In this document: piece by piece, positions 1 to 54,290 of the stretch
Layout of the letters: each line of letters begins with the position of its first letter
Position numbering within the stretch: the stretch's first letter is position 1
Origin: Candidatus Peribacteria bacterium
Lineage (GTDB): Bacteria; Patescibacteriota; Gracilibacteria; Absconditabacterales; Absconditicoccaceae
DNA: 54,290 nucleotides
Assembly: GCA_031276875.1 (NCBI GenBank)
Contig: JAISMG010000007.1
Coordinates: forward strand, 1-54,290
Reading direction: 5' to 3'
Translations under genes and position numbers: made by a program
The notes under the pieces: model-generated
Database searches by the model: none
What the model was told of the DNA's origin: nothing
What the model saw: only the letters and a program-made list of their open reading frames with translations

Positions 1-1065
1 CCTATTACAGCATATACAGAAAATTTAGATAAACCTCTTATTCACAACAATGGAACTCATCAGATAATTAGTAAAGATACTCTATTAGATTTTTCTGAAA
101 ACTTTTCCCCCAACAATATTTCCATAATAGTAAATTCTCCTTTTGTTCTTCCTTCTACTATCACAGAAGAAGAACTTGCCTTGGTTTGCCAAATCCAAAT
201 TCCGTGACTTACAGTAAATTTTACTAATGTCCCTCCTGCTCTCAAAAAGAACATAAAAGAAGTTAAAGGAAATTTTGAAGATAGCTCTGAAGACTTCGAT
301 TATGATGCTCTTACTTCTGTTGGTGGAGATTTGGATGCTTATAATGCAACATCATTCTCTGCTCCTCTTCTTGCTTCTGTTGGTGGAGATTTGAGTGCTA
401 GCAATGCAATCTCATTCTTTGCTCCTCTTCTTGCTTCTGTTGGTGGAAATTTGGATGCTAGCTATACAATCTCATTCTCTGCTCCTGCTCTTACTTCTGT
501 TGATGGATATTTGGATGTTTGAGATGCAACATCATTCTCTGTTCCTGCTCTTACTTCTGTTGGTGGATATTTGAATGCTAGAGATGCAACATCATTCTCT
601 GCTTCTGCTCTTACTTCTGTTGGTGGAAATTTGTATGCTAGCAATGCAACATCATTCTCTGCTCCTGTTCTTACTTCTGTTGCTGGAAATTTGTATGCTA
701 GCAATGCAACATCATTCTCTGCTCCTGTTCTTACTTCTGTTGCTGGAGATTTGTATGCTAGCAATGCAACATCATTCTCTGCTTCTCTTCTTACTTCTGT
801 TGCTGGAAAATTGGATGCTCAAAAAGCAACATCATTCTCTGCTTCTGCTCTTACTTCTGTTGGTGGAAATTTGGATGCTAGAAATGCAACATCATTCTCT
901 GCTCCTCTTCTCAAAGAAACAAAACAAATTTACTTCACTTCACAATTACAACAGCTAGACATCAACCCAGAATGCCAAGTAGAAAAAATATACTATAATG
1001 ACGAAAATTTCAACAATCTTTCAGACTTTTTTTCTGCTTATTCCCAGTATCGCCAAGCTGCATAA
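1..1065 (+). CDS. 20-residue-repeat solenoid-like protein, 5' end outside window
   Basis: The reading frame is open from the first base and ends at TAA; in-frame TGA at 208-210 and 520-522 are read as Gly. About 100 non-repetitive residues lead into ten imperfect 20-residue repeats of the type LTSVGGNLDASNATSFSAPA, then a C-terminal tail of about 50 residues with several Lys, Asp and Tyr. The regular Leu/Val and Gly spacing suggests a beta-solenoid or leucine-rich-like surface protein, but I cannot assign a family. The start codon and any signal peptide lie upstream of the window. The repeats are nearly identical at DNA level, so copy number probably changes by recombination. Function unknown; a binding or adhesion role is only a guess. 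Confidence 0.75.
307..906 (+). repeat. Ten tandem 60-bp repeats
   Basis: Ten direct repeats of exactly 60 bp keep the reading frame and encode the 20-residue protein repeat. The segment reading catcattctctgctcct recurs with few changes in nearly every unit. There are no spacers between units, so this is not a CRISPR array. Open frames seen here in other phases and on the minus strand are by-products of the periodicity. Confidence 0.9.
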
Positions 1066-1076
1066 TAACTCAACTT

Positions 1077-1257
1077 TTAAATCATTGGTTCTCCAAATTC
1101 TTCAAGCGTTTTCATCACGTCGCTTTGCTGTTCTACGACTGCTTTTGTTTCAGCGAGCGACTTTGCATATTTCATTCTAGACGCTTCGTACAGCTCCTGT
1201 ACATAGCCTCTTTTGATTTCTGCGTCGGGAATTCGGCACGCCTTCAAACTGATTCAG
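1077..1257 (-). pseudogene. Possible C-terminal gene fragment, unidentified
   Basis: On the minus strand a frame ending in TAA at 1077 encodes a charged, helical-looking peptide that includes IPDAEIKRGYVQELYEASRM and ends KTLEEFGEPMI. The frame stays open upstream into a palindromic, noncoding-looking stretch near 1300, with no clear start apart from an internal ATG at 1175. It looks like the tail of a decayed gene or a small hypothetical ORF. No family is recognised, and base composition is richer in GC than the neighbours. Confidence 0.25.
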
Positions 1258-1288
1258 ATGAAAGATACACTTAATGTCTGGATTCTTC

Positions 1289-1306
1289 CCCCGCAGGACT
1301 GCGGGG
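1289..1306. repeat. Perfect 8-bp palindrome
   Basis: CCCCGCAG and CTGCGGGG face each other across a 2-base centre. This GC-rich hairpin stands out in AT-rich DNA. No T-run follows it directly, so it is not an obvious intrinsic terminator; a REP-like repeat is possible. The rest of the 1066-1408 gap shows no convincing complete gene. Confidence 0.5.
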
Positions 1307-1408
1307 TCAGAATGACTATTACTTGTAGGATTGATGAATACCATAGAGAAAAATTTGATTGCTATATGATTTTATTTGGACAACAGTTATTAATTTTACC
1401 AATCCATA

Positions 1409-2095
1409 TTAAATTTGCCAATCAATTTCTTTCAATTCGTGCTCTCTGAGCCAAGCATTGGTTTTGGAAAAAGGTTTGCTTCCAAAAAATCCTTTATCCG
1501 CAGAAAAAGGCGATGGATGAGCAGATTTGATAACAAGATGTTTGGAGGTATCAATCAGCATTATTTTCTGTTGAGCAAACGCACCTCGCAAAATAAATAC
1601 AAGATGATTTTTGGCATCAGACAGCTTTTTAATCACTGCATCCGTAAACCTCTGTCGCCCAATATCTTTATGAGAATTGGCTTGGTCTTTGCAGACCGTA
1701 AGTGTAGCATTCAAAAGAAAAATACCTTGCTTGGTTCGTGGAGTCAGGTTTCAAGTTTTAGGGATAGAGAAACCTATATCATCGTGCAATTCTTTGTAAA
1801 TATTTTGAAGAGAAGGGGGAATTCTGACTCCATCTTGCACGGAAAAACACAATCCGTGTGCCTCTCCTGCTCCGTGATAGGGGTCTTGTCCCAAAATAAC
1901 CACCTTAACTTCATCAAATGGTGTTGAATTAAACGCATTAAAAATGTTTTTCCCCTCGGGAAAGATAGTCTTTCACTCAGATTTTTCTTTTTGGAGGAAA
2001 TGTTTGATTTGTTCAAAATAGGAATGTTGAAATTCATCCCTAAGCACCTCTTTTCGAGAAGGTTCAATTTGGATAGCAGTAATGTCTAGTGGCAT
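1409..2095 (-). CDS. ung: Uracil-DNA glycosylase, family 1
   Basis: Removes uracil from DNA as the first step of base-excision repair. The 228-residue product carries the catalytic motif GQDPYHG and the C-terminal DNA-intercalation motif [13 protein letters not shown] (family form HPSPLSAYRGFFG). Length matches family 1 enzymes. Two in-frame TGA codons are read as Gly, one in IPKTGNLTP. ATG at 2095 is the first start before the conserved N-terminus and no Shine-Dalgarno sequence is visible. It faces the SPFH gene across a promoter-containing gap. Identification is secure. Confidence 0.95.
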
Positions 2096-2218
2096 TGAAA
2101 GAGAGTAAGAAATAAAATACCTTTCTTACTATAAGGAAAATAAAGCTGAATTGCAAGGCAGATTACAAATATCATAGTGGTGCATTTTGAATTATAATTT
2201 TCTCCATAAAAAAAGCTG

Positions 2219-2246
2219 TTGACCTTCCGTTCCGTTTTCATATAGT
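2219..2246 (+). promoter_or_regulatory. Sigma70-type promoter for the SPFH gene
   Basis: TTGACC, 16 bases, then TATAGT, about 70 bases before the start codon at 2315. The leader contains a small hairpin (TCCTC, AAAA, GAGGA). Prediction from consensus match only. Confidence 0.5.
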
Positions 2247-2314
2247 GAAATTATCTCACGTGGTTTTCCTCAAAAGAGGAGCGTGCAGACTTTTATTCTC
2301 TTTTTCTTATCACA

Positions 2315-3076
2315 ATGGCACCATTTATCCTAGGAATTATCGTCATTCTCTTGTTTCTCACGGTTAAAGTCGTGAAACAATACGAAAGGAAAGTCCTGTT
2401 TACGCTGGGAAAGTATACGACTATCCTCAAACCGGGACTCAATATCGTTATCCCGATTATCCAAACTACCACGACCGTAGACGTGAGGGAAAAAGCTGTG
2501 GATGTCCCTTCCCAAGAAGCGATGACCAAAGACAATATTTCCTGTACTATCAATGCGGTTATCTACTACAAAATCAGAGAAGATGAGGCAAATAAAGCTG
2601 TCATCAACGTAAGATATTTGGACTATGCGATGAGCCAATTTGCCCAAACGACGATGAGAAATATTGTCGGACAGTTTGAACTGGATGAACTATTGGCAAA
2701 AAGGGAAGAAGCAAGTAAAAAAATTAAAATGATTGTAGATGAAAAATCTGATGTGCGAGGTGTCGAAGTAATGTCTGTAGAACTCAAAGACATCAATATT
2801 CCTTCCGACCTGCAAAGAACAATTGGAAAGCAGGCAGAAGCCGAAAGAGAAAAAAGAGCAAAAATTATCACTTCAGAAGGAGAATTAGCATCAGCTAAAA
2901 ATCTGATGGAAGCCGCAGAAATGCTTTCCAAAACGCCGTGAGCTTTGCATTTGCGTACGCTTCAATCCATCAATGATATCAGCTCTGACCAAAGTAATAC
3001 GACCGTATGGATGATACCAATGGAAGTATTGGAAGCAATCAAAGGCTTTGCAAATCCTTCCCACAAAACGCATTAA
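2315..3076 (+). CDS. SPFH/band 7 (stomatin-like) membrane protein
   Basis: A 253-residue stomatin/slipin-type protein. Residues 1-16 are a hydrophobic membrane hairpin or anchor, followed by the SPFH core (VDVREKAVDVPSQEAMTKDN, then VRGVEVMSVELKDINIP) and a helical tail (RTIGKQAEAEREKRAKIITS). Such proteins form oligomeric scaffolds in membrane microdomains and often work with an NfeD partner or FtsH-type proteases; no NfeD gene is adjacent. TGA at 2939-2941 is read as Gly, adding 45 C-terminal residues typical of the family (LRTLQSIN, then MIPMEVLEAIKG). The ATG follows a predicted promoter; gltX begins 44 bases downstream, so they may be cotranscribed. Confidence 0.88.
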
Positions 3077-3120
3077 CGTTTAATTGTTCAGCATTTTTTA
3101 TCTGTTCACTCTCTTCTTCT

Positions 3121-4779
3121 ATGGCAACGTGGCACGAATTAGCAGACCTCCTTTTTCCTGAGGTACAATCAACGATTTCTGACCTTTTAACCCAGTATCC
3201 TGCACGTTCTGAGCAGGTGTGCTTGCGTTTTTCTCCTTCTCCTACAGGGTATTTGCATTTAGGGTCGCTGTATACGACGTTGATTGGTTCCACCTATGCG
3301 AGACAACACAAGGGAACATTCTTTTTGAGAATTGAAGACACTGACCAAAAAAGAGAAATTCAAGGGGCAGCTTCTTTGCTTATTCAGTCGTTGAAAATCT
3401 TTTGAATTTCCTTTGATGAAGGACCATTGGGAGAAGATGAACGTGATGTGGGTGCGTATGGACCGTATTTTCAGTCCAAAAGAGCAGATTTGTATACTGT
3501 TTTTATCAAACATTTACTTGCTCAAGGATTGGCGTATCCCTGTCGAATGACGGAAGCAGAATTGAATGCCATTCGTGAACAGCAGACGCAAGCCAAGCAA
3601 ATTCCGGGCATTTATGGGAAATTCTCCAAATATAGAAGCTTTACTCCTGATGAACTCATAGCCAAATATCACCAAGAAGGCGACCAGTTTCAAGTCATCA
3701 GGTTTCGTGCACCGGGCGACACGACGAAAAAAATTGTGTTTCACGATGTCATCAAAGGCGAAATTTCGATGATAGACAATTATAATGATATTGTTATCCT
3801 CAAAGGTGATGGTTTGCCTACGTATCATTTGGCACATATTGTGGATGATACGTTGATGAGAAGTTCGCTGATTACCAGAGGAGATGAATGGTTGACTTCC
3901 GTTCCATTACATCTTCAGCTTTTTAAAGCCTTTGAGTTACCAGCACCAGCATATGCACATTTAGCTCCCGTCAGTAAACTAGATGAAGGGAAAAAAAGAA
4001 AGCTGAGTAAAAGACACGACCCCGAGGCAAATGTCGCGTTTCTTCTGGAACAATGATATAGTGTGCAAGGCATTTTGGAGTATTTGATGACGTTAGCCAA
4101 TTCCAATTTTGAAGATTGGAGGAGAGAATATCCTGAGTTGCCGTTGGCGGATTTTCAGTTTTCTTTGGACAAGGTAGGAGTGGCTGGTTCGTTATTTGAC
4201 GCCACCAAATTGCAATGGGTAAATAACGGCTATTTGTCGAGAATTTCGACCGAAGAACTGTTTCAGCAGACCTTGGAATGGGCAACCACCTATGCTCCAG
4301 CGTTTGCTTCCTTACTTCAATCTGATGAAGCGTATGCGAAAGCAGCGATGCATATCGAAAGACACACCGAAAAAGACCCCAAAAGATTTACCTTGTATAG
4401 CGATGTACAGCAGCAGATGTTGTTTTTCTTTGATAATGAATGGGAAAAAGGAGCCGAAATCAGAAAGGCATTGCTTGCGGAAAATGAACATTTTGGGGCT
4501 TTACAGGATTTTGTTCGTACCTATAGTGAAGTCGTGAATTTAGAAACCGATGAGGTGCTTGTGTGGTTTGACCAATTAAAACAACTCGGAAAACAGTATG
4601 GTTATGCTGCCACTAATGCAGAATTTAAAGAAGGAGGATATATTGGGAAAGTTGGAGATTTGGCGATGTTTCTCCGTATTCAGCTGTGTAATGCCAAACA
4701 GACTCCTGATTTATTTAGTGTGATGAAGGTGATGGGAAAAAAGAGGGTAGTGGAGAGATTACGTGCATTTTCTTCATAA
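3121..4779 (+). CDS. gltX: Glutamyl-tRNA synthetase
   Basis: Charges tRNA-Glu. The 552-residue class I synthetase has FSPSPTGYLHLGS (HIGH-type motif) near residue 40, a KLSKRHDP motif (KMSKS type) near residue 295, and a helical C-terminal anticodon-binding region. In-frame TGA at 3403 and 4054 restore IFGISFDEGP and LEQGYSVQG, both expected in the family. The ATG at 3121 gives an unusually long N-terminal segment of about 30 residues before the Rossmann fold. Whether it is discriminating or also charges tRNA-Gln cannot be judged; no gatCAB genes are in this window. Confidence 0.95.
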
Positions 4780-4958
4780 GTATTGGTTCTATAGATAAGA
4801 TTTAATTTTCAAATGTATGGTTATCAGGATACAGATTTTGGATATTAACTTTTTGGGGTAATTTTCCCTCGCAATTCTTCTCCATTTCCTTATACATACA
4901 CTTAGTTTTGAAAAAGCATCTCATTTTTCGAAGCACTTTAGTTGTGTATTTTTTTGGA

Positions 4959-6755
4959 ATGAGTATTAGAAATATTGCAATCATTGCACACGTCGACCAC
5001 GGGAAAACCACTCTGGTAGACCAACTTTTACAGCAGTCTGGCACCCTAAAAGCACTAGAAGGTCAAGAACTGATTATGGATAATAACGACCAAGAAAGGG
5101 AAAGAGGCATCACAATTTATGCCAAAAATACGGCCGTTCTGTGGAAAGGACAAAGAATTAACATTGTAGATACACCGGGACATGCGGATTTTGGAAGTGA
5201 AGTAGAAAGAGTTTTGAGGATGGTGGATAGTGTGTTGCTGATTGTTGATGCCTATGAAGGACCGATGCCTCAGACGAAATTTGTCCTCAAAAAGTCATTA
5301 GAACTCTGACTCAAACCCATTGTCGTCATCAATAAAATTGATAAACCTACTGCGAGACCCGAAGAAGTCATCAATACGCTTTTCGACCTTTTTATCACCT
5401 TGGGGGCAAGTGATGAACAGGCAGATTTTCCGATTATTTATGCAAGTGCAAAACAGTGATTTGCTATCACTCATCTTACCGATGACCCCAAAGATATGAC
5501 TCCGCTTTTTGAAGCCATTATCCAATACGTTCCAGAAGCTCCCCATCAACCAAATCAGCCTTTTAGAATGCAGATTGTTAATTTGGGATATGATAATTTT
5601 TTGGGGAGATTGGGGATTGGGAGAGTGTATGAAGGGACAGTAAAAGTTTGAACTCCTGTGACAATTTACGATAATGCAGGACATCCGAGAACTGGAAAAA
5701 TTAGCAAAATTTTCAATACATTGGGTATCCAAAGGATTGAACAAGCTGAAGCCCAATCTGGCGACATTATCACCATCGCAGGAATTCCCAATATTTTTGT
5801 GGGAGAAACGATTACGGTGGGAGAGGGAAAACCTTTGCCGAGTATTTCCATTGATGAACCAACCTTGAGTATGGAATTTCTCGTGAATGACTCGCCTTTT
5901 GCTGGGAAAGAAGGAAAATATATGACTACCAGAACACTGGAAGAAAGACTTCGCAAAGAACTGGAAACCAATGTGGGATTGAAAATTGATTTTACTGATG
6001 GGAAGTTTATCGTGAAGGGAAGAGGAGAATTGCATTTGGGAGTATTGATAGAAAGTATCAGAAGAGAAGGTTGGGAACTGCAAGTAGGGGCTCCCCAAGT
6101 GATTTTCAAAGAAATTGATGGGAAAAAATATGAACCGTTGGAGCATTTGGTGATAAGTGTGGATGAGCAGCTTTCTGGAACGATTATTGAAGTGATAAGT
6201 AATCGTAAAGGGATGATGAAAACGATGAATACTGTTCGTGGATTGACTACACTTGAATTTGAAATTCCTACGAGAGGATTGCTGGGATTTAGAGGGGAAT
6301 TTATCCTGATTACCAAAGGAGAAGGGATTATGTATTCAGCTTTTTCTCACTATGTACCCCTGAAAGGAGAAATCAAAAAGAGAGAAGTCTGAGCAATGAT
6401 TAGTTCAGCTACGGGACAAGCGATGAATTATGGAATTTTTAAACTTCAGGAAAGAGGTCCAATTTTTGTGGAGCCTGCTCAAATGATTTATGAAGGGATG
6501 GTTGTCGGAGAATACTTAAAAGGCAATAACGATATGGCGGTCAATTTAACGATAAACAAACAACAAAATAATGTGAGAAATAGCGGAAATGATGAAGCAA
6601 TGAAGCTCAATCCTATTAGAAAGCTGAATTTGGAAGATGCGTTGTGATATATTGGACACGATGAATTGGTAGAAATCACGCCCAAAAGTATTAGAATTAG
6701 AAAAAAGTATCTCACTGAAGCTGCGAGAAAGGGAGCAGAGAAAAAGGGCGGGTAA
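4959..6755 (+). CDS. typA: Translational GTPase TypA/BipA
   Basis: Ribosome-associated GTPase of the TypA/BipA family, linked to stress adaptation and 50S assembly. The 598-residue product is full length: G1 [10 protein letters not shown]2 RERGITI, G3 DTPGH, G4 NKID, then the EF-G-like domains 2, 3 and 5 and the C-terminal domain ([21 protein letters not shown]). Five TGA codons are read as Gly; the first gives [15 protein letters not shown], a diagnostic family segment that would be truncated under the standard code. The start at [16 protein letters not shown] is the family N-terminus. No Shine-Dalgarno sequence precedes it. Confidence 0.97.
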
Positions 6756-6812
6756 AGTTTTAGATGCTTTTGAGTAATAAGAGTACTATTTTTAATTTTT
6801 CTCTTAATTATT

Positions 6813-6836
6813 ACCAACCACTAGTATTTGGTTTTT
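6813..6836 (+). terminator. Weak terminator-like hairpin after typA
   Basis: ACCAA and TTGGT enclose a 10-base loop and run into five T. The stem is short, so this is tentative. The remaining spacer up to 7015 shows nothing else that I can name. Confidence 0.3.
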
Positions 6837-7015
6837 CGAAAATATTTTTTCAATGATTAGAAACATTGGTCAAATCAGGTCACATTAACTCTCAGTCTTC
6901 TACATAAAAAATATTATACCAATTTTCTTAATCTTACAACTACAAATGATGAAATTACCGTAACCGACAGTACCAATAGAAGAACAGGATAGTCTACCTG
7001 AGACCTTAAAAGGGA

Positions 7016-8632
7016 CTAACTTTCCTTCTTTTCATACATTATCACGGGTTCCAACTGCACATCAAATTCTTTCATTGCAAATGCTTCTTCAAAACCTTTT
7101 CCTCCACCATTCACAGCACTATCCAGAGCAGAAATCTGATTATTCCCCAAAATCGTTTGCAATTTCGCGAACCCGTTAATCAATAACGGAGCAGCGAGTA
7201 ATCCCAACTGCTTGATGACTCGCAACAAAAACTCCAAGTCTTCTATCGCTTCTGGTCTGGTAGCTTCGTCTTTATATTTTTTTCGTGGTTCAGCTTTGGT
7301 GATGTATTCATTTGCAAGCTGAACAAGTTTATATCGGTCTTCTACAAAGGATTTTGTATTTGCATATTGCAAATATTTTTCTTCCAAACTATGCAAATTT
7401 TCGCTATGTTCCAAAAGATGCAAAAGATGATTATTCTCTTCTGTTCCTTTGAATATTTCCAGAGAAGACAAGCTATTTTCTCTACGGTTGTTATGCAATT
7501 TTCCTTTCGTCACGCCGTACTTTTTTCCTAAATTCGCAACACGATTGACGAGGTTTCCTCGACCTCCAATCAGCATTTTTTCTCGTGTTCCTTTAAATCT
7601 TTCTCGCGAAAAATCTCCATCTAGTCCGATAGCAACATCATAAAACAGATAAAACACCAGTGCATCTCTATCATATTCACGTGCAACTTCTACCGGGTCA
7701 ACGACATTTCCCAGAGTTTTACTCATTTTCTGTCCATCTACGGTCAAGTATCCTGTTACAAATTCCTTATCTGGCTGGCGAAATCCTGCTGCTTCCAGCA
7801 TTGCTGGTCGATAGGTTGCGTGAAATTTCACAATATCTTTTCCCAGTATGTGAAGAATTTCTGTATGTTCATCTCGAAATTTTCCATTTTCGTCATTCCT
7901 ATAACATACTGTAATATAGTTCAATAGTGCATCAAACCATACATAGGTGACTTGTTCTTCGTCTCGTGGTAGTGGAATGCCAATTCCTGTGTGTTTATTT
8001 TCCCTAGAAATAGAAAAATTTTCCAAACCTGACTGAACAAAAGCTTTCACCTCGTTGAAACGGTGGCTTGGCTCCACAAAATTTGGATTGTCCTTCCGCA
8101 ATTGTTCAAACACAAACGCATATTTTTTCAGATTAAAAAACCAGTTTTTTTCAGTGATAAGTTCCGGTTTAGTCAAATGGTCAGGGCAGAGTCCGTCAGA
8201 AGTTAAATCACGAGGGTTTTTAAACGCTTCACATCCCACACAATACAAGCCTTGATATTCCCCGAGATAAATATCTTTGTCTTCGCCCTCTTTTTCGTAA
8301 ATCTTTTTCAGCACCTTCTGTACAAAGACGTGATGGTCAGCTTGCGTAGTTCTGATAAAATCAGTATATGAAATCTGTAATTCCTGCCACGTCTTTTTGC
8401 TCTCCTCAGCGACATAGTCTAGTCGTTCCATTACGTTTTTCCCTTCTGCTTCAGCTTTTTCTACCATTTTTTGACCATTTTCATCCAGTCCAGTAGAAAA
8501 TTTGACTTCATAGCCCAATAATCTTTTCCATCTGGCATAAAAATCTGCAATAAACGAACTATTCGCGTGCCCAATATGTGGTAAACCATTAGCATAATAA
8601 ATCGGTGTAGTGACAAAAAACTTTTTATTCAT
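7016..8632 (-). CDS. metG: Methionyl-tRNA synthetase
   Basis: Charges initiator and elongator tRNA-Met. The 538-residue product contains TPIYYANGLPHIGHA (HIGH motif) at the N-terminus, one zinc knuckle (YCVGCEAF, then GLCPDH), the KMSKT loop in GQKMSKTLGNVVDP, and a helical anticodon-binding domain. The C-terminal EMAP-like tRNA-binding domain of longer MetRS is absent, as in many short bacterial forms. No TGA is used, unusual here for so long a gene. It lies downstream of the lepA fragment on the same strand. Confidence 0.96.
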   Translation of the reverse strand: MNKKFFVTTPIYYANGLPHIGHANSSFIADFYARWKRLLGYEVKFSTGLDENGQKMVEKAEAEGKNVMERLDYVAEESKKTWQELQISYTDFIRTTQADHHVFVQKVLKKIYEKEGEDKDIYLGEYQGLYCVGCEAFKNPRDLTSDGLCPDHLTKPELITEKNWFFNLKKYAFVFEQLRKDNPNFVEPSHRFNEVKAFVQSGLENFSISRENKHTGIGIPLPRDEEQVTYVWFDALLNYITVCYRNDENGKFRDEHTEILHILGKDIVKFHATYRPAMLEAAGFRQPDKEFVTGYLTVDGQKMSKTLGNVVDPVEVAREYDRDALVFYLFYDVAIGLDGDFSRERFKGTREKMLIGGRGNLVNRVANLGKKYGVTKGKLHNNRRENSLSSLEIFKGTEENNHLLHLLEHSENLHSLEEKYLQYANTKSFVEDRYKLVQLANEYITKAEPRKKYKDEATRPEAIEDLEFLLRVIKQLGLLAAPLLINGFAKLQTILGNNQISALDSAVNGGGKGFEEAFAMKEFDVQLEPVIMYEKKES

Positions 8633-8736
8633 TGAAGCGAAATAGCAAATAAAATACCTATTAAAAAAACCCTTGATGTTCCCTACTATAAAGCTTTATG
8701 AAACAAAAACAAGAGATTTTTCTTACAGCTTTTTTT

Positions 8737-9327
8737 CTATTTTTTTTGTGGGTTTCCATACATAAATTTCTGAGGATGATGAAGTTTATGCTCTTCAGGA
8801 CTTTCAATACGCTCAATGATAGCATCCAATACCAGTTCTACATTTTCTCCCGTTTTCCCAGACACACAGATAATCTCCTCTTTGGAAAGTCAAATGATAT
8901 GTTCTATCTCTTGAGCTACTCTGTCAGGATTTGCAGCGGGTAAATCGATTTTATTGAGTACAGGGATAATTTCTAATCCTTGGTCTATTGCCTGATACAG
9001 CGTAGAAAGCGTCTGAGCTTGAATGCCTTGCGAAGCATCAATCAAAAGAATTACCCCTTCCACTGCAGCTAAAGAACGTGATACTTCATACTGAAAATCC
9101 ACGTGTCCGGGCGTATCAATCAGATTAAGTTCATAACCTTTTCGGTGCATTCTCGCAGGAGTAAGTTTAATAGTAATCCCTCTTTCCTGTTCAATATCCA
9201 TACGGTCGAGGACTTGGTTATGTTCAAGTTTTCTCACGGTTCCAGTGATTTCGAGCATTCTATCAGCGAGAGTTGATTTTCCGTGGTCAATGTGGGCGAT
9301 GATACAAAAATTGCGAATAGGTGTCAT
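8737..9327 (-). CDS. lepA: LepA/EF4 GTPase domain only (truncated)
   Basis: The product matches the N-terminal G domain of elongation factor 4: G1 [10 protein letters not shown]2 QERGITI, G3 DTPGHVDF, G4 NKIDLPAA and the G5 region VSGKTGENV. One TGA is read as Gly (HIIGLSKEE). The frame stops at TAG after 196 residues, where family members of about 600 residues continue into domains II, III, V and the LepA-specific C-terminus. The stop lies in a run of A residues on the coding strand, but other frames downstream show no LepA sequence, so a simple frameshift does not restore it. It is either a pseudogene remnant or a stand-alone G domain. Confidence 0.85.
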
Positions 9328-9376
9328 AAAAAAGGGAAAAAAGAATAAAAAGCTGTGGATAGTTTTTGATAAAACT

Positions 9377-10546
9377 TTACTCTTTCAAACTCGGTAAAAG
9401 CGTTTTTCTTTGTTCAGATTTCAAAATCTTGTAGAGGAGAATGAGTTCAATACACGAAATCAACAGGGAACTTCCTCCTGCACTGATAAAAGGTAAGGTC
9501 ACTCCTGTATTGGGAATAAGTTGAATATTTACGCCGATATTTACAAAGGTTTGCACCACCAAAATGGAAATAATTCCGACACCAATCATTTTACTCTGAG
9601 GGTCTTTAATCTGCTGTAAATGTTTCAAAAAGTATCGAAATAATCGGCAATACAATCCAATCAATAGCAAATTTCCGAAAAATCCTATTTCTTCCGAGTA
9701 TGCCGCGAAAATGAAGTCGCTCTGTGCTTCAGGAATATATCAGAATTTTTGTAGTCCTTTTCCATATCCTTTTCCTGTCAATCCACCTCCTCCAATTGCC
9801 ATCAGGGCTTGCTCGTTTTGTCGTCAGGTTTTTTCTTTTTCTTCGGCTCTTTTGGCACTATCCATCGTGAAAAAATAGGCAAATCTTTTTTGGATGTAAT
9901 TATATTTTTGATTGATAGCTCCTGCGGAAAGTCCAGCGAGAGCTCCAGCTACCAGTCCTATGACGAGAACGGTAAGCGTTTTTTTGATACTCAGTCCTGC
10001 ATATCGTACCATAATTAACGCTGTAGCTCCTATAATCAAAATCGTTCCAAAATCCGGAATAAAAAGAAACACCGCATATGATACAGCACTCATTACGATA
10101 AAGCTGATGAGAAATTGAGAAGTCTGCATTATGTCTTTTTTTCTGATAAGCCAGCTCGAAAGGAAAAAAATATATGCAAGTTTAAATACTTCAGAAGGCT
10201 GAATACTTGGCAGTCCAGGAATAAAAATCCATCCTCTGGCTCCATTAAGTCCTTTTCCTCCTACTCCATCTCCTAGCGGAGAAAATACCAGACATTGGAG
10301 GGTAAACGCTGCAATGAGAGCAATCGTTGCAAAGGTATGAGATTTGAGAATTTTAAGAGGGAATTTCCATACCAAAAATACTGCTATGGCAATATATACG
10401 AGTGCAGATACTTGCTGTTTGAAATAATAATAATTAGTAGTTTCCGCTCGTGCTAAAGAAAGCTGAAACGACTCATAAATACTCACGCTATATACTGCTA
10501 ATAGTCCAAAGATGATGAGAATAATTCCATTGATGAGTAAGGGCAT
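9377..10546 (-). CDS. ftsW: Septal peptidoglycan glycosyltransferase FtsW
   Basis: SEDS-family polytopic membrane protein that polymerises glycan strands at the septum. The 389-residue product begins with a membrane span ([20 protein letters not shown]) and has the family landmarks [33 protein letters not shown] and [12 protein letters not shown]; the second is FtsW-like rather than RodA-like. Two TGA codons are read as Gly, one in LQKFGYIPEA. I chose the ATG at 10546; an in-frame TTG at 10702 would overlap tsaC and add an atypical N-terminus. It follows tsaC with a 97-base gap. Confidence 0.9.
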
Positions 10547-10643
10547 TGAAAACCATACCGGTAAATAAAATCTCTCCAGAGAGTATAAGATTATGTCCTG
10601 CACATTCAACAGGTACTGTATGACCTTTCCCGTTAAGGGAATA

Positions 10644-11249
10644 TTAGTTTCCGTTGAGAATGGTAGTAATAGTTTCTTCAGGGATAACTCCCAGTCTCTC
10701 AATAAGAGGGGGAGTATAACGACAATTGATAATTGTGGAAGGAAGGTCTTTTCCTTTTCCGCCTTCTACAATATAATCAGGATTTCCGTGCAATTCTGCT
10801 AAAATGTCTACTACAGTATTTGGAATGTGAGTACTTCCGTGTTTATTGGCACTAGTTATCAAGAGAGGTCACGTTTGTTCCAATACTTCAAGTAAAAAAG
10901 CATTATCTGGAATACGTACCGCTATTTCATCTCTGGTTGCTAACCATTCTGGTTTTTTTGCTTCTGGTCTAAATCCCAGTACAAACGTAATGCCTCCCGG
11001 TACCAATGAAGATTTCAAAAGTTTTCTTGCCGGTTCATTGATATCTACTCCCAACTCTTCTAACTGTCCTATATGAGCGACCATAATGGGGAGAAACATA
11101 CTCATTGGGCGTTCTTTGAGTGTATAAATTTTCTTGACCGCAGTGGCATCCGTTGGTACTACCGCTAAACCGTACACCGTATCTGTAGGGAGTACTACCA
11201 CTCCTCCTTGTTGTAAGGTACTAACGACCTGTTTAATGTCTTGTTTCAT
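10644..11249 (-). CDS. tsaC: Threonylcarbamoyl-AMP synthase (TsaC/YrdC/Sua5 type)
   Basis: Makes threonylcarbamoyl-AMP from Thr, bicarbonate and ATP for t6A37 of tRNAs that read ANN codons. The 201-residue protein has the YrdC landmarks VVLPTDTVYGLA, KERPMSMFLP, AVRIPDN and LLITSANKHG. The TGA just before PLLITSAN is read as Gly. Its ATG overlaps the tsaD stop codon by one base (TAATG), so translation is probably coupled. Partner genes tsaB and tsaE are not in this window. Confidence 0.93.
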
Positions 11250-12253
11250 TATTGTACATAAGATGATAAAATTCCTGCAACTCCAATCATTGCCCCGTTA
11301 TCGGTAGAATAAACTTTTTTCATAGGAAATAAAAATTGCATTGTTGTTTTTGCTTTTGCGTTGTGTTGTTCTACGAGTTGTGTAAAATATTCTATGAGTC
11401 TATTGTCTGCTGATACTCCACCGGCTACTGCAACGGTAGTGGCGTTATATGTTTCTGCGAGTTGGAGCAATCTTTTTCCTAGCATTTCAATAGTAGCTTC
11501 CAAAAATTCATAAGCGATATCGTGAATATCATCTTCCGTGAGTTCTCTTCAGCTTTTTTTTATTTTTTCCAAAAGAAAAGAAACCTGACTTTTCATTCCT
11601 GAAAAACTAAAAGGATAGTTTCCTGCTTCATCTTTAGGCAAGAAAATCCTTTTGAAACGATATGCTGGATTTGGTTTTCCTAGAAGTGCTTGTTGGTCAA
11701 TTCGCGGTCATCCAGGATAGGGTCCTCCCAACATTTTGGAAACTTTATCAAATGCTTCTCCAGAGGCATCATCCAGAGAATATCCTTTTTTTTCTATATG
11801 CAAATCTTCCTGTACGAGATACATATCATTATGTCCTCCAGACGCTGTGAGTATTACCATTGGGAACGTAATATCTCTCAGCTTTCTCCCTAATAAAATA
11901 GAAAAAATATGTCCGTAAATATGATTAACAGGAACAAGGGGTTTCTGAAAATATTCTGCAAGCATTGTAGCGACTGCTTTTCCGACGACAAGTGAACCGG
12001 GAAGTCCAGGATGAGTAGTAACGGAAATGAAATCTACCTCTTGAATTTTTTCCCGACCAATATTCTGAAGAATAGCGATGATTTTTTCACTATGGAGACG
12101 TGAGGCGATTTCAGGAAGTACTCCACCGAATTTTTGATGGTCAGCAATTTGGGAATAAGCCAGCAGTTGGTCAACTACAAAAACATCTCCTTCATAGGTA
12201 ATGATGGCAAGTGAGGTATCATCACAGCTGGTTTCTATAGCTAATGTTTTCAT
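11249..12253 (-). CDS. tsaD: tRNA threonylcarbamoyltransferase TsaD (Gcp/YgjD)
   Basis: Transfers the threonylcarbamoyl group to A37 of tRNA as the catalytic subunit of the t6A complex. The 334-residue ASKHA-fold protein starts LAIETSCDDTS and carries the metal-binding HIYGH segment, TASGGHNDMYLV, the LDDASGEAFDKVSKMLGGPYPG block and VAGGVSADNRL. Two TGA codons are read as Gly, the first completing YPGGPRID. I placed the start at ATG 12253; an upstream ATG would add MYKNHF. It is the first gene of the tsaD-tsaC run on the minus strand. Confidence 0.95.
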
Positions 12254-12376
12254 AAAGTGATTTTTATACATTTCCCTTTGAATTTCAATGACTTATTTTT
12301 ATGTGGTTAATTTTACTTGCTATTTGATGGGAAAATCATATTTTACAAGAGCTTTTTATTATTTATTTTATTAAAC

Positions 12377-12970
12377 ATGAAAAAAATCTGACGAAGTATC
12401 TTTGCGGTTATCCTTGTTCTCGTACTTATCTTTGGATGGAGCTTGTCTGGTAAGTACAACACGTTAGTTCAGCTGGATGAACAGGTACAAACTGCGTGGG
12501 CACAAGTAGAAAATGTTTACCAAAGAAGACTTGACCTTATCCCAAATCTGGTTGCAACAGTAAAAGGTGAAGCAAATTTTGAACAAGAAACTTTGACTCA
12601 AATTACAGAAGCAAGAGCATCTGCAACGAAAATGACGGTTGATGTTAAAGATGTACAAGAGATGACAGATTTTCAAACACAGCAACAGGGAATTTCACAG
12701 GCATTGGGCAGATTATTGGTAGCGAGTGAAAATTATCCTGAGCTGAAAGCTAATCAGGCTTTTTCTGACCTTCGCGTTCAATTGGAGGGTACAGAAAATA
12801 GAATTACGACCGAAAGAATGAATTATAACACTACTGCTCAAACTTACAATACTACTATTAGAAGTTTTCCAACCAATTTACTTGCTTCACTGTTCGGCTT
12901 TATGAGGGCGAATTTATTTGAAGCCAATGAAGGGGCAGAAGTCGCTCCTATAGTAGATTTTACTAACTAA
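12377..12970 (+). CDS. lemA: LemA family membrane-anchored protein
   Basis: A 197-residue protein with one N-terminal transmembrane segment (FAVILVLVLIFGWSLSG) and a helical extracytoplasmic domain containing the LemA signature (AWAQVENVYQRRLDLIPNL, and NYPELKANQAFSDL). TGA at codon 5 is read as Gly. A possible promoter (TTGCTA, 16 bases, TATTTT) precedes it by about 40 bases. LemA proteins are widespread and of unclear function, often associated with envelope stress or peptidases. It is monocistronic here, followed by a convergent tRNA gene. Confidence 0.9.
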
Positions 12971-12975
12971 AAAAT

Positions 12976-13046
12976 AGTCCCCACCGGAATCGAACCAGTA
13001 TCTAACCCTTAGGACGGGCCTATTCTATCCATTGAACTAGGGGACC
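12976..13046 (-). tRNA. tRNA-Arg (anticodon CCU)
   Basis: A 71-base cloverleaf: acceptor GGTCCCC pairs with GGGGACT, D stem GTTC/GAAT, anticodon stem GGCCC/GGGTT with loop GTCCTAA, and T loop TTCGATT. The anticodon CCT reads AGG. The 3' CCA is not encoded, which fits the CCA-adding enzyme at 21.8-23.6 kb. Confidence 0.9.
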
Positions 13047-13232
13047 ATTTGCTGAAATGCTACTATAAGGATTTCGGGATACGAATGCAACAGGTAATTA
13101 TATTAAACAATTACCAAGCAAAATGTACCAAATATCTTAATATTTCAAACAAAATACGGTTAATTTTCAAGTACCATGCACTCTATCCCATTCTCTCTGG
13201 ATTTTTTGGAAAAGAAATGTATACTCCCGACT

Positions 13233-14111
13233 ATGCTACGTCATCAACCCGTTCTCGCTTCAGAAACTTTTGCTCAGCTTCCTTCCCATTTGGAGAGGTT
13301 TTTTGATGGAACCTTTGGACACGGAGGACACACCGAATACCTGTTCACTCACCGAACATCGTCGCCACTTCCTCACGTTATCGCTTGCGATATTGACGAA
13401 ACTATCTTGCATAAAGGGCTGGAATTTACCCAATCGCGAACAGCAAATATTACCCCGATTTTGGATACATACGCCCATATTCATCAGATTTGAACTAATT
13501 TTTGACCTTTTGATGGAATGTTGCTTGACCTTGGCGTGAATATGGAACATTTCAAACAGGGAGAAAGAGGGTTTTCTCTCAGCAGAAACGGACCTCTGGA
13601 TATGAGATTTAGTGCAAAAAATCCTCTGACTGCCAGAGACATTCTCCACACGTATGCTGTGCAACAACTAGAAAAAATGCTGATTACGTACGGAGATTTT
13701 TCTCCCCATTACGCTCACACACTCGCCCAAGGAATAGAGCAAACGAGGAAAACCCAACCGTTGGAAACCACCGAACAATTGACTGCTTTGCTTCGCAATC
13801 TTCATTGCCATCAGAAAAAAATTGCGGTAGTGTTTCAAACACTGAGAATTGAAACCAATCAAGAATTACAACAATTGGAAACCTTTTTGCAAACGTTTGG
13901 AGACCAGCTAACCAAAGGGGGACGTTGTATGATTATTACCTATCATAGCATTGAAGATAGAATAGTTAAAAATGCCTTTAAACAGCTCGTAACCAGCTCT
14001 TCCTGAATGTTTCAGCTTGTGCATAAAAAAGTCATTCAGCCTCATTATACTGAAATTCAGCGTAATCCAGCTGCAAGAAGTGCAAAACTCAGAATTATTG
14101 AAAAATGTTAA
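13233..14111 (+). CDS. rsmH: 16S rRNA (cytosine1402-N4)-methyltransferase RsmH
   Basis: Methylates C1402 in the ribosomal P site. The 292-residue protein starts with the family N-terminus (MLRHQPVLASETFAQLP) and has the AdoMet site FDGTFGHGGHTEYL, the LLDLGVN block, and RGFSLSRNGPLDMRF near the centre; the C-terminus has TYHSIEDRIVKNAF and RNPAARSAKLRIIE. Three TGA codons are read as Gly. An ATG at 13176 in frame would add 19 residues that lie outside the family, so 13233 is preferred. As in many bacterial division clusters, a small ftsL-like gene follows. Confidence 0.94.
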
Positions 14112-14148
14112 TGTGCTTTCTTTTATCATCTTTCATCAGCTTTCTCCT

Positions 14149-14520
14149 ATGAAAAAATTAGTCCTCCATACAGAATGAACATTCCATCAAGCCTATCAAA
14201 GCCGATTGACAAAATATAGGATAAAAAAAGAATTTATCTCACTATTTGAAATTATACTTTTGGCACTCGGTATAGGATTTTGTCTGTTAATGTTTCTCAT
14301 TTTCGTAAATAAATCTTCTACTGAAGGTTATTTTCTCAGAAAAGCAAATAATGTACTCAGTGAAACCAACTTCAAATATGAAATCATCAAAACTGACATT
14401 CTTGAACTCCAAAAAGCCAATCGAGACAAACTTAATCATTCTGATTTGTACGGTCCAAGTATTGGACTTTTGGATGCCAATATTGAGTCCATTGAAATTT
14501 CCAGTGGTACAACTATCTAA
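14149..14520 (+). CDS. FtsL-like bitopic division protein (by context)
   Basis: A 123-residue protein with a basic cytoplasmic tail, one transmembrane span (SLFEIILLALGIGFCLLMFLIF) and a short helical region rich in Lys, Glu and Leu (NVLSETNFKYEIIKTDILELQK). It starts 38 bases after rsmH, the usual place of ftsL, and its topology matches FtsL/DivIC proteins, which diverge too far to identify by motif. One TGA is read as Gly (HTEGTFHQ). The assignment rests on position and topology only. Confidence 0.55.
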
Positions 14521-14583
14521 ATTTTATGTTGTTTTAAGGTATCCGTGTACAATGCAAAATATTTATTCTATATATTGTAAAAA

Positions 14584-15258
14584 ATGCCTAAAATTTTGCT
14601 AGTAGAAGACAATCAACAAATCGCGAAAAATATCAAGACCTATTTGGAATTGGAAGGACGAGAAGTTCGCACTTCGTATGATGGAGAAAAAGGATTGATG
14701 ATGGCAAAAATGCAAGAGTATGACCTCATTGTACTTGATTTGATGTTGCCGTGAATTGATGGAAGGGTGTTTTGTCAGGCTATCAGGAAAGAAAAAAATG
14801 TCCCTATCATTATCATTACTGCTAAATCCCAATTGGAAGACAAACTGGAACTGTTTAATTTGGGAGCAGATGACTATTTGGTCAAGCCGTTTGATTTAGA
14901 AGAATTGTTTGCTCGTGGACAAGCACTTTTGCGTAGAGGAATTAGAGAGACGTTTTTTCATTTTGAGGATATTATCGTCAATCTCCAAAAAAAAGAGGTA
15001 AAAAAAGCTGGCAAACTTCTGCATCTTACCTTGAAAGAATTTCAGATTTTAGAACTTTTGATAAAAAATAAGGGAAGGGCATTATCTAGAACGGATATTA
15101 TCACGGAACTTTGGGGAGATGATGCGATATGGGAATCAGATAATAAATTAGATGTCTATATTTCTACCCTTCGTAAAAAACTCCATAAACAGATTATTAC
15201 AACAGTAAAAGGATATGGATATTCCCTCGGAGGAGATGGAGAGCAAGAGGAAGAATAA
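14584..15258 (+). CDS. OmpR/PhoB-type response regulator
   Basis: Two-component DNA-binding regulator of 224 residues. The receiver domain (1-115) has the acidic pair ED in LLVEDN, the phospho-acceptor Asp in LIVLDLMLPGIDG, the switch Thr in IIIITAK and the Lys in LVKPFD. The C-terminal winged helix (125-215) has LTLKEFQILELLIKNKGRAL and YISTLRKKL, typical of OmpR. TGA in the MLPGIDG loop is read as Gly, as the family requires. No histidine kinase gene is adjacent; the next gene is a membrane-fusion protein it may control. Confidence 0.93.
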
Positions 15259-15277
15259 AGGAAAATAGTAAATCTTC

Positions 15278-15305
15278 TTGATTTTAGTTTGTATTAAGAT
15301 AAAGT
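15278..15305 (+). promoter_or_regulatory. Possible promoter of the HlyD-type gene
   Basis: TTGATT, 16 bases, then TAAAGT, about 40 bases before the start codon. Consensus match only. Confidence 0.3.
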
Positions 15306-15345
15306 AGTATCTTACTTGTAAATATTTATATGTTTAATTGTCACA

Positions 15346-17475
15346 ATGCCTGAAAAGAAAAAAAGTCTGTTTGCACGAATAGTAAAAAACCGTTGGAAAA
15401 GCGTAATTATTGTACTTATTGTCTTTGCCATCCTCCGACGACGAAGCCCTCGAAAATCCTCTTCTCCAGGAATACAAGATTTTTCTGAAAATAGAGATAT
15501 TATTGTTTGAACAGGGGATTTGGCAACCGTTCTCACCATTCAAGGAAGCACACAATTTTCTGACTCTCAGAAATTAACCTTTATGAACAAAGGAAAAGTG
15601 AAATCCGTCAATGTGAAAGTCGGAGACCTAGTGAAAAAGTGACAAATTTTGGCGACCATTACTACTGATGATTTAGATGACCAAGTAGAACAGGCAAGAA
15701 TTAACCTGGATGATGCCAAACAAGCTTTACAAGATTTACTCAACGGCTACAATTTGGAATTGGAAATGCTTCAACAACAGGCCAATTATAATACTTTGTT
15801 TCTAAAACAACAAACCATTGACCAAGACCACGCCTTAGTTAAGGAGGAATTAGAGCAAAAAATCAAAGATGCAAAGAAAAACTATGAAGATACCAAAGCT
15901 GATTATGAAGAACTCTTATCTGGTTCCAATAGTGCCACTGCTGACCTCGCTCTTTCCAGTACCATAAGAAAAAGAAACACTACCTTTCAAAAAGCCGTAT
16001 TTGATATCAAATCAGAACTTTTGAAATTGCAAACGACACTGGATGCTTACGACCAAATAATGCTTTTGACGGATAAATTCCGTTATATGGATTCCTCTAC
16101 CAAAATTTATATTGGAGCTAAAGACCAAAACCTCAAAAACCAATCTGAAAGTATGTTTTGGACGCTTTCCTCACAAATAGCCGCCTTAGCTTCTGGATAT
16201 GCTCGCTTGGAACCTATTGCAGTAGCAGATTTGACCAATAATGATATTTTGGGACTGTATCGCCAACTTGAAACCATAGGAACTACGATGATGAACCGAT
16301 GAGACATCAACTATGATATGTTTAAAGCCAGCATTGAAACGAATAGTTTCCCTCAAAAAACCATTAACGAATACGCAAATACCTATGGTACTACCATACA
16401 AAAGGAAGGAATAAGTTATATCACAATGTACAATACTATTGTAAATACTTTAGATGATTTGGAAAGTGATACTTCAGTGGAAGACACGAAATTAAAAATG
16501 GAGAAATACAAAACGGCATTAGATAAATTAGAATTGCAAAAAGAGCTTCTTCTCACTACTCAACAGCAAGAAAAAACTAAATTACTTGACGATATCGCTA
16601 CTACCCAAAGAAACATTACTAAAATCAAAAATGGAGAAAGCTTGAATGAAAGTAAAATAAAACAAGCAAGAAATGGCGTTACTCAAAGGCAAAATTCTCT
16701 AAACTCTCTCCTAGATAAATATGGAGATTATAGATTGAAAGCAAATTTTGATGGAGTCATTACTCAAATGGATATCCAAGTCTGAGATAGCATTGATATG
16801 TCATCTAATGCAACCCCCAAATATATTTATGTAGAAAATAATAATATCCTCGAAATGATATTATCCGTAGAGCAAGTAGATATTGTGAAATTGAAAATGG
16901 GAATGGAAGTGATTGTATATTTGGACGCGTATCCAAACTCCAGTTATCGCGGAGTAATCTCTGAAGTAAATACCGTTCCTACTACAGCCGGAGGTATAAC
17001 GACCTATTCGGTTAAGATAACCTTTGAAAAAAATCATCCTGAAGAAGTTATCTTGGCAGGAATGGGAGGAAATGCTAAAATTATCACTTCTCAAACCAAA
17101 AATGTGCTCATAGTACCCAATCAAGCTATTTCCAGAAAAGATGGGAAAAATGTAGTATTACGTTTAAATGCTAACATTTGGAAAGACCAAGAAGTAGAAA
17201 TCTGAACTTCTGATGAGAATAATACAGAAATTTTGAGTGGACTCGTTCTAGGCGATACGATTAAGTCAATGTATATAACCGTAGAAGGAATGGAAAACGC
17301 AGGAATTACTACCGTAGAAAAGAAAATTGATGTGCAAGAAATGATGAGACAAGACCAACAAAATAGTATGAGAAGTATGGAAAGACAATATGGTGGAAAT
17401 GGCGGAGGTGGAAATGCAGGAGGGAATGGATGAGGTGGTGTAAGAGTAAAACTAGGTCCTGGTGTAGGTGGATAA
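15346..17475 (+). CDS. HlyD/MacA-type periplasmic adaptor, long coiled coil
   Basis: Membrane-fusion (adaptor) protein of 709 residues, far longer than MacA (about 370). Order: basic N-terminus, one transmembrane span (SVIIVLIVFAILRRR), a first lipoyl half (KVKSVNVKVGDLVKKGQILA), a very long helical hairpin (about residues 100-470), a second lipoyl half (DYRLKANFDGVITQMDIQVG), a beta-barrel domain (VDIVKLKMGMEVIVYLDAYP) and a Gly/Asn-rich tail. At least six TGA codons are read as Gly, including both lipoyl halves and the tail. No ABC transporter is adjacent. Adaptors of this type bridge an inner-membrane transporter to the cell exterior. Confidence 0.85.
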
Positions 17476-17584
17476 TGATAAAAAAAATTAGCAATTTCCT
17501 CTTGAAATTAGCATCCAATTCTCTATATAAGAGTCATCATTTGTAGGTATAAAAATTTTTTATATCATAACTTGCCGTCAAGTA

Positions 17585-17878
17585 ATGACACAACCAGAGA
17601 ATAAACCCAGCTTTATCTATAGAGTTGGAGTGGTAAGATTGATAGTGTTTATTATCATTGGGATAGTAGTATTCATAGGAACCTACTTAACTAAACCGGC
17701 TTCTGTTGAAGCTCCTCTGATAACGCAACCCTCTGAGCCATCATCTCAATGTGAACACTTGCTAATGAGTGGGGTAGATACGGAGAATATCGACCAGTGC
17801 CTTTCATCAGTAAAACCCTGTTCTCCAGAGCAATTAGCATATGAACAGTGTATCCATTGACTACCAACCCCTTCTTAA
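17585..17878 (+). CDS. Small single-span membrane protein, Cys-rich exterior
   Basis: Unrecognised 97-residue protein with a polar N-terminus, one transmembrane helix (LIVFIIIGIVVFIGTYLT, about 20-37) and a short exterior domain with five Cys (SSQCEHLL, DQCLSSVKPCSPEQ, YEQCIHG) that could form disulfides. One TGA near the end is read as Gly, adding a short tail. No partner gene is evident. Confidence 0.6.
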
Positions 17879-17950
17879 TCGTTTCTTTCGTCCAAATTCA
17901 TCGTAAAATTATGAAATACTTCAGATTTACCTTTATTCGTTTATAGTACT

Positions 17951-18340
17951 ATGCAACACAGAAAAAACAAGTTATTGGAAATTAGCACGGGAGCCAAAAG
18001 TAAACCCGTATTCATCAGACAGCTTTTGACCAATTTAGTGAGAAATGGAAAAATCACTACCACTCCCAAAAGAGCACAAGTGCTCAAAGCTTACACCGAC
18101 AGCTTTTTTGCGGGACTCGTAAAAAACATTTCCACCTACAAAGAAGAAAAAGATGCTCGCAGAGAAAACATCAGAGTCATCAAAGCGGAACTTTTTTCTG
18201 AACCAGAAGGGAAAAAAGTATTGGAAACGTTATTACCAAAATATCTAGAAAGCTGACTGAAATCAGGATTTGTAGCTTCCTACAAATTGGGATATAGAGT
18301 GGGAGACGGTGCAGAAAAAGTGCTTTTGAAATTAGTATAA
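17951..18340 (+). CDS. rplQ: Ribosomal protein bL17
   Basis: Large-subunit protein of 129 residues. The family start MQHRKNKLLEI resembles the usual MRHRkxxxkL, followed by LLTNLVRNGKITTTPKRAQ, and it ends with YKLGYRVGDGAEKVLLKLV (family form RxGDxAxmaxieLV). The TGA before LKSGFVASYK is read as Gly; without it the conserved C-terminus is lost. It stands apart from the usual rpoA-rplQ cluster here. Confidence 0.93.
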
Positions 18341-18444
18341 CCTCCTAAAAATACTGTGAGTATATGCAAAAGGAAAAAATAAATCAAGACTTTTTGTAAG
18401 CAACCAATTTTTTTAGGCTTTTATTTTCAATACGTCGTTTTAGT

Positions 18445-19017
18445 TCATTTTTTAGGTGTAGTGTCACTCTCTTTTAGTGAAGTGCTAGGAGATTTGATAT
18501 ATATATCAGATATATTTTTCCTCATATAAAATCTCCGATATCCGATAAAATTGCTTGTCAAAAAAATTGCTTCATTCAATGCTCCCATTGGAGAAGGAAT
18601 AAGAATATTGTAGAGGATAATACTTGCAGTTCCACACATCATCAATTGTCTCATCAGTTTATTATTTGCTTGAAAATTTCCAATCATAAAGATAGTCACT
18701 CCAACATAAAATAACAAATCTATGGGTACCTTGTAGGTGAAAAATAAGGAAACGGTATTCAATCCAATAAAAAACAGAAGTCGTCTTTTGTCAGTGCTAA
18801 AATAGGATACAATAAATCTGACAATAGAAAAACCAACCATTATTCCAGCAGGTATTTGTTCCAGCAGGAGATAATGTGTAGAAATAAAGCAACTAGATAT
18901 TGCGAGACAAACAATAGTTTTTTTGCGTTCTTTAAATTGGAAACTCAAAAAATCAAAAAGCATTGCTCCGAAAATAAGCACTTGAGAAATGATAAACGTT
19001 GTGGTAAATTCTGGCAT
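18445..19017 (-). CDS. YgjV-like inner membrane protein
   Basis: A 190-residue hydrophobic protein with about six predicted spans, beginning FIISQVLIFGAMLFDFLSFQ and containing ERKKTIVCLAISSCFISTHY, which resembles the Imp-YgjV family of inner membrane proteins in length and layout. Function unknown. The C-terminal 25 residues are polar (Ser, Thr, Lys). No TGA is used. It lies downstream of the Nudix gene on the same strand. Confidence 0.65.
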   Translation of the reverse strand: MPEFTTTFIISQVLIFGAMLFDFLSFQFKERKKTIVCLAISSCFISTHYLLLEQIPAGIMVGFSIVRFIVSYFSTDKRRLLFFIGLNTVSLFFTYKVPIDLLFYVGVTIFMIGNFQANNKLMRQLMMCGTASIILYNILIPSPMGALNEAIFLTSNFIGYRRFYMRKNISDIYIKSPSTSLKESDTTPKK

Positions 19018-19053
19018 TTATATGATACTGAAATAAAATAAAGAAATGAAAAA

Positions 19054-19554
19054 TTACTTCAATTTTTCAAGGAAATCCTTTTTGATATGCTGATTTTTCT
19101 GCTCTTCTTTGATGAAAAAATAGCTTTTTCTGACTAATTCTCTAATGTCTTCATAATACATCAAATTGATGACTTCTTGGATGGTTGCTCGCTTATGAAT
19201 TCAAATATATCATTCCCCCTCAACCAGATGAATGTGGTCTGGGTTTCCAGTATATTTCATCAGAAAATACGTCACATCTTTATCCAAATGTCCTTTCTGA
19301 GTTTCGCTGCTTCTGAGGGAAGTGGTTCACAAAAGCTGTTTAACGATAATGTCTTGTTTTTTGATACCGGTTTCTTCTCGCATTTCTCTGATAGCAGCAT
19401 CTTTTTCTGTTTCTCAGATTTGGATTTTCCCTTTGGGAGCCACTCGTTCTATTCTTCCAGAAAGGGCGTGGCGTTTGATAAGGAGGTATCTCGGTTCGCC
19501 ATCGGTATCGAGATAATAAATAATTCCTCCAGCACTTTGAACAATGTCTAACAT
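19054..19554 (-). CDS. Nudix hydrolase
   Basis: Nucleoside-diphosphate-X hydrolase of 166 residues. It starts IVQSAGGIIYYL and carries a complete Nudix box at 42-64, G(x5)E(x7)REMREETGI, followed by a beta strand with DKDVTYFLMKY. Four TGA codons are read as Gly; one lies inside the Nudix box (IQIGETEKD), so under the standard code the gene would be invisible. Substrate cannot be predicted; the layout resembles Ap4A/NDP-sugar type enzymes. Confidence 0.88.
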
Positions 19555-19606
19555 ATTATTATTTTAAAAGAGTAAAAAGCTGAATAATAATTTCGAGTAA
19601 AAAGAT

Positions 19607-19637
19607 TTGCAATTTTGGAATAAATATGTAATATAAT
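19607..19637 (+). promoter_or_regulatory. Promoter for a very short transcript
   Basis: TTGCAA, 19 bases, then a perfect TATAAT, immediately ahead of a terminator-type hairpin. The spacer is 2 bases longer than ideal. Confidence 0.45.
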
Positions 19638-19643
19638 GACGTG

Positions 19644-19690
19644 CATCCATTTGGGGGTTGTGAAATCCTTACAAATGGATCTTTTTTTTA
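19644..19690 (+). ncRNA. Putative ~45-nt hairpin RNA or free-standing terminator
   Basis: ATCCATTTG and CAAATGGAT form a 9-bp stem around an 18-base loop that begins GGGGG, followed by eight T. A promoter-like element ends 6 bases upstream. No plus-strand gene runs into it: both flanking genes are on the minus strand. It may therefore encode a tiny RNA. The alternative is a relic terminator. Confidence 0.4.
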
Positions 19691-19760
19691 TGGAATTTTT
19701 CCGTTCCAATCTTCTGGAAATCATAATGATTTTTTTGGAATAGTAGGATATTGTATTTAT

Positions 19761-20246
19761 CTAAGCTAAATTTATCCAGTCAATAACAGGTTCCCAGAAA
19801 GGCATTTTTTCTTTCATTTTATTCAAATCATCTTTTACATTTTCGGCTGCCAAAATACGTTCCTTTTTTCCTTCATCAGATATTTCATTATCCGCAATCC
19901 AGAAAGATTCGTACTTTTCATAAAGTTCTGGAGGAAGCGAACTTCCAACACTAGCTTTAACACCAGCAACTTCTGCACTAAATTGCTGTTTCAATGTTTC
20001 GTATTTCCCTTTCAATGTAGCAATATCCTGTGCTATGCGTTCTAATTCTGGCACAATAGTTTTTCGTTTTTCATTCTCTTGTAAATCTGTAATTTGTTTG
20101 TCTAATGTGGTAAGTTTTTTTTCAAAGTCTTCAGAAAGTTTCTTAGTATGTAATTCTTCCTGCAAATTACGTAATGCTTCTTGAATATTCAATAAAGAAG
20201 GTGTTTGCATTCAGCTTTCTTTTTCTTCTCTTCTTTCTATAGTCAT
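19761..20246 (-). CDS. Coiled-coil protein, unknown function
   Basis: Unrecognised 161-residue protein, largely helical with heptad-like Leu and Ile from about 20 to 95 (LRNLQEELHTKKLSEDFEKK). It ends with an acidic helix and an aromatic tail (MPFWEPVIDWINLA). One TGA in ESGMQTP is read as Gly, which extends the start to ATG 20246. It follows the HrcA-like gene, where grpE often sits, but shows no GrpE signature. Confidence 0.6.
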
Positions 20247-20275
20247 TTTTTATTCCATTATGCTAAATAAAATCG

Positions 20276-20941
20276 TTATTCCATTTTCTGCAAAATCTGT
20301 GACAGAATTGCAACATTTTTTTTGTAATTTACTCTGGTGGGACCAACAATCGCGAGAATACAGTCATAACCATCAATGTTGACTTTGGCATACACGGTAG
20401 AAATAATCGTCTGATGGTCATCCAAAAACGTATAATACATCTGATTTCTTTTGAGGATTTTTTCATCAATATATTTTACAATCCTTTTTTCTTCAATGAA
20501 CCTGATGATATTTCTGGTTTCTTCATAGTCTTCTTTCAAATCATCACGCAACAAATTATTGATACCCAAATAATAATATTCATCATTTCTCAGAAATCCG
20601 ATAATCACCCCATCAACGAGCGACCCGAGCATTTCTACGAGCTCTTTGATATTTTCTCTTGCACTGATGACTTCTGCTGCGGTCTCTTCCTCGATTTGCT
20701 GTAAATAATTTTCAATATACAGTTTCAGTCCGTCAATGGTAGGAATTCTTCCACTAGAATTATAAGGCTGATAGACCATCCCTTGCTTTTCTAGCATATT
20801 GAGGTACTTTCTGAGCGTGGAAGGAGCGTATTCCACATCATCCAATGTATTCAAAAACTTGGAACCTACAGGTTCTCCTTTATTGATGTACGTATCAATA
20901 ACGAGGTCAAGTAATGCTAGGAGTTTTTCGTCGTGAGACAT
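20276..20941 (-). CDS. hrcA: HrcA-like heat-shock repressor, short form
   Basis: A 221-residue protein with the HrcA N-terminal winged helix (LLALLDLVIDTYINKGEPVG, then APSTLRKYLNMLEKQGMVYQ and SGRIPTIDGLKLYIENYL) and the C-terminal IVGPTRVNYKKNVAILSQI. HrcA is usually about 340 residues, so the GAF-like middle region is shortened. HrcA represses groE and dnaK operons through CIRCE; no CIRCE inverted repeat or chaperone gene is visible in this window. No TGA is used. It starts 5 bases after tmk and is probably cotranscribed. Confidence 0.8.
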   Translation of the reverse strand: MSHDEKLLALLDLVIDTYINKGEPVGSKFLNTLDDVEYAPSTLRKYLNMLEKQGMVYQPYNSSGRIPTIDGLKLYIENYLQQIEEETAAEVISARENIKELVEMLGSLVDGVIIGFLRNDEYYYLGINNLLRDDLKEDYEETRNIIRFIEEKRIVKYIDEKILKRNQMYYTFLDDHQTIISTVYAKVNIDGYDCILAIVGPTRVNYKKNVAILSQILQKME

Positions 20942-20946
20942 CAGAT

Positions 20947-21576
20947 TTAGAGAAGTAAAAGAATATTGTGAATACATTCTTCCAGTGTGGTGTTATTTTC
21001 TACTACTACATAGGGAATGCCCATTTTTTCCAGTCACGGGAACATTTCCTTTTCATAGCGGAGAGACAACTGTTCAAACTCTTGTGCAACAAAGACATCA
21101 TTTGCTTTATGTTGTCGGACTTCCCCTTGCTGGGCGAGTTGCAAATTTCTCTGTTGCATACGCAAACGTGCAGTTTCTGTATCAGTTTTGACGTATACGA
21201 CGATACCTTGCTGTTGGAGATTTTCAATAGCTTGTTGATATACTGCCAATCTTACTTCTCGAGGCATCGCTGACTGAAAAACTAATCCTGTCGTCACACT
21301 ATCCCTATCTTGGATATAAGTCATTCCATCAGCTTTGGTTCTGATATGAAAACGGTTAGAAAAAGCTGCACACAAAAGTCCTGTGACTTCTCGATTTTTC
21401 ACGAGTTCCTTATCAGCCAAAGTTGCTCTAATGACTTGTCCCAACGTATCCATTTCATCAGGGAAATGGTAATAGTGAGCAGGCGTTCCTTGTGCACGTA
21501 AGTGGTCTGCTAACCCTTTGGCTACGCTAGTTTTTCCACTTCAATGGATACCTTCAATGACGATATGTTTTTTCAT
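20947..21576 (-). CDS. tmk: Thymidylate kinase (dTMP kinase)
   Basis: Phosphorylates dTMP to dTDP. The 209-residue P-loop kinase has GIHGSGKTS at 9-17, whose Gly12 is encoded by TGA, then HYYHFPDE (substrate loop), IQDRDSVTTGLVFQSA (DR(Y/H)-type motif with an altered last residue) and a lid region with QRNLQLAQQ. A second TGA near the C-terminus is also Gly. It lies between tRNA-Thr and the hrcA-like gene. No lysyl-rich P-loop variant is seen. Confidence 0.9.
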
Positions 21577-21601
21577 CGGAAGAAGGAAAGAAGGTGTAAA
21601 T

Positions 21602-21674
21602 AGCCAGCTGCGAGATTCGAACTCGCGACCCCCGGTTTACGATACCGATGCTCTACCGACTGAGCTAAGCTGGC
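21602..21674 (-). tRNA. tRNA-Thr (anticodon CGU)
   Basis: A 73-base cloverleaf: acceptor GCCAGCT with AGCTGGC, discriminator T, D arm AGCTCAGTCGGTAGAGC, anticodon loop ATCGTAA (anticodon CGT, reading ACG), and T loop TTCGAAT. CCA is not encoded. Confidence 0.92.
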
Positions 21675-21815
21675 GTTATTTTTAATATAACGTAACGTAT
21701 TGTAACGAAATCATCTCTATTTTCAAGGAAGAAAATAAGAAAACTACATAGCTCTTTATTCCCTTCACTCTCAGAATTGAGAAATCAGATTTTTAAAAGC
21801 TGGTTATAGAGATAT

Positions 21816-23624
21816 CTATTCTTTCATTGTTGAGTTGTTCGTGGGGTTTACTACTTTATTTCTGAGATAATTTTTGAGATAGATGAGGATTTCTTGTTCG
21901 GTATTTCTGGTTGGAATATCATTGAGTACTCGGTCAAAGGCTTGCTTCAAAAGTTCTCCAATTATTGCTCCAGGAGCAAGTTTCAGATGTTTCATTATCA
22001 TTGTCCCATTTATCGCCAAATCGGATTTTTTAAACTGTCCTTCTTCTTCATTCAGCTTTTTTAAAAGCGTTTTAAGCTGATAAGAATCAGTCAAATCTGC
22101 TGAACCTTGCAAAGGATTAAACTGTCCCATCCTGTCGGCAATATTGATGTCAAATAGGTTATTTACCATTTCAAATCCTTTTTCACTCAACAGCTTTCTG
22201 ACTTTTTTTTCTCGGTGAGCAGGATTGGATTGCAGAATTTCTCCGGGCGTATGATGTTCCAAAATATATCGTGCTATCGTTTCAATCTCTTTTCCAGAAA
22301 ATCCCAACGCTTTAAAATCCTGTTTCATAAGTTCGGGAGAACTATTTCTATGATTGAGTGGTCCAGAAATGATGGCTCTGATTTCTTCTTTACTGGTAGC
22401 TTTTTCATAAGCGGCATATTGAGCGACTTTTCCTACGTCGTGATACAGCATTGCGAAACGCACCAAATAATCACTATTTATCTCTTGCAAAGCCTTTAAT
22501 GCCAACAAGGTATGTGTATATGTATCAAAAGCGTGGTATCTAATGGGTTGTTCATTGTATTTCGTCGCAAAGAGGGCAGGGAAGAGGTGAGCGAGCATTC
22601 CACTGACATTGAGCAATACGATACTTCCAAAAGGGTCTCCTTTAACAAAGATTTTGGTGAGTTCTTCTTTGACTCTTTCTTTGGCGACATAGGGGAGCAA
22701 GTGAGCGTTAGTTTGGATACTTTCCCGTGTGGTTGGACTAAAATCAAAGAGCGAGCTTCCTCCAAAATGCTTTGTCAATTGGGTATTGAGAGTGTTTACC
22801 ATTCTTATCGCTCTCATCAGCCTTAATGCGTCTTCTCCAAATCTTTTATCTGCTTCTCCTACGGTGGTACATTTTTTGTGCACAAGAGCATTCAAGCCTC
22901 CTGTGGGGTCAATGAGGACGCGAAATTTAGTAATAGTGGGAAAGGTAGGTCAGCTTTTTTTTCTTTTAGAATGTTTTTTGGGAGGAAGTGGTCGAAAATA
23001 GGCTTCTTTTTGCGTTTCTATCAGATACCTAAAATAAGCTTCATCAAATTGAGCGTTTCCAAAAATCTGACTGATACTTTGGGGAGCTCTGAGCATAAGC
23101 AAGTTGAGATTTGCTAGATAACAATATCCTTCTCTTTCCAAAAGTTTGAGGAGTTGTTCTTCAGTGAGTTCTTTGCCTTCTCTGACAAAGTCTAAAGTTG
23201 TTTTGTTTGTGGCAGGCAGAGAAAAGTAATACATTGCGTTCATCGTGAAATCTCTTCTTTGTACGTCAAGCAACAGGTCATTGCTTCGCTGGATTTCTCC
23301 TGGATGACGGAAGTCTCCATAGTTTCCTTCAGTTCTCAGTGGGGTCAGTTGGTAATTGCGTTGAGGATTTTCAGCAGGGATAAAGGTAATCGTTCCAAAT
23401 TTTTCGGTAATGAAATGAGACAGTCATTGGGTATTGAAATCTGCGTATAAAGTTTCAGGAGTCCCCTCCATCGTGAAATCAATATCTAAAGGGTCTCTGG
23501 TAAATCCTAACAACAAATCGCGGATACAGCCACCTACGAGAAAAAGATGAGGATTGTTACTTCTTTTTTGTAGGAAGTGTTGGTGTTTATCCAGATATGA
23601 GAGTGTCTCCAAGTATAGGGTCAT
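21816..23624 (-). CDS. cca: CCA-adding tRNA nucleotidyltransferase with HD domain and insertion
   Basis: Adds or repairs the 3' CCA of tRNA. The 602-residue protein has the class II head LVGGCIRDLLLGFTRDPLDIDF, RRDFTMNAM, LRLMRAIR, and a C-terminal HD domain (LYHDVGKVAQY). Between RRDFTMNAMYY and the usual IDPTGGLNAL segment there is an insertion of about 100 residues ending in the basic run KKHSKRKKSG. Two TGA codons are read as Gly. Neither tRNA gene here encodes CCA, so the enzyme is probably essential. The length exceeds typical bacterial Cca (about 400-480). Confidence 0.92.
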
Positions 23625-23705
23625 AATGAGCTGATAAATGACTAAAGGTGAAGCAAATTATAATAAAGTGCTATGCAGTTTCAAGTCTGTTGTATAACAT
23701 ATTGC

Positions 23706-23733
23706 TTGCAATATGCTTGTAAAAAAATATAGT
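23706..23733 (+). promoter_or_regulatory. Promoter for the LCP gene
   Basis: TTGCAA, 16 bases, then TATAGT, about 70 bases before ATG 23807. TTGCAA also appears as the -35 in the rRNA and 19.6-kb candidate promoters. Confidence 0.45.
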
Positions 23734-23806
23734 ACAAGTTGTTTTAGTATACTTCCCATCATTCGATTGATTTCTACGTAGTTTTTTATCTTGACTGCTT
23801 TTTTCA

Positions 23807-25312
23807 ATGAAACATTTCTCTGCAAATTCTCTACACACTGCTCGTGCTCCCAAATCCTCCGCTAAAAAAATGATAAAAATCAGTATGATTATCATTGCTA
23901 TTCTTATTATTGCGGTTTTTTCTGTTGCTTTGATGTCAGCTTTTAAAACGGTTCGAAACTCTTTCAAACACGCTACGGTAAATTTTGTCAGTAAACAAGT
24001 TTGAACGGAAATGAAAAGAGATGCATATGGCAACGTCAATGCTCTGTTGCTAGGATATGGTGGTGCAACGCACGACGGAGGATATTTGACGGATTCTATT
24101 ATCGTTGTATCTCGAAATCCTGAACTAGGAAATATTTCAATGTTTTCTATTCCTCGTGATTTGTATGTGAAAAGCCCTGTTACTAATGGATATGGAAGAA
24201 TAAACGCCATCTTTACGCAATTTATGGGAAGAAATGGAAAAGATGTGTACGCTTCAGCTTCGGGAACGGTAGCAAAAATTGCAGCAATGCTCAATATGGA
24301 AATTCCTTATTATGCTACAGTTGATTTTACGGCATTTCAGGGGATTATAGATGCGATTGGAGGTATAGATATTGTAGTGCCTGAGACACTTCACGATACG
24401 ACCTATCCCAATGAAGCCAATAGAGGATATATTACGTTTCATATTGACGCAGGACTTCAACATTTAGATGGAGCTACTGCTCTGAAATATGCTCGTTCTC
24501 GTCATTCTACTTCAGACTTTTCTCGTTCTCTTCGTCAACAACTGATTGTGATGGGAATAAAAGAGAAGTTTCTGGGTTCTGGAGTTTCCGTGGCTGCTGC
24601 CCAACAGCTCTATGAACAGTATAATTCTTATATCAATACTAATGTTTCTCTGGCTGAAATGCTCCGAACCGTACAATATCTCCATGCGTTGAAAGATTTT
24701 ACTTCGTTTGGGTTTACGACCAATTGTAGTTTCCAAAATTATCTGAAAATGCCTGCTGCGTGTTTTCTGTATTATCCTGACAGAGCAGCGTTTGGAGGGG
24801 CTTCTGTAATGCTTCCTATGGGAGCAAACGTGAATGCCATTGAGCATTACGACCAAATGCAAACCTTCACCCGTTTTATTCTCAGTCATCCTGCTTTTGT
24901 ACAGCAAAAAGCAAGTATAGAAATTCTGAATGGTATCGACAAATCGCTTGCTCGTTCCAAGGGAATGGCTTCGACTCCGTTCGCTGGTCAGCTCGCCGTG
25001 AAACTCAAAAGATACGGATTTACAGTTGTGAATACAGAAAACACTCCTACGCCATTATCGTGAAGTTATATTATGGTCAATGATGTGCAGAGTGGAACAG
25101 ATTATACTCCTACCCTTGAAGCTCTTCAGACTTTTCTTCCTTTTAGTGATATTCGTTATGCTACCAGAACGCTTACTACAGGAGAAGTAATGCATAATGA
25201 ACAGATGATGTTTGATGGGACAACTATTTCTGTATATTTGGGGGCAGATTATCTTTTGGGGTCAGCAATGTTTTCTGGGTTGGTACAAAAAAAGTTTTCT
25301 TATGAGTTGTAA
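23807..25312 (+). CDS. LytR-CpsA-Psr (LCP) family glycopolymer ligase
   Basis: Attaches undecaprenyl-linked glycopolymers to the cell wall or another acceptor. The 501-residue protein has a cytoplasmic N-terminus, one transmembrane span (ISMIIIAILIIAVFSVALM, about 25-43) and the LCP domain: LLGYGGATHDGGYLTDSIIV, FSIPRDLYV, INAIF, FQGIIDAIGGIDI and KYARSRHSTSDFSRSLRQQL, which supply the Arg and Asp residues that bind pyrophosphate. The C-terminal region (about 360-500) resembles LytR_C. Two TGA codons are read as Gly. Fits a Gram-positive-like or atypical envelope. Confidence 0.92.
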
Positions 25313-25324
25313 TTGTAACCTTGA

Positions 25325-25735
25325 TTAGACTTCAATAATGACTTCATTTTTTTTAGCGGTATGTTTTTTGATTTTTTCAGTGGTAAGAATATTGGTAGGA
25401 AACAAAATCAAAATAATCACTCCAGCCACAGAAAAAATATCTCCAATAAAAATTCCATCTGGTCAGCTATTTCTCATAATGGTTTGACTCACAACGATGA
25501 GTGCAAGACTTACCACCAACAGTGCTGGTCTGGAAAATTTGATATGCACGGGATACATTCCATAAAAGACAATGAGGTAGAGACAAAGAGCAATCAGAAT
25601 GCTGTAAGTGATGATATTAAGATTGGCATATTCGGGAGTAGTGATAGCTTGTCATTGGGAGATAAGCAGAATGAGGTAGAGAAGAAATACAGCAAAAATT
25701 GCTATTACGATACCTCTTTTGATGAAGTCTTTCAT
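25325..25735 (-). CDS. Four-span membrane protein, unknown
   Basis: A 136-residue hydrophobic protein with about four membrane segments (VIAIFAVFLLYLILLIS, ILIALCLYLIVFYGMYP, LLVVSLALIVVSQTIM and VAGVIILILFPTNIL) and a Lys-rich C-terminal tail. Two TGA codons (ISQGQAI, RNSGPDG) are read as Gly. No family is recognised. It is convergent with the LCP gene. Confidence 0.65.
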
Positions 25736-25818
25736 TGTTTATAGGGGAAAAAAGTAAAAGATGTCTTACGAAAATAGAGCATATGGTTTTTGGGGAGATT
25801 TTCAAGAGGTTTATTTTT

Positions 25819-27036
25819 TTATAATAGTTCAGATAAACGTACTACATCTCCCGTTAAGGTAAAATCAGCAAAAGAAGAAGTTTGGAGCGTTTCTTTGAGC
25901 TGAAAAGTAAGTGAAAAGGGTTGAGTGTGCAACAGAGGGAAAGCGTTCAAGCGTGCTATTCCTTGTACGTTGATTTCCAGACGGTCTTCACTGGGAAGAA
26001 AGGTAAGTTCACTTTCTAATGTTTGTTGAGGTTGTCCTGTGCGTGAAAGTGTTGCATTGAGTACATAACGTTGAGCTGTACGAGGTTTAAGACTAATAAC
26101 TAGCGAAATATCTTCATCGGAACCCTGAACAATATTCACGGGACGAATGTTGAAAATCATCAGCTTTATTTCTTCTGGAGTAAAGCTTAAGGTAGTAGCA
26201 AAGGTATGTGTAGTAGAGCGGTAGTGAATGGAAGTCGTGTAAGCTACCTGTTGGTGTTTACGTGCAGTATAGGTTATGGCGTTGCCAGTAGCAGAGGTAT
26301 CCAATTGTAAGTGTTCTGTTTCCAGTGGTATTCCTGCCAATTGAGCCAATGTTGCATACAACGTTTGGGCATTTGCTATATAGCTGTTGTCCAAGGTGGT
26401 AATTCTTCCGCTAATTTTATGAAGAGGAAGTGAAGTAGAAACTTCAGTTTGGAGTTTTTGAGCAGAAAAAAGTGTGATGATGTGTTGCAAAATTGTGGAA
26501 ATATCTGGTGTTTTAACGACAGAAATCCCAAAACGTTCGCTTTCTTCCAAAGAAATCCATTTATGAGCGAGTTGCTGAGCCAAAAGGTTGATGAAATTTA
26601 CTTCTGCATTTCCTTCTCCCATAAAGAGATGAAAATCCTGAATTTTGAAATAAAAGGCAGGGTCAGTATAGAGCGTATCTATAGTTCCAGAAGCAGAAAA
26701 CGGAATTGGATTATTAGTATCTTGCAATTGTCCATTAAACTGTAAGGTAGCACGTTCTTTCTCGCCTTGCGTATTGGAAGCATACGTTAAATTGCCCTGC
26801 AACTTTTGGGAGGAAGAGAAATGGACTGAAAGGTCAGTTTGGGTTTGAAGGGCTTCATTTTCGAGAGGAGCAGGTGTAAAAAGAAATGGAGTTAAGATGG
26901 TGGTCTGGAGGGAATTTTCATAAATAGTTTCCATTTCAGCGAGGGAAAGGGTCGGCTGTTGTGAAGCACAAGCCATCAGGAAACAGCAAGAAAAAGCAGA
27001 CAATAAAAGGCAGATTTTTTTAGTTATCATTTGCAT
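25819..27036 (-). CDS. Probable lipoprotein, unknown
   Basis: A 405-residue protein with a lipoprotein signal: ICLLLSAFSCCFLMACASQQ, whose LMAC lipobox suggests acylation of Cys. The mature part is Thr/Gln/Leu-rich, with alternating strand-like segments resembling LolA/LppX-type or other beta-rich lipoproteins, but I cannot assign a family. No TGA is used; the frame has few Gly in general. The start is ATG 27036 or ATG 27030; more upstream codons would spoil the signal peptide. It diverges from the SGNH gene. Confidence 0.65.
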   Translation of the reverse strand: MQMITKKICLLLSAFSCCFLMACASQQPTLSLAEMETIYENSLQTTILTPFLFTPAPLENEALQTQTDLSVHFSSSQKLQGNLTYASNTQGEKERATLQFNGQLQDTNNPIPFSASGTIDTLYTDPAFYFKIQDFHLFMGEGNAEVNFINLLAQQLAHKWISLEESERFGISVVKTPDISTILQHIITLFSAQKLQTEVSTSLPLHKISGRITTLDNSYIANAQTLYATLAQLAGIPLETEHLQLDTSATGNAITYTARKHQQVAYTTSIHYRSTTHTFATTLSFTPEEIKLMIFNIRPVNIVQGSDEDISLVISLKPRTAQRYVLNATLSRTGQPQQTLESELTFLPSEDRLEINVQGIARLNAFPLLHTQPFSLTFQLKETLQTSSFADFTLTGDVVRLSELL

Positions 27037-27116
27037 TCTAAAAGAGAAAAAATAAAGAACGACCATAAAGGTAAGGAAATACAAAACGAAATCCAGAGCA
27101 TTTGCATTTTTTTCTC

Positions 27117-27203
27117 GTTAAAGTTGCAATTGTCGTATATTAGCACCACGTTTCTATGGCATCTTTTTAGTTATAAAAGACATTGAGTGGTGCTTTTATT
27201 TTG
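27117..27203 (+). repeat. Hairpin element, copy 1
   Basis: Shares most of about 85 bases with copy 2. Conserved core TTGTCGTATATTAGCACCAC, then GCACCAC (27143-27149) pairing with GTGGTGC (27187-27193), an inner stem TCTTTT/AAAAGA, and TTTT after the outer stem. It looks like a transcribed structured RNA or terminator. Confidence 0.6.
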
Positions 27204-27392
27204 TATGATGTTATAATGTCATCACCACCGTAATATTTTCAGTTGCAATTTGTTTTGAAATAGGTACATTGAGATTGCTAATATATGATAAACCGCAATG
27301 GAGAGTATCCACGCGATTTTAATGAAGAATTTCCAGCATAACTTGGATAAACGACATCATAGTTTGTGGATACCAAGTTGTCTGCTTTTTCA

Positions 27393-27476
27393 TTAAAGTT
27401 GCGATTGTCGTATATTAGCACCACGTCTATGGTGTCTTTTTTGATTAAAAAGACATTGAGTGGTGCTTTTATATTT
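27393..27476 (+). repeat. Hairpin element, copy 2, in leader of the SGNH gene
   Basis: Second copy with GCACCAC at 27418-27424 and GTGGTGC at 27460-27466, an inner stem GTCTTTTT/AAAAAGAC and a T-run ending 18 bases before ATG 27488. Differences from copy 1 lie mainly in the inner loop. The position suggests an attenuator or other cis-regulator. Between the copies is an inverted pair GTATCCAC/GTGGATAC but no gene. Confidence 0.6.
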
Positions 27477-27487
27477 TACAATTCTTT

Positions 27488-29785
27488 ATGATGAAAAAAC
27501 TTACACAAAGGTGATTACCCTTTCGTAATCAATGGAAAATGGGTGTCTTGGTAGTCTGATTTTTAGCAATATTTTTCTTCGGAGGAGGGAAAGTAAATGC
27601 AACGTTTACAGAAGTCTTTAGTGATGATTTCAATCGCAATGAGCTTGGGGATAACTGGGCAGTAGTAAAAAGTGGTTATGCAATAGATGGTGATTATAGC
27701 AATGATAATATAAGTCTTAGGCAATATCGAATTACAAATAATAAATTGGTTGCTACTGGAGAAGGTTATGGAGGGTTTTCTTATCCTATCATATATGTTG
27801 GGCAAAATCTTCGTAATGGAAAAATCGTCTTTGACGTACATACCAATGAATATAGTACTAATCAACTTTATTCTGCTGTAGCTCGCCTCAATAGCAATGG
27901 AGATTATTATGGTGCTTACTTTTCACCACTTACTAACAATATTAATATTGTGAAAGTTACTGCTGATTGAACCCAAACAATCTTCTCTAATCAGACAGAA
28001 CTTTGTTGAGTTTTTTATTCTATTACTACAGGTACAGATTATCACTTTGAATTTATCGTTTCCTCAATCTCCGATACTACAAGTGAATTAATAGCAAATC
28101 TTTATGCAAGTGGTAATGATACTACTCCTCTTAAGTCTATTAAGTGTAATGATAGCACAGCAAATTTACAAACTGCTGGAAAATGGGGTGAACAAGATTA
28201 TATGAGACAACCTATTGATAATGTTGTAATTTTTGCAGAAAATAGCTTAAAGTTGATTCCAAATCTTACAACATTGGGACTTAATCAGACAGGAATATTA
28301 CAGATTTTTGATGCTAATTTTACTGAACAAACGGTATTTCTAAGTGATAATGTAAGAGGAACTTTTGTACCAAATTCTGTAGAACTTACTTCAACAAATG
28401 GATATGTTGCAGAAGTGGAATATCGTCCAGCTGGTCTAGGTGAAGTAACTATTACTGCTAGTAGTATATCTACCGTTAATACTATTCTTACCGTATATCC
28501 ATACAATCCAACCATTGGTTTTATTGGTGACTCTGTGACAGTAGGATTTGGTGGACCAAATGTTGGAGCAGAAGACCATGTAGTTCAACAGTTCATAACT
28601 CAAATGGGAGGAGCTCCATACAAAGCACTCAATAAATGAAGTGGTGGTTCTAAAGCCTCTCAATGGGCAGGTAGAGAAATACCTTGTGATGGTGAACAGG
28701 CTCCAGATTGTATGACTAAAGCTTTAGAAGATTTTTGAAATAACGGCGTAGAGATTGTAATGATTATGCTTGGGGTAAATGATACAGAAATTGATTTGGC
28801 TACTTATAAAGCTGACATAAGTAGTATTATTAATAAACTGAAAGCGGTAGGAATTAAAAAGATTATTCTCAACCAACCTACATATGCTACTTATAAGGGA
28901 AATATCTTCTCTCGTTATATTGATGTACTTAAAGAACTTGTTGATGGAGAAACAGTCTTTTTATGAGATAATGAAGGATACAATATGATAAAAAATGATT
29001 ATTTAATAAATGGTACAGGAAATATGCTTTATGATTCTGTACATTTACTTTCAACAGGACAAATTGCTTTAGCTACTCTTTGGGTAAATGCTTATAATCG
29101 TATATTAGTTGAACCATTAACTTTGATACACAATTGGACAGGAGAAAATTCTGATACTTATGTCTTAGGGTCTGCAACAGGATTGGGATATAGTGTTGAT
29201 AAGGATTTTGTTTGGTTTGACGTGACAGGAAATAATTTCGCTAATGTATTAGTGGATGATGTAATAGTAAATACAGATGATTATACCGTAAAAAATGATA
29301 GTACAATAATTACTTTGCTACCAACATATTTAAATACTTTACAAACTTGAGACTATATTTTAATAATTAGATTTACTGATGGAATATCAGTAAAAAACAC
29401 TTTCACCATTACTTCTCCTTCTTGCAATAATGGAGCAACGAATTATCCAACTTGTAATGACAATCAAACTCCAAGTAATCCTACTTCTCCTTCTTCCAGC
29501 TGATGAGGTGGTGGCGGATGAAGCTCTCTCTCCAAAGATACTTGCCCAAATGGCGACTTCTCATCATCCTACTACGACAAAACCTGCTGAACCACTGCCG
29601 ACCTGAAAGCAGAAGTAGCGAAAAAAGTAAACATTTTGAGACCGCTGATTGTTCGTATTTACTTGACAGCTACACAAGAGCAGAAAACGCTTGTCTATGA
29701 CCTTATTTCATCTTGTTCAGTGAAGAACAAAAGAGAAGTTATCAAGCTTGCTTGTCAGGAACTTATCAGTAATCGGGACTTCTAA
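27488..29785 (+). CDS. Secreted SGNH/GDSL-type hydrolase with CBM_X2-like domain
   Basis: A 765-residue exported protein. After a signal/anchor (VLVVGFLAIFFFGGGKVNA), residues about 35-220 form a beta-rich lectin-like region, then an Ig-like stretch. The SGNH domain follows: GFIGDSVTVG (block I, about 344), GSGGSKASQW (block II), MLGVNDTE (GxND, about 428) and DSVHLLSTG (DxxH, about 515). Residues 565-640 resemble an X2 carbohydrate-binding module (DDYTVKNDSTIITLLPTYL). A Gly-rich linker largely encoded by TGA leads to a helical C-terminus. Probably an esterase or lipase acting on glycans or lipids outside the cell. Ten or more TGA codons. Confidence 0.8.
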
Positions 29786-29937
29786 TTCCATTCTAATGAA
29801 AAATCCAGTTGAAAGTATATAGAAAAATACTAGTCAGATTTTTTGCATTTTTTATTGATTTTGAGTATACTTGATAGAGTACATTTTTGTTCTCTTTTGA
29901 GAGATGCTTTTTATTTGTATTATTACGTAGATAAAAT

Positions 29938-31629
29938 ATGACTACTGGAATATTGGAATTTTTATGAGGATTAGGAGCTTTCCTGTTTGGGATTTATTAT
30001 TTGGAACAGTCGGTGGCGGTTTTTTCCAGAGGAGGATTTAAAAAACTTTTGAAAAAGTTCACTTCCAATAATTTTTCTTCTCTGTTGACGGGAATTATTT
30101 CTACCGTTATTGTACAAAGTAGTAATCTTATTTCCGTATTGGTACTGGCGTTTGTAGGGACAGGAATTCTTTCGTTGTCTGGAGGATTGGCAGTAATGTT
30201 GGGTTCCAATATTGGGACTACTATTCCTGAAGCCTTATTAGGTTCAATTGGTCTGAATTATGATATCAAAATCTTTACGTTTCCGATAATTTTTCTCGGA
30301 GCGGTAGGAATTACGTTTTTTTCACGTTATGATAAATTGGTAATGATTAGTAAAGCACTTATTGGGCTGGCTCTGATTTTTCTTTCTTTTGCTTATATGA
30401 AAAGTGGATTGCTCTTTATCACCGAATGGGTGGATTTAAGCCATTTTATGAATATGAGTCCGTGGGTATTTCTTTCGATAGGGTTACTACTTACGGTGTT
30501 GGTACAGTCTGGAGGAGCGGTATTTGTCGTGGCGTTGACGTCGGTAAGTTCTGGATTGATTACTCCTGAGGCAGCGTTGCCTATTATTTTGGGGTCGTAT
30601 TTGGGAGCGACGATTACGATTGTGATGGGGTCATTGGGCAATCAACCAGCCATTAAAAAGCAGGTAGCAGCCGGGCACGTGGGATTTAATCTTTTGGTAG
30701 TGCTCCTAGGAATGCTCTTTCTACATATGATTACGGTATTTTTTATGCAAGTGCTTTTTCCTACGTTTGGAGTGATTACAGGGCTTTCAGCTTTTTATGT
30801 GGGATTTAGAACGTTGGTTGCGTTGATGGTGTTTCCGTTTGTAGGAGTATTTTCTCGTTTGGTTCAGCGTTATATTACTGATAAAAAAGATAACTTTACG
30901 CTTGCAATCCAAAGAATTCCCCCTTCACCTTTGGATACTGAGGTGGCTATTTTGGCTATTAAGCAGGATGTTCTCGTGTATTTCAAACAAGTGATTAGTT
31001 ATAATTTGAATGTTTGGGATTTTTATTTGACGGACATTACCCAAGAACAAAGTGATATAGAGTATTTGACACAAAGAGGAGCAAATTTTGAAAAAACCTA
31101 TCTCAAACAAGAATATGGAGCTAGTAAATATTTACAGGAGAAATTACTGACGTTTTTGGCTTGAGTCCATCAACAACCTTTAAAAAATGCTGAAGAAGAA
31201 GCAGCATTGACTGCCCTTTATCAGGCGATTATTGATATTGGAGATTCTTCAAAGTATTTGAAAGATGTGTGGGACCGTGTGGAAGATTGGCAATGGAGCA
31301 CGAGTGTGGATTTGCAAAAAGATTATGAAGTGCAGAGAAAAATGGTACTGGATTTTTACAAGTCTGTATTGCAAGTATTAGCGAATTTGGACAATAAGCA
31401 GTCGTTTGTCCTTTTACATGAAGTTGTAGAAAAAATCAGAAAGAATGACCAGAAATATTTGACCATATTTAAACGTAAAGAGGGAGATGATGTGGATTTG
31501 GCAAATCTTATTCAAGTGAGTCGTTACTTTTCTGCTTCATGTTTAGCGTTGGTAAGGGCGATTGAAGGGATACCGTTGCATAGTGAAGATAAGAAGTATT
31601 TGAAAGACCATCTTCGTGAGTTGTTTTAG
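29938..31629 (+). CDS. Na+/phosphate cotransporter (NptA/YjbB type)
   Basis: Phosphate symporter of the PF02690 family, 563 residues. The N-terminal region has the repeated QSS motif (TVIVQSSNLISVLVLAFVG and LLTVLVQSGGAVFVVALTS, the second with QSG) and GSNIGTTIPEALLG, with eight or so membrane spans up to about residue 310. The C-terminal 230 residues are cytoplasmic and helical, resembling a PhoU-like domain. TGA codons near the start (EFLGGLGAF) and at 31162 are Gly; the latter lies between the membrane and PhoU-like parts. Confidence 0.9.
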
Positions 31630-31804
31630 CGGATATATTTCGTTATGAAGGTGCAGGTATACCAGCCTCAAGGTACAAATTTTTGGAGCAAGTATACATG
31701 AACATTAAAAATGATGTGGTCTTCAAATGATAAGTACAAATAAAGTTCCCATTTTTCTCTGAAAAACCATAGATTACCTGAGATAAAAAAATCATAAAAA
31801 TCTC

Positions 31805-31832
31805 TTGCAATCAACCAGCAAATCCTTATCTT
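31805..31832 (+). promoter_or_regulatory. Candidate rRNA promoter
   Basis: TTGCAA, 16 bases, then TATCTT, about 50 bases upstream of the 5S gene; CTTATA three bases further is an alternative -10. The rest of the 31630-31884 gap shows no other feature. Confidence 0.4.
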
Positions 31833-31884
31833 ATACCCTGCAACACCAAAGGGTATTGCAAACAGAGATAACAATCAGACTTTT

Positions 31885-32012
31885 TGATACGGTGGTGCTG
31901 ATGTGGAGTATGGAAACACCTGTTCCCATTCCGAATACAGAAGTTAAGCATACTCCAGTCGATGATACTGGTCGGCTTCCGGCTGGGAAAGTAGATTAGT
32001 GCTACCATATCA
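31885..32012 (+). rRNA. rrf: 5S ribosomal RNA
   Basis: Recognised by the block GTTCCCATTCCGAATACAG, then GTTAAGC and TGGGAAAGTAG. The ends TGATACGGTGGTGCT and AGTGCTACCATATCA pair, defining helix I with a short extension; mature ends are probably a few bases inside. It lies directly before 16S rather than after 23S. Confidence 0.92.
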
Positions 32013-32050
32013 GAAAGTCGAATCATCTCTGAAGAAGTGGTCTTTACCAG

Positions 32051-32081
32051 TACGAATAAGAATTAGAGCAAAGATGTATAC
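32051..32081 (+). other. 5' arm of 16S pre-rRNA processing stem
   Basis: TACGAATAAGAATTAGAGCA and following bases pair, with small mismatches, with 33650-33681, enclosing 16S. This resembles an RNase III processing stem. Confidence 0.75.
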
Positions 32082-32083
32082 TT

Positions 32084-33582
<1,499 letters not shown>

Positions 33583-33959
33583 CAACTTATACCCTGCTTT
33601 AATGCAGGAATGACAAAACAACAAACCTTCTCCCGAAGGTATCGGGAGCGTATGCATCTTTGCTTCTTGTTCTTATTCGTATCGGTGAAATAAATAAAAA
33701 AGTCTGACTGAAAAGTTGGATTTTTTTGTTTTCTGAAAATTTGCAAAAATCTTGCCAAAAATTTAATTATATCCAAAATGTATTCACCCCTCTTTCTATA
33801 AAAATACAGATTTACTTGATTTTTTTAGAAGAAATCTTATGCTTTCCCCTAGATAAGGAAACATAGGTAAAATTTTTCTTTATTGATAACAACTAAGCGG
33901 TCTTTTTTACCCTTTATTTAGGATTGTATCCTAGAATCTTTTTATTTCTCATTCTTCTG
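33583..33959 (+). other. 16S trailer and spacer before the hsd operon
   Basis: Holds a small hairpin (CCTGCTTTAATGCAGG), another (TCTCCCGAAGGTATCGGGAG), the 3' arm of the 16S processing stem at 33650-33681, and a candidate promoter for hsdM at 33816-33843 (TTGATT, 16 bases, TATGCT). No gene is visible. Confidence 0.5.
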
Positions 33960-35513
33960 ATGAATAACAAAAAAGAAACAGAAAGAGCAGAACTTCATAG
34001 ATCTATTTGGCAAATTGCCAACCAACTCAGAGGTAGCGTGGATGGTTGGGATTTCAAACAATATGTTTTAGGAATGTTATTCTATCGCTTCATCAGTGAG
34101 AATCTGACGAAATATATCAACGATACTGAACCAAATGATGATTTTGACTATGCTAATATATCTGATGAACAAGCGGAATATGGTCGTGGTGATACCGTAA
34201 AAGAAAAAGGATTTTATATCCTTCCGAGCGAGCTTTTTGTGAATGTTGTCAAAAAAGCAAGAAATGACCCAAATCTCAATGAAACCATTTCAAAGGTTTT
34301 CAAAAATATAGAGAATTCTGCACATGGAACAGAAAGTGAAAACGATATCAAAGGGCTCTTTGATGACTTTAATGTCAATTCAAATAAACTCGGGAATACC
34401 GTAGAACAAAGAAATAAAAAACTTACCGATCTTCTTGAGTCTATTGCCGATCTCAAACTCGGGAATTACAGTGATAATACTATTGATGCCTTTGGTGATG
34501 CATATGAATATCTCATGACTATGTATGCTTCTAATGCCGGAAAATCTGGAGGAGAGTTTTTTACTCCTCAGGAAGTTAGTGAACTTCTCGCAGAGATAAC
34601 TACTGTTGGTAAAAAGGAAGTAAATAAAGTCTATGATCCTTGCTGTGGATCAGGATCGCTTCTTCTCAAGTTTGCCAAAGTGCTGGGAAGGGATAATGTT
34701 CGCCAAGGATTTTATGGGCAGGAGATTAATATCACAACCTTCAATCTCTGTCGTATCAATATGTTTCTCCATGATATTAATTATGAGAAATTTGACATTG
34801 CTCATGGAGATACGCTTACAACTCCAAAACATTGGGATGATGAGCCTTTTGATGCAATTGTTTCCAATCCTCCTTATTCTATCAATTGGGAAGGAGATGC
34901 AAATCCGATCCTTATCAATGATCCGCGTTTTTCTCCTGCTGGAGTGCTTGCTCCAAAAAGTAAAGCTGATCTTGCATTTACGATGCATATGCTCTCTTGG
35001 CTCTCTACTAGTGGAACAGCAGCAATTGTAGAATTTCCTGGAGTACTCTATAGAGGAGGAGCGGAACAAAAAATCAGAAAGTATCTGATTGATAACAATT
35101 ATATTGATACGGTTATTCAGCTTCCTCCGGATCTCTTTTTTGGTACAACAATTGCTACTTGCGTCATTATTCTCAAAAAGAGTAAAAAAGATAATAAAAC
35201 CCTCTTCATAGACGCATCAGCTGAATTTGTGAGAGGAAGTGCAAAAAATACCCTCAGTGAGGAGAATCGTAAAAAAATTCTGAATGCTTATATTGCTCGT
35301 GAAGATGTGGAGCATTTTGCGAAATTGGTAGATAATAGTGCTATTGCTGAGAATGACTACAATATTGCAGTAAGCAGTTATGTAGAGCAGAAAGATACGA
35401 GAAAAGTGGTCAATATTGATGAGTTGAATAAGAAGATAGCTGAGATTATAGCGAGGCAACAAGTACTCAGAGCATCCATTGATCAGATTGTAGGTGAAAT
35501 TGAAGGGAACTAA
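33960..35513 (+). CDS. hsdM: Type I restriction-modification methyltransferase subunit HsdM
   Basis: The 517-residue modification subunit methylates adenine in the site chosen by HsdS. It has the helical N-terminal HsdM domain (SIWQIANQLRGSVDGWDFKQ), FGDAYEYLM, the AdoMet motif VYDPCCGSGSLL near 225 and the catalytic NPPY in IVSNPPYSINW near 301, followed by the C-terminal segment VIQLPPDLFFGTTIATCVII. Sequence and length resemble the EcoR124I (type IC) branch. The start MNNKKETERAEL is preferred over a longer upstream frame. No TGA is used, unlike hsdS. hsdS starts 27 bases later. Confidence 0.95.
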   Translation: MNNKKETERAELHRSIWQIANQLRGSVDGWDFKQYVLGMLFYRFISENLTKYINDTEPNDDFDYANISDEQAEYGRGDTVKEKGFYILPSELFVNVVKKARNDPNLNETISKVFKNIENSAHGTESENDIKGLFDDFNVNSNKLGNTVEQRNKKLTDLLESIADLKLGNYSDNTIDAFGDAYEYLMTMYASNAGKSGGEFFTPQEVSELLAEITTVGKKEVNKVYDPCCGSGSLLLKFAKVLGRDNVRQGFYGQEINITTFNLCRINMFLHDINYEKFDIAHGDTLTTPKHWDDEPFDAIVSNPPYSINWEGDANPILINDPRFSPAGVLAPKSKADLAFTMHMLSWLSTSGTAAIVEFPGVLYRGGAEQKIRKYLIDNNYIDTVIQLPPDLFFGTTIATCVIILKKSKKDNKTLFIDASAEFVRGSAKNTLSEENRKKILNAYIAREDVEHFAKLVDNSAIAENDYNIAVSSYVEQKDTRKVVNIDELNKKIAEIIARQQVLRASIDQIVGEIEGN

Positions 35514-35540
35514 TTTTATCATTCTATGTGTGAATGTATT

Positions 35541-36797
35541 ATGCAAACTAATCAATCCACTCTTGACCAACTCATCTCTCAATACTGCCCTAATGGGGTA
35601 GAATTTATAGAGTTATCAGAAATTGCTACAATCTCTTGAGCATGAGTTGATAAAAAATTTATTGATTGAGAAAAAAAAGTCATTTTATTAAATTATATGG
35701 ATGTATATCGTCATCACTATTTGAACTTGGATATACCTAAAATGCAGGTTACTGCCAATAGTAATAAAATCCAACAATGTAATGTTCTAAAAGGGGATAT
35801 ATTCATTACACCAAGTTCTGAAGTTAAAAATGAAATATGATTTTCTGGAGTCGCAATGGAAGATATGCCATGAATTGTATATAGTTATCATATTATGAGA
35901 ATAAGGCTTAATAAATATAATTTAATCCAATCAATGTTTATAAATTATTTATTTAGATCTAATTCATTACAAAATCAAATTAACAAGCAAGCAAAAGGAT
36001 TAACAAGATTTTGATTAACAAAAACTCAATGGGAAAAAATTTCCATCCCTATCCCACCACTCCCAGTTCAAGAAAAAATAGTAAAAATCCTTGACACTTT
36101 CACGGAGCTGGAGGCGGAGCTGGAGGCGGAGCTGGAGGCTAGAAAAAGTCAATATGAATACTATCGTGATAGTCTGTTGAGCTTTGAGGATGAAGAAGTG
36201 GTGAATATTTTTTCTCTAAAGGAAATTATTGACTTTAAAAACGGAGCAGGACACGAAAAAGATATAGATGAAAATGGTAAGTATATCGTTGTTAATTCAA
36301 AATTTATTTCAACTGAAGGGGCGGTTAAAAAGTTTTCCAACAAACAACATTGTCCAGTTTTGAAAGATGATATTTTGATGGTTATGAGTGATCTACCAAA
36401 TGGGAAGGCATTGGCAAAATGTTTTTATGTTGAAACAAATGATAAATACACTTTAAATCAAAGAATATGTTCCTTATCAATTAAAAATAAAAAGCAAGTA
36501 AAGTCAAAATTTCTATTTTATGTATTGAATAGAAATAGTCAGCTATTAAGATATGATAATAAAGTTGACCAAACAAACTTAAGAAAGGATGATATCCTAA
36601 ACATTAAAATCCCCATCCCCTACAAAAACTGACAACCAGATTTAAAAAAACAACAAGAAATTATAGATATTCTCGACAAATTTGATGCACTCGTGAATGA
36701 CCTCTCTATCGGTCTTCCTGCTGAACTCCAAGCTCGTAGACAGCAGTATGAATACTATAGAGAAAAACTTCTTACTTTTAAGGAATTAAAAAAATAA
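35541..36797 (+). CDS. hsdS: Type I restriction-modification specificity subunit HsdS
   Basis: Sets the DNA target of the complex. The 418-residue protein has two target-recognition domains (about 25-170 and 215-355), each followed by a conserved helix: [20 protein letters not shown] and [18 protein letters not shown], both ending in QYEYYR. The first helix contains three ELEA units. At least eight TGA codons are read as Gly, so a standard-code annotation would show only fragments. An ATG at 35526 is an alternative start. The stop overlaps the next gene's ATG (TAATG). Confidence 0.92.
36105..36140 (+). repeat. Three 12-bp repeats in the central hsdS helix
   Basis: GAGCTGGAGGCG occurs three times (the third ends GCT), encoding [12 protein letters not shown] between the two recognition domains. 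It is GC-rich relative to its surroundings. In EcoR124I the equivalent TAEL repeat varies between two and three copies and alters the spacer length of the recognition site. Confidence 0.9.
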
Positions 36798-37639
36798 TGG
36801 AAAAAGAACTAGAATTAATCTTATATGATTTTATAGAAAATCATAAAAACATACCAATTAAAGATGTATATTTAAAAATATATGATGATTTATGATTAAC
36901 ATCTTTTCAAACCATTTTTGCTTTTTTTCATCAAGAATTAAATGAATTATTTTGATTTATGAATAAAAAAAGTAGAAGTAATAACCATTTCAATGCCAGT
37001 GAAAGTAGATATTTAATACATATAATTGATGAATTAAGAAGTTTATTAAAAGCAACAAATAATACTGAATATAAAATTATTCTTGAGGAAGATTATATTA
37101 ATAAAATAAAAGAAATTAAAACCTTTTTAGAAACTTCATGAGGGAGTCCCATTCCTGATGATTATAAAGAATTAGATATTATTAAATATAAACCTCTTTT
37201 TCATTTTGCGAATTTTAAAGTAAAATGAACAAAAATAGAAGAAAAACAAATTCAAACAGAAGCTAATTTTGATGATAATACTATTTCTATTATTTTGAAA
37301 AAAGAAGTTTTTTCACATATTAAGGCACTATTAAAGTGATGACATTATTTTAATGCTGTCGAAGAGTCTTATAAAATAGTTAGAGAGAAATTAAAATCAA
37401 TAACGTGAACGGAAAAAGCACACGAAGGATTTAAAGCAGAGAATTATGAGGTAATTTTCTGACATAACCCGGTAGATGATGCAGAAAAAGATTTCTTTGA
37501 GTGAGTCAAGTTCTTACATATGGCTATACAAAACTTAAGAAATGAGAAAGCTCACACACCAGCAAAAGACATAGATAAAAATTTAGCGATTCATTATATT
37601 GTTTTAGCAAGCCTGGCTTATGATTTAATTGATAGGTAA
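36797..37639 (+). CDS. HEPN/Ymh-like protein inside the hsd operon
   Basis: A 280-residue protein between hsdS and hsdR. The C-terminal third resembles the hypothetical Ymh family (TIGR02391 type): HYFNAVEESYKIVREKLKSI, TGTEKAHEGF, FFEGVKFLHMAIQNLRNEKA. The element RNEKAH (248-253) is an Rx4H motif as in HEPN ribonucleases and abortive-infection proteins. The N-terminal part is helical and unassigned. Its ATG overlaps the hsdS stop, so it is part of the operon. About nine TGA codons are read as Gly. RNase activity and a defence role are inference. Confidence 0.7.
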
Positions 37640-37680
37640 TTACATAATTTATAATAAACTTTATAATATAATTAATTATT

Positions 37681-40600
37681 ATGACAAATAAAGACCTTAA
37701 TCTCATAGCACAAAATCCTCAAAGCACTGTAGTGGCCCAATTTATTCCATCAACAAAAAGAGCAGAACACTACCAAAGTGAAGATGCACTAGAAAAAGAG
37801 TTTATTCAGCAGCTCCAATCTCAAGCATACGAATATCTTCACATTCATAGTGAGTCTGACTTGATTACCAATCTCAGAAAACAGCTAGAAAAGCTGAATA
37901 AGTATACCTTTAGTGATGATGAGTGGAAACATTTTTTTGAAAAAGAAATAGCAAATCCCAATCAAAGTATTGAAGAAAAAACTACAACTATTCAAGAAGA
38001 TTATATCAAAATCCTCAAATGCGATAATGGGACAGAAAAAAATATCTATTTATTAGACAAGACTAATATTCACAATAATGCTCTCCAGGTCATCAACCAA
38101 TATGCTACTGAAGACGGACAGAGAGCAAATCGTTATGATGTGACAATTCTGGTGAATGGGTTTCCGCTAGTCCATATTGAACTCAAGAGGAGAGGAGTAG
38201 CGGTACAAGAAGCCTTTAATCAGATCAATCGTTATCAGAGAGAAAGCTTTTGGGCAGCAAGCTGACTTTTTGAGTATGTTCAGCTTTTTGTTGTTTCTAA
38301 TGGAACGCATACCAAGTACTATAGTAATACTACACGTTTTCAGCATATCAAAGAGTCAAATGAAGGACAGGCAAAGAAAAGAAAAAAATCAAGTAATAGC
38401 TTTGAATTTACCAGTTGGTGGGCAGATGATACCAATAGACCTATTATGGATTTGATGGATTTTGCCAAGACCTTTTTTGCAAAGCACACACTTCTCAATA
38501 TTTTGACGAGATATTGTGTATTCACTGCAGATAAATCTTTACTCGTCATGAGGCCATATCAGATCGTGGCCACCGAAAAAATTATCAACAGAATAGAAAC
38601 CAGTACCAATTATAAAAAATATGGGACAATAGAAGCAGGAGGATATGTCTGGCATACTACAGGATCAGGAAAGACACTTACAAGTTTCAAGACTGCACAA
38701 CTTGCAACCAAATTACCTTATATTAGGAAAGTCTTATTTGTGGTTGATAGAAAAGATCTCGACTATCAAACAATGAAAGAGTATGATAAATTCGAGAAAT
38801 GAGCAGCAAATAGTAATACAAGTACTGCAAAACTCCAAAAACAGCTCGAAGATCCCAAAGCAACTATCATTATTACAACTATTCAAAAGCTTGATAAATT
38901 TATCAAGAAAAATAAAGGGCATACCATTTTTGAAGGACAGATTGTATTGATCTTTGATGAATGTCATCGTTCACAGTTTGGAGATATGCACAAATCTATC
39001 ACGAAGGCATTCAAAAAGTATCATCTCTTCGGATTTACAGGTACTCCTATTTTTGCGGTGAATGCTTCATCAGCTGGACATCCAGATATAAGAACTACCG
39101 AACAAGCATTTGGAGAAAAACTCCATACTTATACGATTGTAGATGCAATCGCAGATCAAAATGTGCTACCTTTCAAGGTGGATTATATTTCTACCATCAA
39201 AGAAGCAGAAGATATTGAAGATACTCAAGTAAAAAATATTGATAGAGAAAAAGCACTTGCTGAACCCCAGAGAATTAGCAATATTGTACAATATATTCGT
39301 GAACATTTCAATCAAAAAACCAAAAGAAATAGTTTTTATTCTATTAAAGAGAGAAGACTTGCTGGTTTTAATTCTATATTTGCAGTCTCTTCGATCAATA
39401 TGGCAAAACTCTATTATACAGAATTTCAAAGGCAATTAATAGGACTTCCTTCTGATCAGCAACTCAAAGTTGCTACGATATTTAGCTATGTAGCAAATGA
39501 AGAAGAGCCAGATGGAACCATAGATGAAAATCCTGAAGATACAAATCAACTGGATGAGCATTCTAGAGATTTCCTAGAAAAAGCTATTCAAGACTACAAT
39601 AAGATGTTTGATACTTCTTTTGATACCTCTTCCGAAAAATTTCAAAATTATTACAAAGACGTGAGTCAAAGAGTAAAAGATAGGGAAATAGATATTTTGA
39701 TTGTAGTGAATATGTTTTTGACAGGATTTGATGCGACTACACTAAATACGCTCTGGGTAGATAAAAACCTCCAATCTCATGGATTAATCCAAGCATTCTC
39801 CAGAACGAATCGTATTCTTAATACTATCAAAACTTTTGGAAATATTATCTGTTTTCGTAATCTGGAAAAGAGAACTAACGCTGCGATATCACTTTTTGGA
39901 GACAAAGAAGCAAGTGGTATCGTTTTGCTCAAAACCTTTGGTGAATACTATAATGGCTACCAAGATGGAGATAAAGAAATCAGAGGATATAAAAGTCTGG
40001 TAGAAGAACTAATAGAGAACTATCCCCTTGTAGAAAGAATCGAATCAGAAAAAGCTAAAAAAGATTTTATCAAACTGTATGGAGGAATCCTCAGAGTTCA
40101 CAATATCTTAGCGACGTTTGATGAATTTGAGGGGCAAGAGATTCTATCACAGAGAGAGATTCAAGATTATCATAGTATGTATATTGACTTATATAATGAG
40201 TTTAGAAAATGAAAAGATGAGGAAAAAGAAAATATTAATGATGATCTTGTATTTGAAATGGAACTCATCAAACAAATAGAGATAAATATTGATTATATCC
40301 TTGATCTTATCAAAAAATACCATCTTGATCATACAAAAAACAAAGAAATACTCATTGATATTAATAAAGCTATTGAGTCAAGTGTTGAACTTCGTAATAA
40401 AAAAGATCTGATCGAACAATTTATTAATTCTCTTGATATCTCATCCTCAGTAGATACTGATTGGATTGAATTTGTAGAAAAGAAGAGAAAAGAAGAATTA
40501 GATACTATTATCAAAGAAGAAAATCTCAATCCTGATGAAACATATAAATTTGTAGAAAATGCTTTTAGAGATGGTTCAGTTCCAACTACCGGTACAGGAA

Positions 40601-40725
40601 TAACAAAGATTTTACCTCCAGTTTCTCGTTTTAGTCCCGATAGACAAAGGACTCAAAAAAGAGAAACAGTACTTGAAAAGCTAATAAGATTCTTTGCAAG
40701 ATTTTTTGATATTTCTAGTAGATAA
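37681..40725 (+). CDS. hsdR: Type I restriction endonuclease subunit HsdR
   Basis: The 1014-residue motor and nuclease subunit translocates DNA with ATP and cuts unmodified DNA away from the site. The N-terminal PD-(D/E)xK nuclease has [21 protein letters not shown] near 150-170; the helicase core has HTTGSGKT (Walker A, about 325), FDECH (motif II, about 424) and FTGTP (motif III), with [15 protein letters not shown] and QAFSRTNR as later motifs. The C-terminal region is helical for HsdM contact. Three TGA codons are read as Gly. The sequence is of the EcoR124I type. It ends just before a GC-rich relic. Confidence 0.95.
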
Positions 40726-40744
40726 TACTTTAAATATAAGTAGT

Positions 40745-40985
40745 TGATTGCCTTACTTTAGTAATTCAAGCAAAGCTACTCGATTCAGGAACGATTTCCT
40801 TCTTCCGCTTGCAGGGAACCGCTATTACGATTCGTTCGCGTCGGTTAACTTTCAGGGCAGTTTCGGCGACTACTGGTCATCCAGTCCGGATTCTTCCTAC
40901 GCTCGTCGCCTGTACTTGGATTCGCGGCGTGAGCGTGTTCAACGACTACCATCGTGTAGGTGCCTTCTCGCTGCGTTGCTTCTAG
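40745..40985 (+). pseudogene. DGR variable-region-like (C-type-lectin-fold tail) relic, frameshifted
   Basis: One frame encodes RFRNDFLLPLAGNRYYDSFA, then GSFGDYWSSSPDSSYARRLY; near 40925 it shifts, and the next frame gives VSVFNDYHRVGAFSLRCF and TAG. This is the familiar C-terminal pattern (LPxAGxR, YWSSS, GFSxRC) of FGE/lectin-fold proteins and of diversity-generating retroelement targets. Codons at the usual variable positions are mixed NNC/NNT (tac, gat, ttc, agc, cgc), as after adenine mutagenesis. GC content is above 50 percent, unlike its neighbours. There is no body of a target gene in front and no reverse transcriptase in this window, so it is a relic or isolated cassette. Confidence 0.6.
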
Positions 40986-41020
40986 AACTCTTAGCTTGAC
41001 CCTTTGGCTGTGGAACCGAT

Positions 41021-41047
41021 AAAAGCTGATTTCGATCAGCTTTTTTC
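41021..41047. terminator. Bidirectional terminator built from an inverted AAAGCTGA pair
   Basis: AAAAGCTGAT, loop TTCG, ATCAGCTTTT: a perfect 10-bp stem with a stable TTCG loop and T-runs on both strands. It separates the plus-strand hsd region from the minus-strand ftsQ-like gene. The two arms are copies of the window's over-represented octamer. Confidence 0.9.
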
Positions 41048-41049
41048 TT

Positions 41050-41934
41050 TTACTTTTTTCTTACAATTATCTTTGTAGCATCCAATGAACCCAAATCAAT
41101 AGTAGCCAGTCTTTGTATCGAAGGATAATACTGTTGCAACATATGATACTTGGTCAATTGCTCCTGTAAACTTTCTTCATCATTCAAATTGATATAAACG
41201 GTCTGCTCTGTTTGCGTAAAAATGGCAAACCTTTTGGAACCAGCTAAATAAACAAAACGGTTCATAGTTGGAATTTCCTTTTGGATTACGTTAATCAAAT
41301 CCATCATCTCTTGTACGCTCACATCAAAGAAAAATCCACTTAAAGAGGTAGTTCCTGTCAAATATCTAGGAGTATCCACCATAAAACTTTCAATCCCCAA
41401 CTGCATTCCACTTTGAATTTCAAAGAAAAGATATTCACCTCGTACTCCAAACATTTTTTCTCCCAATTTCACCTTAAAGAGAGGCTCACTAAATTTGAGG
41501 TCAATGCCTAAGGTGTTCCCTGTTTCCAACTGAAAATCCATAGCTTGTACAAAAGGAAACTCTTTCTGAATTTTTGCCAAAATAGGTCACTTTTGGAAGG
41601 TCGTAAGCATATAATAGTTTTTCCCTTTAATCTGAGCAGTAATGCTATTAAATAGGTCAATATCTTCATAGGTAGCTATCGTCTGCTCTGACCATTTCAC
41701 ATTTTTCATCGTAAAAGTTGCTTTAAAAAATACTCCTTTAATCAGAAAGAAAAATCAGCAAATCACCAAAATACTGCTAATCAGGGTTCGAGAAAGGATA
41801 GTCTTTACCTTTTGATTCAAAGATAATGAAAAAGTAGGCAACGAAATTCCTGCTTGATTGATAACTCTTTTTAGAGAGTACTTCTTTCTTTTTCTGGCAA
41901 ATGGTCTTGTGTTGACTAATCCTCTCCTAGACAT
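41050..41934 (-). CDS. FtsQ/DivIB-like division protein
   Basis: A 294-residue bitopic protein: a basic cytoplasmic tail (RPFARKRKKYSLKRVINQAG), one transmembrane span (LISSILVICGFFFLIKGVFF) and an extracytoplasmic part starting with a POTRA-like segment (KGKNYYMLTTFQKGPILAKI) and a beta domain ending TIDLGSLDATKIIVRKK, as in FtsQ. Two TGA codons are read as Gly. FtsQ links FtsL/FtsB to FtsWI at the septum. Identification is by topology and the final motif, since the family diverges quickly. It overlaps the yuiD-like gene by 8 bases. Confidence 0.75.
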
Positions 41935-42457
41935 ATAAAATATAATACAAAACAAAAGTTAAGCTGACTCCAAACAAGATACCTCCAAGCACTTCGGATG
42001 GAGTATGTCCTAGTCTTTCTTTCAGCTTTGTTTTTCTTCTTCGTCCTGTTACCTCGTGATTGTTTTCTCCTTGTGTTGCCAAATTGTGCTGTAAATCTTT
42101 TCTCAAGTCGTTGAGGTATTCAGCGTGTTTCCCAGTTTGAAATCTCAGGTTCATCGCGTCATATGCAAACAGTAGAGAAAAAGTAATAGCAATCGCAAAG
42201 GTACTACTATAAATACCATCGTGTAATAAGGTAATCATAGTTGCACTACTTGCTATCCCACTATGAAACGAAGGAAATCCTCCAGAAGAAAATACTTCTT
42301 CCAGGCTCAAATGTTTTTGGACGACAGAGTCGATAATTACTTTGGTCATCTGGATAATTGCTCCTACAATTGCAACAATAAAAATAGGTGGCATTTGTTG
42401 CACAATGTCCTGAAAAAAGAGCGAAAAGTGATGAAGGATATATTCCCACATTATCAT
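41927..42457 (-). CDS. YuiD-like (DUF212) integral membrane protein
   Basis: A 176-residue DUF212 protein related to acid phosphatase/vanadium haloperoxidases. It has about four membrane spans and the family motifs SSGGFPSFHSGIASSATM, LLFAYDAMNLRFQTGKHAEY and the C-terminal KERLGHTPSEVLGGILFGVS. The HS in SFHS and the GHTPSE block match the phosphatase-type active-site segments. Function is unproven; possibly a lipid phosphatase. No TGA is used. ATG 42451 is an alternative start. Confidence 0.88.
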   Translation of the reverse strand: MIMWEYILHHFSLFFQDIVQQMPPIFIVAIVGAIIQMTKVIIDSVVQKHLSLEEVFSSGGFPSFHSGIASSATMITLLHDGIYSSTFAIAITFSLLFAYDAMNLRFQTGKHAEYLNDLRKDLQHNLATQGENNHEVTGRRRKTKLKERLGHTPSEVLGGILFGVSLTFVLYYILYV

Positions 42458-42545
42458 TACAAGAAAAATAAAGCTAATTTCTTAATAGGGAATTGAAAGA
42501 AAAATGCAAAGGAAAAATGAGTGAAAAAGTTTCGTTTTTTTCTCT

Positions 42546-43649
42546 CTATGCAATTATTCCACATCCTAAACATACTTCTCCCTGATAAACCACAAAAATC
42601 TGACCGGGAGCTACCGCTCGCTGCGGTTCATCAAAACTCACTTGCATTGTGTTCTCTTCTACTGGTTCTAGCCTGCAAGAAACGGGAGGATTTTGACGAT
42701 AACGAATTTTTCCTGTAATTCCCTTGAGAGAATGCGAAAAGGAGGGATTTGGTGCTATCCAATGCCAATCTTTGGCAATCAGGCGTTGAGATTGGAGCTG
42801 TTCACTGTCTTTGTCCGTCACGTAAAGAAGATTATTCGCAATATCGATACGATACACATAGGCTTTAAAATTCAGTCCTAATCCATGTTTTTGTCCAATC
42901 GTATAAAAATACGCTCCAGAATGTGTTCCTACGTTGACCCCGTTTGTTGTGGGGGTTGAATGCGTTAATCACGCGTCCCTTCATGCTGGGTTCACATAGA
43001 TAATGGCTCCTTCCTTTCTGGGAAATCTCTGCAACAAAAATTCTCTGATAGGAATATTCCCGATAAAACAAAGTCCTTGACTGTCTTTTCTCTCGGCGTT
43101 AGGAAGTCAGATTTTTTTTGCCATTGCTCTTACTTCAGATTTGGTGAACGTTCATAGAGGAAACAGACTTTTAGAAAGCTGAAACTGATTGAGTCCTGCG
43201 AGAAAATAGGATTGGTCTTTGTGATGGTCAGTTCAACGCAACAGCTGGAAATGCTCTGAAGATGAAACAATCTGGGCATAATGTCCCGTAGCGATTTTAT
43301 CAAATCAGAGTGCTAATGCCTGATGAAGAAAAACATCAAATTTAATTAAACTATTGCACAAGACGTCAGGATTTGGCGTAATCCCTTGTTCATAGCCAGC
43401 GAAAATATAGTCGATAATCCTTTCTTGATACACTTGCTGTAAATCAAAAGGAAGCAACTCTATGCCAAGGTGACGAGCAACTTTAATGGCTTCTTCTGCG
43501 TCTTTGTAGGTGGTGCAATTCCCTGTCTCGGAAACATAATTTTTCATAAAACCGCCCTTCACTTCATAGCCTTGCTCCAAAAGGAGAGCAGCAGCCACCG
43601 CACTATCTACTCCTCCAGAAAGTCAGACCAGTATTTTTTCTTTTTTCAT
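42546..43649 (-). CDS. mnmA: tRNA-specific 2-thiouridylase MnmA
   Basis: Thiolates U34 of tRNA-Lys, Glu and Gln. The 367-residue protein has the PP-loop LVGLSGGVDSAVAA (9-16, with the first Gly encoded by TGA), the catalytic Cys in NPDVLCNSLIKF, FDKIATGHYAQI, DQSYFLAGL, the second Cys in SQGLCFIGN, and the C-terminal beta-barrel with GQKHGLGL. About eight TGA codons are read as Gly, so a standard-code call would show only two short pieces. The start at MKKEKILVG is the family N-terminus. The upstream CoA-binding gene is on the same strand, 71 bases away. Confidence 0.95.
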
Positions 43650-43720
43650 AGTGGGGAGTATATGATTTTGCTTGGAAAAAACAACTACTCTTCTTTTTTT
43701 GCTAGGTAAGATGATGAGTA

Positions 43721-44113
43721 TTACTTTTGCTGGCTTTCTTCCAGTCTTCTCTGTACCATAATGCAGGTATTGTAGCCGTATTGGATATTGTTATCTTCGC
43801 AGAATTTTATGGCTTCGTCACTACCACTACCGGTTTGCATTCGGACTTTGCTAATGCCTTTCTCTTTCACCAGAGGTAAAATGCTGAGCACCACTTCTGG
43901 TTGGACTACGAAAATCACCACATCAATGGGTTCTCCAATTTCTGTCAGATTTTTATATACGGTTAGTCCTTCAATGGTATCTTCATTATGGGGATTAACG
44001 GGGATAATGTGGTAACCATTGGTGATGAAGTCTTTGAGGATGATATGTCCGTATTTATCCGGATTGTGGGATGCTCCGATGAGAGCATACGTGTAGGATT
44101 TGGAGATGAACAT
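43721..44113 (-). CDS. CoA-binding domain protein (YccU type)
   Basis: A 130-residue Rossmann-fold CoA-binding protein (CoA_binding_2). Motifs: YALIGASHNPDKYGHIILKD, GYHIIPVNPHNEDTIEGL, PIDVVIFVVQPEVV and VRMQTGSGSDEAIKFCEDNN, with the final NTCIMVQRR (usually DxCxMxEH). These proteins resemble the CoA-binding part of succinyl-CoA synthetase but their role is unknown. Usual length is about 135 residues. No TGA is used. Confidence 0.9.
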   Translation of the reverse strand: MFISKSYTYALIGASHNPDKYGHIILKDFITNGYHIIPVNPHNEDTIEGLTVYKNLTEIGEPIDVVIFVVQPEVVLSILPLVKEKGISKVRMQTGSGSDEAIKFCEDNNIQYGYNTCIMVQRRLEESQQK

Positions 44114-44274
44114 AAGAGCAGAAATGAAGGAATAAAAAGTGAAAATTTCCTAAAAAAAGGATAAAAATCTGCTACCTGATTGCAACGGGATTTTCTTCAT
44201 TTGCCATTATCTTGCATTCATCCTCCAAATCCCTATGCTTTCATCAGCTTTATTTTTCTCTTATTTTTCTTCTC

Positions 44275-45651
44275 GTGTATTCTTTAGACCAAGCTGACCA
44301 TATCACTTATGCGATTTTTCTCAAAGGGTTGACTCCGGAAACGGTTCGCCGTATTTCTGCTGATTTACAAGAGCCTGACCGAATGCTTCAGCATAGGCTT
44401 CAATGTCTGGAAATTTTCCACAAAAGCAAAAGTCCATCATTTTGACCGGATATTTCTGCATTAGATTTTTCTAGTCTCGTCTATTATGCCAAACCCCAAA
44501 AAGATTATCTCGGCTCTTCTCAGTCGCGAGATACCGTTCCTGCCAATATCAAAAACGTTTTCGATAAACTGCAAATTCCTGAAGCAGAAAAAAAATATCT
44601 CGCAGGCGTCGGTGGACAATATGACTCTTCCGTGGTGTATCACAAATTAAAAGAAAAACGAAAAAAAAGCTGAATTATTTTCGCTGATATGACAGAAGCT
44701 GTGCGTGAATATCCTGACCTTGTACGTGAGCATTTTATGAAATTAGTGCCTCCGACGGACCATAAATTTGCTGCATTGCACGGAGCAGTGCGAAGTGGAG
44801 GTACCTTCGTTTATCTTCCCAAAGGAACTAAACTTACTGACCCTTTACAGGCATATTTCCGTATGAATACCTATGAAGGAGGACAGTTTGAACATACGTT
44901 AATCATTCTTGAAGAAGATACGCAGGGCGACTATATCGAAGGATGTTCTGCTCCCAAATACGACAAAAAATCGCTTCACGCGTGATGTGTAGAAATTTTC
45001 GTGGGACCCAATGCCAAAATGAGGTATTCTTCCGTGGAAAATCGGTCATTAAACACCTTCAACCTAAATACCAAACGTGCGGTAGTCGGGGAAAACAGCT
45101 TTATGGAGCGAATTTGAGGGAATTTGGGTTCTGGAGCGACAATGCTCTATCCGTGTTCGCTGTTGGTAGGAGATTACGCCAAAGCTGACAATATTTCCGT
45201 AGTGGTTGCATCCAAAGGGCAACATCAAGATGTAGGAGCCAAAGTTATTCATATCGGGAACCATACCTCTTCCCATATCGTTTCCAAATCCATTTCCAAA
45301 GATGGCGGAGTTTCCACTTACAGAGGATTGGTAGACATCAAATCTACTGCTACCAATGCGGTAAGTTCTGTACAATGCGACGCATTATTACTTGATGGTT
45401 TGTCTCGTTCTGATACGCTTCCAACGATACAGGTGGCGACGGATGATGCGACGATTTCTCACGAGGCCACAGCGGGGAAAATCGATATTCGTCAGCTTTT
45501 TTATCTGATGAGTAGGGGATTAAGTGAGGAAAAGGCGATGGCAATGCTGGTAAATGGGTTCATTTCTTCCATTGTGAAAAGGTTGCCGTTGGAGTATGCA
45601 GGCGAGCTTAATCATATTATTGAAATGGAAATGGAGGGGAGTATTGGGTAG
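44275..45651 (+). CDS. sufB: Fe-S cluster scaffold SufB
   Basis: Scaffold subunit of the SufBCD complex. The 458-residue protein has GLTPETVRRISADLQEPDRM, LDFSSLVYYAKP, VDGGQYDSSVVYH-type sequence (VGGQYDSSVVYHKLKE), HGAVRSGGTFVYLPKG, EGCSAPKYDKKSLHAG, SSVENRSLNTFNLNTKRAVV and the C-terminal RGLSEEKAMAMLVNGFIS. Four TGA codons are read as Gly. No ATG fits; I chose GTG 44275, which gives the usual length, over TTG 44212. No sufC, sufD or sufS is adjacent in this window. Confidence 0.93.
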
Positions 45652-45681
45652 AAAAAGCTGAAGAATGAGATGATTTTAGAG

Positions 45682-46377
45682 CTAATCTTTTTTTCTTTGT
45701 TTTTTCACTTGTTCACATCCATAGGTAAGTAAGCTTTGAAAATGATGTACTTTTCTTCGATACCATAATAAATCTCTTCTTATTACTTGATGAAAGGGAT
45801 ATCCTATATCAAGTTTTCCCAAAAATTCCAAACATTCATCATTGAGAATGACGGTAAGAGCTTCTTTTAGATATTGAAATTCTTCTTCTGAGAGTTCTTT
45901 CATCAAGGTAGATTTATAATAATGTATCACTTGAAAATGCTGTAATTCGTGTAAAAAATTGCCGAGATAGGTAGATACGGGTTGAAAGAGTGGTATCCAT
46001 ACTTGCCCTTCGTCCTTATTATAAGGACCACGCGGAAAAGTAGTCAAAAAGATGGTAAAATCGTTTTTGTATAAGGGTTGTTCAGTCATTTTTTCTAGAG
46101 CTTTACACGCAATTTGAAATGTTTCTTCAAAAAGCTGATGAGCAGAAGAAAGTGTTATCTGGATATATTTCTCTTTATCACGATACAATTCTTCCAAAAA
46201 AGAAATCATAAAACTTTCAGCTTCTGCATAGGAGACTCCTTGTAATTTGTTGATAATATGCTGATATGCTGGCAGCACTTCTTCTTTTCGATTTTTCCCA
46301 TAACTTGTTTTGTTTGCTCCATCTACTCGATTTTGCATGTCTTTATGTATATCTAATAAAAAGGTAAAGGTGAACAT
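45682..46377 (-). CDS. Putative HExxH zinc metallopeptidase-like protein
   Basis: Unrecognised 231-residue protein, mostly helical and cytosolic by composition. Residues near 142 read FLHELQHFQV, an HExxH zinc-binding motif, with acidic residues (LNDECLEFLG) about 35 residues on that could give a third ligand. The middle has VWIPLFQPVSTYLGN just before the motif, as in some small metallopeptidases. No signal peptide. No TGA is used. Peptidase activity is inference from the motif. Confidence 0.6.
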   Translation of the reverse strand: MFTFTFLLDIHKDMQNRVDGANKTSYGKNRKEEVLPAYQHIINKLQGVSYAEAESFMISFLEELYRDKEKYIQITLSSAHQLFEETFQIACKALEKMTEQPLYKNDFTIFLTTFPRGPYNKDEGQVWIPLFQPVSTYLGNFLHELQHFQVIHYYKSTLMKELSEEEFQYLKEALTVILNDECLEFLGKLDIGYPFHQVIRRDLLWYRRKVHHFQSLLTYGCEQVKKQRKKD

Positions 46378-46549
46378 GAGGTGAAAGAAGAAAATAAATC
46401 TCGTATGCTATATAAAAAGATACACTTACTTTCCTCATTTGCAAGTAAAAAATAGTGTTTTTACATTGAAGAATGCCCCCATTTTCCTATATATAAAAAA
46501 AATGTATTCCTTGTTTTTCATATCCCGCTTTTATTCTTCTAAAATGCTA

Positions 46550-47197
46550 ATGAAAAAATCAACAACAAGACTTCTCCTTGGAATAGCTTTAGCAAGTATT
46601 CTTTTGCTTGTTATCGTTGGTTGCTATCGATACCGACAACAGAAAGAGAAAACCGATAAAGAACTATCCATTGCAACTCCAACGGTAGATACATCAGCAT
46701 ATCCTATTGCTCAAACTATCTATCTCCGAAAAGATGAACAAGCTGATATGCTTTCTGGGACGGTTCATCTTCCCCGTGAAGGAGAATTACTTTTATATTT
46801 TCCTGTGGGAAAACGAAGTGTGGTATACCTTTCTGGACCAGATTATACAGAAAGTCACGCTATTCTTTCCAATTTACGTTCGCAATGTGTTCAACGTCCG
46901 TGTCGAGAGTGAGGAGAGGGAGTACTATATGCTGGTTCGCGAAGAGGTCCAACTATTTTTCATTTACCTACTGATACTACCTTAAATGGATTAACGCTTA
47001 TGGTTAATGCATTAGCAAATGAAGGTGGCGAAGTCTTTCGAGAATTGAGCAATAAAGAAACCTATCGCCAAAATGAAGGAGGGAGGGTAGTTGAATATCT
47101 CAGTGGAACTGAAAATATTGGGTATGAAGGTGCTTACAAAGGAATTGACCCCTTTGGAGAGATAGTGCCTTTATCAGCTACTACCACGTCGCGGTAG
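46550..47197 (+). CDS. Exported or membrane-anchored protein, unknown
   Basis: A 215-residue protein with an N-terminal hydrophobic segment (LLLGIALASILLLVIVGCYR) that ends in a possible lipobox Cys, then a charged linker and a globular domain with LHLPREGELLLYF-like sequence (VHLPREGELLLYFPVGKRSV). One TGA (RPCREGGEG) is read as Gly; without it the protein splits in two. The 3' end overlaps the next, convergent gene by 17 bases. ATG 46544 is an alternative start. No family is recognised. Confidence 0.6.
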
Positions 47198-48461
47198 AAA
47201 CTCGACCACCTTTTGTACAACCGTTCAATTTTCCTAAACTTTCTGCTTTTTTCCAATATGCAACTTTGACGTCAGTATAGCTTCCTACGTCTCGTCCTTC
47301 TCCTAGTCCTTTGATAACCATATAGGTTTCACAAGAAATCTGTTTACTTGGGTCTGTATTTTTTCCAATCATTCTCTTTTCATACGCTGTTTTAAAGTAA
47401 GGATAATTCGTATGGGTTTTACTTACAAAACTAAAGGTGATGTCTGTTTTGCTAGAAAGAGGAATAGCATTACGTTCAATTACGTGTTTCAGTGCGTCTA
47501 TCATGAGGACTGGTTTTGCTTCTGCTGGTTTCGTTGTAGCTTCTGTAGTGGTAGAAGGGGAGGGAAGGTTGGTTCAGCTTTTTGGTTCTGTTGCTGTTCA
47601 GGTTTGTGTGGTGGTTCCGGATAGGGGAGTGCTGGTTCCAGTGGTTATGTTTATTGCTCCACTGGTTCCTGTTGGTTCATTATCGCTCTTTTCAGTAGTT
47701 CCTTGAAATCCAGAAAGCACCGTTCCTGTCTCTTCAAAAATATATCCATTTAGATTTCCAGACAAAGAAGGCACGTTATCAGGCGTATTTGACGTTTCAT
47801 CAATAGTTCACGACGTAGAAGAAAAAGGAAACTGTCGGAGCGGTGGGAGATAATGTTCCACCAATTCTCCTTTTCCATACAGATAGAGTCCTGTATAACT
47901 TCCTGCTGCCAGCAAAAGTAAATAATATATTCGTGCAGTAAAAAGTTTTCTTATCTGATGAAATCCTCTCACTTCAAAGATGTTCCCAATCAAAAGAAAG
48001 AGTATAAATCCTATCACTACTGCTATGACAGGGCTTCGATAGGTCAGAAATTCACGACTAATAAAATGTACCGATAACGCAAACAGGAGCGTAAGCATGA
48101 AAATCCCTATTTGTGCCCAAAAACTCCCTCTTCTTTTTCTTCTTTTTGGTGGGGGAGTGAAGGTCTGTACAATTTTATTTGTTCCATTCAATAAAGGCTG
48201 AGTAGGTTTTGGTTGGTCGAGTTCTTTTTTATCAGCTTTTTTTTCTTCTTTTTCTACGGGTAGTTCTTTTTTATCAGCTTTTTTTGCTGATGGGTCTATG
48301 GGAGCGGTAAAAAAATGATAACATATGCTGATGAGAATAATTGCCAATGCATTGATAGCACCGAGTTTATAATACAGAGTATCCCCTGTCAAAACCCCTA
48401 CAATAAAAGCTTGTACTACAAAAAAGTACCGTACAAAGAGTAAGAAAAGATTTCTAGTCAT
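47181..48461 (-). CDS. Membrane protein with Thr/Pro-rich linker and C-terminal exterior domain
   Basis: Unrecognised 426-residue protein. Order: two N-terminal spans (FVVQAFIVGVLTGDTLYY, INALAIILISICYHFFTAP), a KKADKKEL-repeat cytoplasmic loop, two or three more spans (IGIFMLTLLFALSVHFISRE, PVIAVVIGFILFLLIGNIFE), a Ser/Thr/Gly/Pro-rich linker of about 100 residues with three TGA-coded Gly, then a domain of about 110 residues (MIDALKHVIERNAIPLSSKT), perhaps envelope-facing like an S-layer homology unit. Under the standard code it would look like two genes. Function unknown. Confidence 0.65.
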
Positions 48462-48558
48462 TTGGAAAAACCTAAAAAAATAAAATGGAAATAATAACAA
48501 AGCATACTATAGACAAAACAAGATGTTTTTCAAGTCTAAGATGAAAAAATGAAGTGCA

Positions 48559-49503
48559 TTATGTTTCTTCCAAAGGTAATATCAGGGTATCTTTGTGTTG
48601 AGTATAGAGTTCTTTAATCAAATCTGAGGCTTCATATTTTGGAAATAAGGTTTGTCCAAATTTTAAGCTTGTGTGAGTTTGTTCACCAATGCTGAGCGTA
48701 GTTTTTAGTCGTTCCTCAATTTGTTCGGCTTTATACCCATTTTTCAGACAGATTTCTCTAATTTCATCTGCTGTCATAATATGATATTGTCCTGAAGGTT
48801 GTCTGCGTGAAGGGTCATAAATTTTTACATTATCTTTGATAGCAAGAGCCATTTCCCAGATACTTTTATCTTTTGGTTCAGGATAATAGTAGGTATTACT
48901 CACGATACACGGCGTATCTGTTTTTCTCGCTAAATGTAAAAGAAGCTGATTGACTTTGGGTAGCTCGCTAAAAAGTTCTTCATCCTGAGCGATTATCTCC
49001 AGATAACACTTCTCAGGGAAAATTTCCTGTAGCATTTCGTGCATTTCCAAAATCCTTTCTTCAGGTTCACCAGAAATAATCATTTTTCCTATCCAACTCT
49101 CCAATCCACCATAAAAAACCACTATTCATTCGTGGTGAGCTTTTAACATAGCAATATCAATTTTGGGTTTGTCCGCTATTCCTTCTTGGTTTGCCAACGA
49201 AGTCAGCTTCATCAGAGTATAATATCCTTCATCATTAACGGCCAAAAGGCAGATATTCCCAATATTTTTTGTGAGATACGTTCCTTTCAAATCCAGCACA
49301 AATCCCAATTCTACTCCCAAAATAGCTGTGATGCCTTCTTCTTTGGCAGCCAAATAAAAAGCAGGAACTCCATACATTCCGTTATAATCTGTAATAGCAA
49401 TAGCGGGAAGTCCCATTGCTTTGGCTTTTTTCACAATATGTTTTGGCTGACTAATTGCTTCCAAAAATGAAAATGTGCTGTGTCAGTGTAAAGGAATATA
49501 CAT
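48559..49503 (-). CDS. PHP-domain fragment of DNA polymerase III alpha (DnaE)
   Basis: A 314-residue protein matching only the N-terminal PHP region of DnaE: MYIPLHGHSTFSFLEAIS, AITDYNGMYGVPAFYLAAKE, ILGVELGF and the later QYHIMTADEIREICLKNGYK, KFGQTLFPKYEASDLI. DnaE is about 1150 residues; here TAA follows where the palm begins. Two TGA codons are Gly, one inside LHGHSTF. The family TDHGN is TDYNG here, so the PHP metal site may be altered. Either a stand-alone PHP phosphoesterase-like protein or a remnant; the polymerase part is not in this window. Confidence 0.8.
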
Positions 49504-49912
49504 CAGTGCTTTCAAAAAGAATAAAAAGTTTCTTTTCTCTCTTTTACCATAGCTATTTCCTTTAGATTTTCAAACTAATTATAGGAGGGGCTAATAATCC
49601 TCTGTAAAACAACCATTATTTCTTTACCTACCTATTGTATATGAAATATATGGCAAAATATTCGAGTATTAAATTACGGTTTGTGTATATTATATCTAAT
49701 TTTTTAACTATCATTTTCCATAATGACAGCTTATTCAGAGGCTTTTTAACAAAAAAGGAAACTTTTCTCTTGAAATCTTTTTCCCTTTCTTTACACTCTG
49801 CACTGTTGATATTTATCCATTATTTCTTCTAGCAATGAAAAATTTCTCCTAATTTCCACCGTGAAAAGCCGTTTCACTTTTGAGATTTTTTATCTTGTTA
49901 GAACTACTACTA
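49504..49912. other. Long spacer before hflX
   Basis: AT-rich stretch between the divergent dnaE fragment and hflX. It contains a small inverted repeat (AGGA/TCCT near 49585) and a hairpin GTGAAA-AGCCG-TTTCAC at 49861-49877 with a T-run nine bases later, close to the hflX start, possibly an attenuator. A 65-codon open frame at 49635-49832 shows no protein-like features. Confidence 0.4.
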
Positions 49913-51085
49913 ATGACCCAACCAACTACTTCCCATACTTCTGCTCCTCTTCGCGTTTTTCTCGTGGATATTGTGGACAAAACCACCAAACCCGAAATCC
50001 TCGCTGATAGAATGAGAGAACTCGACAATCTTGTTTCCACCTATGGTGGCGTTGTCATTTTGGAAAAATACCAGAAAAAAGATTTCCCTGACCCCAAAAC
50101 TTATGTCGGTAAAGGGAAACTTGATGAAATTATCAATGAAATGCTCCATATGCAAGCTAACCTTCTCATCATTGGGAATGCTCTGAAACCTTCTCAGATT
50201 TATCAAATCAATGAAAAATTGCGTCTCGTAAGTGAAGAACACGGATTAGCTGAAAAAATGCAAGCTCGAGATAGAATTGATTTGATTTTGAAAATCTTTG
50301 AAAAGCACGCCACGAGCGGAGAAAGCAGATTGCAAATTGAGCTAGCGGCAATAAACCATATGGGACCAAGAATTTATGGAATGGGAATGGAGCTGAGCAA
50401 ACAAGGAGGTTCAGCTTCCTGAGGATGAGGAGGAGCCACGAGAGGAAGTGGGGAAACCAATACTGAAGTAATGCGTCGTCATCTCAAAGAAAAAATCAGA
50501 AAAATAGAAAAAAAGCTGACGGAATATGCCAAAATGAGAACTCTTCATCGTGAAGCCCGCAAAAAAAGAGGAATGCCGACAGTAGGCATTGTGGGATATA
50601 CGAATGCTGGGAAATCCTCGCTTTTAAATGGTTTGACGAAAAAAGGCGTACTTGCGGAAAATAAACTGTTTGCGACGCTCTGAACCAATGTAGGGAATTT
50701 GTATGTGATTACGGACCCCGTTCTGGGTACCGGCAAGGAAATTTTGCTCAATGATACGATTGGATTTATTCGTGATTTGCCTCCTCAACTGATAAAATCT
50801 TTTGCTTCAACGTTGGAAGATAGCATTGAAAGTGATTTGCTGTTGCACGTGATTGATGCTTCAGATGAGTATGTGATGGAGAGAATACGTGTAGTGCACG
50901 AGATTTTGCACGCAATTTGAGCCCATCAGAAAAAAATTCTGGTGTTCAATAAGATTGACCTCGTCGATAACGCGAGACTTGAGGAATTACAAGCAGCTTT
51001 TTCTGATGATGAGAACGTGTTTGTTTCAGTAAAAGAAGGAAAAGGTTTGGAGGAGTTGAAGCAATTGCTTATTAAATTGGTGTAG
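49913..51085 (+). CDS. hflX: Ribosome-splitting GTPase HflX
   Basis: GTPase that binds the 50S subunit and rescues stalled ribosomes. The 390-residue protein has the HflX N-terminal domain (KKDFPDPKTYVGKGKLDEI, QARDRIDLILKIFEKHA), the linker GPRIYGMGMELSKQGG and the G domain with GYTNAGKSS (G1, about 228), DTIGFIRDLP (G3) and NKIDLVD (G4). Four or more TGA codons are Gly, several in the Gly-rich linker. The G2 loop reads FATLGTNVGNLYV where the family has FATLDPTTR, an unusual change. MTQPTTSH is used as the start; a longer frame begins at a non-ATG codon. Confidence 0.92.
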
Positions 51086-51170
51086 TTTTTTATTGTTTGT
51101 TATTTGACGTATATTATAATGATTTTTTGGTAAAATGAGAAAGTGTGCATATAATCGCCAGAAAAATCTC

Positions 51171-51199
51171 TTGACTTTCCTAATATATATATTTATAAT
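51171..51199 (+). promoter_or_regulatory. Strong sigma70 promoter for guaB-purA
   Basis: TTGACT, exactly 17 bases, then perfect TATAAT, about 70 bases before the start codon. This is the best promoter match seen in the window. Confidence 0.75.
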
Positions 51200-51260
51200 T
51201 TTCCAAAAATAAATTATTATGTAAATAAATTAAGAATTTAAACAAAAATTTTTTAAAAAA

Positions 51261-51266
51261 AGGAGG
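51261..51266 (+). promoter_or_regulatory. Canonical Shine-Dalgarno sequence of guaB
   Basis: AGGAGG, four bases before ATG 51271. It complements the usual CCTCC of 16S rRNA, which this window's 16S lacks. I noticed no comparable site next to the other starts I examined. Confidence 0.8.
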
Positions 51267-51270
51267 TTTT

Positions 51271-52749
51271 ATGCAAATAAAAGAAAGTATTTCTAGAACA
51301 TTCGGAGAATATTTATTGATTCCCGGATTGACAACAAAGAGTTGTATTCCTGCTAATGTGTCTTTAACGACACCATTAACAAAACACAGAAAAGGGGAAA
51401 AATCAGCCATTGAGTTGAATATCCCGTTTACGTCTGCGATTATGCAAGCTGTAAGCGGACCCAAGCTTGCAATTGAACTTGCAAGGAATGGAGGTTTGTC
51501 GTTTATTTTTGGTTCACAACTGATTGAACGTCAAGCTGAAATGGTTCGTAAGGTGAAAAAGTTTAAAGCTGGTTTTGTAATCAGCGATGCAAACTTAAAA
51601 CCTAGTGCTACTTTACAAGATGTATTGAAGTTGAAGAAAAAAACAGGACATTCTACGATTGTTGTTACAGAAGATGGAACAACAACAGGGAAATTACTTG
51701 GACTTATTACAAGTCGTGATTATCGGGAGAAAGATAGTCCAGAAAAGAAACTTGAAGACTTTATGACTCCATTTAACCAACTTATTGTTGGCATTGAAGA
51801 CATTTCATTAGATGAAGCCAATGAAATAATTTTGAAAAAAAAGCTGAATGTTCTTCCGATAATCGATAAAAATCAGCATTTAGTATCTCTTGTTTTTCGT
51901 AAAGATTATGAAAGTCATCAGGCAAATCCTCTTGAATTGTCCGATGTTAATAAATCTTTATTAGTAGGAGCTGGGGTAAATACACACGACTACAAAGACC
52001 GTGTGCCAGCTCTTATAAAAGCAGGTGTGGATGTCTTGTGTATTGACAGTTCTGACGGCCACTCAGAGTGGCAAAAGGAATGTTTGTTATGGGTAAAAAA
52101 CCACTATTCGAAAATTCCTATTGGAGCCGGAAATGTTGTGAATGGGGATGCATTTATGTATCTTGTTAATGCTGGTGCTGACTTTGTAAAAGTTGGTATT
52201 GGCGGAGGTTCTATCTGTATAACCCGAGAACAAAAAGGAATTGGCAGGGGGCAAGCTTCAGCTTTAATGGCTGTTGCTAAAACTCGTGATGAGTATTTGG
52301 AAAAAACAGGAATGTATATTCCTATTTGTTCCGATGGTGGTATTGTGCAAGACTATCATATGGTATTGGCACTTGCAATGGGTGCGGATTTCCTAATGAT
52401 GGGACGATATTTTGCCAGATTTGATGAAGCTCCAGGAGAAAAACTTCTTATCAATAATCAATACGTTAAAGAGTATTGGGGTGAAGGTTCAAATCGAGCT
52501 CAGAATTGGCAACGTTATGGTGAAGGCTCTACAGAAAGTCTAAAGTTTGAAGAGGGAATTGATAGTTATGTTCCCTATGCGGGACCTTTAAAAAAAGGTC
52601 TTGAACAAACTCTTTCAAAAATTAAGGCAACGATGTGTAGTTGTGGCGTACTGACGGTGGCAGAATTGCAAAAAAAAGCTGTCTTAACGTTGGTATCTGA
52701 AGCGAGTATTACCGAAGGTGGTACTCATGATGTTATGAGAAAAAGTTAA
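51271..52749 (+). CDS. guaB: IMP dehydrogenase
   Basis: Oxidises IMP to XMP with NAD+, the committed step to GMP. The 492-residue barrel enzyme has two CBS domains inserted at about 105-215 ([20 protein letters not shown], then [20 protein letters not shown]), the catalytic loop with Cys in [40 protein letters not shown] and the flap region [13 protein letters not shown]. The C-terminal [18 protein letters not shown] is typical of the longer Clostridia/Bacteroidota-type group. No TGA in 492 codons, and it has a canonical Shine-Dalgarno sequence, suggesting transfer. purA follows after 29 bases. Confidence 0.96.
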
Positions 52750-52778
52750 ATTATTGTTAAATTAAAAAAAATTAAATT

Positions 52779-54053
52779 ATGTCTAGAATTGACGTTTTAT
52801 TGGGTCTCCAATGGGGAGATGAAGGGAAGGGCAAAATTGTGGATTGCCTGACTTCGAATTATGATGTTGTCTGCCGTTTTCAAGGTGGACCTAACGCGGG
52901 ACATACCATCGAATTTGATGGAAAGAAGTATGTCTTGAGAAGTGTTCCTTCCGGTATCTTTCAACCTTATACGTTGAATCTTATTGGAAATGGAATGGTA
53001 ATTGATCCAGTACTTTTTAAGCAAGAACTTGAAGAGTTAAATCAGAGTGGTTATAATTTGGATGGGCGTTTGTTTATTTCAAAGAAGGCTCATCTTATCT
53101 TGCCAACTCATCGATTACTGGATGCTGCTTATGAAGCAGCTAAAGGAGACAGGAAGATTGGAACGACCGGAAAGGGTATAGGTCCTGCCTATACCGATAA
53201 AATTAGCCGTAATGGTTTAAGAGTTGGTAATATTCTAGATTCAAAGTTTGAAAAAAAATATGCAGAACGTGTTAAAAAACACGAATGTATATTAAAGAGT
53301 TTGAACTTTGAATATTCAGACCAACTAACAGCGTTAGAGTCTGCTTGGTTTGAAGCTGTGGAATTCTTGAAACACTTTCAGTTAATTGATGGAGAATACT
53401 TTGTCAATGAACAGCTGAAAGCTGGAAAAAGAGTACTTGTTGAGGGTGCTCAAGGCACATTATTGGATGTGTCGTATGGCTCCTACCCCTACGTTACTTC
53501 CTCCAATACTATTACTGGTGGTGTATGTACTGGACTTGGTGTGCCGCCTTCGGTAATTGGCGAAGTGTACGGCATCTTCAAGGCATACTGTACTCGTGTT
53601 GGTGCAGGTCCCTTTCCGACGGAACTTTTCAATGAAATTGGTGATGAGATTTGCCAACGAGGGCAAGAATTTGGTTCAGTCACTGGGAGAAAACGCCGTT
53701 GTGGTTGGCTTGACTTGGTGGCTCTTCGTTATTCCATTATGATTAACGGAGTTACTCAGTTAATTATGATGAAGTCAGACGTATTAGATACATTTGATGA
53801 AGTCAAAGTCTGTGTTGCTTATCGAATTAGAGGAAAAGAAACAGAAAACTTCCCCTTTGATTTGGAAGCTCAGCCAGTTGTCCCAGTCTATGAAACTTTT
53901 TCCGGCTGGAAAACTGACCTTACAAAAGTAACGTCGGAATCTGAATTCCCAGTAGAGTTTCGAAAGTATATTCTTTTTTTAGAAAAAGAACTTGGTGTTC
54001 CAATTAAAATTGTGTCTGTAGGTCCTGATAGAAAGCAAACAATCTTCCGGTAA
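52779..54053 (+). CDS. purA: Adenylosuccinate synthetase
   Basis: Joins IMP and aspartate with GTP to form adenylosuccinate on the way to AMP. The 424-residue protein has the P-loop-like GLQWGDEGKGKIVD, GPNAGHT, GTTGKGIGPAYTDK, VEGAQGTLLDV, TGRKRRCGWLDLVAL and the C-terminal VSVGPDRKQTIF. Complete with usual length. No TGA codon is used. It has an AT-rich leader and no Shine-Dalgarno sequence. With guaB it forms the IMP branch point; purB and guaA are not in this window. Confidence 0.97.
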   Translation: MSRIDVLLGLQWGDEGKGKIVDCLTSNYDVVCRFQGGPNAGHTIEFDGKKYVLRSVPSGIFQPYTLNLIGNGMVIDPVLFKQELEELNQSGYNLDGRLFISKKAHLILPTHRLLDAAYEAAKGDRKIGTTGKGIGPAYTDKISRNGLRVGNILDSKFEKKYAERVKKHECILKSLNFEYSDQLTALESAWFEAVEFLKHFQLIDGEYFVNEQLKAGKRVLVEGAQGTLLDVSYGSYPYVTSSNTITGGVCTGLGVPPSVIGEVYGIFKAYCTRVGAGPFPTELFNEIGDEICQRGQEFGSVTGRKRRCGWLDLVALRYSIMINGVTQLIMMKSDVLDTFDEVKVCVAYRIRGKETENFPFDLEAQPVVPVYETFSGWKTDLTKVTSESEFPVEFRKYILFLEKELGVPIKIVSVGPDRKQTIFR

Positions 54054-54076
54054 TTACGGAGGATTGGATAGTATGT

Positions 54077-54116
54077 AACTGGTTTTGGGAGTATTCCTTC
54101 TGAAACCAGTTTTTTC
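54077..54116 (+). terminator. Intrinsic terminator of guaB-purA
   Basis: AACTGGTTT and AAACCAGTT form a 9-bp stem around a 17-base loop, followed by a T-run, 24 bases after the purA stop codon. Confidence 0.88.
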
Positions 54117-54290
54117 AATATGTTATTGTATACAACTTCCAATAATTTTATATAAAATAATAAATATGTCCATATATATATGCGTATTTTTTAAATAAAT
54201 CAACTCAAAGTGGCTCCCAGACTGGTCAAATTTTTGCGTTTAAAATTTTTCTGAATATAATAGAGAAAAAGAATTTTTATCTTCTTTACA
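54117..54290. other. AT-rich end of window
   Basis: No gene or structured element that I can support. The stretch is AT-rich with a TATATATAT run near 54170. Confidence 0.3.

Follow-up and report, generated by a model that had tools for sequence, protein, structure and literature searches.

A probable dead copy of a FISUMP-domain DGR target gene behind hsdR in a Candidatus Peribacteria bacterium

Diversity-generating retroelements (DGRs) with remote, duplicated or degenerate loci have been described in Thiohalocapsa PB-PSB1 (PMC10907252) and Trichodesmium (PMC8867640), and a large DGR survey states that remote targets are missed by it (PMC8144416). The locus described here resembles the former two in that reverse transcriptase (RT), Avd and template repeat (TR) lie together, lectin-like targets bearing the variable region (VR) are found elsewhere in the genome, and targets are duplicated with their redundant parts decayed. 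It is unlike them in being a lone target 3′ end behind an unrelated gene, and in belonging to a VR lineage that has no assembled template. No comparable lone VR tail was encountered in a small search of open-licence literature. The relic belongs to a known kind, of which it is a decayed example, and there is nothing unusual in it if a duplicated target gene has simply decayed. Following it up revealed FISUMP-type targets dispersed through a genome in which TGA encodes glycine, and most of their VRs do not fit the single assembled template.

The window, that is, the whole stretch of 54,290 nucleotides that was analysed, is contig C15 of a 38-contig, 1.23-Mb assembly with a completeness of 68%. 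Conserved genes of this genome are read through TGA as glycine, the genetic code of Absconditabacteria and Gracilibacteria. The relic sits in a gap between hsdR of a type I restriction-modification operon (37681-40725, forward strand; PADLOC REase_I, profile positions 2-972 of 976), with its stop codon at 40723-40725, and a converging gene at 41050-41955, putatively ftsQ-like from its position and sequence. HsdR is a neighbour of the relic and lies outside the DGR. On the forward strand at 41021-41046 there is a terminator-like hairpin followed by a T run (fold, z = -3.45), probably the original hsdR terminator. The GC content is 0.525 at 40800-41039, compared with about 0.33 on both sides and 0.369 for the window, which agrees with the GC-rich island that had been predicted at 40745-40985.

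The island is very probably a dead, 5′-truncated copy of a FISUMP-domain DGR target gene, derived from a diversified VR. The location given by the original prediction stands and the homology is slightly wider, covering 40728-41017 on the forward strand, as defined by DNA matches to target genes on C9, C29 and C31. Within it are the last ~89 codons of a target, the stop and the beginning of the 3′ flank, and the peptides LPLAGNRYYDSF and YWSSSPDSS and, in another frame, GAFSLRCF are present where they had been reported. The DNA identity to the C9 target is 82% over about 285 bp (40728-41011); it is 77% to C29 and 68% to C31, the latter match reaching 41017. The relic matches five other places in its own genome at 69% to about 81-82% identity (E = 4e-21 to 3e-69), sister copies other than C9 scoring 69-79%, and tblastn with the intact C9 target protein recovers it at 4e-22 as residues 268-356. 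With DNA matches at five places and this protein match, it is not a chance similarity. The C9 target is an intact protein of 356 residues with a FISUMP domain and an apparent signal peptide, and the relic corresponds to its last quarter. This target and its sisters match the domain of FISUMP/Fib_succ_major proteins (PF09603, TIGR02145) and carry the VR C-terminally; unlike full proteins of that type, the relic by itself, being the last ~89 codons only, gives no Pfam match.

The predicted isolation of the island did not survive comparison with the rest of the genome, over which its family of about a dozen FISUMP-type genes is scattered. A search with the Fib_succ_major profile (PF09603) finds twelve places, one of them weak. 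Apart from C9, the copy on C28 is full-length, that on C29 is readable with its 5′ end running off the contig, and those on C20 and C21 are cut by contig ends. The relic groups with C9, C20, C29 and C21 in one VR lineage. A further FISUMP-type gene (C27:28693-30847, L027) is frame-shifted within its YWSS VR motif, and its other frame runs on into a long surface-type protein; this frameshift reflects either decay or miscalled consensus bases where the sequence is hypervariable.

The absence of a target body and an RT, as originally stated, holds for the window; the genome has both. Contig C13 carries the only DGR in the assembly, with a TR, an Avd gene (Pfam bAvd and PHROG 'Avd protein of DGR') and a DGR-type RT whose sequence contains IGNLTSQ and YVDD, so that the RT that was to be looked for exists. 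The target gene downstream leaves the C13 contig end and resumes on C10, and the overlap of 119 identical bp assigns the C10 VR to the target beside the C13 DGR. A 1444-aa gene lies between the C13 RT and this target. The C19 and C10 VRs differ from the C13 TR preferentially at template A (P about 1e-3). The same kind of system is present in G020, a family relative of another genus, in which TR-VR mismatches fall at template A in 20/23 and 24/30 cases. With readable sister genes and one complete DGR in the genome, the relic is the fossil of a known system. A second RT, on C22, was rejected as a DGR RT: its sequence contains PQGAPSSPQ, its profile matches are to CRISPR-associated and defence RTs, and no TR was found beside it. 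This protein (L009:7208-8707) is 499 aa long and is preceded by a 415-aa protein with no PADLOC match; its profile matches include several defence and CRISPR-associated RT groups, none of them decisive.

The relic was aligned by codon with the C13 and G020 TRs, the templates being placed via their translations. Both templates were found independently of the relic, and neither was used in selecting the columns. The VR core (40802-40982, forward strand) has NNC/NNT codons where the templates have AAC/AAT, and 19 of 19 codons opposite template AAC/AAT end in C or T. Relic and C9 differ at 27/51 A columns of the G020 template and at 16/136 other columns (P = 1.6e-8), and at 22/43 A columns and 21/144 others of the C13 TR (P = 2.6e-6); these P values are approximate, since VR copies share history and the templates are aligned through translations. 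The assorted NNC/NNT codons that had been attributed to adenine-directed mutagenesis are therefore seen, and the differences are concentrated at A positions of an independent template. As the relic keeps this pattern, it very probably descends from a diversified VR. Together with the RT, Avd and TR of the genome, the result upholds the central proposal of a DGR VR relic; the form of that proposal in which the VR has decayed also agrees with the VR-type 3′ end, the homology to sister genes and the decay described below.

A spare template had been proposed as well; the segment would then be a template repeat, surplus or displaced, that does not code and serves the RT as donor. Its TR-like length and the lack of a gene body or RT alongside would suit a template, but the details do not, and this explanation is hardly credible. 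The relic ends in TAGAAC, resembling the CAGAAT of most VRs of its group and not the CAGCAC and CAAGCAT of the two templates, and retains A at just 22 of the 51 template-A columns; with a VR-type 3′ end and most template adenines gone, it is a VR and not a template. Moreover, target coding sequence precedes the repeat and a target stop with 3′ flank follows it, and no VR found here equals the relic at all non-A positions. Nor is a FISUMP-type fragment with no DGR history, its NNC/NNT codons arising from ordinary divergence of a surface protein, anything but highly improbable. The assembly does lack a matching template, and many other FISUMP genes here are likewise unmatched. Ordinary divergence, however, would favour third positions, whereas the third base is C or T in all 19 codons, and the differences cluster where independently recovered templates have A.

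An assembly artefact is very unlikely, whether a wrong join that placed part of a target after hsdR or a frameshift created by consensus calling where the sequence is hypervariable, even though contigs C10, C13, C20, C21 and C29 end within target genes and the C27 gene is also frame-shifted in its VR motif. The closest copy is only 82% identical and differs in the non-variable flank too, so the relic cannot be an assembled gene copied to the wrong place. It also lies well within the 54-kb contig, flanked on either side by unique sequence, and the missing gene body is independent of the 2-bp deletion.

The template of the relic's lineage has proved more elusive. Of the predicted template repeat, a related TR was recovered on C13, and a full match to the relic at non-A positions was not. 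At non-A columns the C13 TR and the relic share only 80/144 bases, and this TR was rejected as the relic's template on this ground. No TR fitting the C9/C20/C29/C21 lineage was found in the 68%-complete assembly, a level of completeness at which absence is no proof. This TR may be encoded in the third of the genome that is missing; otherwise it has been lost and the lineage is no longer diversified. Given that no fitting template was found, we infer past diversification of the lineage from its pattern. A search of 49 family genomes with the inferred template gave the G020 TR as the sole match outside the genome itself, and the relic DNA has no match beyond its own genome among 59 genomes (relatives and its own). 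No match was obtained when the C9 target was scanned against a genome contig collection or the C13 RT against a viral contig collection.

Two bases are missing between 40924 and 40925 (forward strand), which accounts for the predicted frameshift and is evident in the alignment with seven other copies. The VR 3′ end reads TTC TAG AAC TCT TAG (40980-40994, forward strand, from comparison of the 3′ ends of templates and VRs), with a premature TAG stop at 40983-40985 and the original stop at 40992-40994. The codon after TGCTTC has thus become TAG, as had been proposed, although its precursor was most likely CAG, as in C9, C20, C29 and C21, and not AAG. The relic has neither a start nor a gene body. 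Judged by its sequence it is dead, not a functional DGR target gene with an open reading frame, body and start, because the gene body is missing, two bases are deleted and CAG has changed to a stop. By a relative-rate count at non-A columns, it has not changed clearly faster than C21 or C29; the decay may be recent, or the count may be too weak.

The relic would have originated from an intact target gene whose protein was probably exported and whose C-terminal, probably lectin-like domain carried the VR. The DGR RT and Avd would copy the template-repeat RNA, misreading adenines, and the cDNA would replace the VR, turning AAC/AAT codons into NNC/NNT. The 5′ body may then have been lost, either by deletion or because copying into the space separating hsdR from its terminator stopped short, and the 2-bp deletion and the stop would have followed, after which the target protein would no longer be made.

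How the relic came to sit behind hsdR can be approached through its junctions. Homology begins 2-3 bp past the hsdR stop. The sequence GATAA overlaps the hsdR stop codon (40721-40725) and recurs directly past the end of homology (41018-41022), both on the forward strand, as a possible target-site duplication; if the relic is removed in thought, the hsdR stop abuts the terminator hairpin. The repeats and the adjacency of the hairpin suggest an insertion with a 5-bp duplication, bearing in mind that a 5-mer match between the flanks is expected by chance in 7% of random trials. HsdR ends in FFDISSR (40714-40725), and most close relatives extend a few residues beyond FFDIS. The relic junction may have cut the last HsdR codons, and the early end would equally fit a recombination junction. 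Among the HsdR homologs and ftsQ neighbourhoods examined, none showed the hsdR locus with an empty site or occupied by a complete target gene. The ftsQ neighbourhoods of five genus relatives contain neither hsdR nor the relic and therefore offer no clean empty site, and HsdR homologs compared by eye share no common 3′ flank. Had the hsd operon split a target, the 5′ part of that gene should remain upstream of hsdM; none was found there within the window.

It is a doubtful proposition that the relic captures the spread of a variable lectin-like domain in progress, a 5′-truncated target 3′ end having inserted on the same strand behind the unrelated hsdR and duplicated 5 bp there. If it were true, it would bear on how new DGR targets arise, and such events could occasionally equip another protein with a tail open to DGR diversification. 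In the present case the tail has decayed, and it is neither in frame with hsdR nor ahead of its stop.

Some other features of the window are worth recording. At 31891-33582 a 5S rRNA gene lies immediately 5′ of the 16S rRNA gene, with the hsd operon coming after 16S; no 23S rRNA gene was found within the window. A regular repeat protein with units of ~20 residues (ALTSVGGNLDASNATSFSAP...) is encoded at 181-1065, and the opposite strand is also open over most of its length. Short dispersed repeats at 1277-1324 and 2175-2206 match stretches near the C9 and C28 target genes, and also on C22, with up to 32/32 bases identical.
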